Assembly: GCF_014904695.1 (NCBI RefSeq)
Contig: NZ_JACXXN010000010.1
Coordinates: forward strand, 1 to 64,000
Direction: 5' to 3'
DNA from: Nostoc sp. MG11
GTDB lineage: Bacteria > Cyanobacteriota > Cyanobacteriia > Cyanobacteriales > Nostocaceae
DNA: 64,000 bases
A program made the translations under genes and the position numbers. The notes under the pieces are model-generated. The model worked only from the letters and a program-made list of their open reading frames with translations, ran no database searches and was not told the DNA's origin. The first letter of the stretch is position 1. Each line of letters begins with the position of its first letter. Shown piece after piece: positions 1 to 64,000 of the stretch.

Positions 1-438
1 CTGTGATTGACTTTTTTGCACAAGCACTGCTGGCTAATTCTAATAATTATCTGTCTCGCCCATCTCTGCTTCCTAAATATTAGACCTGAATCCTTACCAA
101 AGAAATCACCAAATAATACAAATTATAGTCTTTTTGAAATGCATGTCCGATTATTTAGGAAAAATTATAATGTTGATATAGATTGTTTATATTTAATATA
201 ATTACATAGTATACATTTTGTATTTCGTTGTGTTAAATGTTTTGCGATCGCACTCAATTAAATAACGCACGCGTATAAATTATCAAACTAAAAACGCTTG
301 TACTTACGTATTATATAGTGGCGTCATGCGATCGCAGTTTGAAAAAATAAATAAATTCGAGTTTTGCCAAGCTACATATCGATATCCAAGCGTTGCTGAT
401 TAAGAGTATGAATTTTGTTTCATGCAAAGGCGCAAAGA
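1..438. other. AT-rich intergenic stretch left of the CRISPR array
   Basis: No gene is supported here. The stretch is AT-rich, has scattered HIP1-like GCGATCGC octamers, and ends in a 'GCAAAGGCGCAAAG' tract of a type common between Nostocales genes. A 64-codon open frame at the left edge has no ribosome binding site and no recognisable protein features. This side lies at the leader-distal (old) end of the array. Confidence 0.5.
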
Positions 439-475
439 TAAGAGTTTTAAAGAAGGAATTTTGAGTAATTGAAAT
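439..475 (-). repeat. Degenerate terminal CRISPR repeat
   Basis: The right-hand 21 bases (455-475) match the repeat core 'TTATGAGTAATTGAAAT' with few changes, while the left half has decayed. It sits 36 bases from the first intact repeat, which is one spacer length. Decayed repeats usually mark the leader-distal end, so this supports reading the array on the minus strand with its leader at the right. Confidence 0.7.
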
Positions 476-511
476 TCTAGGTTATCTGAGAATGGGAATC
501 CATTCCCACTC

Positions 512-2979
512 GCTTCAATCCCTAATAGGGATTATGAGTAATTGAAATAATATATTCACAAGTACCGCGCCTTGTCAGATTGCGTTTCAATCCCTAATAG
601 GGATTATGAGTAATTGAAATTTGCTTTCCAACAATAATTGTGGCGTTATCGTGCTTGCGTTTCAATCCCTAATAGGGATTATGAGTAATTGAAATTGAAC
701 ATATTCGCTTACATCTGGCATTGGAATTCGTTTCAATCCCTAATAGGGATTATGAGTAATTGAAATTTGAAGTTGAGCGGCTATTTCAGCAAGCCCATTC
801 TGTTTCAATCCCTAATAGGGATTATGAGTAATTGAAATCTTATTTCTTCTTGGGAGACTTGAGGAACAAGGTTTCAATCCCTAATAGGGATTATGAGTAA
901 TTGAAATTTTATTTCCCCCCCTGCTGTCATCTTTTTAGAAAGTTTCAATCCCTAATAGGGATTATGAGTAATTGAAATATGCCAAAATCCATAGTGGTTT
1001 CAATCAAATTTACGTTTCAATCCCTAATAGGGATTATGAGTAATTGAAATCTGGCTATTGCGGCATCTCCAAGATGATGAGCGCAGTTTCAATCCCTAAT
1101 AGGGATTATGAGTAATTGAAATATGTCCACTTCCAACCAGCAGAGCGATGGGCTTTGTTTCAATCCCTAATAGGGATTATGAGTAATTGAAATCTTGTAT
1201 GGAAAAATCAAACTGATGAGGAGTTTCGTTTCAATCCCTAATAGGGATTATGAGTAATTGAAATCGAAGTTAAATCTATAGTTGAGCAAGCGTCTGATCG
1301 TTTCAATCCCTAATAGGGATTATGAGTAATTGAAATCCTAAAATCGTACTACAAACTCGATTTCTCCTAAAACGGTTTCAATCCCTAATAGGGATTATGA
1401 GTAATTGAAATCAAGATGCTGTCGTAGCTGCGGGTGGCACGATCGTTTCAATCCCTAATAGGGATTATGAGTAATTGAAATATTACAAAACCCGTGCTGA
1501 TGTAGCGGCATTATTCGAGTTTCAATCCCTAATAGGGATTATGAGTAATTGAAATAGGTCTTGTTAAGTCAATTATTGGCATTGAAAACGTTTCAATCCC
1601 TAATAGGGATTATGAGTAATTGAAATTCTATTGCGGCGATCGCCTGGGGGTCTTTGAGTTCGTTTCAATCCCTAATAGGGATTATGAGTAATTGAAATTA
1701 ACATTCTGCGTTTAATGCCGTCGTGAACACCATGTTTCAATCCCTAATAGGGATTATGAGTAATTGAAATCTTAGAGTACAGTAAGCAAGCTGAAGAACG
1801 CGAACGTTTCAATCCCTAATAGGGATTATGAGTAATTGAAATCTGTGGCAGAGAATCAAAAGCCTAATTTCATAGTGTTTCAATCCCTAATAGGGATTAT
1901 GAGTAATTGAAATCTGGAATTATTTGGACTCCAAATGATCCGTTAGTTTCAATCCCTAATAGGGATTATGAGTAATTGAAATCTTTGTTACCTACTCAAA
2001 TTGATAATTTATGTGTTTCAATCCCTAATAGGGATTATGAGTAATTGAAATGTCACTGCCCCCTGTCTTTAGCTTCTCGTACTCGTTTCAATCCCTAATA
2101 GGGATTATGAGTAATTGAAATCAAAATCTTTAATTATTAGTGACTCATCAAAAGGTTTCAATCCCTAATAGGGATTATGAGTAATTGAAATTTCTGCTCC
2201 AAATTTGGCAAAGAGAAAGTCCGTTGGGTTTCAATCCCTAATAGGGATTATGAGTAATTGAAATTCAGCAAGAATTTTACGGCTTTTGGAACTTCTCAGG
2301 TTTCAATCCCTAATAGGGATTATGAGTAATTGAAATGGTGCAGATCCCAGGTAGACCCGGTAGAGATGGTTTCAATCCCTAATAGGGATTATGAGTAATT
2401 GAAATGTGGACTAATGATATTGATTGGGATAGCGTCAGTGTTTCAATCCCTAATAGGGATTATGAGTAATTGAAATTTATCCCCGCGACCCCAGAGAGGG
2501 TGTTAGCGTTGCGTTTCAATCCCTAATAGGGATTATGAGTAATTGAAATATTAGATTATCTTTTGATATGCCTTTCATATCAAGTTTCAATCCCTAATAG
2601 GGATTATGAGTAATTGAAATGCAATCACTTTCTGGAATGACACAACTTCCACTGTGCGTTTCAATCCCTAATAGGGATTATGAGTAATTGAAATAATTGA
2701 AGATTGGTTAGACAAAAACGGCTTTTGAGGTTTCAATCCCTAATAGGGATTATGAGTAATTGAAATATATCAGTTTTACCGGGCACTAAAAAAGTTACAG
2801 GTTTCAATCCCTAATAGGGATTATGAGTAATTGAAATGCCCACAAATAATTGGCTCATCATACTTAACCATTGTTTCAATCCCTAATAGGGATTATGAGT
2901 AATTGAAATTACTAGAAAATTTCAAAAGAAGAACTTTCAAAAGTTTCAATCCCTAATAGGGATTATGAGTAATTGAAAT
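512..2979 (-). CRISPR. CRISPR array, 35 repeats of 37 bp, 34 spacers
   Basis: Thirty-five near-identical 37-bp repeats start at 512, 584, 659, 730 and so on to 2943, separated by unique spacers of about 32-38 bp. On the plus strand each begins GTTTCAATCCC and ends TAATTGAAAT. On the minus strand the repeat ends GGGATTGAAAC, giving the ATTGAAAC 5' handle usual for cyanobacterial crRNAs, so transcription is most likely leftward. The first repeat (512) has GC in place of GT at its edge, and a decayed repeat lies further left. CCCTAATAGGG inside the repeat can form a short hairpin. No cas genes lie in the window, so the effector must be elsewhere. The repeat type suggests type I-D or III partners, but that is inference. 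Confidence 0.98.
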
Positions 2980-3374
2980 CCCGGACGTCTGAAAGCCTCG
3001 TCTTATTTGGTTTTCAAGGTTCTGTTGCGCGGACTTAGAAATAATAACATGAGGAATTGTAATTTGGCTAGATGCAAATCGCTGAAAACTAGTCCAGGTA
3101 AGGTGCGCGGATGGCTTAGAAATTTTATTCCCCTCAAATTCTTGTATAGACGGCAATTCAGCCATTTTTATAGTTACCCTTTAACTAACACCTACCCATC
3201 CGCGCACTTGGTACAGAAACTAGTCGGATTGTAAAGCTGATCACTATCAATATTTTGCACTTTGCCAAGAGAAATTTATACTATCGAGATCATACTCAAT
3301 TAGTTCAGATAGCTAAGAATGCGATGCCTACGGTGGTAAACTAAGCACTTCCGATTCCCCCCAAGCGTCGGATG
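2980..3374 (-). promoter_or_regulatory. CRISPR leader region
   Basis: This is the 395-bp stretch between the newest repeat and the next gene. It contains an inverted pair, GTGCGCGGATGG (3103-3114) and CCATCCGCGCAC (about 3197-3208), each flanked by an ACTAGT hexamer, and a third related TGCGCGGAC at about 3026. Leaders of cyanobacterial arrays often carry such GCGCGG motifs. Short open frames that cross it on both strands have no gene-like features and are treated as chance. Its role as promoter and integration leader is inferred from array polarity. Confidence 0.6.
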
Positions 3375-3698
3375 TTATTTGATAGAGTCTTCAAAGTCTG
3401 TCATAGCACAAGCAAACTCCCTAAAAGCAGTTTTAATCAGAACCTCTTTCGTTCCCCTTTCAAGTCGAGAATTGCGTATGAGATCTGCTAATTCTATAAA
3501 CAGCATAGAAAACATAAAGCGATCTTGGCGGTCAACTTGTTTCAAGCAAGACAATATAAACTCATAAAGCTCTGTTTTTCTTGGTTTGGTTTGTTCTTCC
3601 CATATTTGTAGTCCAAGCCTGAAGGTTCTCAAGCGGATTTCATTAGTGTTGAAAGACGCGTCTTTGTAGCGAACTGATACGCGTTGAGGTATTTCCAT
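3375..3698 (-). CDS. Hypothetical protein, 107 aa
   Basis: I do not recognise this protein. It is a soluble, charged 107-residue product, predicted mostly helical, with no signal peptide, membrane segment or known motif. The residues around 18-60 are rich in Arg, Glu and Leu. The start is an ATG without a clear ribosome binding site. Just upstream is a near palindrome, TTTTCACATGAAAA (3704-3717), that could be an operator. It lies between the CRISPR leader and hisC on the same strand as both, but nothing links it to CRISPR function. It may be a small conserved cyanobacterial protein. Confidence 0.5.
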   Translation of the reverse strand: MEIPQRVSVRYKDASFNTNEIRLRTFRLGLQIWEEQTKPRKTELYEFILSCLKQVDRQDRFMFSMLFIELADLIRNSRLERGTKEVLIKTAFREFACAMTDFEDSIK

Positions 3699-3795
3699 AA
3701 GTTTTCACATGAAAATTCAATGTAAAGTAATTATTCAGATTTTTTTTGGCTCATCCGGGAAAATGGATAAATTAGAGCTTGTTACTCTGAGCTAA

Positions 3796-4842
3796 TTACG
3801 AATTACTCAGCGCTTTTACTAGAATTTGATTTTGCTCCTCAGTCCCAATAGTGATGCGTAATTTATCATCCAGTCCTGGCTGCTTGAAGTAGCGGATTAA
3901 AATTCTCTGTTCTTTCAGCTTTTGATAGAGATATTCTGCATTATCTTGCGGAGGTTGTACCAGTAAGAAGTTAGTTTGAGAATCCCAAACACGGAAACCT
4001 AATTGTTTCAAGTTTGTTGTTAGTTTAATCCGCGATGCTTTAATCTTTGCTATACAAGCATTTTTATAAGCTTGATCGGTGATGGCAGCTGTCCCAACTG
4101 CACAAGCGATCGCATCAATGTTATAACTATCTTTCACTTTAAACAATCCATGCAACAACTTGGGATTAGCCACTCCAAATCCCAGTCGTAATCCTGCCAA
4201 TGAGTACCCTTTAGAAAGTGTCCGAATCACGATCACATTCTCGTATTCTTTAACCAAAGCCAATGCATTATCTTCAGCAAAATCAATATATGCTTCGTCA
4301 ATCACTAAAACCCCAGATAACTGGCTAGCTAATTTCCGTAAGTCTTCTATTGGTACTGTGTGTGCTGAAGGGCTATTAGGCGATGCAATAAATGTTACAG
4401 ACCCATCAGCGGCAACCAACTCTTCCAGAGGTAAACTGTAATCCTCGTTGTAAGAAACCTCAGTAATATCCGCATCCTGTATTTGGACTAACGTACGATA
4501 TAGTACGTACGTTGGCATTGGATAGACTACCCTTCGCCCAGGTTCTACACAGGCTCGAATCACCACGCTCAATAATTCGTCGCTGCCATTTCCGACGATA
4601 ATCCAATCACTAGGAACTCCTAAAACTTGACTCACGGCTTGACGGAACTCCCCGCCAAACGGTTCTGGATATCGTCGCAACCACTCCCCATCAATATTTT
4701 GCAGTACGGCTAGTGCCGCAGGGGAAGGAGGATAGGGGTTTTCATTGCTGTTGAGTTTGATGAACTGTGTGCCGCGCTGGGGTTGCTCACCGGGAACATA
4801 GCTAGCCATTGCGTCAACGTTAGAGCGGAAATAGTTGGTCAT
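3796..4842 (-). CDS. hisC: Histidinol-phosphate aminotransferase
   Basis: This is a PLP-dependent fold type I aminotransferase that converts histidinol phosphate and 2-oxoglutarate to imidazole-acetol phosphate and glutamate in cytosolic histidine synthesis. The 348-residue length is typical of HisC. Visible family features are LNSNENPYPPSP near the N-terminus, the GNGSDELL substrate and cofactor loop around residue 80, SPNSPS near 155, and RTLSKGYSLAGLR around 210 with the Schiff-base lysine. Cyanobacteria often carry two hisC-like genes, so aromatic aminotransferase activity is possible. It stands alone, divergent from the acyl-CoA dehydrogenase gene with about 250 bp between them. Confidence 0.9.
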   Translation of the reverse strand: MTNYFRSNVDAMASYVPGEQPQRGTQFIKLNSNENPYPPSPAALAVLQNIDGEWLRRYPEPFGGEFRQAVSQVLGVPSDWIIVGNGSDELLSVVIRACVEPGRRVVYPMPTYVLYRTLVQIQDADITEVSYNEDYSLPLEELVAADGSVTFIASPNSPSAHTVPIEDLRKLASQLSGVLVIDEAYIDFAEDNALALVKEYENVIVIRTLSKGYSLAGLRLGFGVANPKLLHGLFKVKDSYNIDAIACAVGTAAITDQAYKNACIAKIKASRIKLTTNLKQLGFRVWDSQTNFLLVQPPQDNAEYLYQKLKEQRILIRYFKQPGLDDKLRITIGTEEQNQILVKALSNS

Positions 4843-5098
4843 GGGGCATGGAAAAGATAGACTTTTATTTGGCGTTGCGATCGCTTGCAGTGGGCGGTTA
4901 TGTGACGTATCTTACGCAAATTCAACCTACAATTTCTGACAATATCGTTTTTTGTCGTTTATATCCAAAAATAGGGTTTTATCGATTTCTCTCCCTTTGA
5001 TGAGCGTAAAATCACGCAGAAGATAGAGGTATTGGGCGACTTTTTTTTATTATCTTCGATTAATAATTATGAAGAAAGATTAACTAAAGGAGCTGACT

Positions 5099-6310
5099 AT
5101 TACTACTCAATTATCAAAGGATGTCGTCATCCAGAATTGGCCAGACGATTCAAGGGTTACTCTTGCATTGATACGTGCTTCGGAAATTGCTGATTATTGT
5201 GCAGCTAATGCTAACGCCATAGATTACAATGGTGCTTTTCCTAAACGTGAATTTGAACTGATTGCTGAAGCCGGGTTATTGACTGCACCGTTGCACCGCG
5301 AGTTAGGCGGGTGGGGTGCAGGAATTGATGCCAAGGTGACTCATGAAACGTTGATGCTGCTGAAGCAGATGGGGCGTGGTAATCTAGCGGTTGGTCGAAT
5401 TTACGAAGGGCATATCAATGCTCTGCAACTAATTCAGACCTTTGGCACCAGAGAACAAATCGCAGACCATACCCATGATACCCGCGATCGCCACAAAATC
5501 TTTGGAGTTTGGAATGCTGAAGCGTCTGATGGTGTCAAGATTTTCCCCCTTGAAAACGGACGATATCGACTAGAAGGCTCTAAAACCTTTTGTTCCGGGG
5601 CTGGCTATGTTGAGCGTCCCTTTGTGAATGGAGCGCTACCTGATGGTAGTTGGCAAATGTGCATTGTGCCGATGGATGAAGTGAAAACAGTTAGTGATCC
5701 CACTTGGTGGGAACCTTCTGGAATGCGAGCAACTGCTAGCTACAAAGTAGATTTTAGCAATGTTGAGTTAGAGCAGAGTGCATTAATTGGTAAGCCAGGC
5801 GACTACTATAGACAACCGTGGTTATCCGCTGGAGTAATTCGGTTTGCTGCGGTGCAACTAGGTGGGGCGGAAGCACTGTTTGACCTTACTCGTGAGTATC
5901 TCCAGAAGTTGGAATATACAAATGACCCATACCAAAAAGAACGGCTGGGTAGAATGGCGATCGCTATTGAAAGTGGTAATCTCTGGCTGCGGGGAGCTGC
6001 GAATGTGGTAGCTGCGTATGCGCCTGTGTTTGGTGGTAATCCCACAATACCAAACCCCCAAGCTAACCAACTTGTCGCTTATACAAACATGGTGCGGACA
6101 GCTATTGAACAAATCTGCATTGACGTCATGCAGTTGTGCGAACGTTCTGTTGGAACTCGCGGGTTGTTACCACCAAATCCAATGGAACGGATTATTCGCG
6201 ATTTAACCCTTTACTTGCGTCAACCTGCTTTTGATGCAGCATTAGCAAATGTTGGAGAGTACGTCTTAGGGCAAAGTAATCCTGCTTACATGCTTTGGAA
6301 TGATGAATAA
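5099..6310 (+). CDS. Acyl-CoA dehydrogenase family protein
   Basis: This is a flavoprotein of the acyl-CoA dehydrogenase superfamily, expected to oxidise an acyl or related thioester substrate with FAD. It shows the family pattern of a helical N-domain, a central beta-domain with GSKTFCSGAGYV at about 140-150, and a helical C-domain. The first ATG/GTG/TTG-type start in frame is the TTG at 5168, but coding-like sequence runs upstream to a stop at 5081. A strong AAAGGAG (5087-5093) lies 5-6 bases before an in-frame ATT at 5099, which would give a start like (M)TTQLSKD. I therefore place the start at this unusual ATT with moderate certainty; the alternative is TTG 5168. The gene overlaps the PIG-L gene by 11 bases, so the two are translationally coupled. 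Confidence 0.85.
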   Translation: MTTQLSKDVVIQNWPDDSRVTLALIRASEIADYCAANANAIDYNGAFPKREFELIAEAGLLTAPLHRELGGWGAGIDAKVTHETLMLLKQMGRGNLAVGRIYEGHINALQLIQTFGTREQIADHTHDTRDRHKIFGVWNAEASDGVKIFPLENGRYRLEGSKTFCSGAGYVERPFVNGALPDGSWQMCIVPMDEVKTVSDPTWWEPSGMRATASYKVDFSNVELEQSALIGKPGDYYRQPWLSAGVIRFAAVQLGGAEALFDLTREYLQKLEYTNDPYQKERLGRMAIAIESGNLWLRGAANVVAAYAPVFGGNPTIPNPQANQLVAYTNMVRTAIEQICIDVMQLCERSVGTRGLLPPNPMERIIRDLTLYLRQPAFDAALANVGEYVLGQSNPAYMLWNDE

Positions 6311-7049
6311 ACAGGTTACTACTGCATCACCGTTAAACAATCCTAGCGTTTTGCCCTGGTATTCAATCAAGGATATCGCCTGTAGTCCGGTGTTAGTCGT
6401 TGCACCTCATCCAGATGATGAGACGTTGGGTTGTGGTGGTGCGATCGCTTTACTGCGTTCTTTAAATTGTGATGTCCGAGTTTTGGTCATCAGTGACGGT
6501 ACGCTTTCACACCCTCGCTCACTGAAATATCCCGCGCCTGCACTTAGGACATTACGTGAAAGTGAAACACTCTCGGCACTTTCAGTTCTAGGAGTAGAGG
6601 CTAATGCTGTCACCTTTTACAGAATGCAAGACGGGTCTATTTCAGCACAGTATAAAAGTGCAGTGGATAATTGTCGTATTTATTTAACAGAAATAGCCCC
6701 ACAGATTATCTTTTTACCGTGGCGATCCGACCCTCACCCAGACCACCGAGCCACCTGGAAGCTAATTGACACCGCACTAGTTGGATTGCACCTATGGCCT
6801 CGATTGATTGAGTATCCGATTTGGGATTGGGATCAAAAGCAACGGCAAAACCTACCAGAAACTCTGAAAGTGGCAGCCTGGCGGTTACATACTGGGACAG
6901 TGGTGGAGTTGAAACAGCAGGCGATCGCTGCCTATCGCTCCCAAATTACAGACTTAATTGATGATGATCCAGAAGGCTTTCGTCTAACTCCTGAAATGTT
7001 AGCGAATTTCACTCGTCCTTGGGAAGTTTATTTAGAGGAAACCCGATGA
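6300..7049 (+). CDS. PIG-L family N-deacetylase
   Basis: This is a zinc-dependent deacetylase of the PIG-L/LmbE family (249 aa), which typically removes the acetyl group from N-acetylglucosamine-type substrates. The metal and catalytic motif APHPDDE is at about 35-41, followed by GCGGAIALL. The second metal ligand motif DPHPDHRATW is near 145. The start overlaps the end of the acyl-CoA dehydrogenase gene, and its TGA overlaps the ATG of the methyltransferase gene, so these three form one operon. The substrate is unknown; the neighbouring NodS-like and glycosyltransferase genes suggest an amino sugar. Confidence 0.9.
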   Translation: MMNKQVTTASPLNNPSVLPWYSIKDIACSPVLVVAPHPDDETLGCGGAIALLRSLNCDVRVLVISDGTLSHPRSLKYPAPALRTLRESETLSALSVLGVEANAVTFYRMQDGSISAQYKSAVDNCRIYLTEIAPQIIFLPWRSDPHPDHRATWKLIDTALVGLHLWPRLIEYPIWDWDQKQRQNLPETLKVAAWRLHTGTVVELKQQAIAAYRSQITDLIDDDPEGFRLTPEMLANFTRPWEVYLEETR

Positions 7050-7636
7050 ACCCGTTACAATCTGACTCTTTACCACCTAGTTATTTCGATAAACTTTACA
7101 GCGAAGACCCTGATCCGTGGAAGTTTGAAACAAGCGAATATGAAGCTAACAAATATGCCGCTACAATCGCATCTTTGCCCAAAGAACGCTATCGGTCTGC
7201 TTTTGAAATTGGTGGTTCCATTGGTGTTTTAACTGAGAAGTTGCAAAAGCGTTGTGATTCGCTGCTATCAGTTGACGTGTCAAAATTAGCGCAAGATAAA
7301 GCAATTGAGCGCTGCAAAGGCATAGAGCAAGTCCGCTTTGAGATTATGCGTGTACCAGAGCAATATCCTGATGAAATGTTTGATTTGACCCTAGTTTCAG
7401 AAGTTGGTTACTACTGGGGATTAGAAGACATGAAAAAAGCAAAGCAGTGCATTCTGGAACACCTGGAACCTGGAGGACATTTACTATTAGTTCATTGGAC
7501 ACTTTATGCCCGCGATTATCCTTTAAGTGGAGATGAAGTTCACGAAGCGTTTTTTGAGTTGACTCCAAACAAACTGCGACATTTAAAAGGTCAACGGGAG
7601 GAACAATATCGACTTGACCTATTCGAGCGAGTCTAA
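7046..7636 (+). CDS. NodS-like SAM-dependent methyltransferase
   Basis: This is a class I S-adenosylmethionine methyltransferase of the NodS-like type, about 196 aa. The N-terminal SYFDKLYSEDPDPWKFETSEYE is the usual opening of NodS-related proteins. The SAM-binding motif FEIGGSIGVLTEKL is at about 52-65, with an acidic LSVDVSKLA strand end and a LTLVSEVGYYW motif near 115. The start is the ATG at 7046 in an ATGA overlap with the deacetylase stop; an earlier in-frame TTG at 7019 is not needed. NodS methylates the deacetylated amino group of Nod factor precursors. By analogy it may methylate the amine left by the PIG-L enzyme, which is inference. Confidence 0.85.
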   Translation: MNPLQSDSLPPSYFDKLYSEDPDPWKFETSEYEANKYAATIASLPKERYRSAFEIGGSIGVLTEKLQKRCDSLLSVDVSKLAQDKAIERCKGIEQVRFEIMRVPEQYPDEMFDLTLVSEVGYYWGLEDMKKAKQCILEHLEPGGHLLLVHWTLYARDYPLSGDEVHEAFFELTPNKLRHLKGQREEQYRLDLFERV

Positions 7637-7712
7637 AATATTAACTAGTAATGCGTCAAGTTTAAATTGATGGATAAGCAAGGTAGTAGTAAAGACTTTA
7701 GTCCTGATTGTT

Positions 7713-9017
7713 CTAAGCACTAAAGTGCTTACTACAAACTCTCAAAACTAACTTGGTTCGGAATTTTTGTATACATCCAGAGATCTGCTGTTCATGAGAA
7801 GACCCCAAACGCAAAGGTTCAAGGCGCGATCGCAAATCCTGAATTGCTTGCTCAATCTTCACACTTTTCCAGCGAGAAGACCAAATTTCCTCTTCCTTTT
7901 GACGTTGCTCAACTTGTTCTAACAACTCACCAAATGTATAAGGTTGCCTGATTTTTTGGACGAGCCATTGAGATGAAACGCCCAGCATATCTGCCAAGGA
8001 TACTACACTCCTGTGAGTTGGCTGATAGCCATTGAGAACACACCACCACATCACTCGTAATTGACGACGCGCCATAAAACGAGTTTCAATAGCCGCTGCT
8101 GGCTCTACTAAAAATGATTGCTGTTGTTGTCCCATTTGCGCCCATTTACTCAATTGGTTTGCCAAACCAATATCTGTACGTCCGGTTTGTCTTGCCGAAG
8201 TTACTACACGTACTAGCGGACTGTGGCGAAAACGAGCATTTACCCGCACTAAAGCCCGGTAAAATGCTACATCTTCGGGAGTTCGCACAGGTGGTAAGCC
8301 GCCTGCTAGTGCATACATCTGGGCTGTTACTGCCAAACTTGCCCCATAGTGTTGATAGTGACGGGGAAAGCTGTCATAGGGGTTGGGATCGAGGTAAGTT
8401 TCTAATTCGGCAATTAAGTAACGGTAGCCGACTTCACGCAGATAGCAAGCTCTGGCGTAGGGGTCTAAAATCGCACGACTGCTGTGATCAGTGATAATTC
8501 GTCCCCCTACAGCATCAGCACCGCAGGCGATTTCGTATAGGGTAGCAGCTATCCAAGTTGGGCTAACCTGTGAGTCGCCATCGGTTGAAGCAATTATTCC
8601 CCGTTTGCGCCCTAAACTGCACAAGCGGCGGTATGCTTCATCCATCAAAATCTGGCGCACTCGACCAATGTAAGCTTCCTCTGTAGGTAGAGTTTTTTCA
8701 ACTATGTGCAACGCTAAGTCTGGATGTTGTTGAGCGAAATTTCGAGCGATCGCAGCGGAATTATCACTACAATTATTTGCCAATAAAATTACTTCGTAGC
8801 GTCTAAGATCTAAACGTTGTCCTTCTAGATCAACTTGATGTAGCAAGGCCGTAAGGGTTGCTGTCAATGTCTGCGCTTCATTACAAACTGGAACAATCAC
8901 GCAGACTTCACAATACTGTGATGGCGGTGTTTGAACTAAATGGGAAAAGTCCTTTTGGAGTTGTGCAGCCGGAAAGTCAGCAACAAAAGTCAAGCGCTTA
9001 CTCTCCATAAAAACCAT
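7713..9017 (-). CDS. Family 2 glycosyltransferase
   Basis: This is an inverting GT-A glycosyltransferase, 434 aa. It opens its catalytic domain with CVIVPVCNEAQTLTATL (about 36-52), has the nucleotide-sugar motif STDGDSQVSPTWI near 143-155, and an acceptor-side LPPVRTPEDVAFYRAL segment. The C-terminal part has no membrane helices, unlike processive cellulose or chitin synthases, so it is probably soluble or peripheral. GGAG lies 8 bases before the ATG. It converges on the acyl-CoA dehydrogenase/PIG-L/NodS-like operon with 76 bp between the stops. The same four functions occur together in other bacteria, suggesting one pathway. Confidence 0.88.
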   Translation of the reverse strand: MVFMESKRLTFVADFPAAQLQKDFSHLVQTPPSQYCEVCVIVPVCNEAQTLTATLTALLHQVDLEGQRLDLRRYEVILLANNCSDNSAAIARNFAQQHPDLALHIVEKTLPTEEAYIGRVRQILMDEAYRRLCSLGRKRGIIASTDGDSQVSPTWIAATLYEIACGADAVGGRIITDHSSRAILDPYARACYLREVGYRYLIAELETYLDPNPYDSFPRHYQHYGASLAVTAQMYALAGGLPPVRTPEDVAFYRALVRVNARFRHSPLVRVVTSARQTGRTDIGLANQLSKWAQMGQQQQSFLVEPAAAIETRFMARRQLRVMWWCVLNGYQPTHRSVVSLADMLGVSSQWLVQKIRQPYTFGELLEQVEQRQKEEEIWSSRWKSVKIEQAIQDLRSRLEPLRLGSSHEQQISGCIQKFRTKLVLRVCSKHFSA

Positions 9018-9212
9018 TTTTCCAACTCCAGGAAATCAGACACATATTCATTTAATACTCAAGAATTATTAAGATTTATAAACTTATTGTGTATATTTTA
9101 TCCTTTAGTTTCAATCTATCTACGGCATGAGTCAGTACTGATTCAAACTATGTCAACAGATACAATCGAAAATTATTATTAACTTGTACCGAGTGCATGA
9201 GGATTAGCAACA

Positions 9213-9245
9213 AGATTCCCGACTTTTCTAAAAAGTCGAGAATCT
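9213..9245. terminator. Stem-loop, terminator-like repeat
   Basis: An inverted repeat of about 15 bp (AGATTCCCGACTTTT / AAAAGTCGAGAATCT, two mismatches) with a very short loop. It lies between the glycosyltransferase and acetyltransferase starts, so it is more likely a dispersed Nostocales repeat than a working terminator. Confidence 0.55.
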
Positions 9246-9318
9246 GAGTCTTGCAAACTTGATATCCTTATACCAGAAGGTCAAACAAGCATTTAACCTC
9301 AATGCTAGTCCTGAAACT

Positions 9319-9837
9319 ATGAGCGCTAACAAAATATCTCTTCGACCTGCTGAAGAAACAGATGCGTGGCTAATGAGTGCAATTCATATTGCTGCCATCA
9401 AAGCCCTACCTCCAACTTTATACACCGAGAAAGAACTGTTAGCCTGGCGTAATTACCGTGACCAGCCTGATGGTTCAAATATTTTGAGAAGTATGAAAAT
9501 CGAAACTTTCTGGGTTGCTGTCGAGCGTGATGTAGTCACAGGATTTGCTAGTTACATTGTTGATGAACTTATCGGACTATATGTTAATCCTAAATATCAA
9601 GGTCAAGGAATAGGACGCGCTCTAGTTGAGCATTTTTGCAACGAAGCAGCTAATCGCGGTATTGATAAAGTGATTACAACTGCTAGCCTTTATGCTGAAG
9701 GATTTTATTTGCGACTGGGATTTATTGCTATCCAAAGAGTACCTCATCAATTAAGAAGTTGCATAATTGTTCCAGTTACTAAAATGAGTAAGACATTATC
9801 TGATAGTACAGATGATGATAATTTTACATCCAGATGA
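9319..9837 (+). CDS. GNAT family N-acetyltransferase
   Basis: This is a GCN5-related acetyltransferase that moves acetyl from acetyl-CoA to an amine. The acetyl-CoA pyrophosphate loop is clear in LYVNPKYQGQGIGRALVEH, followed by YLRLGFIAI, the usual beta6-beta7 region. I prefer the ATG at 9319 (MSANKISLRPA, 172 aa), because GNAT domains begin at such an ISLRPA strand; a TTG at 9259 would add 20 residues. The stop overlaps the start of a short decayed frame (ATGA). The substrate is unknown. Confidence 0.8.
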   Translation: MSANKISLRPAEETDAWLMSAIHIAAIKALPPTLYTEKELLAWRNYRDQPDGSNILRSMKIETFWVAVERDVVTGFASYIVDELIGLYVNPKYQGQGIGRALVEHFCNEAANRGIDKVITTASLYAEGFYLRLGFIAIQRVPHQLRSCIIVPVTKMSKTLSDSTDDDNFTSR

Positions 9838-10004
9838 AATCATCATTTGAGCTTAAACGCAAATCCAAACAACTGCTCGAAATTGCTAAAATAGGATGTA
9901 GAACAAGCCATTGAAACCGATGAAGCCTAGCAAAGACTTGGATGAACCAGCAACTTAAAGCTTTAGGCATTAACCTAGCCACTACCGAATAAAGATTTGG
10001 AGCA
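9834..10004 (+). pseudogene. Decayed small gene remnant
   Basis: An ATG overlapping the acetyltransferase stop opens a 26-codon frame, MKSSFELKRKSKQLLEIAK and so on. Shifting frame after it gives VEQAIETDEA, a stop, QRLG, a stop, then TSNLKALGINLATTE. This charged, helical-looking sequence broken by a frameshift and two stops suggests a former small antitoxin-like or regulatory gene. The identity is not known and the call is weak. Confidence 0.3.
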
Positions 10005-10007
10005 ATA

Positions 10008-10253
10008 ATGAAAGCAATTAAAGTTATGGCAACTATTGATGAGCATGGGCAACTTACTTTAGATCACCCCTTAATCACAAATAAAAATAGTCGTGTTGAA
10101 GTGATTGTCCTCATCCCAGAAGAAGCAGGAATCGATGAAAATGATAAATCTAAAAAAGAGATTATAGAAGATTTTCGTCAAGCTTGGCATGAGGCGATGA
10201 CTGGACAAACGATTCCTGTTTCTCAAATTTGGGAAGGATTGGAGGATGTCTGA
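10008..10253 (+). CDS. Type II antitoxin, partner of RelE-type toxin
   Basis: An 81-residue acidic protein with an N-terminal beta-rich dimer part (MKAIKVMATIDEHGQLTLDHPL) and an acidic helical C-terminal tail ending QIWEGLEDV. This layout is common in cyanobacterial antitoxins paired with RelE/ParE toxins. Its stop lies 8 bases inside the toxin gene, the usual coupled arrangement, so it should neutralise the toxin and repress the shared promoter. The ATG follows GGAG by about 7 bases. The family assignment rests on the pairing and layout rather than on a diagnostic motif. Confidence 0.75.
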   Translation: MKAIKVMATIDEHGQLTLDHPLITNKNSRVEVIVLIPEEAGIDENDKSKKEIIEDFRQAWHEAMTGQTIPVSQIWEGLEDV

Positions 10254-10620
10254 GCAAGCGTTCATTCAAGTTGAAGCCGCGCCAACGTTCAACCGAAATC
10301 TACGCATCCTCGCTAAAAAATATCGAAGTACTCGTAATGATATACAACCTATAATCACACAACTTGAACGGGGTGAGTTACCTGGAGATCAGATATCTAG
10401 TATCGGTTATACAGTTTTTAAATTGCGAGTCCGAAATAGCGACATTCAAAAAGGTAAAAGTGGTGGCTACCGTCTCATTTATTACGTTAAAACGGCAACT
10501 GGTATCATTCTTCTAACTATTTACACTAAATCTAAACAAGCTGATATCGCAGCAGATGACATCAGGAACATCATTGCTGAGTATGAACAAAATGCAGTTG
10601 AAGATGAAGAAAATCCATAG
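10246..10620 (+). CDS. RelE/ParE-type toxin
   Basis: A 124-residue protein of the RelE superfamily of ribosome-dependent mRNA endonucleases. Features are PTFNRNLRILAKKYRS near the N-terminus, a central basic VFKLRVRNSDIQKGKSGGYRLIYYVK segment containing the conserved GG-Y-R-hydrophobic-YY core, and the IYTKSKQADI motif near residue 95. The start overlaps the antitoxin gene by 8 bases. The length slightly exceeds classic RelE (about 95 aa) but fits the cyanobacterial subfamily. Confidence 0.85.
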   Translation: MSEQAFIQVEAAPTFNRNLRILAKKYRSTRNDIQPIITQLERGELPGDQISSIGYTVFKLRVRNSDIQKGKSGGYRLIYYVKTATGIILLTIYTKSKQADIAADDIRNIIAEYEQNAVEDEENP

Positions 10621-10674
10621 AACAATACAGTCATAACGTTAAGTAAGTAATTGCCAGAATTCGGTAAATGCTCT

Positions 10675-11946
10675 TTAACCAAACCACCGCAATCCCTTAT
10701 CCTGTAAAATCTTCTCGATGTGCTGCATTTCTTTGAGCGTCTCTCCAGCAACAATGCCGTAAATATCGGTGTAGATTTTTCCGTATTTGACTGACTCTTG
10801 AGCTGACAGAATGATAAAATCCTTGCGATCCAGTTCCGATTTTAAGGTTCCTAGAATTGAATCCAAGGCTCCAGCCATGCGATAACTACTCGAATATTTA
10901 GCAACTTCCTTTCCTAGTCCTAGTAAGGTATGGCGTTGCAAGCAGAGTGGAGTTGAGCCATTGACTCGAAAATTGGCATCGATCGCATAAAGCTGTCCGT
11001 CTTCATCTTCTAGGACATCGAAGCCAATAATACCAAAATAACCCTGCTGGTGAGCATACTGACCAATAGCAGCAATCATCTCAAAGAACCTGCTCATGTC
11101 GAATTGGCGGTAGTCAATCAGTCCTCCTAAATAGTTGCCCTCTGGAGTGACGAGTTGGCTGGTAGTGCCGATGAGCGTTATGTCTCCCGCCTTGCTAACA
11201 TAAAACTGTACGCAGTAGTTTTGTACAGTATTTTTAATAAACTCCGAGACAATAATTGTATTCAACAACTTAATATCAAGGTATTTCCTGACTTCTTCAA
11301 AGCAGTAGTTCAAATCACTAACGCTTTTAATAATATAAGTGCCTTCTCCTGAGAGTCCGTGAGATGTTTTGATTAAGTATGGAAATTTTGGTAACTGAAT
11401 ATCTTCGAGACTGACTTGATGAAGATTGTAGCTCTCGTATTTCGGACATTGGACTCCCAACTCCACTAGCGTCGCTTTGTCTAGCAAATGGTAGTGGGTG
11501 TCTGGATTAACAGCGTGTTTTTCTGTTTGCAGACTATCAAAAGGAAATAGAGTCAGGAGTTTATCAAAACGTTCGCTTTGGTTGAGAGAATCCAGATAAA
11601 GCGATCGCTGCATCACCTCCATGTTGCTATAGTTGAAACCAAAATGCTCTCGCCAGTAGTCAACCAGCAATTTTCGCGGTGGACTAATAACAATTCCTGG
11701 AACAGCATCGCCTAGCACAGCTAGATTTTTCCAAGGTTCCTTCTGGCAAATCTTATCGTAGGATGTTTTAGTGGCTTCATCACTGCCATCTTGAATAAAA
11801 TATTTTTTTGTGTTGGGATAAGCAGCCCAACTGGCAGTTGCAGGGTAATTTAAGATGAACGCATAACGTGCATCTGTAATGTCTTGAGCAAAAAGATCAT
11901 AAAGAGAACTTCCTTGAAAGTAAGGAAAGTCAGATTTTAAGTTCAT
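10675..11946 (-). CDS. ATP-grasp domain protein
   Basis: A carboxylate-amine ligase-type ATP-grasp protein, about 423 aa. The central ATP-binding part shows FPYLIKTSHGLSGEGTY (about 190-205), where the lysine and glycine loop contact ATP, and FGIIGFDVLEDEDGQLYAIDANFRVNGSTP (about 290-330), where E/D and N residues would bind magnesium. The N-terminal 150 residues are not recognisable. The start is the ATG at 11946 rather than the TTG two codons earlier. It lies 56 bp downstream of the protochlorophyllide reductase gene on the same strand and may be co-transcribed. The substrate is unknown; amino acid or peptide ligation is likely. Confidence 0.8.
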   Translation of the reverse strand: MNLKSDFPYFQGSSLYDLFAQDITDARYAFILNYPATASWAAYPNTKKYFIQDGSDEATKTSYDKICQKEPWKNLAVLGDAVPGIVISPPRKLLVDYWREHFGFNYSNMEVMQRSLYLDSLNQSERFDKLLTLFPFDSLQTEKHAVNPDTHYHLLDKATLVELGVQCPKYESYNLHQVSLEDIQLPKFPYLIKTSHGLSGEGTYIIKSVSDLNYCFEEVRKYLDIKLLNTIIVSEFIKNTVQNYCVQFYVSKAGDITLIGTTSQLVTPEGNYLGGLIDYRQFDMSRFFEMIAAIGQYAHQQGYFGIIGFDVLEDEDGQLYAIDANFRVNGSTPLCLQRHTLLGLGKEVAKYSSSYRMAGALDSILGTLKSELDRKDFIILSAQESVKYGKIYTDIYGIVAGETLKEMQHIEKILQDKGLRWFG

Positions 11947-12002
11947 AGCCAATTAGTCTTGCTTCCTGTGGGAATTTGTGAATTACTAACAGTTTTGTCC
12001 CA

Positions 12003-12992
<990 letters not shown>

Positions 12993-13096
12993 TCATTATT
13001 GTAAGGCCATAAGGATGCGTTGAGGGAGTAGAGGGCAAGAGGGGCAGAGGAGAAACTTGTTACTCAGTACGGGCTAAACGCCCCGCTACCGCTAAC

Positions 13097-13131
13097 AACA
13101 CTCAGGACTCAGGAGTCAGGACTCAGCACTG
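13097..13131. repeat. Short tandem repeats of ACTCAGG type
   Basis: A run of ACTCAGG/AGTCAGG-like heptamers directly after the stop-side end of the DUF937 gene. It belongs to the short tandemly repeated sequences typical of heterocystous cyanobacteria. Confidence 0.6.
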
Positions 13132-13134
13132 AAA

Positions 13135-13665
13135 TTATGCAGTTTGTGGATTAAGAAAACGATTGGCAAATTTTAGAACATCACCCATGTCTGTATTGCC
13201 ATCGCGATCGCTATCCAAAAAACTATTCAACAGTGGATTTGAACCAAGAGTACCAGGTTTCGTAGAACCCATATTCAGCAGGCCTAAAACTCCTGAAGTT
13301 AGTGTTGGCAAAGCGGTTTGAATCACATTCGGACTTAGCCCAGTTCTTTGAGAAACAGTTTGCACAATTTGCTGCTGTAACTGAGGTGTCAGCAGAGATT
13401 GCAATCCAGATGCGCCCATGCCACTACCCGCAACTTGACCAATGAGATTCTGGAACTGATTGCTACCAAGGGCTGATTGCTGTTGCTTGAGTGCGGGACG
13501 AAGCACATTACCCAAAACTGACATGACATTTTGTACTTGAGATGGTTGAATTCCTCGACTAACTATTACTTGCTGAATTGAATTTGTGATTGACTCTAAC
13601 TGAGCAATATTTCCCTGTTGATTGGGATTGTTAATTGCACTCAAAACATCAAAGAAAAGTCCCAT
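13135..13665 (-). CDS. DUF937 domain protein with a C-terminal calcium-loop-like motif
   Basis: A 176-residue soluble protein of the DUF937 family, Gln/Leu/Gly rich, with repeated helical segments such as LLTPQLQQQIVQTVSQRTGLSP. The last part has DSDRDGNTDMGDVLKFA (about 152-168), a DxDxDG loop like those of dockerin or EF-hand sites, so calcium binding is possible. The start is the ATG at 13665 (MGLFFDVLSAINNP); the TTG at 13680 is unlikely. It lies 52 bp downstream of the PstS-like fusion gene on the same strand, perhaps one transcript. The function of DUF937 is unknown. Confidence 0.75.
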   Translation of the reverse strand: MGLFFDVLSAINNPNQQGNIAQLESITNSIQQVIVSRGIQPSQVQNVMSVLGNVLRPALKQQQSALGSNQFQNLIGQVAGSGMGASGLQSLLTPQLQQQIVQTVSQRTGLSPNVIQTALPTLTSGVLGLLNMGSTKPGTLGSNPLLNSFLDSDRDGNTDMGDVLKFANRFLNPQTA

Positions 13666-13717
13666 GATTAATGTCCTCAATCAAAATTGATAAACGGTGT
13701 TATGGAATAATTTGTAA

Positions 13718-15658
13718 TTACGAATTGGATAGATTGTCATTCCGCTCAAACACAGTTCCCGTATTAGATGAATGTCTGGCTGCATTGTCCACCGAGAAAG
13801 TAGATGGAACTTTTACAACCTTTGAACGAGTAAGTTCTAGCCAACGACCATCGTCAGTGACATAGCCTAATTCTGCGACATAATCGCGATCGCTTTGAGC
13901 AATGGGAATATGTAAATCAGGTGTTAATTCATCACAGTCAAACTGGCGAAAATTGCGAGCAGGTAGCCGTTGCTGATCAATACCTGTAGTGTCATAAACA
14001 CGAAGCGCCAGCTTGCGTCCACCCTGCTGTTGCAGTTCTGCCTTTCGTGCTTCTGGAACTTCCCAGTAAGCATAAACATCTCTAGAGTCGCGGGGTACTA
14101 GTATTAAACGACTTTCATCTTTTGTGATTCTAGGGCGAGCGCCGAAGGCGGGCACTCCCGTGCCATCGCTCACTAAAGAATTAGCAGCAACACCTGTGGT
14201 TACTCCAGCAGTTGCCAAAGGTATGGCACCAACAGGTTCGCAGGCGGGAATACGCACATGAGACGAACGAGCAATTTCTACCCAGCGATCGCTATTGGTT
14301 GTGTAACCAAGCTCAGCAATATAATCACGATTGTCTACTGCGATGGGAATGTGGATATCTTGCGCCTGTTGATCACAATCAAACTCCTTCATGCTGTGCG
14401 GTGTTTGACGATCCATATCAATATCGGTGACATCGTAAAGACGTACTTTCAAATTACGTCCACCTAGCCGTTGTAAGTCTTGTCTGACTTCATCTGGAAC
14501 TTCCCAATAAGCATAAGCATCTCGGCAATTTCTGGGTGTGAGGATGATCCGACTCTCTGGAGTTCGTCGGACAGGAAGAGGTACGGGTGCTGCAACGGGA
14601 GCAGGGGCGGAAGTAGTGGTAAGCGTGCGCCGACTCAACAACCACCACAATAATCCACCTAGTAACGGAAATAATAATAATATCCACCAGGGGAATTCAT
14701 CCCTAGATCTAGTTGCTGTTGTTGTGGTAGGAATAGATACAGCCGCAGGAGTAGTGATAGCATTTGCAACCCTAGCTTCTTCTATGATTTGCTGATTCTC
14801 AAGAGCAGTTGCGTAGCCTAAAAATGCTTGTGCTGCTGGGTTTGTAATAGGTCTTTGGTGAGCATATCCCAAAGGCTGGGAGAATGGATAACGAGGATCT
14901 GTTGGAGGAACATTGTGTAGCGGGACAATTTGCACATTAGGATTGTTGATAACCTGATCTGCGATCGCATATCCAATGCCATCCGTTCCGAGTTTATTAA
15001 TAACTGCTTCAGTGTTATCTTCTGATTTAACGGCATTTGCACCCGTTTTAAATGCAGCCGTCTTAAAAACTGGATAATTCTGAAATGATTGCCGCAAATC
15101 ACTATTTTCTGGGCGATCAATCAAACGAATTGTTTGGGGAGAACCGCCAACTTGTGACCAGTTGGTAATTTCCCCCCGAAAGATTCTAGCGAACTGTTCA
15201 GAAGTCAAGCTATTCTTATACGGATTGTCCTTTCCAAGAATTACAGCAATCTTATTACGAGTTACAGGAGTGCTTACAAGCCCTCGCGCTTTCTCTTCTT
15301 GCGTTAGCGATCGCCCAATTGCAGCCAAATCAATCTTTCCATTCGGCAATGCTTTTAAAGATGCATCTGTGCCATCGTATGCTATGTTAACGTTTGTACC
15401 AGGAAACTTCGCTTTAAATCGCTCCGCTAGTGCTTGATTAATCTTTTCCATGCTAGTTGTGCCATTTATCTGCACTTTTGTACCACTAGGAACAGATTGC
15501 GGAACTGGAAAAGAAGTACTAACACCTGATGATTGAGCAAATGCAGGAAGAATAATCAAACAAACTGTTGAGATAGAAGTAGCAGTAAAGGCAAATAAAA
15601 TTGCTACTGATGGTAGTGATTTTTGTTGATGAAACATCTTACTAACACATTTTCTCAT
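13718..15658 (-). CDS. PstS-like binding domain fused to membrane segment and two DUF4912 domains
   Basis: A 646-residue membrane-anchored protein. An N-terminal hydrophobic signal segment (about 17-42, ending AFAQS) is followed by a phosphate-type periplasmic binding domain (about 50-300) with the INGTTSMEKIN ligand loop, DGTDASLKAL, and GEITNWSQVGG motifs of PstS-like proteins. A transmembrane helix (FPWWILLLFPLLGGLLWWLL, about 325-345) precedes two DUF4912 domains that share LTPRNCRDAYAYWEVPDE and LVPRDSRDVYAYWEVPEA openings and IPIAxxxRDYxAELGY cores. Binding-protein domains are usually stand-alone, so this may sense phosphate or another oxyanion outside and signal through DUF4912 inside. 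Near residue 500 the DGTGVPAFGARPR stretch is encoded by a GC-rich palindromic repeat (about 14133-14174). Confidence 0.85.
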   Translation of the reverse strand: MRKCVSKMFHQQKSLPSVAILFAFTATSISTVCLIILPAFAQSSGVSTSFPVPQSVPSGTKVQINGTTSMEKINQALAERFKAKFPGTNVNIAYDGTDASLKALPNGKIDLAAIGRSLTQEEKARGLVSTPVTRNKIAVILGKDNPYKNSLTSEQFARIFRGEITNWSQVGGSPQTIRLIDRPENSDLRQSFQNYPVFKTAAFKTGANAVKSEDNTEAVINKLGTDGIGYAIADQVINNPNVQIVPLHNVPPTDPRYPFSQPLGYAHQRPITNPAAQAFLGYATALENQQIIEEARVANAITTPAAVSIPTTTTATRSRDEFPWWILLLFPLLGGLLWWLLSRRTLTTTSAPAPVAAPVPLPVRRTPESRIILTPRNCRDAYAYWEVPDEVRQDLQRLGGRNLKVRLYDVTDIDMDRQTPHSMKEFDCDQQAQDIHIPIAVDNRDYIAELGYTTNSDRWVEIARSSHVRIPACEPVGAIPLATAGVTTGVAANSLVSDGTGVPAFGARPRITKDESRLILVPRDSRDVYAYWEVPEARKAELQQQGGRKLALRVYDTTGIDQQRLPARNFRQFDCDELTPDLHIPIAQSDRDYVAELGYVTDDGRWLELTRSKVVKVPSTFSVDNAARHSSNTGTVFERNDNLSNS

Positions 15659-16135
15659 AGTAAAAGACCCCCGGATACAAAAGACGGAGGCAGATTAAGT
15701 AGCAGTAGTAACAGAATAATTAACTTACAAGCCTATATAAGGCTGTGGTAAAACCACCTTCATTCTCGCTATTCAGATGCCGATTAATTCCTTCTTTAGA
15801 TAGAAATTATTGATAATCCAATCTCTCATAAAATACCTCCTTTGAGGTGAGGTAATAGGTTTGATTATATGAGACTTAGTTTGAGAACTAGCTTAACTTA
15901 CCCTTATTTCTAACTACCTTGTTTAAAAACTATTTCTGATGATAGTTGAAAATATTATGGCAATTCTCACTTGGGTGAAGTACAAAAATTTCAGTACAAG
16001 GTCTAACAGACAAGTATTTATCCCTTACCCTTTAACCGATAAGTATTGGCCCACAAATATAATTAGCTTGTTTGCGATAGGGTTTAAATCTTCCGAATTT
16101 CTTGGCTTTAATTACCACGCGAAATTTGACACAGT

Positions 16136-16345
16136 TAGGACTTACGCACTGAAGCCTGAAATCCTGATCCCCCCTAACCCACGCCAGTCGCTCCACTTGG
16201 GGAGACCCCATCGCATGATTGCGTCTCCCCAACTCTTGGAGACGCTACGCGAAGGGAGAAGACCGCGTTGGCTCCCCTTAAAAAGGGGGGAACGTCTAAA
16301 GCCCACTTTCTAAGAGGGTTGGGGGATCTGAGTGCGTAAGTTCTG
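16136..16345. mobile_element. MITE-like element (type B, 210 bp)
   Basis: A non-coding element with terminal inverted repeats GGACTTACGCACT / AGTGCGTAAGTTC and a direct duplication ACAGT on both sides (16131-16135 and 16346-16350). A second copy is at 30380-30743. Both copies share the GCCAGTCGCTCCACTTGGGG body and the CTGAGTGCGTAAGTTCTG end. It has no transposase, so it would need one in trans. It lands in the 3' end of holB and supplies that gene's last codons and stop. Confidence 0.85.
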
Positions 16346-17288
16346 ACAGTGATACTAAGGTACATTCCCAAACTAGTCGTGGCTGGGCGTAAAAAAGTAG
16401 ATATTTACGAGCTTGTTCTAATTGATTGATCATGTTGGGCTGATGCCATTGTTGCCAGTAATACTGTTGGAGATAATCGACCAACCACAGTTGTGCCTCT
16501 GTATCTAAATCCTGATCAATTTTCTTAGCTAACTCCAAGGCATTGCGGTAGGATGAAGGCGCTTTTGTGAGGTTTTGAAGTAACTCCGGGGAAATGGCTT
16601 GTAATTGCTCGTAAGATGCGATCGCACTTCCAGGACTGCCAGATGCTAAACTCAAAACTGTCTGATGCTGCAAAAGTTCCTGATGACCCGTTTGAGTGAG
16701 TACCTGAGTTAAAGACTGTGTATCTAAGCTATAAAAAGGGATGCGTTGACAACGTGACACCAAAGTTGGTAACACAGACTCAGGCGTAGGTGCAATCAAA
16801 ATCAACGTTGCTTGCCCTGGTTCTTCTAAAGTCTTCAGCAAGGCATTTGCTGCTGCTTCCGCCATTGTTTGGGCTTCCTCCAGCACTACCACATTTGTCG
16901 GTGCTTCCAACGGCGGACGACTCAAAAATTGAGTAATTTCACGAATTTGCTCTAGTCTAATTACAGGCGGTGCTTTGCGCTTAAGCCCTTTTTCTGCGGC
17001 TTCGGCCGCTGTCAGTCTTTGCCCTTGGTATTGGTACGTTGGTTGCACCCATAACAAAGCTGGGTGATTGCCTTGACGTAAACGGTTTTGTAAAGACGTA
17101 ATTACTTGCGTCTTTACAAAACCAGAAAATAGCAACTCGATAAAACATCGTGCCGCTAAACTCCGTCCTACACCATCTGGCCCCACAAATAGGTAAGCTG
17201 GGGCAACCCGGTTCTGTCTAACAGCCTGAGTGAGTAATTCTACAGCTTGCCGTTGCCCTACAAGTTGTGCAAATGGGTCATTAGTCAT
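16296..17288 (-). CDS. holB: DNA polymerase III delta' subunit, tail remade by a MITE
   Basis: Clamp-loader delta' subunit, 330 aa, an AAA+ family protein that acts with delta and tau/gamma to load the beta clamp. Clear features are FAQLVGQRQAVELLTQAV, a Walker A-like VGPDGVGRSLAARC (about 34-47, Arg in place of the usual Lys, as in non-hydrolysing delta'), VVLEEAQTMAEAAANALLKTLEEP (about 133-156), and TLVSRCQRIPF (sensor region). The last about 15 residues (from ELTHSDPP) are encoded inside the MITE at 16136-16345. Removing the element and one duplicated ACAGT restores a natural end reading VSLCQISRGN and stop. Function is probably kept because only the tail changes. Confidence 0.92.
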   Translation of the reverse strand: MTNDPFAQLVGQRQAVELLTQAVRQNRVAPAYLFVGPDGVGRSLAARCFIELLFSGFVKTQVITSLQNRLRQGNHPALLWVQPTYQYQGQRLTAAEAAEKGLKRKAPPVIRLEQIREITQFLSRPPLEAPTNVVVLEEAQTMAEAAANALLKTLEEPGQATLILIAPTPESVLPTLVSRCQRIPFYSLDTQSLTQVLTQTGHQELLQHQTVLSLASGSPGSAIASYEQLQAISPELLQNLTKAPSSYRNALELAKKIDQDLDTEAQLWLVDYLQQYYWQQWHQPNMINQLEQARKYLLFYAQPRLVWECTLVSLSELTHSDPPTLLESGL

Positions 17289-17399
17289 TAATTAATTGTG
17301 ACCGAACAATTCGCAATTCGCAGTGACGGCTCGTTCCTCTCTACGAGACGCTGCGCTATCGGTACGCTTAGAGCGACGTAGGAGCGATTAATTCTTACA

Positions 17400-18308
17400 T
17401 TAAGGTATGGGAAGCGATCGCAATAATCGCTCAACAACAGTTCTCGAACTGCGTCCCCCTCTAGGGATAATTCGATGGCAAAGAACGTGAGGAGCAAGAA
17501 ATTTTACATCATCGGGAATGGCGTAATCACGTCCTAGCAAAAAAGCCAGCGCTTGGGTAGCCCGTTGCAATCCTACTGTGCCGCGTGGACTGACGCCAAG
17601 AGCAATTTCTTCATCTTGCCGTGTTGCCCTCACCAATTCGAGAATGTATTGTTGCAGGGAGGCTGCGACTCTTACCTGAGAACAGATGTCACGTAATTCT
17701 TGTACTTCTGCCAAAGTAATACAAGGCTGCAAATCAGCAACCTTAACACCCTTTTGAAGGCTTTGCAGCATTTGGAGTTCTTCTGCTTCGGAAGGATAGC
17801 CCAAACTTAACGACAACATGAATCGATCCATTTGCGCTTCTGGCAGAGGAAAAGTACCTTGATATTCAATGGGATTTTGGGTGGCAATAACAAAGAATGG
17901 CTGAGGAACTGCACGAGAAACACCATCAACCGTTACCTGATACTCTTCCATTACTTCCAGCAAAGCTGATTGAGTGCGGGGTGTAGCACGATTGATTTCG
18001 TCAGCTAGCAACACATTGGCAAATATTGGCCCAGGAAGAAAAGTAAATTCGCCGCTTTTTGGGTTCCAAATGTTAGTACCAGTGATGTCAGTTGGCAGCA
18101 AATCGGGGGTGCATTGTAGCCGTTGAAATTTGCCATCCACAGAGCGAGCAAGGGATTTGGCGAGCAGGGTTTTGCCAACGCCAGGAACATCTTCTAGTAG
18201 GGCATGACCACCGCCTAATATAGCGACTAGCACTAAGCGTATGGCCTCGGTTTTGCCAACGATAGTACGAGCCAGATTTTGTGTTAAAGCGTCAATTTTT
18301 TCTCTCAT
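17400..18308 (-). CDS. MoxR family AAA+ ATPase
   Basis: A MoxR-type AAA+ ATPase, 302 aa, thought to act as a chaperone that helps mature or insert metal cofactors or assemble protein complexes. Walker A is DVPGVGKTLLAKSLA (about 39-53), Walker B LLADEINRATPRTQSALLEVMEE (about 100-122), sensor 1 FFVIATQNPIEYQGTFPLPEAQMDRF (about 138-163), and the ALNLSPRG-like LGVSPRGTVGLQRA is near 240. No DUF58 or vWA partner gene lies beside it, although such partners are common. It ends about 110 bp before the holB start. Confidence 0.92.
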   Translation of the reverse strand: MREKIDALTQNLARTIVGKTEAIRLVLVAILGGGHALLEDVPGVGKTLLAKSLARSVDGKFQRLQCTPDLLPTDITGTNIWNPKSGEFTFLPGPIFANVLLADEINRATPRTQSALLEVMEEYQVTVDGVSRAVPQPFFVIATQNPIEYQGTFPLPEAQMDRFMLSLSLGYPSEAEELQMLQSLQKGVKVADLQPCITLAEVQELRDICSQVRVAASLQQYILELVRATRQDEEIALGVSPRGTVGLQRATQALAFLLGRDYAIPDDVKFLAPHVLCHRIIPRGGRSSRTVVERLLRSLPIP

Positions 18309-18315
18309 GCACTGT

Positions 18316-18395
18316 GGGGAATGGGGAATTGGGCATTGGGCATTGGGGATTGTCAGTAATTTTTGACTATGCCCTATGCTCCATGCCCCATGACC
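18316..18395. repeat. Heptamer short tandem repeats (GGGCATT type)
   Basis: Tandem GGGCATT/GGGAATT units followed by an inverted set (GCCCTATGCTCCATGCCCC) between moxR and ribF. The pattern can fold into a hairpin and is typical of Nostocales short tandem repeats. Confidence 0.6.
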
Positions 18396-18432
18396 AATTT
18401 ATTGTTCCCACTCAGCACTCAGAACTAAAAAT

Positions 18433-19575
18433 TTAGCACTGGGCATTCAAAACTTCTCTAGCAGCAATGCAATCGAGTTGAATTTGTGTTTTCAGGGCTT
18501 CTAGAGAAGGAAATTTTTGCTCAGGTCGTAAAAATTTTGCTAGTTGCACAACCAGCTTTTTGCCATATAAGTCACCAGACCACTCAAACAAATGTACTTC
18601 CGCAGATGAATAAGTACCATTCACAGTTGGGCGGTTGCCGATATTCATTACCCCCAAGATCTCAGCAGGACTTGCATTTGGTGGGTCACCGAGATTGGAG
18701 ACGCGAACAGCATAAACTCCTTGGCGAGGCAAAAACTTTTCTTTTGGGAGTTGGAGGTTGGCGGTGGGAAAGCCGATAGTTCTGCCCAGTTGTTGACCTT
18801 GAACAACAACACCGATTAGGGTGTAAGGGCGTCCTAGTAATAGATTTGCGTTTTCAATGTCGCCGCGCTCAAGTGTTTGGCGGATTAGTGAAGTGCTAAT
18901 ACGCGCTTGCTGTGTTTGAGCAATGTTAACATCACTGCTTTGTGGGGATACGCCTGTATAATTTTGCAAGGGAACGATAGTAACTGGAATACCGTACTTA
19001 GCGGCGAGTAATTGCAAATCTTTAGCTGTACCACTGCGTTTTTCACCAAAACAAAAATCTTCACCGATACTAATTTGCTGACATCGCAGTTGTTGCACGA
19101 GAATTTTTTCTACGAACTCTTCGGGGGTTAAAGCAGATAATTCTTTATCAAAAGGCAGCAGTACCAGTTGTTCTACCCCAAGCGATCGCAATTGTTCGAC
19201 TTTTTCATCCAGTGGCGTTAATAAAGTCCGGGGTTGTCCCGTAAAAAACTCCTGTGGATGAGGATGAAAGGTGACAACTGTCGAGTATACACGTTCGTTT
19301 GGTGATGCTAGGGGTGCAGAAGAGGAGGAAATGGGAGGATAAGATGATGGCGGAAATGAAGAATTCCTTTCTCTTTCAATTTCCCCTGCTCCCCCTCTTC
19401 CCTTCTCCTCCTCTCCCTCTTGTCTCCTTGCTTGCTGCAAAACTGGTTGAATTACTCTTTGATGACCAAGATGGACACCGTCAAACTTGCCAAGAGCAAC
19501 AGCGGTTGGTGTTAGAGCCAGTTCGGTCGAAGAAGCAACCCACACAGAACACCCATTTTGAGACAGATTTAGCAC
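18433..19575 (-). CDS. ribF: Bifunctional riboflavin kinase / FAD synthetase with low-complexity insert
   Basis: RibF phosphorylates riboflavin to FMN and adenylates FMN to FAD. The N-terminal FAD synthetase part has ALGKFDGVHLGHQRVI (about 27-42) and ISTSLIRQTLERGD. The C-terminal kinase part has TIGFPTANLQLP (near 262) and MNIGNRPTV. At 380 aa it is longer than the usual 310-330. The excess is a charged and Ser/Pro-rich insert at about 52-92 (EGEEEKGRGGAGEIERERNS, then a run of Pro and Ser) encoded by a C-rich strand repeat (about 19310-19430). The insert lies in a surface loop after the first helix and may be tolerated. The start is GTG. Confidence 0.92.
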   Translation of the reverse strand: MLNLSQNGCSVWVASSTELALTPTAVALGKFDGVHLGHQRVIQPVLQQARRQEGEEEKGRGGAGEIERERNSSFPPSSYPPISSSSAPLASPNERVYSTVVTFHPHPQEFFTGQPRTLLTPLDEKVEQLRSLGVEQLVLLPFDKELSALTPEEFVEKILVQQLRCQQISIGEDFCFGEKRSGTAKDLQLLAAKYGIPVTIVPLQNYTGVSPQSSDVNIAQTQQARISTSLIRQTLERGDIENANLLLGRPYTLIGVVVQGQQLGRTIGFPTANLQLPKEKFLPRQGVYAVRVSNLGDPPNASPAEILGVMNIGNRPTVNGTYSSAEVHLFEWSGDLYGKKLVVQLAKFLRPEQKFPSLEALKTQIQLDCIAAREVLNAQC

Positions 19576-19717
19576 GTGGATTCTGGATTTTAGGTTTATT
19601 TTAGCTATCAGCAGGAAGCTACTCTATGGTAAACCGCCTTGAGGAGGACAGCTCTCGTGCTGAAAGCTCTTGATCACCAATCTAATCTAAAATCTACAAT
19701 TGCTTCGACTGCAACCT

Positions 19718-20614
19718 TTAGGCGGAAAACTTGCTGACAGGAAAAGATTCTGATAAGGGAGCTGAGACAGGAACCTGGAGTACCATTCCTTCGCGTGCCA
19801 TAATTGCACCAGAAAATTTCGCTGCTGCTTGTTCTCCTACACAATCTAAAAAATCGTCATTGTGTGCGGGGTCGTGATGATAAATCACTAAAGTTTTAAC
19901 GTTAGCAGCTTCGGCTACTTTTACAGCTTCTTGCCAAGTAGAATGTCCCCAGCCAATTTTTGGAGATTTTGGACAATGGTATTCGTCATCAGTATAGGTG
20001 GAATCGTAGATCAAAATGTCGGCATTACGAGATAACCACAGCACATTTTCATCCAATCGGTCAGGATAATGTTCAGTATCGGTAATGTAAACAGCAGCAC
20101 CACCAAGCCAGTTGACTCGGTATCCGACAGCTTCACCCGGATGGTTTAAAGGTGATGTTTCTACAGTAATGTCATCAATGTATATAGGTTGCCCTGATTG
20201 AATGTCGTGGAAATTTAAATTGGCTTGCATAATCTGCAAGGGTACAGGAAAATTCGGGTGGAGCATTTGGTCATTCAACCGCTGTTCTATGGTGGAACCA
20301 TCGGGAGCGATCGCGCCATAGATATGAAAGTTGTTCCCTTTGACAAATCCTGGACTAAAAAAGGGAAAACCCTGCATGTGATCCCAATGCGAGTGGGTGA
20401 AAAATATATGAGCTTCTGTAGGCATTTGGCGCAACAAAGATTGCCCCAAAACATGCAGTCCTGTACCACCATCGAAGATTAAGCGTTTACCGCCCACTTG
20501 CATCTCAACGCAAGGGGTATTACCGCCGTAACGGACGGTGTGTGGCCCTGGACTGGGGATGCTGCCGCGAACGCCCCAAAATTGCACAGTAAATTTGTTC
20601 TCTATCCTAGACAT
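19718..20614 (-). CDS. MBL-fold metal-dependent hydrolase
   Basis: A metallo-beta-lactamase-fold hydrolase, 298 aa. The N-terminus VQFWGVRGSIPSPGP and YGGNTPCVEM is typical of a family often linked to signalling hydrolases or phosphodiesterases. The zinc motif THSHWDHMQGFPFF is at about 73-86, with later ligands in SPLNHPGEAVGYR, YDSTYTDDEY (about 203) and LVIYHHDPAHNDD (about 250). The specific substrate is unknown. It is a single gene, separated from ribF by about 140 bp. Confidence 0.85.
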   Translation of the reverse strand: MSRIENKFTVQFWGVRGSIPSPGPHTVRYGGNTPCVEMQVGGKRLIFDGGTGLHVLGQSLLRQMPTEAHIFFTHSHWDHMQGFPFFSPGFVKGNNFHIYGAIAPDGSTIEQRLNDQMLHPNFPVPLQIMQANLNFHDIQSGQPIYIDDITVETSPLNHPGEAVGYRVNWLGGAAVYITDTEHYPDRLDENVLWLSRNADILIYDSTYTDDEYHCPKSPKIGWGHSTWQEAVKVAEAANVKTLVIYHHDPAHNDDFLDCVGEQAAAKFSGAIMAREGMVLQVPVSAPLSESFPVSKFSA

Positions 20615-20901
20615 GGGTGTTGGCTTGCTGGACTGAGCGGGCGATAAATCAAAAAAATTGTCACTTGTTTTGTCTAAGTTTATGCTGTCTCACTGCTAAA
20701 AGCAGAGGATGATTTATTGGTAAAACAGCATACTCTGTTTCCGGCTGGTTTTGTGACGTGATTAAGGTAAAACAAAGCACAAGTTTCAAGTTGTTACTGC
20801 GTATTTACATCGGTTATCTCAAGACTGCCCCTACTTTATAGCCTACATTTTCCTGTGATGCATTTGACTAACCTCAAATCGTTGTCTATAGATAAAATGA
20901 T

Positions 20902-21699
20902 TCAGGTAAACTTAAATTCCCACTGAGATAATTTATCTAGTCCGGTTGCGTAAGTAAGATTGTATTGTAATGGTGTTATACTGATGTGGTTTTTACGGAT
21001 AACGTGTACATCTAGGGGGATGTTTTGAGGCAAGTTTAACCCTGATGGGGGTTCCACATCTTCGATTACTTCTCCGGTTAACCAGTAGTACGTTTTTCCA
21101 CGGGGATCGACTCGCTTATCAAATACATCAATGTAGCGCCGCACTCCCTGACGAGTAAGAGTGACTCCGGCAATTTCTTCCCACTTAACAGCAGGAATAT
21201 TAACGTTGAGCAACATCAAATCTGGTAAAGGCTTTTGTGCTAATTGCTGCACTAAAATTTTGGCAAAATTAGCAGCGGGTTGAAAGTCCTTAGAAGTGTG
21301 ACTGGTAAGACTCAGCGCCACACTGGGAATGCCTTCAATTAAACCTTCCATTGCCGCGGAAACTGTACCGGAATAAAGAATTTCCGTTCCCAAATTCGCA
21401 CCTTGATTAATGCCAGAAAGAACCAAGTCGGGCGGAGATTCTAGCAAAGCCCACAGGGCCAATTTCACACAATCTGAAGGAGTGCCATCACAAGCCCAGG
21501 CATTGACCGCAGGATGAAAAAGTGCATCAACAATTTCGGCGCGAATGGGTTGGTGCATGGTTAGTCCATGTCCAGTTGCCGATCGCTCCCGATCTGGGCA
21601 AACTACGCTTACATCATGGCCTGCTTCTGCCAAGCAGTTAGCTAGAGTACGAATACCTAGGGCAGAAATACCATCATCATTGCTAATCAGTAATTTCAT
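20902..21699 (-). CDS. surE: 5'/3'-nucleotidase SurE
   Basis: A metal-dependent nucleoside monophosphatase, about 265 aa, involved in nucleotide turnover and stationary-phase survival. The N-terminal [17 protein letters not shown] has the two metal-binding aspartates, followed by [32 protein letters not shown] (about 77-88) and [28 protein letters not shown] (about 95-122), all hallmarks of SurE. I use the ATG at 21699. An ATG two codons upstream (21705) is created by the TAGTCAT tandem repeat that abuts the gene. Confidence 0.95.
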
Positions 21700-22001
21700 A
21701 GTCATTAGTCATTAGTCATTGGTCATTTGTCTTTGAAGTTCTGTTTGCCAGTTTGCCTTTAGGTGTTCCCTGCGGGATCTTGCTACAGACTTCTCTCTTT
21801 GTCATTGGTCATTTGTCAATGTCAAGGGTCACAAGTTTAGAACAAAAAATATACATACATTCAGTTAACTCTAAACTGGTAAACATAAAGTCTAGCTTCG
21901 ACCCTTACCTTTGATTTCAGCAATGGCACAATGCTCAGGTGATTTGTTGAGCAGTCTTGAGCTTTGGACTATAGACTAATGACTAATGACTAATGACTAA
22001 T
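21700..22001. repeat. Intergenic region with two TAGTCAT/TGACTAA tandem repeat tracts
   Basis: Heptamer repeats flank this divergent gap: TAGTCAT units at 21700-21728 beside surE, more at about 21798-21818, and TGACTAA units at 21974-22001 just before pheS. The two tracts are reverse complements of each other, so they could pair. The surE-pheS promoters must lie between them; I see no clear -10/-35 pair. Confidence 0.65.
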
Positions 22002-22007
22002 TAACCA

Positions 22008-23000
22008 ATGACTAGCAATTTAGAGGCTCAACTTTTAGCACTGCGGCAAGAAGGAGAAAAAGCGATCGCAGCCGCCGATACCCTAGAACGCCTAGAAGAA
22101 CTCAGAGTAAGCTATCTGGGTAAAAAAGGGCAACTGGGGGCACTGTTGCGGAGTATGGGGCAAATGAGTGCAGAGGAACGACCGAAAATTGGGGCGATCG
22201 CCAATACAGTCAAAGAGTCCCTGCAAACTAGTTTAGACCAGCAACGCGCCGCCTTAGAAGCCGCGCAAATTGAGGCACAGCTAGAGGCTGAAACTTTAGA
22301 TGTGACTATGCCGGGAATTTACCGCCCTCAAGGTCGCATCCATCCCTTAAATGGCATTATTGACCGGGCGCTGGATATCTTTGTCGGTATGGGCTATACG
22401 GTGGCTCAAGGGCCAGAAATGGAAACAGATTATTATAATTTCGAGGCTCTCAATACCCCACCTGACCACCCCGCCCGTGATATGCAGGATACTTTCTACC
22501 TGCCAGATGGTAATCTCCTACGTACTCATACATCGTCAGTGCAAATTCGTTACATGGAAAGAGAGGAGCCACCCATCCGGGTTGTTGCTCCTGGGCGAGT
22601 TTATCGGCGAGATAATGTAGACGCCACTCACTCAGCAGTTTTCCATCAAATAGAACTTTTAGCAATTGACGAGGGATTAACTTTTACCGACCTCAAAGGC
22701 ACAATTAAGGTATTTCTACAGGCAGTATTTGGCGATTTGCCAATTCGCTTCCGCGCCAGTTATTTCCCGTTTACCGAACCCTCGGCTGAAGTAGATTTGC
22801 AGTGGAATGGGCGCTGGTTGGAGGTGATGGGCTGCGGTATGGTCGATCCAAATGTACTCAAGTCTGTGGGTTACGACCCAGAAGTTTATACCGGGTTTGC
22901 TGCCGGTTTTGGTGTAGAACGCTTTGCAATGGTGTTACACCAAATTGACGATATTCGCCGCTTATACGCTAGCGATTTGCGTTTTTTGCAGCAGTTTTAG
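22008..23000 (+). CDS. pheS: Phenylalanyl-tRNA synthetase alpha subunit
   Basis: The alpha subunit of the heterotetrameric class II synthetase that charges tRNA-Phe, 330 aa as usual. An N-terminal coiled coil (about 1-85, with [19 protein letters not shown]) is followed by the catalytic core: [19 protein letters not shown], the motif 2 region TSSVQIRYM / [25 protein letters not shown], the substrate loop [11 protein letters not shown], and motif 3 [22 protein letters not shown] at the C-terminus. The start follows a tandem repeat with no good ribosome binding site. pheT is not adjacent, as often in cyanobacteria. Confidence 0.97.
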
Positions 23001-23135
23001 GCAATTGCAAGGTCAATCAGTTATTAGTGAACAGTTATCAGTAAAGTTGATAACTGTTCATTGTTTTAATAGTCAACGAAATTGTACCAGAATAAATTTG
23101 GTAAGCTATTAGTATCTAACTTCTATTGAAGCGAT

Positions 23136-23738
23136 ATGACTGCAATCACTGGCAAACGTCTAACGCTTGAGGAATATTTGAAGTATGACGATGGCACGGA
23201 TAGCCAGTATGAACTGGTGGCAGGTGAGTTAGTTGCAATGCCACCCGAAAGCCCAAAAAATGTCCAGATATCTCTCTTTTTGCTAGTAAATTTCCTCAAG
23301 TTCGTCCCGTTCAATCGGTTGAGTAACAAAGCTGAAATTGTTGTTGCTGGTTCTCGTGCGACAACTCGCATTCCTGATCTTGTTGTGCTAACAGATGAAC
23401 TAGCAAAAGCTTTACAAGGCTCAACGAGATCCACAATTACTTTGGATATGCCACCTCCAGCACTGGTTATCGAAGTCGTTTCTCCTGGCAAAGCTAATGA
23501 AGACCGGGACTATCGCTACAAACGTTCCGAGTATGCTGCAAGAGGAATTGCTGAATATTGGATTGTTGACCCCCAAATGAACAGGATTACTGTACTAACA
23601 TTAGTTGATGGGCTTTATGAAGAAACTGTATTTGTAGGAAACACATTAATTGTTTCTACTATCTTCACAGAATTACAGCTAACCGCAGAGCAAATACTCA
23701 ACGCTGGAGAAAGCCATGCGGGTGATGCCATTTGTTAG
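23136..23738 (+). CDS. Uma2 family (DUF820) endonuclease-like protein
   Basis: A 200-residue PD-(D/E)XK-fold protein of the Uma2/DUF820 family, which is greatly expanded in cyanobacteria. Visible motifs are RLTLEEYLKYDDGTDSQYELVAGELVAMPPES (about 7-38), RIPDLVVLTDELA (about 79), ALVIEVVSPGKANEDRDYRYKRSEYAARGIAEYWIVDP (about 110-147); the D, E and K in these form the presumed nuclease site. Biological role is not established; many copies are thought to be mobile-element or stress related. Confidence 0.88.
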   Translation: MTAITGKRLTLEEYLKYDDGTDSQYELVAGELVAMPPESPKNVQISLFLLVNFLKFVPFNRLSNKAEIVVAGSRATTRIPDLVVLTDELAKALQGSTRSTITLDMPPPALVIEVVSPGKANEDRDYRYKRSEYAARGIAEYWIVDPQMNRITVLTLVDGLYEETVFVGNTLIVSTIFTELQLTAEQILNAGESHAGDAIC

Positions 23739-23970
23739 TTTAAATTTAAAAAGAAGACAGATGAAGTGATTTTAGAGATGCGATCGCCCAGTTTTCTTGC
23801 GCGGTCGCCGCTATTGCTTCTGGTAAAAGCCTTGGTATATACGCCTCAAGATACTTAGAATCTTACACTCAAAGTAGTATCTTTTCTAGTTATCAATTTA
23901 AATATATTTACGATGTATAATTAGCTAACTTTTATATTATAAGTGTAATCATTCAATTCAATATATACTT
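23739..23970. other. Intergenic, no feature recognised
   Basis: The left half contains two HIP1-like blocks around GCGATCGCCC and GCGCGGTCGCC. The right half is strongly AT-rich and leads into the next small gene. No gene is supported. Confidence 0.4.
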
Positions 23971-24318
23971 ATGAATGCCGCTGAAATAATATATTTTACT
24001 TTAGCAAAATATAAATTAGATCCTAGTGCTCAACATTATTTAGTCATAGTAGATGCAATGCAAAAGTATCAGGCTAACCCTCCTGATATTTTTATTAATG
24101 ATATGAAGGATGCAAACTACATCTCAAAGTATGAAAATTTAACAATTTATAAACAATATTCTTTTGAGGAAGATAGATTAATCAGTCTAGATGATTTATA
24201 TCATAAATTTATTATGTGTCCTAACGGTGTAACTTCTGACAATTTTCAACAAGTATTAAGAGAATATAAAAATGAATTTACAAGAAATCCTAACATCATA
24301 GATCCATTTGATATTTAG
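23971..24318 (+). CDS. Hypothetical protein, 115 aa
   Basis: I do not recognise this protein. It is soluble and Tyr/Asn/Asp rich, starts MNAAEIIYFTLAKYKLDP, and contains HYLVIVDAMQKYQANPPDIF and LDDLYHKFIMCPNGVTSDNF. There is no signal peptide or membrane helix. The coding region is markedly more AT-rich than its neighbours, which may point to recent transfer. It ends directly at a decayed fragment of the S9 peptidase gene and lies upstream of a DUF433/DUF5615 pair, so this stretch looks like an inserted accessory island. Confidence 0.55.
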   Translation: MNAAEIIYFTLAKYKLDPSAQHYLVIVDAMQKYQANPPDIFINDMKDANYISKYENLTIYKQYSFEEDRLISLDDLYHKFIMCPNGVTSDNFQQVLREYKNEFTRNPNIIDPFDI

Positions 24319-24392
24319 CGATTTTCTGGTCTAGTAAAGCCATTTCCTTCATCGCTGTTACATATTGCACAAGTAAACCAGCCTGCTGTAAC
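24317..24392 (-). pseudogene. Fragment copy of the neighbouring S9 peptidase gene
   Basis: About 76 bp here match 25245-25322, within the peptidase C-terminus, with roughly 80 percent identity and small indels. On the minus strand the fragment reads QQAGLLVQYV, then after a frame change SDEGNGFTRPENR, against QQAGLPVQYVLYPDEGHGFARPENR region residues in the intact gene. It is a dead duplicate, probably left when the toxin-antitoxin segment arrived or by an unequal duplication. Confidence 0.8.
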
Positions 24393-24445
24393 CAGAACTA
24401 TTGGTAAACTAGAAGCAACGCCAGTTCTGCTGAGGGATTCGTTCT

Positions 24446-24739
24446 ATGTTTGCTGAAACTTCCTCGCGCTACGTTACCCGCAACCCTGAAATTTTGAGTG
24501 GAGAGCCAATTATTATAGGTACTCGCACATCTGTTCGTGCCATTGTCGGTTTGTGGCGACTGGGGATTATGCCAGAAGAAATCCTGAACCATTTGCCGCA
24601 TTTAACGCTGGCACAAGTGTTTGATTCCTTGAGTTTTTATCTCGATCATCAAGCAGAGATTAATGAATACATTGAGCGAAACCGAGTACCCGATGAATTA
24701 ATACATCCATCTGTAAAAGCTATATTGGGCCAATCGTGA
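24446..24739 (+). CDS. DUF433 antitoxin-like protein
   Basis: A 97-residue DUF433 protein. The core RYVTRNPEILSGEPIIIGTRTSVRAIVGLWRLG and the helix-turn-helix-like MPEEILNHLPHLTLAQVFDSLSFYLDHQAEIN are the usual DUF433 signature. Members of this family are VapB-like antitoxins encoded just before a DUF5615 PIN-like protein. Its TGA overlaps the GTG start of that gene by 4 bases, as expected for coupling. Confidence 0.9.
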   Translation: MFAETSSRYVTRNPEILSGEPIIIGTRTSVRAIVGLWRLGIMPEEILNHLPHLTLAQVFDSLSFYLDHQAEINEYIERNRVPDELIHPSVKAILGQS

Positions 24740-25080
24740 CGGTTTTTACTGCACTTTATAACGATGAGGACATGTCAGCGTTGGTTGCTACACTGTTACG
24801 TTCGCGCGGTCTGGATATCACAACTGTTTCGGAACAAGCAACCCTCGGCAAAACTGACCGCGAACAACTTGAATTTGCAACTTCTGTAGGCAGATGTATT
24901 CTGACACATAACCGTGTCGATTTTGAGCGGTTGCATCTCCAGTATCTAGAGGAGAATAGAGAACATTTTGGTATTATCGTTGTGCCTCAAAAAAACGCTT
25001 ATGAAGTGGCGCAACGGATTGGTATTCTAGTAAGCACACTAACGGCTGATGAAATTAGAAATCAGTTGTTGTATGCATGA
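24736..25080 (+). CDS. DUF5615 PIN-like toxin
   Basis: A 114-residue PIN-like protein of the DUF5615 family, the probable RNase partner of the DUF433 protein. It shows TALYNDEDMSALVATLLRSRGLDI (about 3-26), the acidic GKTDREQLEFATSVGRCILTHNRVDFERLH core (about 37-66), and a C-terminal IIVVPQKNAYEVAQRI. Asp residues near positions 10, 40 and 60 are candidates for the metal site. The start is GTG and overlaps the upstream stop. Confidence 0.88.
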   Translation: MTVFTALYNDEDMSALVATLLRSRGLDITTVSEQATLGKTDREQLEFATSVGRCILTHNRVDFERLHLQYLEENREHFGIIVVPQKNAYEVAQRIGILVSTLTADEIRNQLLYA

Positions 25081-25143
25081 ATTATTCCAAAGTAAAAATA
25101 TTAAGGTGGTCAGTGAATGACACTAACCACACTTTTTGAGACT

Positions 25144-27030
25144 TTATTTAACTACTCCTGAATGACCTGGGATATCTCCCAAAGGTTCAAATCTACCACC
25201 TAAGTATTTGGCGAGAAACTCCTCAGCGATCGCATAAAAATGCAAGCGATTTTCTGGTCTAGCAAAACCATGTCCTTCATCGGGGTAAAGTACATATTGC
25301 ACTGGTAAACCAGCTTGCTGCATGGCTGTGACAATTTGGTCACTTTCTGACTGTTTCACCCGTGGATCGTTTGCACCTTGACCGATGAGCAAAGGTTTTT
25401 GAATGCGGTCAGCAAAAAATAAAGGCGATCGCGATTTGAGAAACTCCTGTTCTGTCTCTAAATTACCAACACGGTGATAAAGCATTGCTTTGAGTGGTTC
25501 CCAATAAGGCGGTATAGTTTGGATCAGGGTAATCAAGCTACTTGGGCCTACAATATCTACACCAGCGGCAAAAACTTCTGGTGTAAAAGTCAATCCCACT
25601 AAGGTAGCGTAACCACCATAAGAACCACCCATAATTGCAATCTTTTGCGGATCGGAAATACCTTGTTCTACTAACCAGTTAATACTGTCAATCAAGTCGT
25701 CGTGCATTTTGCCAGCCCATTCGCGATTGCCAGCATTCACAAATGCTTTACCATAGCCAGTGGAACCGCGATAATTAACTTGCAGCACAGCATAACCTCG
25801 GTTAGCTAGCCATTGTGCCTCCGGATCTAAACCCCATGTATCCCGCACCCAAGGGCCACCGTGAACTAGCAATACTGTTGGTAGATTCTGGGCAGGTATA
25901 CCCACCGGAGTTGTTAAGTAACCGTGGATAGTCAAACCATCCCGTGCCTCGAAGCTAATTGGTTGCATTAATGCTAACTGCAACCCTTCAAGTTTAGGTT
26001 GGTTACTAAAGAGAAAAGTGCTAGTTTTCGACTCTCGGTTGTAAGAATAGTAATAAACTGGGCCATTGTCAGTGTTGTAAGCCACTAGCCAAGTTTTGTC
26101 TTCTAAGTCGCGGCTAATTAGAGAAAACTCTCCAGGACGCACCTTGGCAAGTTCCTCAAAATCAGCGGCGATACTCTGGTCGATTATTTGCCATTCCTGT
26201 TTGTCTTTATAAAAAGAAATTGCTTGGATAACTCGCGTTAATGGCTGGATAATTATCCCCGCGACATCATACTGTTTATCTTCAGTAATGACAGTTTCCT
26301 GATGAGTATCTAAGTCAATAGCTAGCAGACGTAGGGCGTTGGCGTCGTGATTGCCTTCAATATAAAGTGTTTTACCATCAGCCGAAAAGCTAACAGCACT
26401 CCCTTCCTCCTCCGGCCCCCAGTGGCGGAGAATTTCCCACTGTTGGTCTGGCGTTTTCAATAACAAGTCGTAACCACCATCAGGAGTGCTAGCTGTGGCT
26501 GCACGTACTTGCAACTTGGCATCCTCTGTCCAACTGATAATGTTACCGGGGTTGTCAGTGTCGAACTCAACTGCACCATTTTTCAGGTTTATACGGTATA
26601 TATCAAACTTTTGAGGATTGTTTAAGTTCATCCCTACCAGTACTTGATCTGGAAATTTGGGTTCCAGTCCCACTACTTCGGCTTTTACACCCTGGAATGG
26701 AGTTAGGTCACGCACAATCTTTGACTGAACATTAACCAAGTAGAGGTGAAAGTTTTCGTCACCGTCCGAGTCTTGCATATAAATCAACTGGTCGGCGTTA
26801 TAAGTCCAGAAGAAAATGCGGACGCCACGTTTTTTATCAGCAGTTAGTATTTGGTCGTCTTCTTGTCCTACTGTTCGCAACCAGACTTGTAAGACATTGT
26901 TTTCGTCTGGGGCGATATAAGCCAAGTACTTGCCATCAGGCGAGAGTCGTGGGCTAGTTTTTTCAGGGTTCCCAAAGAGAATTTCGCGTGGAATCAGGGT
27001 TGGTAGTGCGGTTGCTTGTGCAGATGACAT
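25144..27030 (-). CDS. S9 family (prolyl oligopeptidase-like) serine peptidase
   Basis: A 628-residue peptidase with an N-terminal WD40-like/beta-propeller part (repeats such as RLSPDGKYLAYIAP and SFSADGKTLYIEG) and a C-terminal alpha/beta hydrolase. The nucleophile is in IMGGSYGGYATL (near 470), the acid in GQGANDPRVKQSE (near 553), and the catalytic His in DEGHGFARPENR (near 586). It resembles acyl-aminoacyl or dipeptidyl peptidases and probably degrades oligopeptides. No signal peptide is visible, so it is likely cytosolic. Confidence 0.93.
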   Translation of the reverse strand: MSSAQATALPTLIPREILFGNPEKTSPRLSPDGKYLAYIAPDENNVLQVWLRTVGQEDDQILTADKKRGVRIFFWTYNADQLIYMQDSDGDENFHLYLVNVQSKIVRDLTPFQGVKAEVVGLEPKFPDQVLVGMNLNNPQKFDIYRINLKNGAVEFDTDNPGNIISWTEDAKLQVRAATASTPDGGYDLLLKTPDQQWEILRHWGPEEEGSAVSFSADGKTLYIEGNHDANALRLLAIDLDTHQETVITEDKQYDVAGIIIQPLTRVIQAISFYKDKQEWQIIDQSIAADFEELAKVRPGEFSLISRDLEDKTWLVAYNTDNGPVYYYSYNRESKTSTFLFSNQPKLEGLQLALMQPISFEARDGLTIHGYLTTPVGIPAQNLPTVLLVHGGPWVRDTWGLDPEAQWLANRGYAVLQVNYRGSTGYGKAFVNAGNREWAGKMHDDLIDSINWLVEQGISDPQKIAIMGGSYGGYATLVGLTFTPEVFAAGVDIVGPSSLITLIQTIPPYWEPLKAMLYHRVGNLETEQEFLKSRSPLFFADRIQKPLLIGQGANDPRVKQSESDQIVTAMQQAGLPVQYVLYPDEGHGFARPENRLHFYAIAEEFLAKYLGGRFEPLGDIPGHSGVVK

Positions 27031-27105
27031 ATTTTCATTCTCTACTTGACTCCCTTATTGTCACTTGGTAGAGAACATGACAATTCATCCCATTGGGTGA
27101 ACCTA

Positions 27106-28548
27106 TCAGCAGCAATTATCACAATGTCCGCAACGCCAGTTAGTAGCTTCTTTATCAAAACCAAAAGCATTTAACAAAAACTGCCAACGACACTGCTTGG
27201 TAGTCAGATATTGATGCATTTGTTTTGCAGCGTGTAATTGTGTTGATGGCTGATTTTTCGCGCCTTGCTGAATGCTGTAATGAAACGGGTCAAGCCAGTT
27301 TAGCTGACCGCTGCTGTGAAGTGAAGCTAAAGCGATCGCAGCTTCGGGAAATTGTCGCGTCACTGCATTGATTTCTCCCTGTTTTGGCAGTTTTTTGACT
27401 AATTGTTGGGCTATTTGTTGTTGCGATCGCATTTGTTGTTGAAAAAACTGCTGTCTGTGCTTATCTTCTGGGTCTAACCACCCCGTCGGTTCACTCACCA
27501 AAGTCAGCGCCTCAGCTGGTTTCCCATCCCGTCCAGCCCGACCAATTTCTTGCACATATTCAGACAACAGATGCGGTGCGTGAAAGTGAATTACCCAACG
27601 CACATCTGGTTTATTTATCCCCATACCAAATGCACAGGTACAGACCACAAAGGGCATTTTTCCGCCTAACCAGCTTGCTTCTACTGCACGGCGTTCTGCT
27701 GCACCTAATCCCGCATGATAACTAGCTGTGGCATAACCCATCTCTGCTAACCATTGGGCTAAATTCTCGCTATCTCGCCGAGTGCGGACATAAACTAAAC
27801 CGGATTGTTGGGGTCTATTTTGAATAAACTTTAATAATTGTTGTTTCCTACCTTGCGGTGTCCAAGCTATGCGGACGCTGGGATGCAAGTTAGGACGGTA
27901 AGGATTCAGGCGAAAAATCTCTGGTTGCTGTAATTGTAAAACTGTTTGAATGATTTTTTGGGCTAAGGGGTCAGCAGTCGCAGTAAAAGCAGCGATGCTG
28001 ATTTTTGTTCCTGGTGGTTTTGATTTGAGTAATGCAGGCCGTACCGCTCCTAATCTGCGATAAGCTGGTCGAAAGGTTTCACCCCATTGCACTAAACAAT
28101 GGGCTTCATCCAAAATCAAACCGTTAATTTGCAATTCCGGGTGACATAATCTTTCCCATACTGGCGCACTCAGTAAAGTCTCCGGCGATAAATAAAGTAA
28201 TCTTAGCTGTTGACGTTCCAAAGCTTGCAGAGTTGCACGGCGTTGATATGAAGACAATTCACTATGTAAAAGTGCAGCTTTTTGGTGACTTTGTCGTAGT
28301 TCCTGTACTTGATTTTCCATCAGCGCTACCAAGGGCGAAACTACTAAAGTTAATCCTGTTTGTAGCAGTGCAGGAAGTTGAAAGCAAATCGACTTTCCGC
28401 CACCAGTGGGCATAATAATCAGTGCGTCTTTTTGTGCCAATAAACTACTGATAATTTCTCCCTGTGGTGAACGGAAATCTTCATAACCCCAGATTTTTTT
28501 AAAAGCTGCGCGGACTTCTTGCCAAGATTTTGTTGTTGGCTGATTCAT
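27106..28548 (-). CDS. recQ: RecQ family ATP-dependent DNA helicase
   Basis: A 3'-5' DNA helicase of about 480 residues. Walker A is IIMPTGGGKSICFQLPAL (about 44-61), the DExH box is LILDEAHCLVQWG (about 138-150), motif III is AAFTATADPLA, motif VI is QEIGRAGRDGKP (about 328-339). The C-terminus ends in a CRWQFLLNAFG / CGHCDNCC zinc-binding segment of the RQC region, and there is no HRDC domain, so it is the short cyanobacterial form. I use the ATG at 28548 (MNQPTTKSWQEV); an in-frame ATG six codons upstream is less likely. Confidence 0.93.
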   Translation of the reverse strand: MNQPTTKSWQEVRAAFKKIWGYEDFRSPQGEIISSLLAQKDALIIMPTGGGKSICFQLPALLQTGLTLVVSPLVALMENQVQELRQSHQKAALLHSELSSYQRRATLQALERQQLRLLYLSPETLLSAPVWERLCHPELQINGLILDEAHCLVQWGETFRPAYRRLGAVRPALLKSKPPGTKISIAAFTATADPLAQKIIQTVLQLQQPEIFRLNPYRPNLHPSVRIAWTPQGRKQQLLKFIQNRPQQSGLVYVRTRRDSENLAQWLAEMGYATASYHAGLGAAERRAVEASWLGGKMPFVVCTCAFGMGINKPDVRWVIHFHAPHLLSEYVQEIGRAGRDGKPAEALTLVSEPTGWLDPEDKHRQQFFQQQMRSQQQIAQQLVKKLPKQGEINAVTRQFPEAAIALASLHSSGQLNWLDPFHYSIQQGAKNQPSTQLHAAKQMHQYLTTKQCRWQFLLNAFGFDKEATNWRCGHCDNCC

Positions 28549-28691
28549 AATCAATAGTAGATGCACCCATATCCTTGAACACTGAATATAGCCTCTGCTT
28601 TCTAGCTAATGGTTCAGTAATTTCATCATCTTATGTTGCAATTCATTGACCACAATAATGAATTAAAATTAATTCTTATGTCTCAATATAT

Positions 28692-28837
28692 TAGACCTCT
28701 TGCATAAATGCTTAAAATGTCATGTTGAGCGGAGCGAAACATCTGAGTGAGATTCCTCTCTGCACTGCGTTACGCATCCTGCGGGAAGCAAGCTACAGAA
28801 TGACATTACTGATTTTTGGACTTTTGCAAGAGGTCTA
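28692..28837. mobile_element. MITE-like element, 146 bp
   Basis: Perfect 13-bp terminal inverted repeats TAGACCTCTTGCA (28692-28704) and TGCAAGAGGTCTA (28825-28837). Inside is a second inverted pair, AATGTCAT / AATGACAT-like, around the widespread GAGCGGAGCGAAACATCT repeat. There is no coding capacity. It lies upstream of the acetyltransferase gene and may carry promoter or terminator signals. Confidence 0.8.
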
Positions 28838-28858
28838 TTAAATAAAAGATGCAATGAT

Positions 28859-29296
28859 ATGAACGAAGAATTAAAACATAAGTTTTATATCAATAGTGAT
28901 AAATCTAAACTAGATATTCAAATGATTCATGATTTTTTACAGACTTCCTATTGGGCTGAGAACATCCCTTTAGCCACTGTAGAAAAAGCAATAAAAAATT
29001 CTTTATGTTTTGGACTTTATGAAGGTGAAAAACAAGTTGGTTTTGCGAGAGTTATTACTGATTATGCAACTTCTGCGTTGTTAAAAGATGTTTTTATTCT
29101 GGAGCCTTATCGAGGGCAGGGTTTAGGGAAATGGTTTGTAGAATATATTTTAGAATATCCAGAGTTACAAGACGTTCAAAGGTGGTTGTTAGGCACAAAA
29201 GATGCTCATGGACTTTATCGCCGTTATGGTTTTAAAAATTTGACAGAACCGGAAAAAATCATGATGCGTTTAAATCCCAACGCTTATCAAGTGTAA
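28859..29296 (+). CDS. GNAT family N-acetyltransferase
   Basis: A 145-residue acetyltransferase of the GNAT superfamily. SLCFGLYEGEKQVGFARVITDYATSALLKDVFILEPYRGQGLGKWFVEYIL covers strands 2-4 and the acetyl-CoA loop (QGLGKW), and HGLYRRYGFKNLT is the conserved C-terminal strand-turn. It resembles small GNATs of unknown substrate. The start codon is placed 20 bp after the MITE end, so the element supplies much of its upstream region. Confidence 0.85.
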   Translation: MNEELKHKFYINSDKSKLDIQMIHDFLQTSYWAENIPLATVEKAIKNSLCFGLYEGEKQVGFARVITDYATSALLKDVFILEPYRGQGLGKWFVEYILEYPELQDVQRWLLGTKDAHGLYRRYGFKNLTEPEKIMMRLNPNAYQV

Positions 29297-29389
29297 GCGA
29301 TCGCAAGTAAATAGGTTAGCGTGAAGCAGGCAGAAAGCAGAAGGAATGTAATAATATGGTGGGCGGCTCATAAACCCCACCATAAGGTT

Positions 29390-30052
29390 TTAGGAATGGA
29401 AAGGACAACCACCTGCGGTTAATTTTTGCAAAAAGGTATTATTATCAAAATAATGCTCTAAAGATTCAATCTTTAAATCATCAGTAACACGAGCAATACT
29501 AACTCCTACTATTTCTATTGTTTCTCCTGTGGGTACATAATCTTTATAAGAACCATTAAATGTTCCCCAATGTCGCCACTTAAAGGTAACATTAGGCGGA
29601 CCTGAAAGAACTTCTGTCAATTCCCAAAGAAATCCATTAGAAAAGGCATTATGAAAAAGTTCAAATGAAGATTCAAAGGTTTCTGATTTGGAGCTATACT
29701 GCTCACTTTCACCCAGAAATAAGTTATAAGTACCTTCTACTGCAACATCTTGGGCAGTGTATTGTTGTCCCCCATTACTACTCATCTTAAACTTATCAGT
29801 AACAATCGAAAGCCACTGTTGAGGATTAGTTTTATGAGAAGCTTCCATCTCAAAAGTTCGGACTAAATTTTGGGCGATCGCTTCTAAAGAACCTTCTGGA
29901 TGTTGAAATTTACTCTCTTGATGAAGAGATTCATTGGTGTAAGAATAATCAGGACGTCTTCCTTCTCGCCACTGTACTTCTTCATCATGAGCAATGACTA
30001 TATCTCTATCTTGTACCCAGAGCGGCAATTCTGTAGTTTTCTCGCTACTCAT
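29390..30052 (-). CDS. SnoaL-like/NTF2-fold protein (pathogen-related protein type)
   Basis: A 220-residue soluble protein resembling the SnoaL-like (NTF2-fold) group that includes plant pathogen-related proteins. Recognisable segments are ELPLWVQDRDIVIAHDEEVQWREGRRPDYSYTN near the N-terminus, LEAIAQNLVRTFEMEASHK, and FKWRHWGTFNGSYKDYVPTGETIEIVGVSIARV with a hydrophobic pocket pattern near 150-190. Catalysis is not predictable. There are no co-oriented neighbours. Confidence 0.7.
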   Translation of the reverse strand: MSSEKTTELPLWVQDRDIVIAHDEEVQWREGRRPDYSYTNESLHQESKFQHPEGSLEAIAQNLVRTFEMEASHKTNPQQWLSIVTDKFKMSSNGGQQYTAQDVAVEGTYNLFLGESEQYSSKSETFESSFELFHNAFSNGFLWELTEVLSGPPNVTFKWRHWGTFNGSYKDYVPTGETIEIVGVSIARVTDDLKIESLEHYFDNNTFLQKLTAGGCPFHS

Positions 30053-30209
30053 ACAAGTGGACTGATTATAAACATCGTTTTTTAGAATAAAGTTTTCTGG
30101 GTATTAAATAAATCAGAAAATCTAAAAAGTAAAAAATATTCATACTTGAGTGTAGCCAGCACCCCTCTCCCAAATTTCAATTTGAATGGTATTTCGGTTC
30201 AAGATTTTT

Positions 30210-30364
30210 AGGACTTACGCACACTCTACAAATTCTCGGCGTTCTTCTCTACGAGACGCTGCGCGTTGGCGGAGCCTCTCGCAGAGAAGGCGTCTTGGCG
30301 GTATGCCTCCGGCACGCTACGCGAACGATAAATTAAGCTTTTTGGCAACTTTTGCGTAAGTCCT
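30210..30364. mobile_element. MITE-like element type A, 155 bp
   Basis: Terminal inverted repeats AGGACTTACGCA / TGCGTAAGTCCT, with a 7-bp target duplication GATTTTT (30203-30209 and 30365-30371). The interior has the CTCTACGAGACGCTGCGC palindromic repeat. No coding capacity. Confidence 0.85.
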
Positions 30365-30379
30365 GATTTTTATGAATTG

Positions 30380-30743
30380 TTGGACTTACGCACTGAAGCC
30401 TGAAACCCCGATCCCCCCTAACCCACGCCAGTCGCTCCACTTGGGGAGACCCCATCGCATGATTGCGTCTCCCCTTCTCCTACGGTGTACACACATCTCT
30501 GTACAAAACCAAAATCGTTGTATATCCTCCTAAAATCCCCCTTCAAAAGGGGGACTTTGAGAGGTTTTTGCCCCCCTTTTGAAGGGGGGTTGGGGGGATC
30601 AAAAGCCTGTGGGGCAACTCTAAAAGACTTGTGTGTACACCGTAGCCCCTTGGGAGAAGACCGCGCTGGCTCCCCTTAAAAAAGGGGGAACGTCTAAAGC
30701 CCCCTTTCTAAGGGGGTTGGGGGATCTGAGTGCGTAAGTTCTG
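30380..30743. mobile_element. MITE-like element type B, carrying a nested element
   Basis: A second copy of the 16136-16345 element with ends GGACTTACGCACT and AGTGCGTAAGTTC. The flanks duplicate GAATTG (30374-30379 and 30744-30749). It is 364 bp rather than 210 bp because another element (30480-30645) sits inside. Confidence 0.88.
30480..30645. mobile_element. MITE-like element type C nested in type B, 166 bp
   Basis: A perfect 16-bp terminal inverted repeat CTACGGTGTACACACA / TGTGTGTACACCGTAG. The interior carries a long hairpin of CCCCCTTCAAAAGGGGG and CCCCCTTTTGAAGGGGGG blocks. The copy of type B at 16136 lacks this insert, which shows that C jumped into B. Confidence 0.88.
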
Positions 30744-30849
30744 GAATTGAACATTCGTACGATTTGGGAAGAAGGGATAAACCTCCAAATATTGGCCCTA
30801 CTGTTTAACAATGGCGGGTCAGATGCCTTTGCCTTCAACCTTCATCGCC

Positions 30850-31521
30850 TTACTTGATATGCAAACGTGTGTAGTTTTGTACTTCAGCTGGTATGTTAAT
30901 CGTTGACTGCACACGAGAATCGGCGATCGCCTTTCCGGCAACTAATTGCAGTGGCACAACACCCGCCCACACTGGTAAAGCGTAGTCGGCTTCATCATCC
31001 AGTGGTGGGCCTGTCCGCACTTTGGCAGATGCCTCTGCTAAAGGTAGGGAAAGCACTAGAGTTCCTTGTAACTCCTGGCGGCTGGGTTGGCGCACTTGTG
31101 CCCATCGTCTCGGCACTACATGGTCAGTGAAAGCTTGCAGAGCTGCTAATTTCTGTTCAGCGTCTTGGACTATAGTTGCTGTACCAAATATTACTACAGA
31201 ACGATAGTTCATCGAGTGGTGGAACGCAGATCGCGCCAGTACTAGCCCATCTAGCAAGGTGACAGTCAAGCAAACCTCGATACCAGTCTGAAGCGATCGC
31301 AACATCCGACTAGCTGGTGAGCCATGAATGTACACTTGGTCTTCTACTCGACCATAAGCAGTGGGAATGACAAATGGCTGTCCATCTACGGCAAATCCTA
31401 GATGGCAGACTAACCCTTCGTCCAAAATCTCATAGATTACCTGACGCTCATAATTTCCCCTTTGGGATACTCGTTTGATCTGACTGCGCTGTGTGGGATT
31501 AATACGATCTAAACTGCTCAT
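30850..31521 (-). CDS. Pyridoxamine 5'-phosphate oxidase family flavoprotein
   Basis: A split-barrel flavin-binding protein, about 223 aa, of the PNPOx-like group near NimA and other FMN-linked reductases. Segments typical of the family are RVSQRGNYERQVIYEILDEGLVCHLGFAVDGQPFVIPTAYGRVEDQVYIHGSPASRMLR (about 17-75) and SMNYRSVVIFGTATIV (about 108-123). GGAG precedes the ATG at 31521. It lies 35 bp downstream of the acetyltransferase gene on the same strand, and a MocR regulator gene is divergent, so the three probably form a regulated unit. Confidence 0.85.
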   Translation of the reverse strand: MSSLDRINPTQRSQIKRVSQRGNYERQVIYEILDEGLVCHLGFAVDGQPFVIPTAYGRVEDQVYIHGSPASRMLRSLQTGIEVCLTVTLLDGLVLARSAFHHSMNYRSVVIFGTATIVQDAEQKLAALQAFTDHVVPRRWAQVRQPSRQELQGTLVLSLPLAEASAKVRTGPPLDDEADYALPVWAGVVPLQLVAGKAIADSRVQSTINIPAEVQNYTRLHIK

Positions 31522-31556
31522 AACTATTTGCTCCAATTACAAGAAAATTACTGTAT

Positions 31557-32033
31557 TTACATCAAATCCAGGTGCATTGCATTGCTCTGTGAGAAACCAA
31601 GGCTGGAGTAGACTGGTTTACCTGATGGAGAAGCATTGAGAACTACTCGCGTGCAACCAATCGCTTTTAAATGAGCGATCGCACTATTAGTTAAGTGTTT
31701 GGCAATGCCTTGTCTGCGATGAGACGGTTCAACGTAAACACCCCAGATGTATCCGAATTTTCGGTATTGCGCTTTCAGCACATTTGGGTATAAACCTGCA
31801 AGCAATTGACAACTTGCAGATCCCACAACTGCGTTGTTCACTTCTGCCACAAAAGCTTTGTAAAACAAATCCTCACGAGCTTGTTCAGTAAACTGGAGAG
31901 TAATATCAAGCCAGTTAGGGTCGATAGCTTCATCAGGAATGCCAATATCTCGCCACATTTGATAAAAGTGCTGTGCAATCAGTGAGCCTTCTTGGGGAAT
32001 TGCTTCTCTAATGGTGATGTGTTCCGTCAGCAT
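31557..32033 (-). CDS. GNAT family N-acetyltransferase
   Basis: A 158-residue GNAT protein with IREAIPQEGSLIAQHFYQMW (strand 1 to helix 1), VGSASCQLLAG (strand 4), VYVEPSHRRQGIAKHLTNSAIAHLKAIGC (acetyl-CoA loop and helix 3, about 97-125) and YSSLGFSQSNAM at the C-terminus. It is first in a minus-strand pair with the PNPOx-like gene and divergent from the MocR regulator, which probably controls it. Confidence 0.87.
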   Translation of the reverse strand: MLTEHITIREAIPQEGSLIAQHFYQMWRDIGIPDEAIDPNWLDITLQFTEQAREDLFYKAFVAEVNNAVVGSASCQLLAGLYPNVLKAQYRKFGYIWGVYVEPSHRRQGIAKHLTNSAIAHLKAIGCTRVVLNASPSGKPVYSSLGFSQSNAMHLDLM

Positions 32034-32137
32034 CTTTGAGGGTGCTTATTTCAACAACTGTCAGCGTAATTCCCCAAGTGGTCTTAGACAAGAGCCAATT
32101 TGATAATTTAATACCAGTCCACTTTCATTATCAGATT

Positions 32138-33598
32138 ATGGATTTAGCGATCGCCCTCGACAGCAATTCTGCTCTACCACTGCATCAGCAGCTATATCAA
32201 GAACTGCGTCAAGCTATTCTCAGCGGGCGGTTGTCGCCTGAAAGACGTGTTCCTTCGACGCGATCGCTGGCACAATCTCTAGGAGTTTCTCGCACTACTG
32301 TTACCCAAAGCTATGAACAACTTTTGAGTGAGGGTTATTTGACAACGATTGTAGGTTCTGGTACGTTTGTGTGCGCTCAACTTCCCGATGACCTGCTGCA
32401 TTCAACGCCCATAGAGTCTAGTCAAATTACTCGTCCACCAATCAAATTAAATCGCTATGGGGCAGGTTTAGCCCAAATAGAGAATGTCCCGAAAATCACC
32501 GAACCTGATGCCCCGATTAACTTTCGCTACGGAAGACCAGCTTTTGATCAATTTCCCCTCAAGCTGTGGCGCAGGTTACTATCTCGTTACTTTTACTGCA
32601 ATTTGAGTTGGCTGGATTACTCGACAGAACCCCTGGGTTACAAACCTTTGCGGGAAGCGATCGCTCGCTATCTTTCTACTTCCCGTGCTGTCAAGTGTGA
32701 ACCCAATCAAGTGTTGATTGTTAATGGTACTCAGCAAGCACTCGATTTAATCGTGCGTCTTTTGATCGAACCTGGGGATGTCATTGCACTTGAAGACCCT
32801 GGCTATATGAGCGCACGCCTCATTTTTCAGTCTCAGGGCGCTCAACTCTTACCGATTACTGTCGATAGCTCAGGCTTGATAGTGAAGGAACTGGTATACG
32901 CCAGCCAACCAATCCCACTGGTGTACGTAACGCCTTCTCACCAGTTCCCAACTGGTGCAATCTTGTCTTTACCTCGCCGCTTAGAATTACTAGCTTGGGC
33001 ACAGCAGACTGGGGGATTAATTATCGAAGATGACTACGACAGTGAATATCGCTATGGTGACAGACCCATCCCTGCTTTGCAAGGATTGGATCGAAGTGAC
33101 TCAGTACTGTACATTGGTACTTTCTCAAAAGTGCTTTTTCCCGGATTGCGGATTGGCTATCTGGTATTGCCAAAGAGTTTAGTTTCTTTATTTGCCCGTG
33201 CAAAGTGGTTGAGCGATCGCCATCTACCATTACTAGAACAGCAAGTACTTGCAGACTTTATCGCTGAAGGGCATTTAGAACGTCATATTAGAAAAATGCG
33301 ATCGCTTTATGAACGGCGTTGTCAAGTCCTTGTTAAGGCTTTAAATGTTCACTTTGGACAACGAGCAACTATTTTAGGAGAAAAGGCTGGAATTCATTTG
33401 ATGGTGAAATTGCACAGCTATCTCAATGATGAAGAGATCATTCAACGTGCTGCTCAAATGGGCGTTGGTATGATGTCTGCCAAACTGCAGTATCTCAAAC
33501 CCAATAACACAGGTGAGTTTATCTTCGGCTACGGTGAACTCTCAGATCAGCAGCTAGTAGAGGGTATTCGCAGATTAGCTCAAATTCTAGTTTTGTGA
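32138..33598 (+). CDS. MocR/PdxR-type GntR-family regulator with aminotransferase domain
   Basis: A MocR-class regulator, about 486 aa, with an N-terminal GntR winged helix (LHQQLYQELRQAILSGRLSPERRVPSTRSLAQSLGVSRTTVTQSYEQL) and a fold type I aminotransferase domain that binds PLP as effector. YIGTFSKVLFPGLRIGYLVLP contains the PLP lysine, and EDDYDSEYRYGDRPIPALQ is typical of this family. The ATG at 32138 fits homologues; the frame also runs upstream to a TTG at 32036. The divergent promoter region (32034-32137) faces an acetyltransferase and a PNPOx-like gene, suggesting PLP-responsive control. Confidence 0.93.
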   Translation: MDLAIALDSNSALPLHQQLYQELRQAILSGRLSPERRVPSTRSLAQSLGVSRTTVTQSYEQLLSEGYLTTIVGSGTFVCAQLPDDLLHSTPIESSQITRPPIKLNRYGAGLAQIENVPKITEPDAPINFRYGRPAFDQFPLKLWRRLLSRYFYCNLSWLDYSTEPLGYKPLREAIARYLSTSRAVKCEPNQVLIVNGTQQALDLIVRLLIEPGDVIALEDPGYMSARLIFQSQGAQLLPITVDSSGLIVKELVYASQPIPLVYVTPSHQFPTGAILSLPRRLELLAWAQQTGGLIIEDDYDSEYRYGDRPIPALQGLDRSDSVLYIGTFSKVLFPGLRIGYLVLPKSLVSLFARAKWLSDRHLPLLEQQVLADFIAEGHLERHIRKMRSLYERRCQVLVKALNVHFGQRATILGEKAGIHLMVKLHSYLNDEEIIQRAAQMGVGMMSAKLQYLKPNNTGEFIFGYGELSDQQLVEGIRRLAQILVL

Positions 33599-33678
33599 AA
33601 TTTTTTTCTCTTTGTGCCTCTGTGCCTATATGATTTTAATTTATACCTATTAAATTAATGATTGCAACAAATCTTTTG

Positions 33679-33707
33679 GTAGAGACGTTGCAATGCAACG
33701 TCTCTAC
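33679..33707. terminator. Stem-loop downstream of the MocR regulator gene
   Basis: GTAGAGACGTTGC / GCAACGTCTCTAC, a perfect 13-bp inverted repeat with a 3-base loop. No clear T run follows. It is a common dispersed Nostocales hairpin and may act as a bidirectional terminator between converging genes. Confidence 0.55.
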
Positions 33708-33835
33708 ATGGTCTATCTGTCACATTCTTTTTTGAAATTGGTATTATTTAACCACAGAAACGCAGAGAACACAGACAAAAGTTTGAGCTAAGGAAGCCTT
33801 AGATCAGAACTTCGGTAATAAAGACGTTATCGAAT

Positions 33836-34732
33836 TTAGAAACTGTTTAGTACTGCAAACAATTCTGCTGATAATTCACCTTCAGCAACCTTCGTCACAG
33901 CACCTTTCATAGAAATTGTAAAATCATTGTTTACTTGAATCAAAATTTCTCCGCCAGGCATTTGCACAGTAATAGATGAATCGCACAAACCAAGTTTATG
34001 TGCAACAGCCGCGGCTGCACTGCTACTACTACCTGAAGCTAAAGTGTAGCCAGCACCCCTCTCCCAAATTTCAATTTGAATAGTATTTCGGTTTAAGACT
34101 TTCATGAATTGAACATTGGTACGATTTGGGAAGAAGGGATGAACTTCTAATATTGGCCCATACTGTTTAGCAGTGGCGGGCTTAACTTCAGCTAGAGGAA
34201 TCACACAGTGCGGATTACCAATAGTCGCTGCACAGAAGGTAAAAGTTTTATCGCTAACATTGATTTTTTCTTCAATTACTTCTCTGCGTAGGCGTAGCTC
34301 CCCGTAGGCATCGCCAACTACTGGAATATCATTACTCCAAAAACTAACTTTTCCCATCTCTACCTGAACCGTTTTCCCTGCATCTTGGATAACCGATTGA
34401 ACCAATCCACCCACAGTTTCAATTGTGAATGGTTCTTCGCTAACAAGACCTCTATCCCAGAGGTAGCGAGAAAAAATTCGCAGTCCATTACCACTCTTTT
34501 CGGCCTCACTCCCATCTGGGTTGAAGATGCGTAATCCAAACTGTGCTGTTTCGGATGCTAGTGGCCCCAACAAGATACCATCTGAGCCAATTCCAAAATT
34601 CCGATGGCAAATTGTTTTAATTTTTTCAGTGGTAAGCGGAAATAATAAATCCTGGGGATTAATAACTAGATAGTCGTTGCCAAGAGCATGATATTTGTAG
34701 AACTTGATCAATTTAGGTTGCTCACACATCAC
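33836..34732 (-). CDS. DapF-like protein lacking both catalytic cysteines
   Basis: A 298-residue protein of the diaminopimelate epimerase fold. It has FYKYHALGNDYLVI (about 10-23), FGIGSDGILLGP, RIFNPDGSEAE, TFCAATIGNPHCVIP (about 166-180), and ERGAGYTLASGSSSSAA (near 232). In true DapF the two catalytic cysteines lie in CGNG and ACGTG. Here the first reads KSGNG and the second LASGSS, both serine. It is therefore unlikely to be a normal two-base Cys/Cys epimerase and may be an inactive or differently specialised paralogue. A palindromic repeat (34285-34315) encodes DAYGELRLRR inside it. A broken partial copy is at 30148-30818. Confidence 0.85.
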   Translation of the reverse strand: MMCEQPKLIKFYKYHALGNDYLVINPQDLLFPLTTEKIKTICHRNFGIGSDGILLGPLASETAQFGLRIFNPDGSEAEKSGNGLRIFSRYLWDRGLVSEEPFTIETVGGLVQSVIQDAGKTVQVEMGKVSFWSNDIPVVGDAYGELRLRREVIEEKINVSDKTFTFCAATIGNPHCVIPLAEVKPATAKQYGPILEVHPFFPNRTNVQFMKVLNRNTIQIEIWERGAGYTLASGSSSSAAAAVAHKLGLCDSSITVQMPGGEILIQVNNDFTISMKGAVTKVAEGELSAELFAVLNSF

Positions 34733-35036
34733 TACAAGGCAAAAAAATTGCTGTACTTATCTCTGATAGTGATATGTTTTTCTGTCAGCATGATTTCTAA
34801 CAAATTTCCGTCACCACACATTTAACTCCTCCCCTAAGTAGCCGTCATGAACTGATTACACCATAACTAATCAAAACCCTTTTTTTCTTTGTGTCTTAGT
34901 GCCTTAGTGGTAAAAAATATTGAACCACAGAGACACTAAGACACAAAGTATTTTCAAGTTAGAGAAGGAGTTTTTTAGCTGATGCTAAAAATCAGATTTG
35001 GTACTTTTTATTATGGGCAATTTGACAGGTATGATC
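34733..35036. other. Gap with an inverted Nostocales repeat hairpin
   Basis: The gap holds CTTTGTGTCTTAGTG (about 34888-34902) and its inverted partner CACTAAGACACAAAG (about 34935-34949) around a short AT loop, a long hairpin of a type often found at cyanobacterial gene ends. It lies after leuA, and could terminate leuA transcription before the dapF-like gene. Confidence 0.55.
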
Positions 35037-36641
35037 TCAGACTTTCTGTGCAGATACTTCCTCTGGCTTTTCTTGAGTTTGTAAAGATGCATAAAGCCGA
35101 TTAAGCGCATTTACATAAGCTTGTGCAGAAGCAACAATGATATCTGTGTTCGCAGCATGACCAGAAAATACTCTAGATTCATGTCGTAAACGGATGGTTA
35201 CTTCTCCAATCGCATCGATACCAGCTGTTACTGATTGCACAGAAAACTCAATCAACTGGTTGGGTACATTCACTACACGGTTGATAGCCTTGTAAACTGC
35301 ATCTACTGGGCCAGTACCGATCGCCGCATCGGTTAATTCTTCACCTTCTGGGGTGCGGAGGGTAACTGTAGCAGTGGGACGGGCGTTACTCCCACAGGAA
35401 ACTTGCACCAATTCTACACGGAATAAATCGGGTGCTTGTTGGATTTCATCATTAGCGATCGCTTCCAAATCCCGATCAGAAATTTCTTTCTTTTTATCCG
35501 CTACCTCTTTAAATTTGACGAATGCTTTATTTAATTCGGTTTCCGACAGTTCAAAGCCCAATTCTTTCAAGCGGGTACGGAAAGCATTTCTGCCTGAATG
35601 TTTACCCAAAACTATTTGATTGTCTGTCAAGCCAATCAATTGGGCATCCATAATTTCGTAGGTGAGCTTATTTTTTAACACACCATCTTGGTGAATACCA
35701 GACTCATGGGCAAAGGCATTTGCTCCAACTATTGCTTTATTTGGTTGCACTAGCATTCCTGTCAAATTAGAAACTAAGCGCGAGGTTCTATAAATCTCAC
35801 GAGTGTCGATATTTGTCAGGGGTTCTTGAGATTCAGCTGGTCTTCCGAAATAAAAGTTAAAATATTGCCGCCGGACATGTAATGCCATCACTAACTCTTC
35901 TAGTGCTGCATTTCCGGCTCGTTCACCAATACCATTAATCGTACATTCTAGTTGCCGCGCCCCATTTTTTACAGCTTCTAAGAAGTTAGCAACTGCCAAG
36001 CCTAAATCATTATGTCCGTGAACAGAAATAATCGCTTGATCAATGTTGGGGACATTTTCTTTAATGCCCTTAATTATTGCTCCAAATTCGCTGGGGGTGA
36101 TGTAACCCACAGTGTCAGGAATATTAACTGTTGTTGCACCAGCAGCGATTGTCCGCTCTAACACTTGGTAAAGAAATTCTGGATCAGAACGAGCAGCATC
36201 CATCGGAGAAAATTCTACATCAGCCATGAAGGACTTGGCATAAGCGACCATTTCTTCGGCGATCGCTAACACTTCTGCTCGTGACTTCCGCAGTTGATAC
36301 TCTAAATGAATATCAGAAGTAGAAATAAATGTGTGAATCCTACCTTTAACTGCTGGCTTTAATGCTTCTGCCGCAGCTTCAATATCTGCTTTAATTGCTC
36401 TTGCCAAACTACAAATTACAGGTCCATTTTCTGTCCCCACAATTTGGGCAATTTTGCTAACTGCCTCAAAATCTCCAGGGCTAGCAAAGGCAAAGCCTGC
36501 CTCAATTACATCCACACCCAGACGAGCTAGTTGCTTTGCTATAACTAACTTTTCGTCTATATTTAAAGTTGCTCCTGGACACTGTTCTCCATCTCGAAGT
36601 GTAGTATCAAAAATGATGATTCGCTCTGTTTTGTTTGTCAT
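35037..36641 (-). CDS. leuA: 2-isopropylmalate synthase
   Basis: The first committed enzyme of leucine synthesis, condensing acetyl-CoA with 2-oxoisovalerate. 534 aa. [16 protein letters not shown] (about 10-25) and the HGHNDLG metal motif (about 203-209) define the HMGL-like TIM barrel, followed by [29 protein letters not shown] marks the linker domain. The C-terminal regulatory domain (about 400-515; [31 protein letters not shown]) mediates leucine feedback. The stop is followed by a hairpin at about 34888-34949. Confidence 0.97.
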
Positions 36642-36736
36642 TTGTACTTTGCTGTTTAATGTTTACTTGTAGCTCAAAATATCTTCAACCTTGGTTTTTA
36701 TTTTACTCTTACGTTTGTAAATAATTGTTAAGTTGA

Positions 36737-37258
36737 TTAACCTTCTGTTTTTTCTATTTGATCTCTGATATCATTTAAATCTATATATCTGTCCGTAGCA
36801 TTACGCAATTCTCTAGCTATCATCCCTTCTGTAGATACTACTGTAATATAAGTATTTTTTCCTCGTAATAATTCAATTGCCCTTTCAAAATCTCCATCAC
36901 CACTAAATAATACTACCCGGTCATACTGCTCTACTGTATTAAACATATCTACAACAATTTCAATATCTAAATTAGCTTTTTGCGAGTAACGACCAGATGA
37001 ATCATCGTAGTATTCTTTGAGAATTTTAGTTCGTACTGTATATCCCAGACTAATTAGAGCATCTCTGAAACCTCGTTGATCTTGTGGATCTTTTAAACCA
37101 GTGTACCAGAATGCATTAATTAAGGCTGTGTCTGGTTGTTCGTATTTGAAGTATTCTAAGACTCGCCGCGGGTCGAAAAACCAACCATTTTTTTGTTGAG
37201 CATAGAACATATTGTTTCCGTCTACAAAAATAGACAGACGATTCATTGGAGAACCCAT
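36737..37258 (-). CDS. NYN domain protein (LabA/DUF88 family)
   Basis: A 173-residue PIN-like NYN-domain protein. FVDGNNMFYAQQK (about 10-22) and VVDMFNTVEQYDRVVLFSGDGDFERAIELLRG (about 101-132) contain the acidic residues of the presumed metal-dependent nuclease site. Relatives include LabA, linked to circadian output in cyanobacteria, and many DUF88 RNA-processing proteins. The ATG at 37258 has AGGTG upstream; ATG 37246 is an alternative. It follows the leuA direction with 95 bp between. Confidence 0.87.
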   Translation of the reverse strand: MGSPMNRLSIFVDGNNMFYAQQKNGWFFDPRRVLEYFKYEQPDTALINAFWYTGLKDPQDQRGFRDALISLGYTVRTKILKEYYDDSSGRYSQKANLDIEIVVDMFNTVEQYDRVVLFSGDGDFERAIELLRGKNTYITVVSTEGMIARELRNATDRYIDLNDIRDQIEKTEG

Positions 37259-37997
37259 AGAAATTTACACCTAATAATAGAAAAGAATTTAGATGGAACA
37301 ATAGATTATAGCAATTCTCAAATGACAAGTTTGCTAATATCTATAAAGTTACTCTTCATCTATAGCTTTTATGTTACAGCTTTCAAAGCATAAAATCGGC
37401 TAAAACATTGGATTTGAGATCCTGGGCGCTAGACCTTTTTCACCTCCGGCACTGCAAGAGCCACCCTGTGATCAAAATCTACCAATAAAATAGACTGAGT
37501 AACAGCATTCTTTGCTGTATAACACTAAAGTTTACTCCTAAAGAGGTATAACATAGGCTTAAGGTAGGATATAAGTTGATGCCTATCTATAAGTTTTGCT
37601 GTCAATAGAAGGCTCGCTTTATAGAGAACACCAACATTGCACTAGAGACAGAATCCGCCTTTGGAACAGCTTTTGGTAGACCTCGTAGTTTGGGTTGTAC
37701 CTGTTGGCGATCGTAGAGTAAAATTTTGCTGCAACCAAGTGCAGAGGCGAAGTATCTCTGGCTCTGAATCTGTGGAATAATCACAAGTTATAACTCACTC
37801 AGAGAGAGAAAATAAATCAGACAGTACTTGAGTTGGAATCTCTTGAGGGCTAGCTCTACCTACACAAGTTCGTTGAGGAAGAAAGGATACTTTACAAATA
37901 TATAAGTTTCTCATTTAAGTCTTATTTCAACGTGATTGCTTTCAAACAGGGACTAAATAAATAAAAGTGTTGTACCTAAATCAATCAGTAGCATGAT
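37259..37997. other. Long non-coding gap, no gene recognised
   Basis: This 739-bp gap between diverging genes has a large AT-rich part (37300-37400), several small frames without gene character, and AT-rich sequence up to the kinase start. A 60-codon minus-strand frame (37602-37784) reads like a chance frame. The kinase promoter should lie within about 150 bp of 37998; I see no clear consensus. Confidence 0.4.
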
Positions 37998-40313
37998 ATG
38001 GCAGAAGAACCTACATCTACATTAACTAAAAAATATGTCTCTGCTGCCAATAGACTTTTAAGTAAACCTACAAAAGCAACTTCGACGGTATCAGTACGCC
38101 AGTCCAAGCTGATGGCTCGTCTAGGTCATCTACTTGCTGGTACTTTAACAATGGGGGCAGCACTGCTGAGTGCTTCTAATTTAGGCTTGGTTCAATTAAT
38201 GGAAAATCAAGCACTTTCTACTTTTTTTCAGCTGCGCGGGCCGATTGTGCCTCCAGAAGATATTGTAATTTTAGCTATAGACGATCAGTCAATCTCAGTC
38301 CCCGAACAGTACTATAAAACAGATACGCAACAGTATGCCTACTTAGAAACACTGAAATCTTTTCCCTATAAACGTGCTGCATACGCCCAGGTAATTTCAA
38401 AGCTAATTAAGGCTGGTGTACGCTCTGTAGCGATAGATGTCGTTTTTGACACACCAAGTAGCTACGGAGTTGACGACGATCGCCAACTCCAAGCAGTATT
38501 ACAAAAATATGGTAGTAAAGTCACCTTAGCAGCACTCTACGAAAATTTTGAAACGCACCAAGGGCCGTTCATGCAACTGGCACAGCCGCAACAAATTTTT
38601 CGTACAGGGTCAGTGTCCATTGGTTCAGCTAATTTTCCCATAGAGGTTGACGGTAAGGTTCACCGATTAGCGAGCGAGTTTCCCAAATTGTTAGCTGAAA
38701 ATAATTTGTTAACAGCGAAACTACCCTCATTTGATGATGCAGTACTAAGAGCAGCCCAAGTAAAATATCCTCAGCCAAAAGGCGATCGCATTTATTTTTG
38801 GGGACGTGCAGGTACATTTGAACCAATTCCTTTTTGGTACGTATTCGAGCCGGAAAACTGGAACAATTATTTGCAGCAGGGAAAGGTTTTCAAAGATAAG
38901 ATTGTCTTGATTGGTTCAACAGATAAGTTAAGCAATGATTATCATGCAATAGCTGCTACCAACACCATTGAGCGGATGTCTGGAGTGGAAATTCATGCCA
39001 ATGCGATCGCAACTTTAATGACAGGTAAAGCAATCACCGTTGCAATTAAAAGTCCATTGCTGCGGGGTTTATTTGTACTAGTTTTGGTTGGCGGTACAGT
39101 TTTACTTATTACTACAAGCAAGCGCGGCATCAATAGATTGCTGTCTAGCATCGTCCTGGCTAGTATTTGGGGAGGAATAAGCTATGTGTTATTCGTCTAT
39201 GGTCAGTTAAATTTTCCTACTACTATACCAATGCTTGCGATCGCCATGAGCGGACTTTCCTATCTGGGAACTGAAGTAGCTAGGGATAAGCTCAGAACAC
39301 GCCAATTAATCGACATTTTTCAAAGATATAAATCTTCCCCTGTTGTCCAAGAGATTATCAGCCAGCAAAATGATTTGCAAGACTTACTCCAGCAGCGAGA
39401 TTTAGCTGTATCGGGAAAAGTACTTGCTGGACGCTACAAAATTGTGAAAGTTCTCGGTTCAGGTGGATTCAGCGAAACCTACATTGCTGAAGATATCCAA
39501 CGTCCTGGCTACCCGCGATGTGTTGTCAAACAGCTAAAACCAGTCAGCACCAAATCAGAAGGGTTGCAACTTGCTAGACGTTTATTTAACTCCGAGGCGC
39601 AAACACTAGAAAAACTGGGAACACACAACCAAATTCCTCAGCTCTTAGCTTATTTTGAGCAAGACGAAGAATTTTATTTAGTTCAAGAGTATGTAGTTGG
39701 TCATCCTCTAAGTCAAGAACTACTATCAGACAAACCCCTTTTGGAAACCACAGTTATCGAAATTGTCAAGGATTTATTGCAAACATTGACATTTGTCCAT
39801 CAAAACGATGTGATTCACCGGGATATTAAACCTGGTAATATTATTCGGCGACACTTAGACCGCAAGCTGGTACTAATTGACTTTGGTGCTGTCAAAGAAG
39901 TCATCGCAAATCAGCTTGATAGTCAAGAGCAAACCCCCTTTACCATTGGCATTGGGACTCAAGGTTATGCACCAAGCGAGCAATGTTTTGGGCGTCCTCA
40001 GTATAGTAGTGATATCTATGCAGTCGGCATGATTGGGATTAAAGCCTTGACTGGTATAGCTCCTCATGAGCTAGATAGAGACGCTTATGGTGAGTTAAGG
40101 TGGAGCGACAAGGCCCAGGTAAGCAACTCCTTCGCTGAGATTCTCAGTAAAATGGTGCAAGATGACTTCAAACAGCGATATCAGTCTGCATTAGAAGCTC
40201 TTGAGGCGCTGGGCAAAGTAGTATCTCAAGGCAGATATGTATTACAAGACAACTCATCTTTAGCTTTAGACGATTCCGAAGCTCCTACTAAACCTTGGCC
40301 AGGTGAATCTTAG
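37998..40313 (+). CDS. CHASE2-domain serine/threonine protein kinase
   Basis: A 771-residue transmembrane Hanks-type kinase. An N-terminal membrane helix (about 40-65) precedes a CHASE2 sensor domain facing the periplasm (ILAIDDQSISVPEQYYK, KLIKAGVRSVAIDVVFDTPS, FWGRAGTFEPIPFWYV). Hydrophobic helices at about 355-420 return the chain to the cytosol. The kinase domain (about 477-740) has the glycine loop GSGGFSETYIAED, CVVKQL lysine, catalytic HRDIKPGNII (near 607), DFGAVKEV in place of DFG-APE, and GTQGYAPSEQ. The signal is unknown. There is no adjacent phosphatase or partner. Confidence 0.95.
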   Translation: MAEEPTSTLTKKYVSAANRLLSKPTKATSTVSVRQSKLMARLGHLLAGTLTMGAALLSASNLGLVQLMENQALSTFFQLRGPIVPPEDIVILAIDDQSISVPEQYYKTDTQQYAYLETLKSFPYKRAAYAQVISKLIKAGVRSVAIDVVFDTPSSYGVDDDRQLQAVLQKYGSKVTLAALYENFETHQGPFMQLAQPQQIFRTGSVSIGSANFPIEVDGKVHRLASEFPKLLAENNLLTAKLPSFDDAVLRAAQVKYPQPKGDRIYFWGRAGTFEPIPFWYVFEPENWNNYLQQGKVFKDKIVLIGSTDKLSNDYHAIAATNTIERMSGVEIHANAIATLMTGKAITVAIKSPLLRGLFVLVLVGGTVLLITTSKRGINRLLSSIVLASIWGGISYVLFVYGQLNFPTTIPMLAIAMSGLSYLGTEVARDKLRTRQLIDIFQRYKSSPVVQEIISQQNDLQDLLQQRDLAVSGKVLAGRYKIVKVLGSGGFSETYIAEDIQRPGYPRCVVKQLKPVSTKSEGLQLARRLFNSEAQTLEKLGTHNQIPQLLAYFEQDEEFYLVQEYVVGHPLSQELLSDKPLLETTVIEIVKDLLQTLTFVHQNDVIHRDIKPGNIIRRHLDRKLVLIDFGAVKEVIANQLDSQEQTPFTIGIGTQGYAPSEQCFGRPQYSSDIYAVGMIGIKALTGIAPHELDRDAYGELRWSDKAQVSNSFAEILSKMVQDDFKQRYQSALEALEALGKVVSQGRYVLQDNSSLALDDSEAPTKPWPGES

Positions 40314-40787
40314 GCTGTGTCAACTACTCCGCTTCGCTATGTCAAGTCAAGAGTCCAGATTCACCTCATGAATAAATACATTCGTTTGTATCCTTCTTTA
40401 ATGCTATGGCCCTTTCAAGGTGTCATGTATTTTTCTTTGTGTCTTAGTACGGGCAGTCCGTTCAAGTCAAGCCACTGCCTTGCGGGGGTTCCCCCCGTTG
40501 TGGCAAGTGGCGCGGGAAACCCGCCCACACGGCTGCCTTCGCCTTTGTGGTTAAAAAATTGACTTTTAAACCACAAAGCCACTGCGAAAAGTATGAGCGC
40601 CGGCTTCCGGCGATAGCGTAGCGGTAGCGAGTCATCGAGCGTCTGGCTGCGCCAACGCCAAGGGCGAACATAACTTTTAAAGACAAAGACACGAAGGTGA
40701 AAAGCCCAAAATTGAGTAAATTTTTTTGGGATTTTGACCCAAGTGCTTTTGACTTTTGACTCCCCGAAAAGTTGGTCAGTCCCTAAT
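40314..40787. other. Repeat-rich gap between kinase and reductase genes
   Basis: No gene is supported. It contains GC-rich palindromic repeats (TGCGGGGGTTCCCCCCG near 40481-40497, GGCGCGGGAAACCCGCC-like at 40510-40526, GCGCCGGCTTCCGGCG near 40599-40614) and the TTTGTGTCTTAGT repeat. The last 60 bp are AT-rich and lead to the reductase stop. Confidence 0.5.
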
Positions 40788-42134
40788 TTAACTTAACGAT
40801 AGGAACTCTTCTCCTGCTGTAGGATGAATACCTATTGTTTCATCTATGTCTTCTTTGGTGATACCCTTACGAATTGCAACACCCAAACTTTGAATGATAT
40901 CGGCTGCATGTTCACCCACCATGTGAGCGCCCAAAACTTGCCCAGAATTGCCGTCTACTACTAACTTTATCGTTGTTTGCTCATCCTGCTTAGTCATTTG
41001 AGATAACAGCGGTTGAAATTGGGTGCAGTAGCATTTTACAGATTCACCAAATTTTTCTCGCGCCTTTGCCTCTGTCATCCCCACGCTTGCTGCTTCTGGA
41101 CGGCAAAAAACAGCAGATGGTACATAATCATAATTCAGTTTTTGTGGCTTATTGCCAAAAACTGTATCGGCAAAGGCTTTACCTTCTGCCTTGGCAACTG
41201 GTGTTAATTGCAAGCGGCCGGTACAGTCACCCACAGCAAAAATGTTTTCTTGGCTAGTGCGGCTGTATTCATCTACTTTAATTGCGCCTTGTTCGTCAAG
41301 TTCAACATTGGCGTTTTCTAAACCGAGATTCTTGGTATGCGGAGTGTAACCTGCGGCTACTAGGATAGTGTCTGCTGTAATGATTTCTTGGCGCTTACCA
41401 GTAATCATTAACAACAAACCCTCTTCTGAGTATTTGATTTCTTGAGCAGTGCTGTTGGTGAAAAATTGAATTCCCCGTTTGCTCAAACCCCGTTGCATCG
41501 CAGAGCGGATGTCATCATCAAACCCCGATAAAATCATCTCATCTTTTTCGATAACTGTTACCTCGCAGTCGAAAGCATGCATCATGCTAGAAAATTCTGC
41601 GCCAATATAGCCACCGCCAATAATTGCCAACCGTTTTGGCAGATAGGGTAAGTGAAACATCTGGCGAGATGTGATGGCGTATTCTATACCTGGGATGTCT
41701 GGCTTGACGGGTTGACCTCCCACAGCAATTAAAATTTTGTTTGCTGTAACTTTGCGTCCATCAATATTGATAGTATGGGCATTAATAAAAGTGGCATGTT
41801 CATGGATCAGTTCAATTCCAGCGTCGTGCAACTGCTGAAAATAGGAGTGGTTAATGCTGTCAATATGCTGGTGTACTGACTTAATAAATATTGTCCAGTC
41901 AAAGTGTGCTTGACACTCACTCCATCCGTAACTGTACGCCATTTGATTTTGCAGGGCGAAGTCAGCAGCGTAGACAATTAATTTTTTGGGAATACAGCCG
42001 CGATTAACACAAGTACCACCGGGGGCTTCTTGTTCAGCTACGGCGACACGCACGCCGTAACTTGCTGCTTTTTTAGCTGCTGCCAATCCCCCAGGCCCAG
42101 CGCCAATGACAAACAAATCGTAATCAAATGTCAT
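40788..42134 (-). CDS. gor: Glutathione-disulfide reductase-like flavoprotein
   Basis: A 448-residue pyridine nucleotide-disulfide oxidoreductase. FAD-binding FVIGAGPGGLAAAKKAA (about 9-25), the redox-active GGTCVNRGCIPKKL (about 40-53), the NAD(P)H site AIIGGGYIGAEFSSMM (about 172-187), FAVGDCTGRLQLTPVA (about 300) and the C-terminal active-site HPTAGEEFLSL are all present. NRGCIPKK and the overall sequence fit glutathione reductase, but mercuric or other thiol reductases cannot be excluded without modelling. It probably supports redox defence. Confidence 0.87.
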   Translation of the reverse strand: MTFDYDLFVIGAGPGGLAAAKKAASYGVRVAVAEQEAPGGTCVNRGCIPKKLIVYAADFALQNQMAYSYGWSECQAHFDWTIFIKSVHQHIDSINHSYFQQLHDAGIELIHEHATFINAHTINIDGRKVTANKILIAVGGQPVKPDIPGIEYAITSRQMFHLPYLPKRLAIIGGGYIGAEFSSMMHAFDCEVTVIEKDEMILSGFDDDIRSAMQRGLSKRGIQFFTNSTAQEIKYSEEGLLLMITGKRQEIITADTILVAAGYTPHTKNLGLENANVELDEQGAIKVDEYSRTSQENIFAVGDCTGRLQLTPVAKAEGKAFADTVFGNKPQKLNYDYVPSAVFCRPEAASVGMTEAKAREKFGESVKCYCTQFQPLLSQMTKQDEQTTIKLVVDGNSGQVLGAHMVGEHAADIIQSLGVAIRKGITKEDIDETIGIHPTAGEEFLSLS

Positions 42135-42387
42135 AAAAATCTGTTCCTTTTTAACTGTTTGGAAAGCAGAGCTATTTCATCCCTTATAGTTATTTAGTTA
42201 AAACTTAATCTACTGTCTTTGGGTGGACAAAGTGGGATGAAAACACTCATACAAGTAGCAGACTGTCGATTTTCTAGCAATTAGATACAAAATAAACGGC
42301 GATCGCAGCCTTAAAAATTAAGATAAGATTAGTGACTTCAGTCATGAATTGGGCGATCGCTACTTGCAGAATTGCCAGCAATTACGG

Positions 42388-44700
42388 TTAATCAAGTAAA
42401 TTTTGCATCTCCTCTACATCCCGCGTCATTCCCAAGTGCTTAAAACCATTAATCGCCTTAGTTGACAATTGGTAAGCTTTCTCTGCACTTCCCCACCTTT
42501 TTTCCCAGCGGGCAAGAGAACGTTGATAGCGAGCTAAACGCCGCTTATTGTTGCTGCTTTCGGCGACAGTTAAGCCTTGAATTAATAGCTTTTGGGCTTC
42601 ATCGCGATCGCCTTGTTCAATTGCCAAATCAGCTAGCCAATTTTGAGCAGAATTAATCACTCGATGCCAATTAATTTTTTCTGCACTTTTCATCACCTCT
42701 TGAAAAAGCATCTTAGCTTCTAAATATTTATGTTCTTGATAAAAGATGATCGCCCGATGGTAAAGAACAGGAATATAATGACGGATGTGCTTTTGCTCCT
42801 CTAAATTAGCCTGAGTCACTAACTTCTGTTCTATATCCAGCCATGTACGCGCATCTGGATAATTGTGTTGTCTGATTTGTAGCCTAGCGAGATTCTCAGC
42901 CAAGTCAGCCTGAACGCATAAGTCTGCATGGTCGCGTAAAACCCATGCACGTCGCAACATTTCGTCTGCTTCTTTCAAACTTTGCTCTGAACATTCCCGA
43001 ATCAGTAGCCAGGTTTTGCGAATCATAAATTTTACTAAAGAAGACCATTCACCACGTCGTTCTGATTGTTCTATGAGCCATTGCAACCAATCGAGGCGAT
43101 CGTCCCAATAAGCGTAGAGATTTGCGTAGTGGTTCAAGAGCAGCCATAAACTTCTGACTTCTTCATAATGATCTTGGTCTTTACACCAATAAAGTACTGC
43201 CCGCAGATTTCCTTCCTCTTCCTCTATCCTGTCGTAATGTATCCACTTTTCCCAATCTTCTCCAGCATAACTATAGGCAAAGTCTAAATACCATTTCACC
43301 CAGCGCCTCCGTGCTTGTTTCTCGAAATCTGGGTAAGCAGCTAATTCTGCTAAGGCATACTCACGAGTTAGAGACAGCATCTCATAGCGCTTAGTCTCTG
43401 AATTTAAATTCACTAAAGAGAGTTGCTGCAAACGCGCCAAGCCACTATTTACAGAATCAGGAGCAAATGTTAGTCCAGCAACTTCAGCCACAGCGGCGAG
43501 TGTGGGAGAGTCAGGAAAAATCGCCAGTGACATCAGTAACTTGTGGGGTGACTGTCCCTTTATGCTTTGCACTGATTTCTCAAAGCAAAAACGAGCCACA
43601 TCACCTGTAGCTGACGCTAACTGTTCCAAAACTGAGTTTAGGGAATAACCACTAGATACTTGACCGATCGCATAAACAATAGCGAGGGGGATGCCTCCAG
43701 TGCGTGTATAAAGCAACTCAGAGTCCTCATCGTTGATAGTTATCCCTTTTTCTCCAGCTTGTTGCTGAATCAATTGCAAACCATCATCTAAGGGCAAGTT
43801 TCGCAGACTAATTGGCAACAAAGCAATCCGCTCGCGGGTTGTAATTACTACTTTGACGCAAATGGGCAGATTATAAAGAAACTCTATCACCTCATTCCTA
43901 TCCTCTATAGTTTCCATGTTGTCAACAATCAATAACGTTCGCTGCCTCGAAAGGATTTGGCGCACACGGTCAAATTGGTCACTAGGAGGAGATTGAATAA
44001 TAGTAGGGTCATTTAAAGCATTAGCAATCACCCGAAAAATCTCGCGCAAGTTACGCTGTCCTTGCCGTCGTAAAATATTATCGGGAATTAGTTCTTGTTG
44101 TTTGGCTGAAGTGAAAATAATCGCATCAAATCTAGGTGCGTCAGAAAGGTTTTCGTTGCTGGCTTTTAAGCACAGGTAAGCAGCTGCTAACACCAGCGCC
44201 GTTTTACCTACACCACCAATACCATGCATCGTGATCATGTGTGCGCCATGATCCGGCGAAAGGCGTTCCAGTAGCGTGTTCATCTCTACCTCACGACCAA
44301 TAAATGCTGTGTAGGTCGGCGATGGCAGATTGTGAGGGATGGAGCGGCTATAGATAGGCAATGGAGCAACACCTCTGCGATACCCATATCTCTCCAAAAT
44401 ATAAACCAGGTTGCTTGACCTGACGCTGTTGTCTGACTCTCCTGTCAAAGTTTCGATGTTTCGATAAATATTGCTTAAGCCTGCTCTCACACCAGCGTTA
44501 TCCCTGTGCAAGTCCTTACTAATCTTCTTTAAGCTATACCCACACAATAACCCAAGTAATAGATCTTTCTTGGTATTTTGCCTGTACCGCTGTTTAGTTC
44601 TAGCTTCTAAGTCAGTTAGTAGACGGTCTATTTCCCAGTCCTTCAAAACCTTTCGATACCAAGTTTTGGACAGATTCCCACTCTCGGACTGACCTGACAT
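42388..44700 (-). CDS. NB-ARC STAND ATPase with TPR-like repeats
   Basis: A signal-transducing STAND ATPase, about 770 aa. An N-terminal helical domain (about 1-100, WYRKVLKDWEIDRLLTDLE ... LLGLLCGYSLKKISKDLHRD) is like that of cyanobacterial vWA-MoxR-associated NTPases. The NB-ARC domain (about 135-430) has the P-loop MHGIGGVGKTALVLAA (about 158-173), LLIVDNMETIED (Walker B), and VVITTRERI. A winged-helix segment follows, and the C-terminal 300 residues are helical repeats (TPR-like; WLQWLIEQ, AENLARLQIRQ, WLADLAIEQGDRDEAQKLL). ATG 44700 fits the family; ATG 44766 would extend it into repeat-bearing upstream DNA. Such proteins act as sensors, some in antiphage defence; here the trigger is unknown. 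Confidence 0.9.
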   Translation of the reverse strand: MSGQSESGNLSKTWYRKVLKDWEIDRLLTDLEARTKQRYRQNTKKDLLLGLLCGYSLKKISKDLHRDNAGVRAGLSNIYRNIETLTGESDNSVRSSNLVYILERYGYRRGVAPLPIYSRSIPHNLPSPTYTAFIGREVEMNTLLERLSPDHGAHMITMHGIGGVGKTALVLAAAYLCLKASNENLSDAPRFDAIIFTSAKQQELIPDNILRRQGQRNLREIFRVIANALNDPTIIQSPPSDQFDRVRQILSRQRTLLIVDNMETIEDRNEVIEFLYNLPICVKVVITTRERIALLPISLRNLPLDDGLQLIQQQAGEKGITINDEDSELLYTRTGGIPLAIVYAIGQVSSGYSLNSVLEQLASATGDVARFCFEKSVQSIKGQSPHKLLMSLAIFPDSPTLAAVAEVAGLTFAPDSVNSGLARLQQLSLVNLNSETKRYEMLSLTREYALAELAAYPDFEKQARRRWVKWYLDFAYSYAGEDWEKWIHYDRIEEEEGNLRAVLYWCKDQDHYEEVRSLWLLLNHYANLYAYWDDRLDWLQWLIEQSERRGEWSSLVKFMIRKTWLLIRECSEQSLKEADEMLRRAWVLRDHADLCVQADLAENLARLQIRQHNYPDARTWLDIEQKLVTQANLEEQKHIRHYIPVLYHRAIIFYQEHKYLEAKMLFQEVMKSAEKINWHRVINSAQNWLADLAIEQGDRDEAQKLLIQGLTVAESSNNKRRLARYQRSLARWEKRWGSAEKAYQLSTKAINGFKHLGMTRDVEEMQNLLD

Positions 44701-44726
44701 AAATATCACCCTATAACTCTGTCGTA

Positions 44727-44857
44727 AATGTTGTATTAGCAACATTTTAACGGACAAAATTTTCACAATGTCGCACTAGCAACATTTTAACCAACAAAGC
44801 GTTAACAATTTTTTAACTTGTCAATCAAAATTTTCACAATGTTATATCAGCAACATT
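44727..44857. promoter_or_regulatory. Iteron-like operators upstream of the STAND ATPase gene
   Basis: Three near-palindromic copies of AATGTYGYAYTAGCAACATT lie at 44727-44746, 44767-44786 and 44838-44857, each followed by TTTAAYSRACAAA, and two by GCGTTAACAATTTTTTAAC. They lie just before the ATG at 44700 and can bind a dimeric regulator. This supports 44700 as the start. The bound protein is unknown. Confidence 0.65.
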
Positions 44858-45060
44858 TTAATCAACAAAATGTTGACAAAGCGTTAACAATTTTTTAACT
44901 CTGTCAATTGGCTGCTTGTAGTTAATTTAGTAGGTTAATCTCTAAGTTACTAAAATCTCGGTATCAACCGTGGTGTAGAGATAACACTCACTACCAAGTT
45001 TTATCAAAAATCTTGCTAGATTATTTATTCTTTTCACGCATTCCTACATAGGAGCACTAG

Positions 45061-45906
45061 ATGAACAGAGCTATTAAATCACTAACTTTTTTACTGGGAC
45101 TGAAATCAATAAAGCCTTATTTTCCAGAGGAAAAACAAGTTTGTTTATTCAATAAACGTCCCATACTTTACCGAGACTTTACGCCAAAGTCTGTACAAGA
45201 ATCAATCAATGAACTGCAACAGCGCTTGCAAGCTCAAGGTTTTCTGGCAAATATCAGTGGTAAATTCGACTTAGAGACAGAAGAAGCAGTAAAAGAATTC
45301 CAGAAAAGAAATAATCTCAGGGTGGATGGAGTAGTCGGGCCACTGAGTTGGGCTTGTCTTTTCTACCCAAAGCTTTCCCACATTCATAGAATAACGCCTC
45401 CAGAGTTACAGGATGCTGTTAAAGAACTGCAAAACATCTTGTACGAAGAAGGATTTTCCAAAAAAAAGCCTGATGGATATTTTGATAGGGAAACAGAAAG
45501 AGCCGTTAAACGCTTCCAAAGAATCTATGGATTGAAAGATGATGGTTTGGTTGGGGCTGCAACTTGGGCTGTGCTTATGGGAATGCGACAAAAAATAGAC
45601 AAAAGCTTTCCCAGGTTAGTTTATTTTTTATCACCACATTCGTTGTTTTTTTGGGAACAATTTTTAATGATTTCTTCTATTCTCTTAGGTATTTACCATA
45701 GCCCCATACCGGGGCCCTCTCCACAGTTGAATACAGCCCTAGCAACTGCCTATGCACTCACCTGTATAGTGCCTTTCCTGTTAGAGTGTTTACCATTGAA
45801 ACCTTCAGATAAGCCAAGCTTACCACTTTTACAATATGCTCCGTACGTGTTAACTGGGATCTTTTGGAAACCAATTATCAACTTTATGGGGACATTGTTT
45901 AATTAA
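45061..45906 (+). CDS. Protein with two peptidoglycan-binding (PGRP) domains and membrane helices
   Basis: A 281-residue protein with two tandem peptidoglycan_binding_1 domains: SVQESINELQQRLQAQGFLANISGKFDLETEEAVKEFQKRNNLRVDGVVGPLSWACL (about 40-97) and its second copy ELQDAVKELQNILYEEGFSKKKPDGYFDRETERAVKRFQRIYGLKDDGLVGAATWAVL (about 115-172). The C-terminal third (about 195-280) holds two or three hydrophobic helices with little else. No signal peptide is clear. AGGAG lies 6 bases before the ATG. It may anchor at the membrane near the cell wall; no catalytic domain is present. Confidence 0.87.
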   Translation: MNRAIKSLTFLLGLKSIKPYFPEEKQVCLFNKRPILYRDFTPKSVQESINELQQRLQAQGFLANISGKFDLETEEAVKEFQKRNNLRVDGVVGPLSWACLFYPKLSHIHRITPPELQDAVKELQNILYEEGFSKKKPDGYFDRETERAVKRFQRIYGLKDDGLVGAATWAVLMGMRQKIDKSFPRLVYFLSPHSLFFWEQFLMISSILLGIYHSPIPGPSPQLNTALATAYALTCIVPFLLECLPLKPSDKPSLPLLQYAPYVLTGIFWKPIINFMGTLFN

Positions 45907-45998
45907 ATGATCAGAATAAGCGATCGCTCGTCTAGCCTGATTATATGTAGCGATATCTAGAGCTTGGGTAAAGTGCGATCGCTAACCTTAAATATCCC

Positions 45999-46250
45999 TT
46001 AACTTATAGGTTGCAACAAAGGATTATTTCTGATCTCAGACAAACACTCTTCTAAAGACAAATCTTGCATAATTTGCCACCACTGCCCAGTATGCCTCAT
46101 GTAAGCCACATTGAAACAATCTTTACCTGTGTACTCTAACCGGACAAATCTGGATTCTAATGACGAAGAAATCGCATTTTTTCCAGGACAGTTATAGATA
46201 GAACAAAAGTAAAAATAGTTGCGATACCATTTACTAAAAATATCTACCAA
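45999..46250 (-). CDS. Conserved hypothetical protein, N-terminus uncertain
   Basis: An 83-residue frame (TTG start at 46250) with WYRNYFYFCSIYNCPGKNAISS and FVRLEYTGKDCFNVAYMRHTGQWWQI motifs. The protein-like sequence clearly continues upstream: the same frame is open to 46331 and reads LIVTELKPKFILPRPEDYQWNY before the annotated start, but it has no start codon and a stop just before. The gene therefore either starts at an unusual codon or has lost its 5' end. The function is unknown. Confidence 0.5.
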   Translation of the reverse strand: MVDIFSKWYRNYFYFCSIYNCPGKNAISSSLESRFVRLEYTGKDCFNVAYMRHTGQWWQIMQDLSLEECLSEIRNNPLLQPIS

Positions 46251-46906
46251 ATAATTCCACTGATAATCTTCTGGTCTGGGTAAAATAAATTTTGGCTTCA
46301 GTTCTGTGACAATTAAATCATTACATTGCTTTCAATTAATTGTTTTTCGCTGATAGACACTTGCGGTTTAGGCTTTTTTCAGGCAAGGGAATCCATCTTC
46401 TCTTTGCCATAGGATTTGCTGGTAAAAATAACTTCGTTGATTACTACCTTATCACTGAGTCATGTTAGTTGAGCAAAATAGAAAAATTATGTGATGATTT
46501 TTAAAATCTCACGCATTACAGATGAATAGATCACAGTAGGGTGGACATTACAATGCCAGCCCTTTCAACACGAGCAAATGAACTAGTTAATTGAGGTGTC
46601 AAACCGTAACAGAGAATTTTAATGGAGAAATTCAACCCTTAGCCTATCCCAAAGCTGCCTTGTTTTCGTTTTCTATGGCATTTCATAAGAAAAAATCTTA
46701 AATTTAGGTAGTAAAAGTAGATAATTTGAGTTTTGGAAGAAAAATATATCGGAGTTCTCCACGTTTTCTCCACTATTTAGATTTAGATTAAATCTAAAAT
46801 AGAATGTGATCAAACCTTCCTTTATAATCTGCTTTACCGCTTTAATTATCAGTTATTTTACTAGGCTTCACCAATTTTACAGACAAAAATCAAGTGTTAA
46901 TTGAGT
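46251..46906. other. AT-rich gap, no feature beyond a repeat
   Basis: The left edge holds the open upstream part of the hypothetical gene (to 46331). A GTAGGGTGGACATTACAATG repeat near 46537-46556 matches the left arm of the hairpin at 63809. Otherwise no gene, terminator or promoter is clear. Confidence 0.4.
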
Positions 46907-46990
46907 ATGAGATACATCTTTCAAAAAATATTTCTTTGGGTAGTAGAGTTATTGCCTGAAAAAGCAAGATGGTTAGCGATAGGAGGGTAA
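46907..46990 (+). CDS. Small ORF, 27 aa, just upstream of the DUF389 gene
   Basis: ATG at 46907 to TAA at 46988-46990 encodes MRYIFQKIFLWVVELLPEK followed by ARWLAIGG, an amphipathic, Trp-containing peptide. The DUF389 start lies immediately after, with AGGAGGG overlapping the small ORF's last codons, so translation could be coupled. It may be a leader peptide or a small membrane protein; no homologue is known to me. Confidence 0.4.
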   Translation: MRYIFQKIFLWVVELLPEKARWLAIGG

Positions 46991-46991
46991 A

Positions 46992-47551
46992 ATGCGTCAA
47001 CTCATTATCCAAGTGCCACGGGGAAACGGAAAAGCTGTTATCGATATTGCCAAATCTCATAACGGCGCAAATCTGGCTCGATTTGAAGGAAATGCAGAAG
47101 AACCAATTGATGTGGTGATTGTTCACTTTTCTAATCGAGAAGTTGGGAAAGTTTTAGAAGAATTGCAAAACTTGCCCAAAGTACACATCACACTCATACC
47201 AACTGGTGTGATGACTCTGCAACCGCCTGCAACGGAAGCACCACAGCAAGTTGTGGATGTGGAAGAATGCAGCCCTATTGAGATTTTTCTTTCTGGTTTG
47301 GAAAGTGTTGGCTCTTGGCAAGGCTTTCTTGGTTATGCAGTACTGGCAGGCTTTGTAGTCTGGATTGGCTTGTATACTAATACAGCTTACTTATTAGTGG
47401 CGGCAATGCTAATTGCACCGTTTGCAGGCCCGGCAATGAATACGGCGATCGCCTTACCCAATCAATTCAAACTCATTTATTGAAACAGGATTTTAACGTG
47501 ACACCTCTAGTTGATGTCAACGTCTTAGAAACCTCTGCTAATAGCAATTAA
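46992..47551 (+). pseudogene. DUF389 membrane protein gene with internal deletion and frameshift
   Basis: The first 155 codons look like a normal DUF389 N-terminus (MRQLIIQVPRGNGKAVIDIA ... VVIVHFSNREVGKVLEELQN) plus one or two helices (LGYAVLAGFVVWIGL, AYLLVAAMLIAPFAGPAMNTAIA). The frame then stops at 47483. A +1 frame immediately continues as LLKQDFNVTPLVDVNVLETSANSN to 47551, which fits a C-terminus of this protein. About 200 middle codons are missing. The gene has a strong AGGAGGG site, so the short product may still be made. Confidence 0.75.
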
Positions 47552-47574
47552 TTACGAATTATGAATTATGAATT

Positions 47575-48390
47575 ATGAGTAGTTCAAAGCTTTCAGAAAA
47601 ACAAGCCCTAGATAGAGAACGTAACGAAGTCTTGCAACAGTTAGAAGATTGGCTAGAAATTCCAATGCTGGTGCTGGGCTTTGTATGGCTAGCACTATTC
47701 ATCATCGAAATTATTTGGGGTTTAAATTCTTTACTAGAAGCTTTCAGTATTACTATCTGGATTATTTTTATATTAGATTTTATCCTGAAACTAGCGATCG
47801 CTCCTCATAGACCTTCTTATATCAAAAGCAATTGGCTAACAGCTATTTCTCTATTTTTGCCTGCGCTGCGTAGTTTTCGGATTATCCGAGTCATAAAAAT
47901 ACTCCGAACAGGACGAGCTGTGCGAGGATTACAACTGTTGCGAGTCATGACTCGTGCTAACCGAGGAATGCGGGTTCTCTCAGCCAGTGTGAACCGTCGA
48001 GGCTTTGGTTATGTTGTGGCGTTAACCATGATTGTTACTTTAATAGGAGCAGCAGGGATGTATGCGTTTGAAAACGAAGTTCCTGTGGAATCAGGGCTGC
48101 ACAACTACGGTACTGCTTTATGGTGGACAGCAATGCTAATGGCGACGATGGGTTCTGACTATTGGCCAAAAACGCCTGAAGGTCGAGTGCTTTGTTTTAT
48201 TTTGGCGTTGTATGCGTTTGCCGTGTTTGGCTACGTTACTGCGACTCTAGCGACGTTCTTTATTGGTCGTGATGCCGATGATGATCAAGCAGAGTTAGCC
48301 GGAGCGAAATCGATTCAAATGCTTCAGACAGAAATCGCAGCGTTGCGGCAGGAAATTCAAGAATTATTGCATCAGAATTCACAGCGTTGA
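47575..48390 (+). CDS. Voltage-gated-type ion channel with an unusual filter
   Basis: A 271-residue six-helix channel subunit. Helices S1-S3 cover about 28-90, and S4 reads RSFRIIRVIKILRTGRAVRGLQLLRVMTRANRG (about 100-132), with regularly spaced Arg. The pore loop is ALWWTAMLMATMGSDYWPKTPEGR (about 180-203), where a K+ channel would have TVGYGD; here it is TMGSDYWP. S6 and a short C-terminal coiled coil (LQTEIAALRQEIQELL) follow. Ion selectivity cannot be inferred with confidence. The gene follows a GAATTAT tandem repeat. Confidence 0.88.
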   Translation: MSSSKLSEKQALDRERNEVLQQLEDWLEIPMLVLGFVWLALFIIEIIWGLNSLLEAFSITIWIIFILDFILKLAIAPHRPSYIKSNWLTAISLFLPALRSFRIIRVIKILRTGRAVRGLQLLRVMTRANRGMRVLSASVNRRGFGYVVALTMIVTLIGAAGMYAFENEVPVESGLHNYGTALWWTAMLMATMGSDYWPKTPEGRVLCFILALYAFAVFGYVTATLATFFIGRDADDDQAELAGAKSIQMLQTEIAALRQEIQELLHQNSQR

Positions 48391-48422
48391 CGTTAGTAAA
48401 CATTAATTAGTGAGGAAACTAC

Positions 48423-48899
48423 ATGAATGCAGAAATTTCTACAGCTTGGGATAAGGTTCAAAGCATGATCAACGGTTTCATTGCTTTGCTACCAAACATG
48501 ATCTTAGCGTTGATTGTTTTTCTATTATTTTTGTTTATTGCCAGCAGAATTAAGGCACTAGTTAAACGGTTAACTCGCAACCGTCGTTCTGCGCGGAACT
48601 TGGGATTAGTACTAGGAAGGTTAGTGCAAGGAATAACAATTTTGATTGGGTTGTTTATCGCCCTTTCCATTGTGATTCCTACATTTAGGGCTGGTGATTT
48701 GATACAACTGTTGGGAATTAGCGGTGTTGCAATTGGTTTTGCCTTCCGCGATATTTTGCAAAACTTCTTAGCTGGGATTTTAATTCTGCTGACTGAACCT
48801 TTTCAAATTGATGACCAAATTGTTTTTAAAGGTTTTGAGGGGACTGTAGAAAATATTGAGACACGCGCAACAACAATCAGAACTGACGTTTTAAATTAA
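48423..48899 (+). CDS. MscS-type channel protein, C-terminally truncated
   Basis: A 158-residue protein with three hydrophobic segments (about 18-40, 62-85, 90-125) and the MscS pore-lining signature LLGISGVAIGFAFRDILQNFLAGILILLTEPFQIDDQI. The protein stops after TVENIETRATTIRTD where the beta domain normally continues for about 100 residues (RRVVIPN and so on). It may be an inactive remnant or a short form. It has GAGGAAA before its ATG. Confidence 0.8.
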   Translation: MNAEISTAWDKVQSMINGFIALLPNMILALIVFLLFLFIASRIKALVKRLTRNRRSARNLGLVLGRLVQGITILIGLFIALSIVIPTFRAGDLIQLLGISGVAIGFAFRDILQNFLAGILILLTEPFQIDDQIVFKGFEGTVENIETRATTIRTDVLN

Positions 48900-48920
48900 T
48901 AGCTTTTTGGACTAATACTT

Positions 48921-49520
48921 ATGAAAAATCTGAATTGGAAAGGTTATCGAATTATCGCATGGATAGGACAAGCTCTACTAACAATATTTGTCATAGCCGC
49001 AGCAGTTCAAGGGAAGTGGTCAAATGCCTTGGGTCTTGCATTCTTCCTTATTTTATCCTTTGTGTTTGTCATCCGAGATTATAAATTACCCACCTTGTTT
49101 GATTTTTTGTTTGTCTTAGCTGCATTGCTAAATGCTACTGGTTGGGTATGGAATTTATTTGGTATGCCAGGCCCCTATGACGAGATTGTTCATGCTTATA
49201 CAACTTTTGCAATTACCCTGGCGCTCAGTTTTTTAGTATATGGTTCAATATTGAATATATTTCGGAATCATACACTTTTATATCTAGTGACAATTACTAG
49301 TTTTGGAATTGCTATTGGTGCTTTGTGGGAAGTCACAGAATGGTCTGCTGGTAAAATTCTCAATACTCAGGTAATTGAGAGCTTGGATGACACCATTATT
49401 GATTTAGTAATGGACTCCTTGGGGGCTGAATTAGCAGCTTTAATTAGCCTTTGGGCATTACGAGAGTGGAAAAATCGTCATACAGATGCAACAAATTCAC
49501 AAAATGAGACATACGTTTAA
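48921..49520 (+). CDS. Six-helix membrane protein of DUF2238-like type
   Basis: A 199-residue integral membrane protein with about six helices (for example GQALLTIFVIAAAVQ, ALGLAFFLILSFVFVI, TLFDFLFVLAALLNATGWVWNLF). The conserved polar patch PYDEIVHAYTTFAITLALSF and ALWEVTEWSAGKIL / LDDTIIDLVMDSLGAELAAL resembles the DUF2238 (YjdF) family. The function is unknown. It lies 21 bp after the MscS-type gene and may be co-expressed. Confidence 0.7.
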   Translation: MKNLNWKGYRIIAWIGQALLTIFVIAAAVQGKWSNALGLAFFLILSFVFVIRDYKLPTLFDFLFVLAALLNATGWVWNLFGMPGPYDEIVHAYTTFAITLALSFLVYGSILNIFRNHTLLYLVTITSFGIAIGALWEVTEWSAGKILNTQVIESLDDTIIDLVMDSLGAELAALISLWALREWKNRHTDATNSQNETYV

Positions 49521-49552
49521 ATTACATAATTTTTGATAATTATAAGAAAACT

Positions 49553-50848
49553 ATGAAGGCTAAATATATACATAATCAACAGAAAAATCTTACATCAAAT
49601 TTGGTGAAATTACTAAGAGTAATGTCAACCAAACAAGGGCATTCAATATGGAAACAATCAACAACTTATCTGCTGTTACCTTTTATCGGGTTAATGCTAG
49701 GATTTTTGAGTAGCTGTTCGAGAGAGTTGCCTAGAGAGGTTAGTCCTTCACCTGTTGTTTCTCCTACAGTTAATGAGCCACAAAATCAAAGTTCGCGCCC
49801 TTTAACACCAACTGCTGATGACAACAATTTTGTAGTTGAAGTTGTGGAAAAAGTAGAACCATCTGTAGTTCAAATTAATACATCCCGAACTGTCAGAAGT
49901 GAAGTACCACAATTACCTGATGCATTAAATGACCCATTCTTTCGGCGCTTTTTCGGTGAAACGTTACCAACACAGCCTCAAGAGCGAGTAGTGCGCGGTG
50001 TAGGCTCTGGTTTTATCATCGATCCCAATGGACGAATTCTCACCAACGCTCACGTTGTCAACAATGCGGATACGGTGACGGTGTCATTTTCTGATGGTCG
50101 TACTGTTGAAGGAAAAGTGCTAGGCCAAGATTCGGTGACAGATGTTGCAGTTGTGCAAATTCCTGGTAATAACTTACCAGCAGTAGAAATAGCAAATCCT
50201 GACTCTGCAAGACCAGGACAATGGGCGATTGCGATCGGTAATCCTTTAGGTTTACAACAAACAGTAACAGTAGGCGTTATTAGTGCGATCAACCGTTCTT
50301 TAAATCTTTCCACTAGACCTAGTAGCTATATTCAAACCGACGCAGCAATTAACCCCGGAAATTCAGGCGGGCCACTCTTAAATGCTCGCGGTCAAGTAAT
50401 AGGAGTCAACACTGCAATTATCCAGGGTGCTGAAGGTATCGGCTTTGCTATTCCTATAGATACGGCTCAAAGAATTGCCCAGCAATTAATTACTCAAGGC
50501 AAAGTTGAATATCCTTATTTAGGTCTTCAAATGCTCACATTGACACCTGAAGTGAAGCAAAGAATCAATAATTATCCAAACAGTAACGTCCGTATTGTCG
50601 CAGACCAGGGAATTCTTGTTGTTCGCGTTATTCCTAATTCTCCTGCTTCCAGAATTGGGCTACGCCCAGGGGATGTTATTCAAGAAATTAACAATCAACC
50701 CGTTACCACATCTGAGGATATTCAACAGATTCTTGAAAAGAATGGCTTAAATAATAACTTGCAAATCCAAGTACTACGTAATGAGCAGAACTTGCAATTT
50801 ACAGTAAAACCTGAACCATTACCATCTCCAAATAACATTCAGTCTTAA
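49553..50848 (+). CDS. HtrA/Deg-type serine protease with PDZ domain
   Basis: A 431-residue periplasmic or membrane-anchored protease and chaperone of the Deg/HtrA family. A membrane signal ends in a lipobox-like GFLSSC (about 50-56). The catalytic triad is visible: His in ILTNAHVVNNAD (near 165), Asp in SVTDVAVVQIPG (near 197), Ser in AAINPGNSGGPLLNARG (near 270). A C-terminal PDZ domain (about 325-415) has VIPNSPASRIGLRPGDVIQEINNQPV. It resembles cyanobacterial HhoA/HhoB. An ATG at codon 24 is an alternative start. Confidence 0.95.
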   Translation: MKAKYIHNQQKNLTSNLVKLLRVMSTKQGHSIWKQSTTYLLLPFIGLMLGFLSSCSRELPREVSPSPVVSPTVNEPQNQSSRPLTPTADDNNFVVEVVEKVEPSVVQINTSRTVRSEVPQLPDALNDPFFRRFFGETLPTQPQERVVRGVGSGFIIDPNGRILTNAHVVNNADTVTVSFSDGRTVEGKVLGQDSVTDVAVVQIPGNNLPAVEIANPDSARPGQWAIAIGNPLGLQQTVTVGVISAINRSLNLSTRPSSYIQTDAAINPGNSGGPLLNARGQVIGVNTAIIQGAEGIGFAIPIDTAQRIAQQLITQGKVEYPYLGLQMLTLTPEVKQRINNYPNSNVRIVADQGILVVRVIPNSPASRIGLRPGDVIQEINNQPVTTSEDIQQILEKNGLNNNLQIQVLRNEQNLQFTVKPEPLPSPNNIQS

Positions 50849-50944
50849 GTTTGTCAGGTAGGTAATCTCTACCTGACTCATCAACTGTTTTCCACAGATG
50901 ATTCAGACTTACCATTTACCACAGCTAATACTTTTTATTCTGGA

Positions 50945-51838
50945 CTATCTTTTTGATTTTCCTGCCAGTTGTTGATGGCTCTTCATCACTAAAGGCACTA
51001 GAACTAGACTCTCAATCTGCTGAATTCCAAAGTAAAAAGCTATAACAGCGGCGATTTTCCAAGGTTCTTCATTTAATGCTAGCAGTGCAGGCGGAATCAC
51101 ACTCAATGTTGGCCCAACATTTGGGATAAATTCTAATAATCCTGCCAAAATAGCATTAACTAATGGCAATGGTATTCCCAAAATCAACAATCCAATATAG
51201 CTTAATGTTGCAATGACCAGCATAGTCAGGAATGTGCCTTTAATCCAGCCAGTCAATGAGACTGCACACTTATTGAGAATGTCATCAACTCGCCGACGAT
51301 AAAAGGCAGGAAATAGCATTATAAATCCTTGCCGATAGGGTGATGGATTGGCTAGTAGCATGATAGTGAGAGCTACAAAAAGCAGCAAACCTAAAATAAT
51401 AGAAAGCGAGCTACTGACCAAGCTAAAAAAGTTGTTAATTAACCGATTTAACCAATCTTGTAAACCTTGAGTTAGATACTTAAGCCCCCGAATATTTTCT
51501 AAAAATTGGTCAGGAATTACATTTTGTAACCAATTGTTCCACGATCGCAACCGTTCTAGTGCCATAGGCATAATATTGCCAAATTGTTGCAATTGGTCAA
51601 CAAGACGCGGCACAATCAGTGCAAAAAAACCGACCAAAACGACCAATAAGAAAATAACTGATATGGCAACTGCAATTCCTCTTTTTATGCGAAATCGTTG
51701 TAATAAACTTACTAGCTGATTGAGGACTGTCGCTAACACTATAGATGCAAATACCACCAAAATAATTTGCCGAGTTTGCCACAAAATGTAAAGAGATATA
51801 ACAAAGGCGAGGAATCCGATCAATTGTCCGAATCGCAC
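50945..51838 (-). CDS. AI-2E/PerM family transporter, C-terminally short
   Basis: A 297-residue PerM/AI-2E exporter family protein. Typical segments are LYILWQTRQIILVVFASIVLATVLNQLV, GIAVAISVIFLLVVLVGFFALIVPRLVDQLQ, FLTMLVIATLSYIGLLILGIPLPLVNAILAGLLEFIPNVGPTLSVIPPALLAL. The usual protein is about 340-370 aa and ends with a further pair of membrane helices after LVPLVMK. Here it ends VMKSHQQLAGKSKR and stop, so the last helices are missing. Transport is doubtful. Confidence 0.82.
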   Translation of the reverse strand: MRFGQLIGFLAFVISLYILWQTRQIILVVFASIVLATVLNQLVSLLQRFRIKRGIAVAISVIFLLVVLVGFFALIVPRLVDQLQQFGNIMPMALERLRSWNNWLQNVIPDQFLENIRGLKYLTQGLQDWLNRLINNFFSLVSSSLSIILGLLLFVALTIMLLANPSPYRQGFIMLFPAFYRRRVDDILNKCAVSLTGWIKGTFLTMLVIATLSYIGLLILGIPLPLVNAILAGLLEFIPNVGPTLSVIPPALLALNEEPWKIAAVIAFYFGIQQIESLVLVPLVMKSHQQLAGKSKR

Positions 51839-51957
51839 AATGTAGCCCCCATTTTTTGTTATTACCAGCTATTGTGCTGAGTCTAATTACTTCAAAATAG
51901 CTGGATTACTATATGTTGAATTGATAAAGAGCAGAGAAATTAAATACAAAAACTCAT

Positions 51958-53817
51958 TTAGCAGTTATAGATATTCTTAATTAGTTGACTTCGCTCCAGA
52001 CGGCTCAAAATCTGGATGATTAATTTTGAACTCACTATAGGTTTGCTCACACAATCATCAGCACCCACTGCAAATATTTGCTCAACAATATCTGCTTCTA
52101 AATTATCAACCAAAAACATTACTGGCAGGAATCTCCAGTACGGATCGTTACGTACTACCTGACAAAGTTCAATGCCATTGATATGAGGCATTTCCACATC
52201 TAAAATTAGCAAATCTGGAGAAAATTCTGTCAGAGTATCCCAGAAACCTTGTGGGTCTTCAAGAGTTTTTAGAGTAAGTCCTAATGGTTCTAGGGATTGC
52301 TGTATAACAGTTAATGTCTGTGGCTCATCGTCTACAATCATTACTCTTGCTTCGGTAATACGAGTTTGTTGTAATATTTGACTGACTGACTCCAAAATCT
52401 GGCTAGGAGGCATGGATTTTTGCAAAAAAGCACGACCGCCAGATCGTACAGCCTCAACGCGTAGGCGAAGCCTGCCGCAGGCATCGCTAAAATTATTTCG
52501 CTCTGTAAAAACTAACACAGGTATTTGTAGCGTTGGCGTTTCGCCCGCTGTAGGCGATCGCTGGGATAATTCTGTTATTAACTTCAAGCTGTCTTTCTCA
52601 ATATCAATATCAAGTAGCACCACATCGGGATTTAAAGATGAGATTATACTTCTGGCAGCGGTGAGAGTAGTAGCAATCTTAACTTGTAGTTCCTGATTCT
52701 CAGCCTCCTTTATCAATCCCTCAACTATTTGGCGATCATTGCTAATTACTAATAGTAGATTTTGGGTTTGTTCAACTGGGGTTTTTCCTAGCTCTCGTTG
52801 TAACTCCATCAAAAGCTTATCTAAATGAAAACATTGAGCTTGGCTAATAAATTTTTGATTTTGAAATAAATCTTCTATCTCATTAGCTAATAATGAACCT
52901 TTTGGAAAGCCAAAACTACCCAATGAACCAGCTAGCTTGTGAGCTTCTTGCTCTGCGTTTTGCCGCAGTTGAGCATCAAGTGTACCTTTCCTGAAAGCAT
53001 CAGCTGCTAGCTTCAATACTGCAATGCGCGAACCAACCTTAGCTTTGAAATTTTCCCGCTCTTGAGCAATGGCTGCTAGTAGAATTTGCTGCTGCTTTAA
53101 ATCTATTTCTGGCTCATGTGTCTGACAACTTTGCTCATGAGATAGAACTTTTAAACGATAACCCATTCCATAAACAGTTTCTATAAAATCGTAGTTAGCA
53201 CCTGCTGCTTTTAGCTTCTGTCGTAAACTTTTGATATGAGATTTAATCGTATTTTCTTCAGGTGGATCTTTTTCAGTGCCCCAAAGTTGATCTACAATTA
53301 CACTCCGGCTAAAGATGCGCTGGTTATTGCGTAAAAAAAGGTCTAAAAGACTAAATTCTTTTGCTGTTAAATTTAGGGCAATATCTGCATAAGTTACCTC
53401 ACAAGTACTAGGATCAAGACGCAAGCTTCCCCATTCCAAAACTGGAGGTAAAGAAGTATTTCCCCGACGTAGTAAAGCACGAATACGAGCTGATAACTCT
53501 TGAAAATCAAATGGTTTGACTACATAATCATCTGCTCCGGCATCTAAACCGATAACTTTATCAGTTTTAGTATCTTTTGCCGTTAAAAGCAGAATCAGCA
53601 TTTGATAGCCTGAGTGGCGTAATTGCCGACAAAGACTTATGCCATCCAGCTTTGGCAGAATCAAATCTAGCAAAATCAGGTCATAGTTACAGACACTAAC
53701 CAACTCCCAACCAGCTTCACCATCAGCTGCAATATCAACCACATAATTTTGTTTGGTAAGATATGTTGCTACAGCTTGAGCAAGCAAATCATCGTCTTCA
53801 ACCAACAGAATTCTCAT
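51958..53817 (-). CDS. Composite response regulator: REC - wHTH - Hpt - REC - REC
   Basis: A 619-residue signalling protein. The first receiver (1-118) has ILLVEDDD and the phosphorylation site LILLDLILPKLDG. An OmpR-type winged helix follows (about 125-225; LTAKEFSLLDLFLRNNQRIFS, VDQLWG, YGMGYRLK). An Hpt domain (about 235-335) holds HKLAGSLGSFGFPKGS with the phosphorylatable His. Two more receivers come after: one lacks a normal active site (VVLLDIDIEKDS) and includes repeat-coded insertions (DACGRLRLR at 52458-52488 and PTAGETPT), the last is complete (VMIVDDEP, LLILDVEMPHINGIE). Start is the ATG at 53817. It likely accepts phosphate from the neighbouring hybrid kinase. Confidence 0.9.
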   Translation of the reverse strand: MRILLVEDDDLLAQAVATYLTKQNYVVDIAADGEAGWELVSVCNYDLILLDLILPKLDGISLCRQLRHSGYQMLILLLTAKDTKTDKVIGLDAGADDYVVKPFDFQELSARIRALLRRGNTSLPPVLEWGSLRLDPSTCEVTYADIALNLTAKEFSLLDLFLRNNQRIFSRSVIVDQLWGTEKDPPEENTIKSHIKSLRQKLKAAGANYDFIETVYGMGYRLKVLSHEQSCQTHEPEIDLKQQQILLAAIAQERENFKAKVGSRIAVLKLAADAFRKGTLDAQLRQNAEQEAHKLAGSLGSFGFPKGSLLANEIEDLFQNQKFISQAQCFHLDKLLMELQRELGKTPVEQTQNLLLVISNDRQIVEGLIKEAENQELQVKIATTLTAARSIISSLNPDVVLLDIDIEKDSLKLITELSQRSPTAGETPTLQIPVLVFTERNNFSDACGRLRLRVEAVRSGGRAFLQKSMPPSQILESVSQILQQTRITEARVMIVDDEPQTLTVIQQSLEPLGLTLKTLEDPQGFWDTLTEFSPDLLILDVEMPHINGIELCQVVRNDPYWRFLPVMFLVDNLEADIVEQIFAVGADDCVSKPIVSSKLIIQILSRLERSQLIKNIYNC

Positions 53818-54111
53818 GAAAATGTTTGCTTGTAGAAGCAACCCTGAGCGCTGTAATCAAATTTCTATAACTTAGGTTATGCCCTTTTCAGCTTTATAAG
53901 ACATCTATCAAAGGCAAGGTTTAGGCAAAAGATTCGCCCCGTCTAACCTATTTTGTTGACATCCTCTTCTACCCTTCTGCTGGCAAAGACGCTACGCGTA
54001 GCTTGGCTTTTGAGTAGGAGGAACGGCAAAGCCAAATAGGAAGGTTCTGCGATCGCCCATCATTGTCAGTCAGCAATTCAAAAAAACATCTGTCGCAATC
54101 ATTTTCCAAGT

Positions 54112-56262
54112 TCAAAGTTTACCAGACATTTTACCCAGGCTGGCAACAACGGCAATTAACTCAGCTGCTCTAACTGGTTTAGCAATATGTCGCTGAAACC
54201 CTGCTGCTAATGCCTCTTTATAATCTTCTACCCTGGCATACCCTGTCAGCGCAACAGCAGGAATCCGCCCGCCTAGCTCTGGTTCCATTTCTCTGATTTT
54301 ACGCATCAGCGCGTAGCCATCCTCGCCTGGCATCCCAATGTCGCTGATTAATACATCTGGATGTAATTCTTGTAGTGCTTCAAGTGCCTGCCTTGTAGAG
54401 CTAAAAGTACTAACTTTCGCTCCACACTCTTCGAGTACTGCGGTAATCCACTGCCGTACATCCGCCTCGTCATCTACAACCAGCACTCGCAAGCCAGTAA
54501 GGGGATTGGGGATTGGGGGCTGGGGAGAGAAGTGTAAGTTATTCTCTCCTGTCCCTCTGCTCCTCCGCTCCTCTGCTCCTCTGCTTTCTTCTAAAACGGG
54601 CAACTTGACTGTAAATGTTGCGCCTTGCCCTATTCCTTGGCTTTGGGCTTGGATTGTGCCACCATGCAGTTCTACCAGATGAAGTGTGATCGCCAGCCCT
54701 AAACCTAGTCCTTTATTTGACCGAGTATGAGTACTATCTGCTTGGCAAAAGCGCTCAAATACGTGAGGTAGAAAGTCAGCACTGATACCCTGGCCTGTAT
54801 CACTCACTTGAATTTGAGCATAGTTAGGGATTGAGTATTGGAAAAAGTTTTCCTTATTACCCAATTCCCTTGACAATCGCACCTCAATTCGTCCGCCGTT
54901 GGGTGTAAATTTGATCGCATTGGTGAGTAGATTCAACACAACCTGTTGCAAGCGGTCTGAGTCACCCCAAATTCTTTCTATTGAAGTATCAAGTATAGAT
55001 TCAAGTTGAATATCATTAGCATCTGCTAATGGTTGCACAACCTCAATTGCGGCTGTAATTACTTCTACTAAATCTACCAAATCAATGGAGAGTGAAAGTT
55101 CTCCTCTAACAATACGCGAAATATCAAGTAGGTCTTCAATAAGTTGCATTTGCAAATTAGCATTGCGTTCAATTATCTCCAATGCTAGAGTTGCTTTAGC
55201 CTCATCTAGCGCACCCGTTTGCAACATCCCAGCCCAACCAATAATTGCAGTCATGGGGGTACGTAATTCATGGGAAACTATTGCTAAAAATTCGTCTTTG
55301 GAACGATTTGCCGCTTCTGCCGCACTTTGTGCTGCTTCGCTAACGGCGCGTGCAGCTTGTTCTCGTAGTAGCAGTTGCTCTTTTTCTTCCTCGGATTGTT
55401 TGCGCTCAGTAATATCTTGCATAATTTTAGAGAAGCCGCGCAGATTTCCATTTTCATCTCGTAAAGGTGTGATTACACAATGCGCCCAGAAAAATGTTCC
55501 ATCTTTGCGGATATGCCAACGATTTTCCCGCGAAAAACCTTCAGTTACGGCTTGTCTCAATGCTTGTTGTGGTTGTCCACGCTCAATTGCTTCTGGTGAA
55601 AAAATTCGCTCAAAAGGTTGACCAATAATTTCTGATTCTTGATAGCCTAAAATACGTTCGGCTCCAATGTTCCAACTGGTAAAGTTACCGTTTGGATCTA
55701 ACATAAAAATTGCGTAATTAGTTACTCCTTCTACTAACAATCGATAACGTTCTTCACTTTGACGTAGACTGTCTTGAATTTGACGTAAACACTCGTAATT
55801 TTGCTGGGCTGCTTTCGCGTTTTTCTGAGCTTGCGATCGCGCCTGACGTAATGCGGAGTTAAGTGAGCTGATCAACACTGCTACCAGCACAAACTGAATC
55901 AACCCTACTACACTGAACCCAGTAACGGCCAGAGAATAAAAAGGAGGTAAAAGGAAGTAGGCGCAGACTATAGCAGACAAAAAAGTTGCCAACAGTCCTG
56001 GGTTGAAACCACCATACCAGGAACTAACCATGACAGCAGCTAAAAACAGTGGGTAAATGGTATTCAGCCTGTGTAACTGCCATAGAAGCAGTGTCAGCAG
56101 TAAAGCTAGTAAAACCGTTAAGAAGGCAATGCTATAGCCTTGTAGTTGCGATCGCCAAAGGCGGGGCGAAGCCCATCGCGTAGCGTCTCCGTAGGAGAAT
56201 CGCCGTTCGCGGAGCGTTCCGTAGGAAAGGCGGGACGAAGCCCATCGCGTCAATCTCCACAT
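54112..56262 (-). CDS. Hybrid sensor histidine kinase
   Basis: A 716-residue membrane histidine kinase. After a repeat-coded N-terminus come four membrane helices (DUF4118-like; FLTVLLALLLTLLLWQL and following), a PAS/PAC sensor (about 165-290; LVEGVTNYAIFMLDPNGNFTSWNIG, GFSREN, RIRKDGTFFWAH), the phosphoacceptor HisKA (FLAIVSHELRTPMTAIIGW, His near 331), the ATPase (LLTNAIKFTPNGGRIEV, DTGQGISADFLPHVFERF, GLGLGLAI) and a C-terminal receiver (RVLVVDDEADVRQW, LISDIGMPGEDG). The first about 40 residues (RWASSRLSYGTLRERRFSYGD) derive from GC-rich palindromic repeats, so the true start is uncertain. It faces the response regulators. Confidence 0.92.
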   Translation of the reverse strand: MWRLTRWASSRLSYGTLRERRFSYGDATRWASPRLWRSQLQGYSIAFLTVLLALLLTLLLWQLHRLNTIYPLFLAAVMVSSWYGGFNPGLLATFLSAIVCAYFLLPPFYSLAVTGFSVVGLIQFVLVAVLISSLNSALRQARSQAQKNAKAAQQNYECLRQIQDSLRQSEERYRLLVEGVTNYAIFMLDPNGNFTSWNIGAERILGYQESEIIGQPFERIFSPEAIERGQPQQALRQAVTEGFSRENRWHIRKDGTFFWAHCVITPLRDENGNLRGFSKIMQDITERKQSEEEKEQLLLREQAARAVSEAAQSAAEAANRSKDEFLAIVSHELRTPMTAIIGWAGMLQTGALDEAKATLALEIIERNANLQMQLIEDLLDISRIVRGELSLSIDLVDLVEVITAAIEVVQPLADANDIQLESILDTSIERIWGDSDRLQQVVLNLLTNAIKFTPNGGRIEVRLSRELGNKENFFQYSIPNYAQIQVSDTGQGISADFLPHVFERFCQADSTHTRSNKGLGLGLAITLHLVELHGGTIQAQSQGIGQGATFTVKLPVLEESRGAEERRSRGTGENNLHFSPQPPIPNPLTGLRVLVVDDEADVRQWITAVLEECGAKVSTFSSTRQALEALQELHPDVLISDIGMPGEDGYALMRKIREMEPELGGRIPAVALTGYARVEDYKEALAAGFQRHIAKPVRAAELIAVVASLGKMSGKL

Positions 56263-56444
56263 TTTCTATTACTTCTGGTTATGCCATAAGTTTATTAGGG
56301 TTCTGCACGAGTTTTCCACTTTCGAGTTTTATCTTAGAAAATGAATCTTAAGAATATGGTATTTCTAAACAGTGCTCCTCACGATACTGGAGGAATTGAA
56401 GTAGTCAACAATAATAATTTCAAACTCCAAGGAAGATAATAATA

Positions 56445-56816
56445 ATGAATACTAAACAAATTTTAGTTATTGATGATGAAGATGACATCCGTCAATTGAT
56501 TCAGACTTGTCTAGAAATAATGGGGGGCTGGAAGGTGTTGACTGCTACTTCAGGTAATCAAGGATTACTCTTAGCTCAGTCATCTCAACCCGATGCTATC
56601 CTTTTGGATGTAATGATGCCTGATATGGATGGTTTAACAACTTTTCAACAACTACAGGCTAATCAAACAACTAAACATATACCTGTGATTTTGTTGACAG
56701 CTAGGGGGCGCACAACTGACCAGCGTTTATTTACTCAACTTGGCGTTAGAGGCATAATCAGTAAACCTTTCAATTCTCAAAAACTAGCTGTTCAAGTAGC
56801 AGCAGCTTTGAACTAA
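56445..56816 (+). CDS. CheY-like single-domain response regulator
   Basis: A 123-residue stand-alone receiver. QILVIDDEDDIRQLIQ supplies the acidic pocket, DAILLDVMMPDMDGLTTFQQL the phosphorylated Asp (near 53), VILLTARGRTTDQ the Thr, and GIISKPFNSQKLAV the Lys. CAAGGAAG precedes the ATG by about 10 bases. It is divergent from the hybrid kinase and may be its partner. Confidence 0.93.
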   Translation: MNTKQILVIDDEDDIRQLIQTCLEIMGGWKVLTATSGNQGLLLAQSSQPDAILLDVMMPDMDGLTTFQQLQANQTTKHIPVILLTARGRTTDQRLFTQLGVRGIISKPFNSQKLAVQVAAALN

Positions 56817-57203
56817 AGTAAATTAAAAAATCATACCGACTGTTTCAAGTTCAGCTATTCTTACCTCTAAATTAAATAACACTAGCACCTAAATTTTTAA
56901 GCATCTTTGCTTGAGAATTAGTCTATCTATAGTTTTATAAACCTATTTCCTAAGTAGTAGTTTTTAAAAAAATATCTATTCTCCACTAGTTTTCCACTTT
57001 TTTTATTTAATTTAGAAATCACTTGGTTTAGTAATCCTATCTGAATTTGTGAAAATTATTTTTTATCAATAGACGCGTTCTTCATTAAACATTGCCCCAG
57101 GTCAGCGTCTTACGGTAAGGGTATTCATAAAGACATGGAGAACAGAAAGATTTTCACAAGTGATTTAGGACTGCTATGTTAGCTCTTGATTTAGGAAGTG
57201 TAA
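56817..57203. other. AT-rich gap between genes
   Basis: Nothing identifiable lies here. A TTTTAAAAAAATA tract near 56965 and a CTCCACTAGTTTTCCAC sequence near 56982 recall other gaps in this region (TCTCCACGAATTCTCCACCA near 57864 and 46757). The repeated TCTCCAC(T/G)... phrase may be a conserved upstream element. Confidence 0.4.
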
Positions 57204-57773
57204 ATGTTAAATAATTCAGAATCCTTTTCACGTCCACCGAGCAAACAAGAATTTGCTGCTACCTTTCTTTTAGTAAGTCGAATTAGCTTTTGGGTACAGT
57301 TAGTGCTAGGTGGTATTTCTGGCATTACTTTGTTATTAGCATCCTTTAGCCGTAATGTTACTACTCAAACAAGCAATGCAGGCATAGGGTTTGGTATATT
57401 TTTAGCTATTGTTGGTATTTTATTGCTGTGCTTTCGAGTATACTGGGCTTTCCGTTATAGGAAGTTAGCTAAACTTTTACAAACACCAAATTCTCAAAAC
57501 CATCCTAAGAGAGAAGACGTAATTCAAAATTTACGAATTGGATTAATTGTGAGTTTAGTAGGTATATTAATAGCTTTTATTGCTTCGGAAGCGACAGTTG
57601 CAATCATACTAGGAAAAACATTAGCTCAACCTCAAGGTGTCGCAATTTATCAACCGGAAAATGTCATTCGTTCGCTAGATATTTTTGTAATGTTAGCAAA
57701 TGTCAACATGGTTGGCGCTCACTTTCTTGGAGGCGTTACTTCTCTTGGTCTACTCTATTGGGTAGAAGAGTAA
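57204..57773 (+). CDS. DUF3611 family (Tic21-like) membrane protein
   Basis: A 189-residue integral membrane protein of the DUF3611 family, related to the plant chloroplast protein CIA5/Tic21. SKQEFAATFLLVSRISFWVQLVLGGISGITLLLASFS (about 11-48) is the usual start, followed by helices at about 55-78, 109-135, and 150-185. VGAHFLGGVTSLGLLYWV ends the protein. AGGAAG precedes the ATG. Proposed roles in plants are protein import or metal transport; in cyanobacteria it is unsettled. Confidence 0.85.
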   Translation: MLNNSESFSRPPSKQEFAATFLLVSRISFWVQLVLGGISGITLLLASFSRNVTTQTSNAGIGFGIFLAIVGILLLCFRVYWAFRYRKLAKLLQTPNSQNHPKREDVIQNLRIGLIVSLVGILIAFIASEATVAIILGKTLAQPQGVAIYQPENVIRSLDIFVMLANVNMVGAHFLGGVTSLGLLYWVEE

Positions 57774-58215
57774 TCGATTCCATATTTATTCAGGTTCCCA
57801 GCTATTACTATTGAAGTAGTAACGCTATTTCTAAAGTAGTATTTGTGAAATGTGTTTGAATTCTCCACGAATTCTCCACCATTAAGACTTAACCTCAAAA
57901 TACAGTCTGTTTTTCATAACTCCTTTTTGGGTTGAGCGGCTCAACTTTACCTAAATTACATTTCAAAGATTTAGGTTATTACAAAAATCATAGTCAGATA
58001 TTTGCTCTGAGTATGTATTAGCTCTCAGAGGCTACACTTGCAGTCTCGTTAGATGAAATAACCAACTTCGATAACAACCAAGGTGTATTGAGAATTCAAA
58101 AGGATGGTCAAGTGTTTTTGAATTAGTGTAGTTTTACCGCCGCATTAATTTTGAATACGTTAAAACGTGATTTGAACTTGATATAAATACAGTCAACTTG
58201 AATGGAGATTTTGAA
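57774..58215. other. Gap with a short coding remnant
   Basis: A TCTCCACGAATTCTCCACCA sequence near 57865 recurs in other gaps here. From 58022 to 58126 an open frame without a start encodes SEATLAVSLDEITNFDNNQ and then GVLRIQKDGQVFLN before a stop, probably a relic of an older gene. No terminator is clear. Confidence 0.35.
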
Positions 58216-59019
58216 ATGACCAACTTTCTTCAAACTAAATGGAGTTTTAAAGGGGCTATTACTTTAGCACTTTTTGCAGTGCTGCTTGGAGCTTGTACCA
58301 ACAATTTAGAGCGAGAAGCCGCAGTACCAGAAACCAACGTTACTACAGAGGAAGTCGCAGACAATACAAAGCAACTAATCGGTAAAACTGTAACAGTTAG
58401 AAGTACACCCATCAGAAAACTAGGGCCGTCAACTTTTACAATTAGCGATAAGCAATTTTTTGGCACTGAACCGATTTTAGTTGTGAATGCTTCAGGTAAA
58501 GTTTTTACTCTGCCTACTGATCCAAATACACCAATTCAAGCGACAGGCCCAGTTCGTCAATTTGTGGTTGCAGATATTAATCGAGATTACAATTTGGGCT
58601 TAGATCCAAACTTGTATAAAGAGTATGAAACTCGACCTGCAATTATTGCTCAATCAATTGCACTTGCTCCTAAACCGGGTGAAATTACCACAAACCCCAA
58701 CTTATATTATGGTAAGAACTTGGCGGTAACAGGCGAAGTAGAAGACATTAGAAACGCGAATTCTTTCACTCTAGATGAAGACAAGTTGTTTGGCGGGCAA
58801 GACTTGTTAGTGATACGCGCCGGTACTCCGAAAGCAACTGTCAACGAAGGTGAGAAAGTCGCTGTAACAGGTGTGTTGCGTCCGTTTGTTGTAGCTGAAC
58901 TAGAACGGGATTACGACCTGAAATGGGATTTAACTTTACAAAAGCAGCTAGAAGCAGAATACAGCAATAAACCTGTGTTAGTTGCGAATGAAGTTTACCC
59001 CTCAGCAATTCCGCAATAA
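58216..59019 (+). CDS. Lipoprotein with two repeated OB-like domains
   Basis: A 267-residue lipoprotein. The signal ends in ALFAVLLGACTNN, a clear lipobox. Two homologous parts follow: LIGKTVTVRSTPIRKLGPSTFTISDKQFFGTEPILVVNA (about 55-93) with FVVADINRDYNLGLDP, and YYGKNLAVTGEVEDIRNANSFTLDEDKLFGGQDLLVIRAG (about 165-205) with FVVAELERDYDLKWDL. They look like small beta-barrel (OB-like) domains. GGAG lies 8 bases before the ATG at 58216. The function is unknown; the export and location suggest an envelope stress role. A decayed paralogue follows. Confidence 0.8.
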   Translation: MTNFLQTKWSFKGAITLALFAVLLGACTNNLEREAAVPETNVTTEEVADNTKQLIGKTVTVRSTPIRKLGPSTFTISDKQFFGTEPILVVNASGKVFTLPTDPNTPIQATGPVRQFVVADINRDYNLGLDPNLYKEYETRPAIIAQSIALAPKPGEITTNPNLYYGKNLAVTGEVEDIRNANSFTLDEDKLFGGQDLLVIRAGTPKATVNEGEKVAVTGVLRPFVVAELERDYDLKWDLTLQKQLEAEYSNKPVLVANEVYPSAIPQ

Positions 59020-59109
59020 GGTATCCTACTTACTACAGCATTCCCTAGCAGGAAAGCTTCCTCCGTGAATAGCCTCAAGACAAATAAGAATAAGGGCAAT
59101 AAAAATTCT

Positions 59110-59394
59110 CAAAGGGAGGTTTATACAGGCACTAAATCAGACAGGGGTATTAATTTTTCTGATAGCGATCGCTATGCTAGTGAGAAGTTGTAACCTTTTT
59201 AATACAAAGGCAACTTTCACTAATACATCTGAAGTAGCAATAAATTAGGGTCAGAGAGTATCGGTAATAGGTGAAGTTCGTTTGTTATTACTGAAATTGA
59301 GCAAGACTATAGCTTCACCTGAGATCTAAATAGAAAAAGGAAATTAGAAGCTGAGTACGTCAACAGACCTATTTTAGTTGCTGAAGCCAAATGA
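59110..59394 (+). pseudogene. Decayed paralogue of the lipoprotein gene
   Basis: After a good AAAGGGAGG the sequence encodes a lipoprotein-like signal GVLIFLIAIAMLVRSCNLF, a stop, then GQRVSVIGEVR; after a frame change come FVITEIEQDYSFT, a stop, and DLNRKRKLEAEYVNRPILVAEAK. These parallel GEKVAVTGVLRPFVVAELERDYDLKWDLTLQKQLEAEYSNKPVLVANE in the gene just upstream. It is a tandem duplicate reduced to a single domain and broken by at least one frameshift and two stops. Confidence 0.82.
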
Positions 59395-59695
59395 AAAGTT
59401 TTTGCAGCGTGTCTATATTGTAGTGCTACTGGTAGCCTTACCCATCGCCATTTACCTGTTCTTTGGTGAACCTGTCGGCTTACTACAAACCGCAGGCGCA
59501 ATTGAAGCTGCTCACATCCCCATTGTCACCGGACTGACTCTTTACTTAAATCATCGAATGTTGCCAAAGGAACTGCAACCATCAAAGATGATCTTTGGTG
59601 GAACAGCGATCGCTGATATATTTTTTGGTGTATTTGCAATTATCTATCTGTTGCAACTGCTTGGTATGATTGGCTCAGGTGGCGGTTCAACTTAA
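59378..59695 (+). pseudogene. C-terminal fragment resembling an Nramp-type transporter
   Basis: The 105-residue frame (TTG start directly after a stop) holds three membrane helices: VYIVVLLVALPIAIYLFFG, AAHIPIVTGLTLYLNHRML, and FGGTAIADIFFGVFAIIYLLQLLG. FGEPVGLLQTAGAIEAAHIPIVTGL resembles the last two to three helices of cyanobacterial Nramp-like metal transporters, about 420 aa when whole. It overlaps the lipoprotein pseudogene, so the join is a deletion point. Family assignment is moderate; translation as a short protein remains possible. Confidence 0.5.
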
Positions 59696-59747
59696 TAAAT
59701 ACAGTGTAGAAAGCAGTTTCATTTTTCTAATATAGTTATTATGCCGT

Positions 59748-60599
59748 ATGACACTACCCGATTCACCTCTAGAACCAATTAGGGAACCAGTTAAACAAAT
59801 AACTTCTCTCCCTTGGTTTGAGCGGCTTGCACGATTAGGATACGCCGCAAAAGGTGTCGTTTACTTTATTGTTGGGTTATTAGCAGCCCAAACAGCCATT
59901 GGTTCTGGTGGCAAAACGACGAATACAACTGGTGCGTTAAAGGCAATTGTTGCCCAACCTTTTGGAAAGTTTTTGCTAGGTATCGTTACCCTCGGAATTA
60001 TTGGGTATGTGCTTTGGCGTTTAGTTCAGACGTTTTTCGATCCTGAAAAAAGTGGAAAACAAATTAATGCTAAACGAATTGCCCAACGGATTGGTTATGC
60101 TATCAGTGCTTTAGCTTATACAGGTTTGGCTTTGACATCTGTAAAGCTGATTATGGGTTCAGTCGTTGGTGATAGCGATTCAATTGAGGATTGGACAATA
60201 TATATTTTGGCTCAACCCTTTGGAAGATGGCTAGTAGCACTGGCAGGAATGATGGTAGTTAGTGTTGGTATTTTTTACCTTTATCAAGCATATAAAGGCA
60301 ATTTTCGTTGCCATTTCAAGCTTTCTCAAATGAGTCGAACTAAACAAATTTGGGCAGTGCGTATAGGTAAATTTGGCATTGCTGCCCGTGGCATTGTTTT
60401 TGGCATTATCGGCATTTTCTTGATGCTGGCGGCAGTTCAATCTGATGGCACTCAGGCTAGAGGGTTGGGTGGTGCATTGGCAGTCCTGGCACAACAACCC
60501 TTTGGTGTTTGGCTTCTGGGTATAGTGGCTTTGGGTTTGATTGCTTATGGCATCTATTCAGGAATAGAGGCTCGCTATCGGCATATTGCTAATTTATAA
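59748..60599 (+). CDS. DUF1206 membrane protein
   Basis: A 283-residue integral membrane protein with three DUF1206 repeats, each with two helices. The repeat signature is ARLGYAAKGVVYFIVGLLAAQTA (about 27-49), AQRIGYAISALAYTGLALTSVKL (about 107-129), and KFGIAARGIVFGIIGIFLMLAAV (about 208-230), with a PFGKFLLGIVTLGII / PFGVWLLGIVALGLIAYG pattern. The function is unknown; the family occurs in stress-related loci in cyanobacteria and actinobacteria. Confidence 0.9.
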   Translation: MTLPDSPLEPIREPVKQITSLPWFERLARLGYAAKGVVYFIVGLLAAQTAIGSGGKTTNTTGALKAIVAQPFGKFLLGIVTLGIIGYVLWRLVQTFFDPEKSGKQINAKRIAQRIGYAISALAYTGLALTSVKLIMGSVVGDSDSIEDWTIYILAQPFGRWLVALAGMMVVSVGIFYLYQAYKGNFRCHFKLSQMSRTKQIWAVRIGKFGIAARGIVFGIIGIFLMLAAVQSDGTQARGLGGALAVLAQQPFGVWLLGIVALGLIAYGIYSGIEARYRHIANL

Positions 60600-60639
60600 T
60601 TTTTAACGCGTTGGCGTAGCCCGTCGTAGAATCGCTAAT

Positions 60640-60990
60640 TTTTGCTGCATTTGTGACAACCAAGATGATGGTAAAACATTTGTATATCGAGATTTACCAC
60701 CAGAGGAATTGCACGTTCCATTAACACAGGTAATTTATGTTGGTGATGGTGAGTCAGATATTCCCTGCTTTTCTCTAATGAATCAAGAACAGGGTACAGC
60801 GATCGCATTATATAAAGACAGCACTCCAGAAGAATGGGGACGAAAGTTAAAAATTACTCAAAATCAACGGGTTGCTAACCTCGCGCCTGTTGACTACAGC
60901 GAAAATTCTGAACTGATGCAATCTCTAACACTGGCGGTAGAAGGTCTCTGCAAACGGATTGCTTTGCAGCAATTGAGCGTAGGTGAGTAG
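60640..60990 (+). pseudogene. C-terminal fragment of a HAD-family phosphatase
   Basis: An open frame without a start codon reads CDNQDDGKTFVYRDLPPEELHV, then VIYVGDGESDIPCFSLMNQEQGTAIALYKDST, which has the HAD motif IV (GDGESD) and later helices. HAD motifs I-III (the DxD nucleophile) are absent, so about two thirds of the gene is gone. A palindromic GTTGGCGTAGCCCG repeat sits just upstream at the break. Confidence 0.7.
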
Positions 60991-61065
60991 AACTGCTAAA
61001 AAAAATGCACAGTAAGCTTGCCAAAGCAACCACTCTCAAAAACTTTAGTCAGAATCAAAAATAAC

Positions 61066-61173
61066 GGCGGGTGCGGGGGTTGAACCCGCAAATCCCCAAA
61101 ATAGTGGAGATGTTACCGATAACCCTAAATTCCTCGTCCCCGAAAGGCAAGTTGCGAATCAGGATAACCCGCC
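61066..61173 (-). ncRNA. Y RNA-like RNA 1 (YrlA-type), downstream of rsr
   Basis: A 108-nt RNA read on the minus strand. Acceptor-like ends GGCGGGT / ACCCGCC pair over 7 bp, and the 3' side has a full T-arm (GCGGG-TTCAACC-CCCGC). In place of D- and anticodon arms it has the Y-type hairpin (AACTTGCCT-TTCG-GGGACGAGG, then AATTTAGGGTTATCGG; 61117-61136 on plus) and a second stem ATCTCC / GGGGAT. It lies about 50 bp downstream of the rsr stop on the same strand and is probably co-transcribed. Cyanobacterial tRNA is excluded by the missing D-arm and anticodon arm. Confidence 0.8.
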
Positions 61174-61221
61174 ATAAACTATGAAGGATAAAGTTTTTCA
61201 TGCTTTATCCTTCAGCAATGT

Positions 61222-62823
61222 CTACAACTCACCCGTAGCTAGCATTTGGATAATGCGAGGCGTTCCCGGATCAAACCCCCCCAAATCCCAAGACAGCGAA
61301 TCTTGAGGATCTACCAGCGTAATCTGATAAGGTGCAAGGGTGACATACACCGCCTTGACATTGGGATTCACCTTTTTGCGGTACTCTGCCAGTGCTTGAC
61401 TTGGATGCTTATAACCAGCCCAGCTTTCTGAGTCAGTCCAAAAACAGACTACATCTGCCTTGAACTTGTTTTTAATCATCCAGTCGTAAGCCACAGACGC
61501 ATCTGTTCCGCCGAAGTTTTGGTTGCTAGCTTTGCGAACCGCTGAACTAAAACTATCTTTAGCAGTGATACCCAATTCACGAAATTCGGTAGCAAAGCCG
61601 CGAATCACATAGTTTTGTTCTGCCTTTGCTGTAACCAGTGCCATTGTGGTGGCAATTTCACAACAACTTAATCCCATATCTGCAACCAAGCTACCCATAG
61701 AACCAGAAACATCCACAGCGTGCATGAACACTTTGCCTGTGGGTTGCACAACATCAAAAGACAGTTCAACCGCCTTTTCTAAGACGTCCACAATGCGAGG
61801 AACTGGGTTCCAAGTCTTCTGGCTGCGTCCTAATCTTCCCCCAGATTGGTAAGTTTTGAGTGCCTTCAAAACATCAATCGGATGGATACGACCTTTACGC
61901 AGATGTTCCTTATTGTTAAGAACTGCTTCCACGCGCAGTAAATTTGTGCTCTCATCGGCTCGCAACACACCTAAGTCTGTCAGTGAACCCAGGTTTCGCA
62001 ACATTGCACCTATTGGCATTTCCTGAAACAGCAGTTGCCAAGCTTGCTTATCCATTTTGCCCACAGGTGCAGCCATTTCGTGGGTTAGGCGTCCTTGTGA
62101 AATAGCCTCATGAGTTTGGGTAGGATTCCGCTTGAGCCACTCATACCACCAAATCTGAGCCAATGCTTGAGAGGGTATTTCTGCTGGCAATTCTTCCCAG
62201 CCTTTGACTACCCACTCAAATAATTGTCGGTGATTTTCTGTAGGTGGTTTGACATGGAACAACCGCAATGCATCCCGGTGGGAAAAGCCTTGACGTTGTT
62301 GATATTTCAATAGCTGATAAGCCAAACCCTTAACATCTTCCCGTGACAGCCAAGTTTTACCAGCTTCGCGCACCACTTTCCCAAATCCCCGCAGAGATTT
62401 AGTGTAGTTCAGCCATTCATAGAAGTGGCTACCAGTGCGGACAACTTGCGGAAAGATTTCACCAAATGCCTGCTTTGCTTCTGGTGTTTCACCCATTGAC
62501 AGTAGAACTAAAGCTAAGATTGGCGCACTGTTGTTGATGGCGCGTCCATCGCTAGCATACAAAATTTCTTCCGCTACACGGCTAGGATTTTCGGCAACAG
62601 CTTGTCTGATAACTGTCACAAAATCCTCAGTTAATTCTTGCTTCCCAGCATAGTAAGTACTTTTTGCTGTACCAATCAATAGACAGCGACGCAGCATTTT
62701 CCAAATGCCAGCATCAAACATCCAGCCACCGGAACGCCCCTGAATCATCTCTGCTTCTCGTCCGTGGATAGGCTGAGACTGTGGTGTAGCTGTCTTCTTT
62801 TTAGTGAAAAAATTGTAATTCAT
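61222..62823 (-). CDS. rsr: Ro60/Rsr RNA-binding protein (TROVE + vWA)
   Basis: The bacterial Ro60 orthologue (533 aa), which binds Y RNAs and, with exoribonucleases, takes part in RNA quality control, rRNA maturation and stress survival. The TROVE ring (about 30-350) shows GRSGGWMFDAGIWKMLRRCLLIG near 29-51, KSLRGFGKVVREAG, AYQLLKYQQRQGFSHRDALRLFHVKP, MPIGAMLRNLGSLTDLGVL, and GRIHPIDVLKALKTYQSG. The C-terminal vWA domain has the MIDAS HAVDVSGSMGSLVAD (near 368-382), GGTDASVAYDWM and FWTDSESW. Five Y RNA-like genes lie on its strand, four before and one after it. A Y-type hairpin covers the ribosome binding site region. Confidence 0.97.
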   Translation of the reverse strand: MNYNFFTKKKTATPQSQPIHGREAEMIQGRSGGWMFDAGIWKMLRRCLLIGTAKSTYYAGKQELTEDFVTVIRQAVAENPSRVAEEILYASDGRAINNSAPILALVLLSMGETPEAKQAFGEIFPQVVRTGSHFYEWLNYTKSLRGFGKVVREAGKTWLSREDVKGLAYQLLKYQQRQGFSHRDALRLFHVKPPTENHRQLFEWVVKGWEELPAEIPSQALAQIWWYEWLKRNPTQTHEAISQGRLTHEMAAPVGKMDKQAWQLLFQEMPIGAMLRNLGSLTDLGVLRADESTNLLRVEAVLNNKEHLRKGRIHPIDVLKALKTYQSGGRLGRSQKTWNPVPRIVDVLEKAVELSFDVVQPTGKVFMHAVDVSGSMGSLVADMGLSCCEIATTMALVTAKAEQNYVIRGFATEFRELGITAKDSFSSAVRKASNQNFGGTDASVAYDWMIKNKFKADVVCFWTDSESWAGYKHPSQALAEYRKKVNPNVKAVYVTLAPYQITLVDPQDSLSWDLGGFDPGTPRIIQMLATGEL

Positions 62824-62835
62824 GGCTTCATCTCC

Positions 62836-62851
62836 CGGCCCTTGTGGGCAA
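62836..62851 (-). promoter_or_regulatory. Y-type hairpin in the rsr 5' leader
   Basis: On the minus strand TTTGCCCACAAGGGCCGG sits about 15 bases before the rsr ATG and overlaps the GGGAG ribosome binding site area. GCCC / GGGC pair around an ACAA loop (62838-62849), the same TTG-GCCC-ACAA-GGGC-CG unit as in the Y RNA-like gene at 63421-63551. Ro binding here could repress rsr translation; this is inference. Confidence 0.6.
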
Positions 62852-62860
62852 AAATGAAAG

Positions 62861-62987
62861 GTGGCAGGGCAGGACTTGAACCTGCGACAACCGGCTTAAA
62901 AGGCGATAACCCTAATTCGTCGGCCTTTTCAGACAAGGTGTGAACAAGGATGTTTTCGGCGCTCTACCACTGAGCTACCTGCCACAT
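62861..62987 (-). ncRNA. tRNA-like Y RNA 2
   Basis: 127 nt on the minus strand. Acceptor GTGGCAG / CTGCCAC, D-arm GTAGCTCAGTGGTAGAGC, T-arm GCAGG-TTCAAGT-CCTGC. Between D-arm and the 3' anticodon side lies a Y-type module: TCCTTGTTC, CACCTTG, stem GTCT-GAAA-AGGC, CGAC, GAATTAGGGTTATCG. The strand after it (CTTTTAAGCCGG) looks like a former Lys-type anticodon loop, but the 5' half no longer pairs normally. Position is directly upstream of rsr. Confidence 0.82.
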
Positions 62988-62999
62988 ATAAATTTTGGT

Positions 63000-63122
63000 G
63001 TAGTGGGGCGGGATTTGAACCCGCGACCTCTCGAACCCAATCGATAACCCTCAATTCTTCGGCCTTTTCAGGCAAGGAGTGAACAAGGATGTTTAGCGCT
63101 CTACCACTGAGCTACCCACCAC
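63000..63122 (-). ncRNA. tRNA-like Y RNA 3 (encoded CCA)
   Basis: 123 nt, minus strand. Acceptor GTGGTGG / CCACTAC (one G-U), D-arm as in the copy at 62861, T-arm GCGGG-TTCAAAT-CCCGC, then A-CCA encoded at the 3' end. The insert reads TCCTTGTTC, CTCCTTG, perfect stem GCCT-GAAA-AGGC, CGAAG, AATTGAGGGTTATCG, and joins TTGGGTTCGAGAGGTCG on the 3' side. The left boundary is uncertain by a base or two. Confidence 0.82.
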
Positions 63123-63181
63123 ATGAAAATTACAAATTACAAATTCAAAACTAAACTCCAGTACTCAAAAGCAATTTGGGT

Positions 63182-63318
63182 GTGGCAGGGTAGGAATCGA
63201 ACCTACACGACTTTTTCAGTCACTAGATCCCGATAATCCTCAAATCTTCGGTCTTTGCAGACAAGGTGCGAATCAAGGTTTTTCATCTAGCGCGTCTACC
63301 AATTTCGCCACCTACCAC
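63182..63318 (-). ncRNA. tRNA-like Y RNA 4 on a tRNA-Leu body
   Basis: 137 nt, minus strand. It has a class II tRNA-Leu look: acceptor GTGGTAG / CTGCCAC, D-arm TGGCGAAATTGGTAGACGC, anticodon stem CTAGA / TCTAG (perfect 5 bp), long variable arm GACTGAAAAAGTC, T-arm GTAGG-TTCGATT-CCTAC. The anticodon loop is replaced by the Y-type module: CCTTGATTC, CACCTTG, stem GTCT-GCAA-AGAC, CGAAG, ATTTGAGGATTATCG. No CCA is encoded (ACCC). It cannot decode, because there is no anticodon. Confidence 0.85.
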
Positions 63319-63420
63319 ATATAAAATTTTGGATTCTAGACTTAAGTTTCGTTTAAGGGTTTTTACTAGTATTTTCGTAAAGAATTATCAGGTTTAAATT
63401 TACTCGGTGCTTAATTTGGT

Positions 63421-63551
63421 GTAGCGGAGCAGGATTTTTACCTGCACCTCCAGAAGTTTGGATCAAGGGTGTTTTAGTTATGTGCGATAACCCTCGATAT
63501 ATCGGCCCTTGTGGGCAAGGTGGGCGCTCTATCATTTGAGCTATCCGCTAC
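63421..63551 (-). ncRNA. tRNA-like Y RNA 5, rearranged (encoded CCA)
   Basis: 131 nt, minus strand. Acceptor GTAGCGG / CCGCTAC is a perfect 7 bp, followed by A-CCA. D-arm is ATAGCTCAAATGATAGAGC. The Y-type module follows at once: CACCTTG, stem GCCC-ACAA-GGGC, CGATAT, ATCGAGGGTTATCG. Here the lower stem pairs with a downstream strand (ATCGAGGGT with ACCCTTGAT, 9 bp) rather than an upstream one. The T-arm GCAGG / CCTGC has a degenerate loop TAAAAAT. It looks the most diverged of the set. Confidence 0.75.
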
Positions 63552-63808
63552 GGGTGAAAGCTAACTCCTTAATGAATGTCAGCTTGTATTATTAATGTAG
63601 TATTTATATTACTAGTTGTCAAGTGGCTGGCGAGCTAATTTGTCTGCCTTCGGTGTTAGGTAGTAGGCAGAGAGAGCACAAAGAATTCTTAGGGCAAAAG
63701 GTTTTAGATTCCAAGCTTTCCTCAAAACCTTCTTGTTTCTTTAGGAAAAAACTTTTGCGCGATCGCCAACCGATAACATATACAGTTGGTTTTTATGAAT
63801 AGACAACA

Positions 63809-63838
63809 GTAGGGTGGGCATTACAATGCCCACCCTAC
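63809..63838. repeat. Palindromic repeat / hairpin
   Basis: GTAGGGTGGGCATT and AATGCCCACCCTAC form a 14-bp perfect inverted repeat around ACA... with a 2-base loop. A half copy is at 46537-46556. It is a common Nostocales dispersed repeat and could act as a terminator. Confidence 0.7.
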
Positions 63839-63930
63839 AAGCTGCTTTGGGAAAAAACTTTTGCCCAGACACTGGTTTTTGCTAGCAAATTTGCTACAAC
63901 TTTGCCAAACGATACAAAAAAATGCCACAA

Positions 63931-64000
63931 TTTTTGCCAAGATAATATTATTTCCAGAAAATTCACTTGGCAAAAATCGGCATGAGTGAAAAACTAATCG
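63931..64000 (+). promoter_or_regulatory. Inverted repeat before a possible gene start at the right edge
   Basis: An 11-bp perfect inverted repeat TTTTTGCCAAG (63931-63941) and CTTGGCAAAAA (63966-63976), with a third TTTGCCAA at 63901, lies 5 bases before an ATG at 63982 (MSEKLI...) that runs off the window. It could be an operator for that gene or a stem-loop. The gene cannot be named from six codons. Confidence 0.4.

Follow-up and report, generated by a model that had tools for sequence, protein, structure and literature searches.

The five tRNA-shaped elements that surround rsr in the window (the whole 64,000-nucleotide stretch of Nostoc sp. MG11 DNA analysed here) are probably Y RNAs carried on unpermuted tRNA bodies and held by Ro60 through a predicted Ro-type hairpin. 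A sequence-only reading had placed five such elements on the minus strand flanking rsr; when coordinates were rechecked all five were found there, and the rsr gene was intact. Two observations go beyond that reading: the colinearity of the elements with tRNA (YrlA being permuted) and a hairpin in the rsr leader.

The rsr locus and its five elements

Ro60 is a ring-shaped RNA-binding protein. The rsr gene (61222..62823, minus strand) encodes a 533-aa orthologue, identified from its Pfam domains, vWA_Ro60 (PF25045, 7.9e-36) and TROVE (PF05731, 2.8e-18), and from PDB matches, the best being Deinococcus radiodurans Rsr (2nvo, 1.4e-73), with Xenopus Ro60 (1yvp) at 2.8e-71. Residues K170, R174 and H187 of Xenopus Ro60, which function in RNA binding, are aligned with K, R and H in the rsr product. 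No other TROVE gene was found in the genome.

All five elements are given here by their minus-strand coordinates. E1 (61066..61173, type C) lies downstream of rsr and has a 7-bp acceptor, the Ro module in the D-arm slot, a hairpin lacking an anticodon, and a T-arm (RNAalifold alignment A5). E2 (62861..62985) and E3 (63000..63122) are type A (alignment A4); in E3 an 8-bp acceptor, a D-arm and a T-arm frame a Ro module that replaces the anticodon arm. E4 (63182..63318) was read from the sequence as type A on a class II body, with a long variable arm that is Leu-like by eye and with CTAGAT/ATCTAG flanking the Ro module. E5 (63421..63551, type B; alignment A6) has an 8-bp acceptor, a D-arm, the lower Ro hairpin, an upper helix whose closing strand lies further downstream, and a T-arm. 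R1, a model built on the rsr loci of 80 named relatives, scored four elements in the window at 58.7 to 73.4 bits (E1 61.7, E2 66.7, E3 73.4 and E4 58.7, the last at 63231-63280) and E5 at just 24.8 bits; R2 matched E5 at 89.5 bits (E 1.4e-24).

The 7-bp acceptors first described are therefore a property of E1, the other four having 8 bp by addition of G-1:C73. Replacement of the anticodon by the module likewise holds for four elements; in E1 the D-arm slot holds the module, and after it comes another, short hairpin. In E5, the strand with which the upper helix is paired lies downstream of the module.

Types A and B have no anticodon, and the elements do not qualify as tRNAs: ARAGORN reported 0 tRNAs over the window and the Rfam tRNA model matched E3 alone of the five (45.3 bits), with the Ro module as a long insertion. 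When the bodies were aligned with tRNAs of the same genome, E2 and E3 scored 26.0 and 25.5 (shuffle maxima 6.0 and 10.0), E4 gave a weak 8.0 (shuffle 4.5) and E1, at 5.0, fell below its shuffle value of 6.0. The tRNA set consisted of 36 ARAGORN rows, some duplicated, from the 30 loci listed for 44 tRNA matches; the rows listed included no Leu tRNA and, as a few module bases also remained in E3 after cutting, no parent tRNA is named.

Predicted fold and Ro site

The elements appear to adopt a tRNA-type fold that is unpermuted, with open acceptor ends and a Ro stem closed by a short loop. RNAalifold, run with no structure supplied, returned tRNA-type stems and the Ro hairpin with compensatory changes. 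For type A it gave an 8-bp acceptor, a D-arm, a bulged Ro stem and a T-arm (16 of 27 pairs compensatory); compensatory changes were present in 10 of 29 pairs of type B and in 8 of 32 pairs of type C. D, T and acceptor arms together make up a tRNA-like domain in types A and B, in the linear order acceptor-D-Ro-T-acceptor; the D-arm is absent from type C. The strands of the 8-bp acceptors covary within elements. For type B, the level of pairs changed on both sides was reached by 129 of 500 shuffles. A tRNA-shape parser score of at least 24 was obtained at 250 of 296 module anchors near rsr, at 2 of 296 random positions and at 0 of 296 with shuffled flanks.

In the predicted Ro-type hairpin CUUG faces CGA, a single C or A is bulged, the opposite strand has a bulge too, and the upper helix ends in GGGUUAUC. 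In module alignment A1, U20-A37, U21-G36 and G22-C35 pair, column 34 is unpaired and mostly C or A, and 98.1% of the cells of helix 2 are paired. Over all module pairs 93.0% are paired, with a covariation of 0.245 compared with 0.188 in shuffles (0 of 500 reaching it). Modules of relatives were collected by requiring an exact anchor, AGGRTTATC, and the invariance of the anchor positions is thus a product of the collection. By this site geometry the elements are putative Y RNAs in the functional sense.

The same predicted site occurs in three connectivities: in the anticodon slot (type A), in the anticodon slot with the strand order of the upper helix swapped (type B) and in the D-arm slot (type C). 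With one site in three backbone connectivities, the family offers a natural experiment to learn which features Ro60 must recognise. Separate roles for the paralogues are putative, the points in their favour being conserved positions and the three architectures.

Association with rsr in relatives

Relatives also have comparable element clusters around rsr. In a sample of one order the hairpin module was found in 68 of 72 genomes with rsr and in 1 of 219 without it; element copies in that single genome (G084) are broken. Taken over the whole sample, elements and rsr occur together in 68 of 291 genomes, roughly a quarter, and a tandem arrangement is common. No recognised element was seen at one rsr locus (L088) or in a genome whose rsr has 32% identity (G246). 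Modules distant from rsr, or in genomes lacking it, occur in G169, G181, G084 and G243, and in fragmented assemblies (for example, G178 and G259) modules also lie on contigs other than that of rsr. A pattern scan of viral contigs with one exact module form gave no match. Picosynechococcus sp. PCC 7002, a tractable strain, has three elements on its plasmid pAQ7, of which the models found two and the third was read from a tRNA match.

Across the 80 named relatives (873 kb) the module anchor had 326 occurrences on the strand of rsr and 0 on the opposite one, 296 of the 326 falling between 1.5 kb upstream and 0.5 kb downstream of rsr. The anchors at 1.5 to 3 kb upstream, 24 in number, resemble one conserved sequence, probably coding, and were excluded. 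The order of the paralogues near rsr is mostly fixed: type B is the 5'-most element in 46 of 51 loci and type C stands alone downstream of rsr. The 131 spacers between adjacent elements are 7 to 399 nt long with an A+T content of 69%, against 58% for the loci. Some element copies are interrupted by small inserted repeats.

The proposal of an rsr-tied family of tRNA-shaped, Y-type RNAs was upheld by the way in which presence tracks rsr, by conserved geometry, by covariation and by the mostly fixed order. It also withstood a check for an unrelated element family spread far from rsr.

Leader hairpin and candidate promoter

A smaller hairpin, identified from its pattern in relatives, folds and pair counts, lies in the rsr leader (62826..62859, minus strand). 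Within this hairpin is the Ro module's lower half (UUUUG-CCC-ACAA-GGG-C-CG), and the GGGAG ribosome-binding site lies in the 3' strand of the hairpin. A strict pattern for it was found in the leaders of 79 of 80 relatives, and a slightly looser one in 9 of 12 further loci, some of them near-duplicates; the strict pattern was matched by 19 of 8000 windows taken at random and by 4 of 4000 leaders after shuffling. By two covariation measures the leader did not exceed shuffles, 469 of 500 reaching the count of changes on both sides and 301 of 500 that of further pair types. A Ro-like hairpin over the rsr ribosome-binding site suggests self-repression by Ro60, whose putative binding of the leader is argued from resemblance to the Ro hairpin.

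In 46 of 77 loci, exactly 37 nt separate the end of the last element from rsr. Upstream of the cluster, TTGACA-17-TACATT (63594..63622, minus strand) is a possible promoter with a sigma-70-like pattern and is the sole such site in 60990-63760, where shuffles average 4.0. At 42 of 75 loci a similar site is present before the 5'-most element, compared with 43 of 1500 random windows; before a later element it is present in 1 of 132 cases.

Comparison with YrlA and other RNAs

The bacterial Y RNA structure 6CU1 is described as circularly permuted relative to tRNA (PMC11472068) and as Salmonella YrlA (PMC8394870); 81 of the 99 permuted-sequence fold pairs given in a survey of RNA structures are 6CU1 superposed on tRNAs (PMC11472068). 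YrlA (RF02553), a tRNA-like Y RNA of Salmonella and other bacteria, and the elements have in common a Ro-type stem with CUUG opposite CGA, a T-arm, an acceptor, a D-arm and an identical cyclic order, and the elements too are encoded beside rsr. In contrast to YrlA, their linear order is rotated, with the acceptor open and the Ro stem closed. By order they would fall outside the circular permutation of YrlA, which puts the ends of the RNA at the Ro stem and closes the acceptor with a loop; rotation is needed to align them with it. Against four YrlA references, the best alignment of 60, 44, 60 and 56 of 60 elements came from a cut no more than 20 nt from the tetraloop. That window, 20 nt to each side, covers about one third of an element, and each best score is a maximum over rotations; with shuffled references the cut fell in the same window in 8, 19, 16 and 4 of 40 cases. 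Rotated E3 is close to a YrlA-type sequence from Gordonia phage Forza, with near letter-by-letter agreement in the tRNA-like part. These four references themselves score 52.1 (the phage YrlA), 51, 47.6 and 38.4 bits, under the Rfam gathering score of 69, as do conventional YrlA-type matches elsewhere (36 to 52 bits). Neither R1 nor R2 gave a match at E ≤ 0.01 in rsr loci from other groups, of which eleven were scanned (L154-L157, L160 and L163-L168); Rfam YrlA matches are full-length in four of the eleven and partial in two.

The Y RNA of D. radiodurans is described as a partner of Rsr and a tether for PNPase (PMC8394870, PMC7790460), and by that description it is likened to the elements, whose predicted partner is Rsr (Ro60). 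In vertebrate Y RNAs the Ro site is reported to be a helix with a single bulged C and an opposite 3-nt bulge (PMC4726728). The geometry is similar in the elements, with a larger opposite bulge; unlike them, vertebrate Y RNAs lack a tRNA body, and the Rfam vertebrate Y models gave no match in 58000-64000 at E ≤ 1. Both tRNA-Sec and tmRNA are also tRNA bodies diverted from normal decoding, and bacterial tRNA-Sec has an 8-bp acceptor, but types A and B differ from them in having the Ro module and no anticodon. A search of titles and abstracts found no account of a cyanobacterial Y RNA, although mention in primary Y RNA papers is possible.

Alternative explanations

The elements could instead be ordinary YrlA RNAs whose start was misread, each RNA spanning the Ro 5' strand of one element to the Ro 3' strand of the next. 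Full-length Rfam YrlA matches do straddle the E2/E3 and E3/E4 junctions (28.9 and 27.9 bits), and L161 and L152 have matches too, at 31.0 and 31.7 bits. However, the junction matches are far below the gathering score and are what an unpermuted version of a permuted RNA would give when present in tandem. At the cluster ends, elements (types B and C) retain a complete unpermuted fold, and the length range and A+T content of the spacers are set against 8-bp acceptors that covary inside elements; this explanation is accordingly unlikely. Still more improbable are tRNA genes containing group I introns, as reported for tRNA-Gly of Nostoc sp. PCC 7107 and tRNA-Lys of Gloeocapsa sp. PCC 73106 (PMC5733544). 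The motifs given for those introns (TTxxC, CTTGxCT, AAGxC, GAAGAAT and GG) are in the same order in 16 of 194 distinct modules, but the insert measures about 50 nt, none of the group I intron families was matched in 58000-64000 at E ≤ 1, types B and C could not be spliced at an anticodon loop, ARAGORN called no tRNA in the window and presence tracks rsr. Compared by their published motifs, two of the three reported inserts have motifs in common with the modules, which suggests the converse, that two published cyanobacterial tRNA "introns" may be mis-annotated Y RNAs.

Decaying tRNA-like repeats or mobile elements, gathered near rsr by chance, would account for the small repeats inserted in some copies and the few modules distant from rsr. 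Yet every anchor in the named loci is on the rsr strand and order near rsr is mostly fixed, pairs covary, and the copies in the genome lacking rsr are broken; barring biased sampling, this idea is hard to sustain given the association with rsr and has very little probability. A much closer contender accepts the Y RNAs and concerns only the leader, whose hairpin could be a thermometer over the ribosome-binding site or a processing signal, not linked to Ro60. The stem does extend across the ribosome-binding site and varies in sequence in its outer part, as such a role would allow, but UUG-C...GG is invariant in it and the bulged base, as in Y modules, is C or A. We regard this as a serious possibility, somewhat short of even.

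Conclusions

For Y RNAs on unpermuted tRNA bodies, sequence comparison supports the open-ended tRNA-type fold, the Ro-type hairpin, its three connectivities and the tie to rsr; from these we infer a single transcript, tRNA-type end processing, Ro60 binding and leader control. Transcription would begin upstream of E5, and tRNA end-processing enzymes would excise the Y RNAs, leaving the 5' end of the rsr mRNA at the base of the leader hairpin. Ro60 would grip each Y RNA through the predicted hairpin, leaving the tRNA elbow and acceptor exposed, perhaps for tRNA-binding enzymes or PNPase to hold on to, while the absent anticodon and 8-bp acceptor would bar the Y RNAs from translation. Unbound Ro60 may attach to the Y-like hairpin of its own leader, covering the ribosome-binding site and blocking it, and the supply of Y RNA would therefore set that of Ro60.

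Unpermuted tRNA order would make the elements a new form of Ro60 partner RNA. The broadest proposal is tentative, its chances a little under even: that cyanobacteria hold an unpermuted bacterial Y RNA, in families of three connectivities, in which the anticodon arm or D-arm has become a Ro60 hairpin; that tandem copies could yield permuted YrlA by shifted ends; and that Ro60 reads a copy of this hairpin in its own mRNA and so gauges Y RNA supply. An unpermuted, often tandem relative of YrlA would offer a concrete route from tRNA to YrlA.

The Ro60 gene and its flanking tRNA-shaped elements

The full-length Ro60 orthologue, rsr, lies at 61222-62823 on the minus strand (PDB 2nvo, 1.4e-73; Xenopus Ro60 1yvp, 2.8e-71) and was the sole TROVE gene found in a search of the genome. 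The sequence-only reading had placed five same-strand elements around it, and these were borne out: E5 (63421-63551), E4 (63182-63318), E3 (63000-63122) and E2 (62861-62985) lie upstream of rsr and E1 (61066-61173) follows it, each on the minus strand. ARAGORN called no tRNA within the 64-kb window. In an Rfam search of 58000-64000, E3 scored 45.3 bits as a tRNA interrupted by a long insertion, and two weak matches to the bacterial Y RNA YrlA (28.9 and 27.9 bits; cut-off 69) spanned E2/E3 and E3/E4.

A protein-based genome scan found 169 rsr loci, and the best 80, all of them named, were used as relatives (chiefly Nostoc and close kin, with Calothrix, Brasilonema, Chlorogloea, Gloeocapsa, Prochloron and others). 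Across their 873 kb the nine-base module motif AGGRTTATC (the anchor) was counted 326 times, in every case on the rsr strand; 296 of the 326 fell between 1.5 kb upstream and 0.5 kb downstream of rsr. A further 24 anchors, 1.5-3 kb upstream, resemble a single conserved sequence that is probably coding, and were set aside. T-arm and acceptor were parsed for 262 of the 296 retained anchors, a few being chance fits. That the elements form a tRNA-shaped family is supported by parser scores of at least 24 for 250/296 anchors, against 2/296 random anchors and 0/296 with shuffled flanks. At least one element was parsed in 79 of the 80 loci and none in the other (L088).

The predicted Ro-binding module

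The shared module has the consensus AUCCUU-UUC ... CUUG-CCU-GNAA-AGG-C-CGA-AGAAUUGAGGGUUAUCG. At its base a CCU/AGG stem is followed by a single bulged nucleotide, mostly C or A; above this, CUUG faces CGA, with a bulge on the opposite strand and then an upper helix of ten pairs. This geometry resembles the vertebrate Ro site, outlined in PMC4726728 as a helix with a single bulged C and a three-nucleotide bulge opposite. Among 113 modules 93.0% of cells were paired, and all five pairing measures exceeded 500/500 shuffles. For 33 modules of type B (the E5 architecture) 92.7% were paired and three of five measures exceeded every shuffle, the other two being matched by 129/500 and 20/500.

Three architectures

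RNAalifold, run without an imposed structure, gave three connectivities. Type A (E2, E3 and E4; n = 33) has an 8-bp acceptor, D-arm, Ro stem and T-arm, with compensatory change in 16/27 pairs. Type B (n = 17; 10/29 compensatory) has an 8-bp acceptor, D-arm and lower Ro hairpin, an upper helix closed by a strand located downstream, and the T-arm at the end. Type C (E1; n = 16; 8/32 compensatory) carries the Ro module at the D-arm slot, between the acceptor and an additional hairpin and T-arm. Acceptor and T-arm were as first described, except that the 7-bp acceptor length did not hold for types A and B. By a heuristic rule, in which type C is defined by position downstream of rsr, the best 80 of 169 loci held 188 type A, 59 type B (in 51 loci, 5'-most in 46) and 49 type C elements (in 49 loci).

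Among 183 D-arm elements scoring at least 22, position -1 was paired with 73 in 174 (G:C in 160) and CACCA was encoded at the acceptor end in 62. No CCA followed position 73 in 36 ARAGORN rows for tRNAs of the same genomes, some rows being duplicated.

By eye, L019 (2540-2677) and L020 (near 1432, minus strand) show a fourth placement, with the module within the D-loop and an anticodon-like arm retained (loop GTCAAAT or GTCAAAA; CAA, Leu-like). Some copies have taken up small repeats, either in the T-loop (ACCCTACGGGAAGCAAGCTAC and a variant) or within the lower Ro stem; these are elements of L039, L056, L057 and L064 and type C elements of L033, L055, L081 and L100.

Relation to YrlA and to reported introns

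The bacterial Y RNA 6CU1 (PDB), identified in PMC8394870 as Salmonella YrlA, superposes on tRNA through circular permutation (PMC11472068), whereas the elements here retain tRNA order. Sixty type A elements, picked randomly after a score filter, were rotated against four YrlA-type references (Gordonia phage Forza, Nonomuraea and two genomes of the same phylum), which are Rfam matches at E 7e-9 to 7e-5, yet under the gathering score. For 60, 44, 60 and 56 of the 60, the best rotation had its cut no more than 20 nt from the Ro tetraloop, and mean best scores were 46-73 (a maximum over rotations) against 5-18 unrotated. Because shuffled references also placed the cut there (8, 19, 16 and 4 of 40; chance about one third), the gain in score and the matching letters weigh more than cut position. 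Rotated E3 and the Forza sequence have in common TTATCGA-TTGGG-TCGAGAGGT-GCGGGTTCAAATCCCG and GTAGCTCA--TGGTAGAGCGCTAAA.

In eleven rsr loci from other groups (L154-L157, L160, L163-L168), neither R1, a model built from the 80 loci, nor R2, which finds type B, had a match at E ≤ 0.01; R1 had one at E 0.15, in L167. Two loci that lie outside the order but within its class (L150, L151) had R1/R2 matches. Plasmid pAQ7 of Picosynechococcus sp. PCC 7002 had a type A match and a type B match, and a third element was read off a tRNA match.

Near the divergent rsr of L155, two sub-threshold Rfam matches (3203-3408, minus strand; 37.4 and 31.3 bits; cut-off 38) are to the nematode Y-like family ceN72-3_ceN74-2. 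A divergent rsr adjoins long arrays of tRNAs in L157, L154 and L165, which include both a genome from the window's own family and a phage; this points to a separate rsr lineage, possibly carried by phages. Next after the rsr on an Allomeiothermus plasmid (L168) comes a gene for an RNB-domain ribonuclease.

Group I introns have been reported for two cyanobacterial tRNAs, tRNA-Gly (Nostoc sp. PCC 7107) and tRNA-Lys (Gloeocapsa sp. PCC 73106); their motifs are TTxxC, CTTGxCT, AAGxC, GAAGAAT and GG (PMC5733544). These motifs occur in the same order in 16/194 modules here, and we read both "introns" as putative Y RNAs of the rsr-linked family. A third reported intron, from Nostoc sp. PCC 7524, has no conserved sequence in common with the other two.

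Association with rsr across the order

Among 291 genomes of the order, 72 had an rsr match and 69 an R1 module. The module was present in 68/72 genomes with rsr and 1/219 without, a result that does not favour an unrelated element family spread far from rsr; as training loci are partly of likely the same species as sampled genomes, the first figure is no independent test of sensitivity, and the absence from genomes without rsr is independent. Of the four genomes that have rsr but no module, G094, G042 and G160 contain rsr fragments, and G246 (the genome of L157) has a distant rsr of 32% identity. The exception without rsr, G084, had no TROVE match; by eye, an insertion interrupts its type B copy, and the T-arm is missing from its type A copy. 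R2 found type B in 54 genomes, 51 with rsr and three without: G084, G181 (module retained, tRNA arms absent) and G243 (genome incomplete, the copy truncated and close to a contig end).

In G181 the region (L176, 1230-1480) is cluster-like upstream of its armless Ro module. G169 has an additional module far from its rsr; this orphan (L169, 1500-1690, minus strand) is a compact tRNA-like sequence with the Ro module as 3' tail and a terminator-like hairpin.

Expression and a possible role for the rsr leader

A TTGAC-type promoter pattern preceded the first element in 42/75 loci, against 43/1500 random windows, and later elements in 1/132. The simplest reading is of a single transcript, which tRNA end-processing enzymes would cut.

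The leader reads UUUUG-CC(Y)-N4-(R)GG-C-YG-GGAG ahead of the rsr start codon; this comprises the lower half of the Ro module, with its bulge, and then the ribosome-binding site. Among the best 80 of 169 loci a loose pattern occurred in all 80 and a strict one in 79, against 19/8000 random windows and 4/4000 shuffled leaders. Of 12 additional loci (L152, L161 and L162 being near-duplicates), nine had a slightly looser pattern, two a shorter-looped hairpin by eye, and L149 none that was seen. Pairing held in 81.9% of cells when 50 of the 61 distinct leaders were aligned. All shuffles were exceeded for paired cells, for cells changed on both sides and for the covariation score; pairs changed on both sides were reached by 469/500 shuffles and further pair types by 301/500. 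Across these leaders UUG-C and GG alone do not vary. The window's hairpin begins two bases past E2, and the last parsed element stops exactly 37 nt ahead of rsr in 46/77 loci.

Rsr, YrlA and PNPase have been described previously (PMC8394870, PMC7790460). Ro60 may grip each RNA by the predicted Ro module, exposing the tRNA elbow and acceptor as a handle that may recruit PNPase, by analogy, or tRNA enzymes. Multiple bodies per genome would then provide multiple handles, and the leader hairpin may allow Ro60 to sense free Y RNA.
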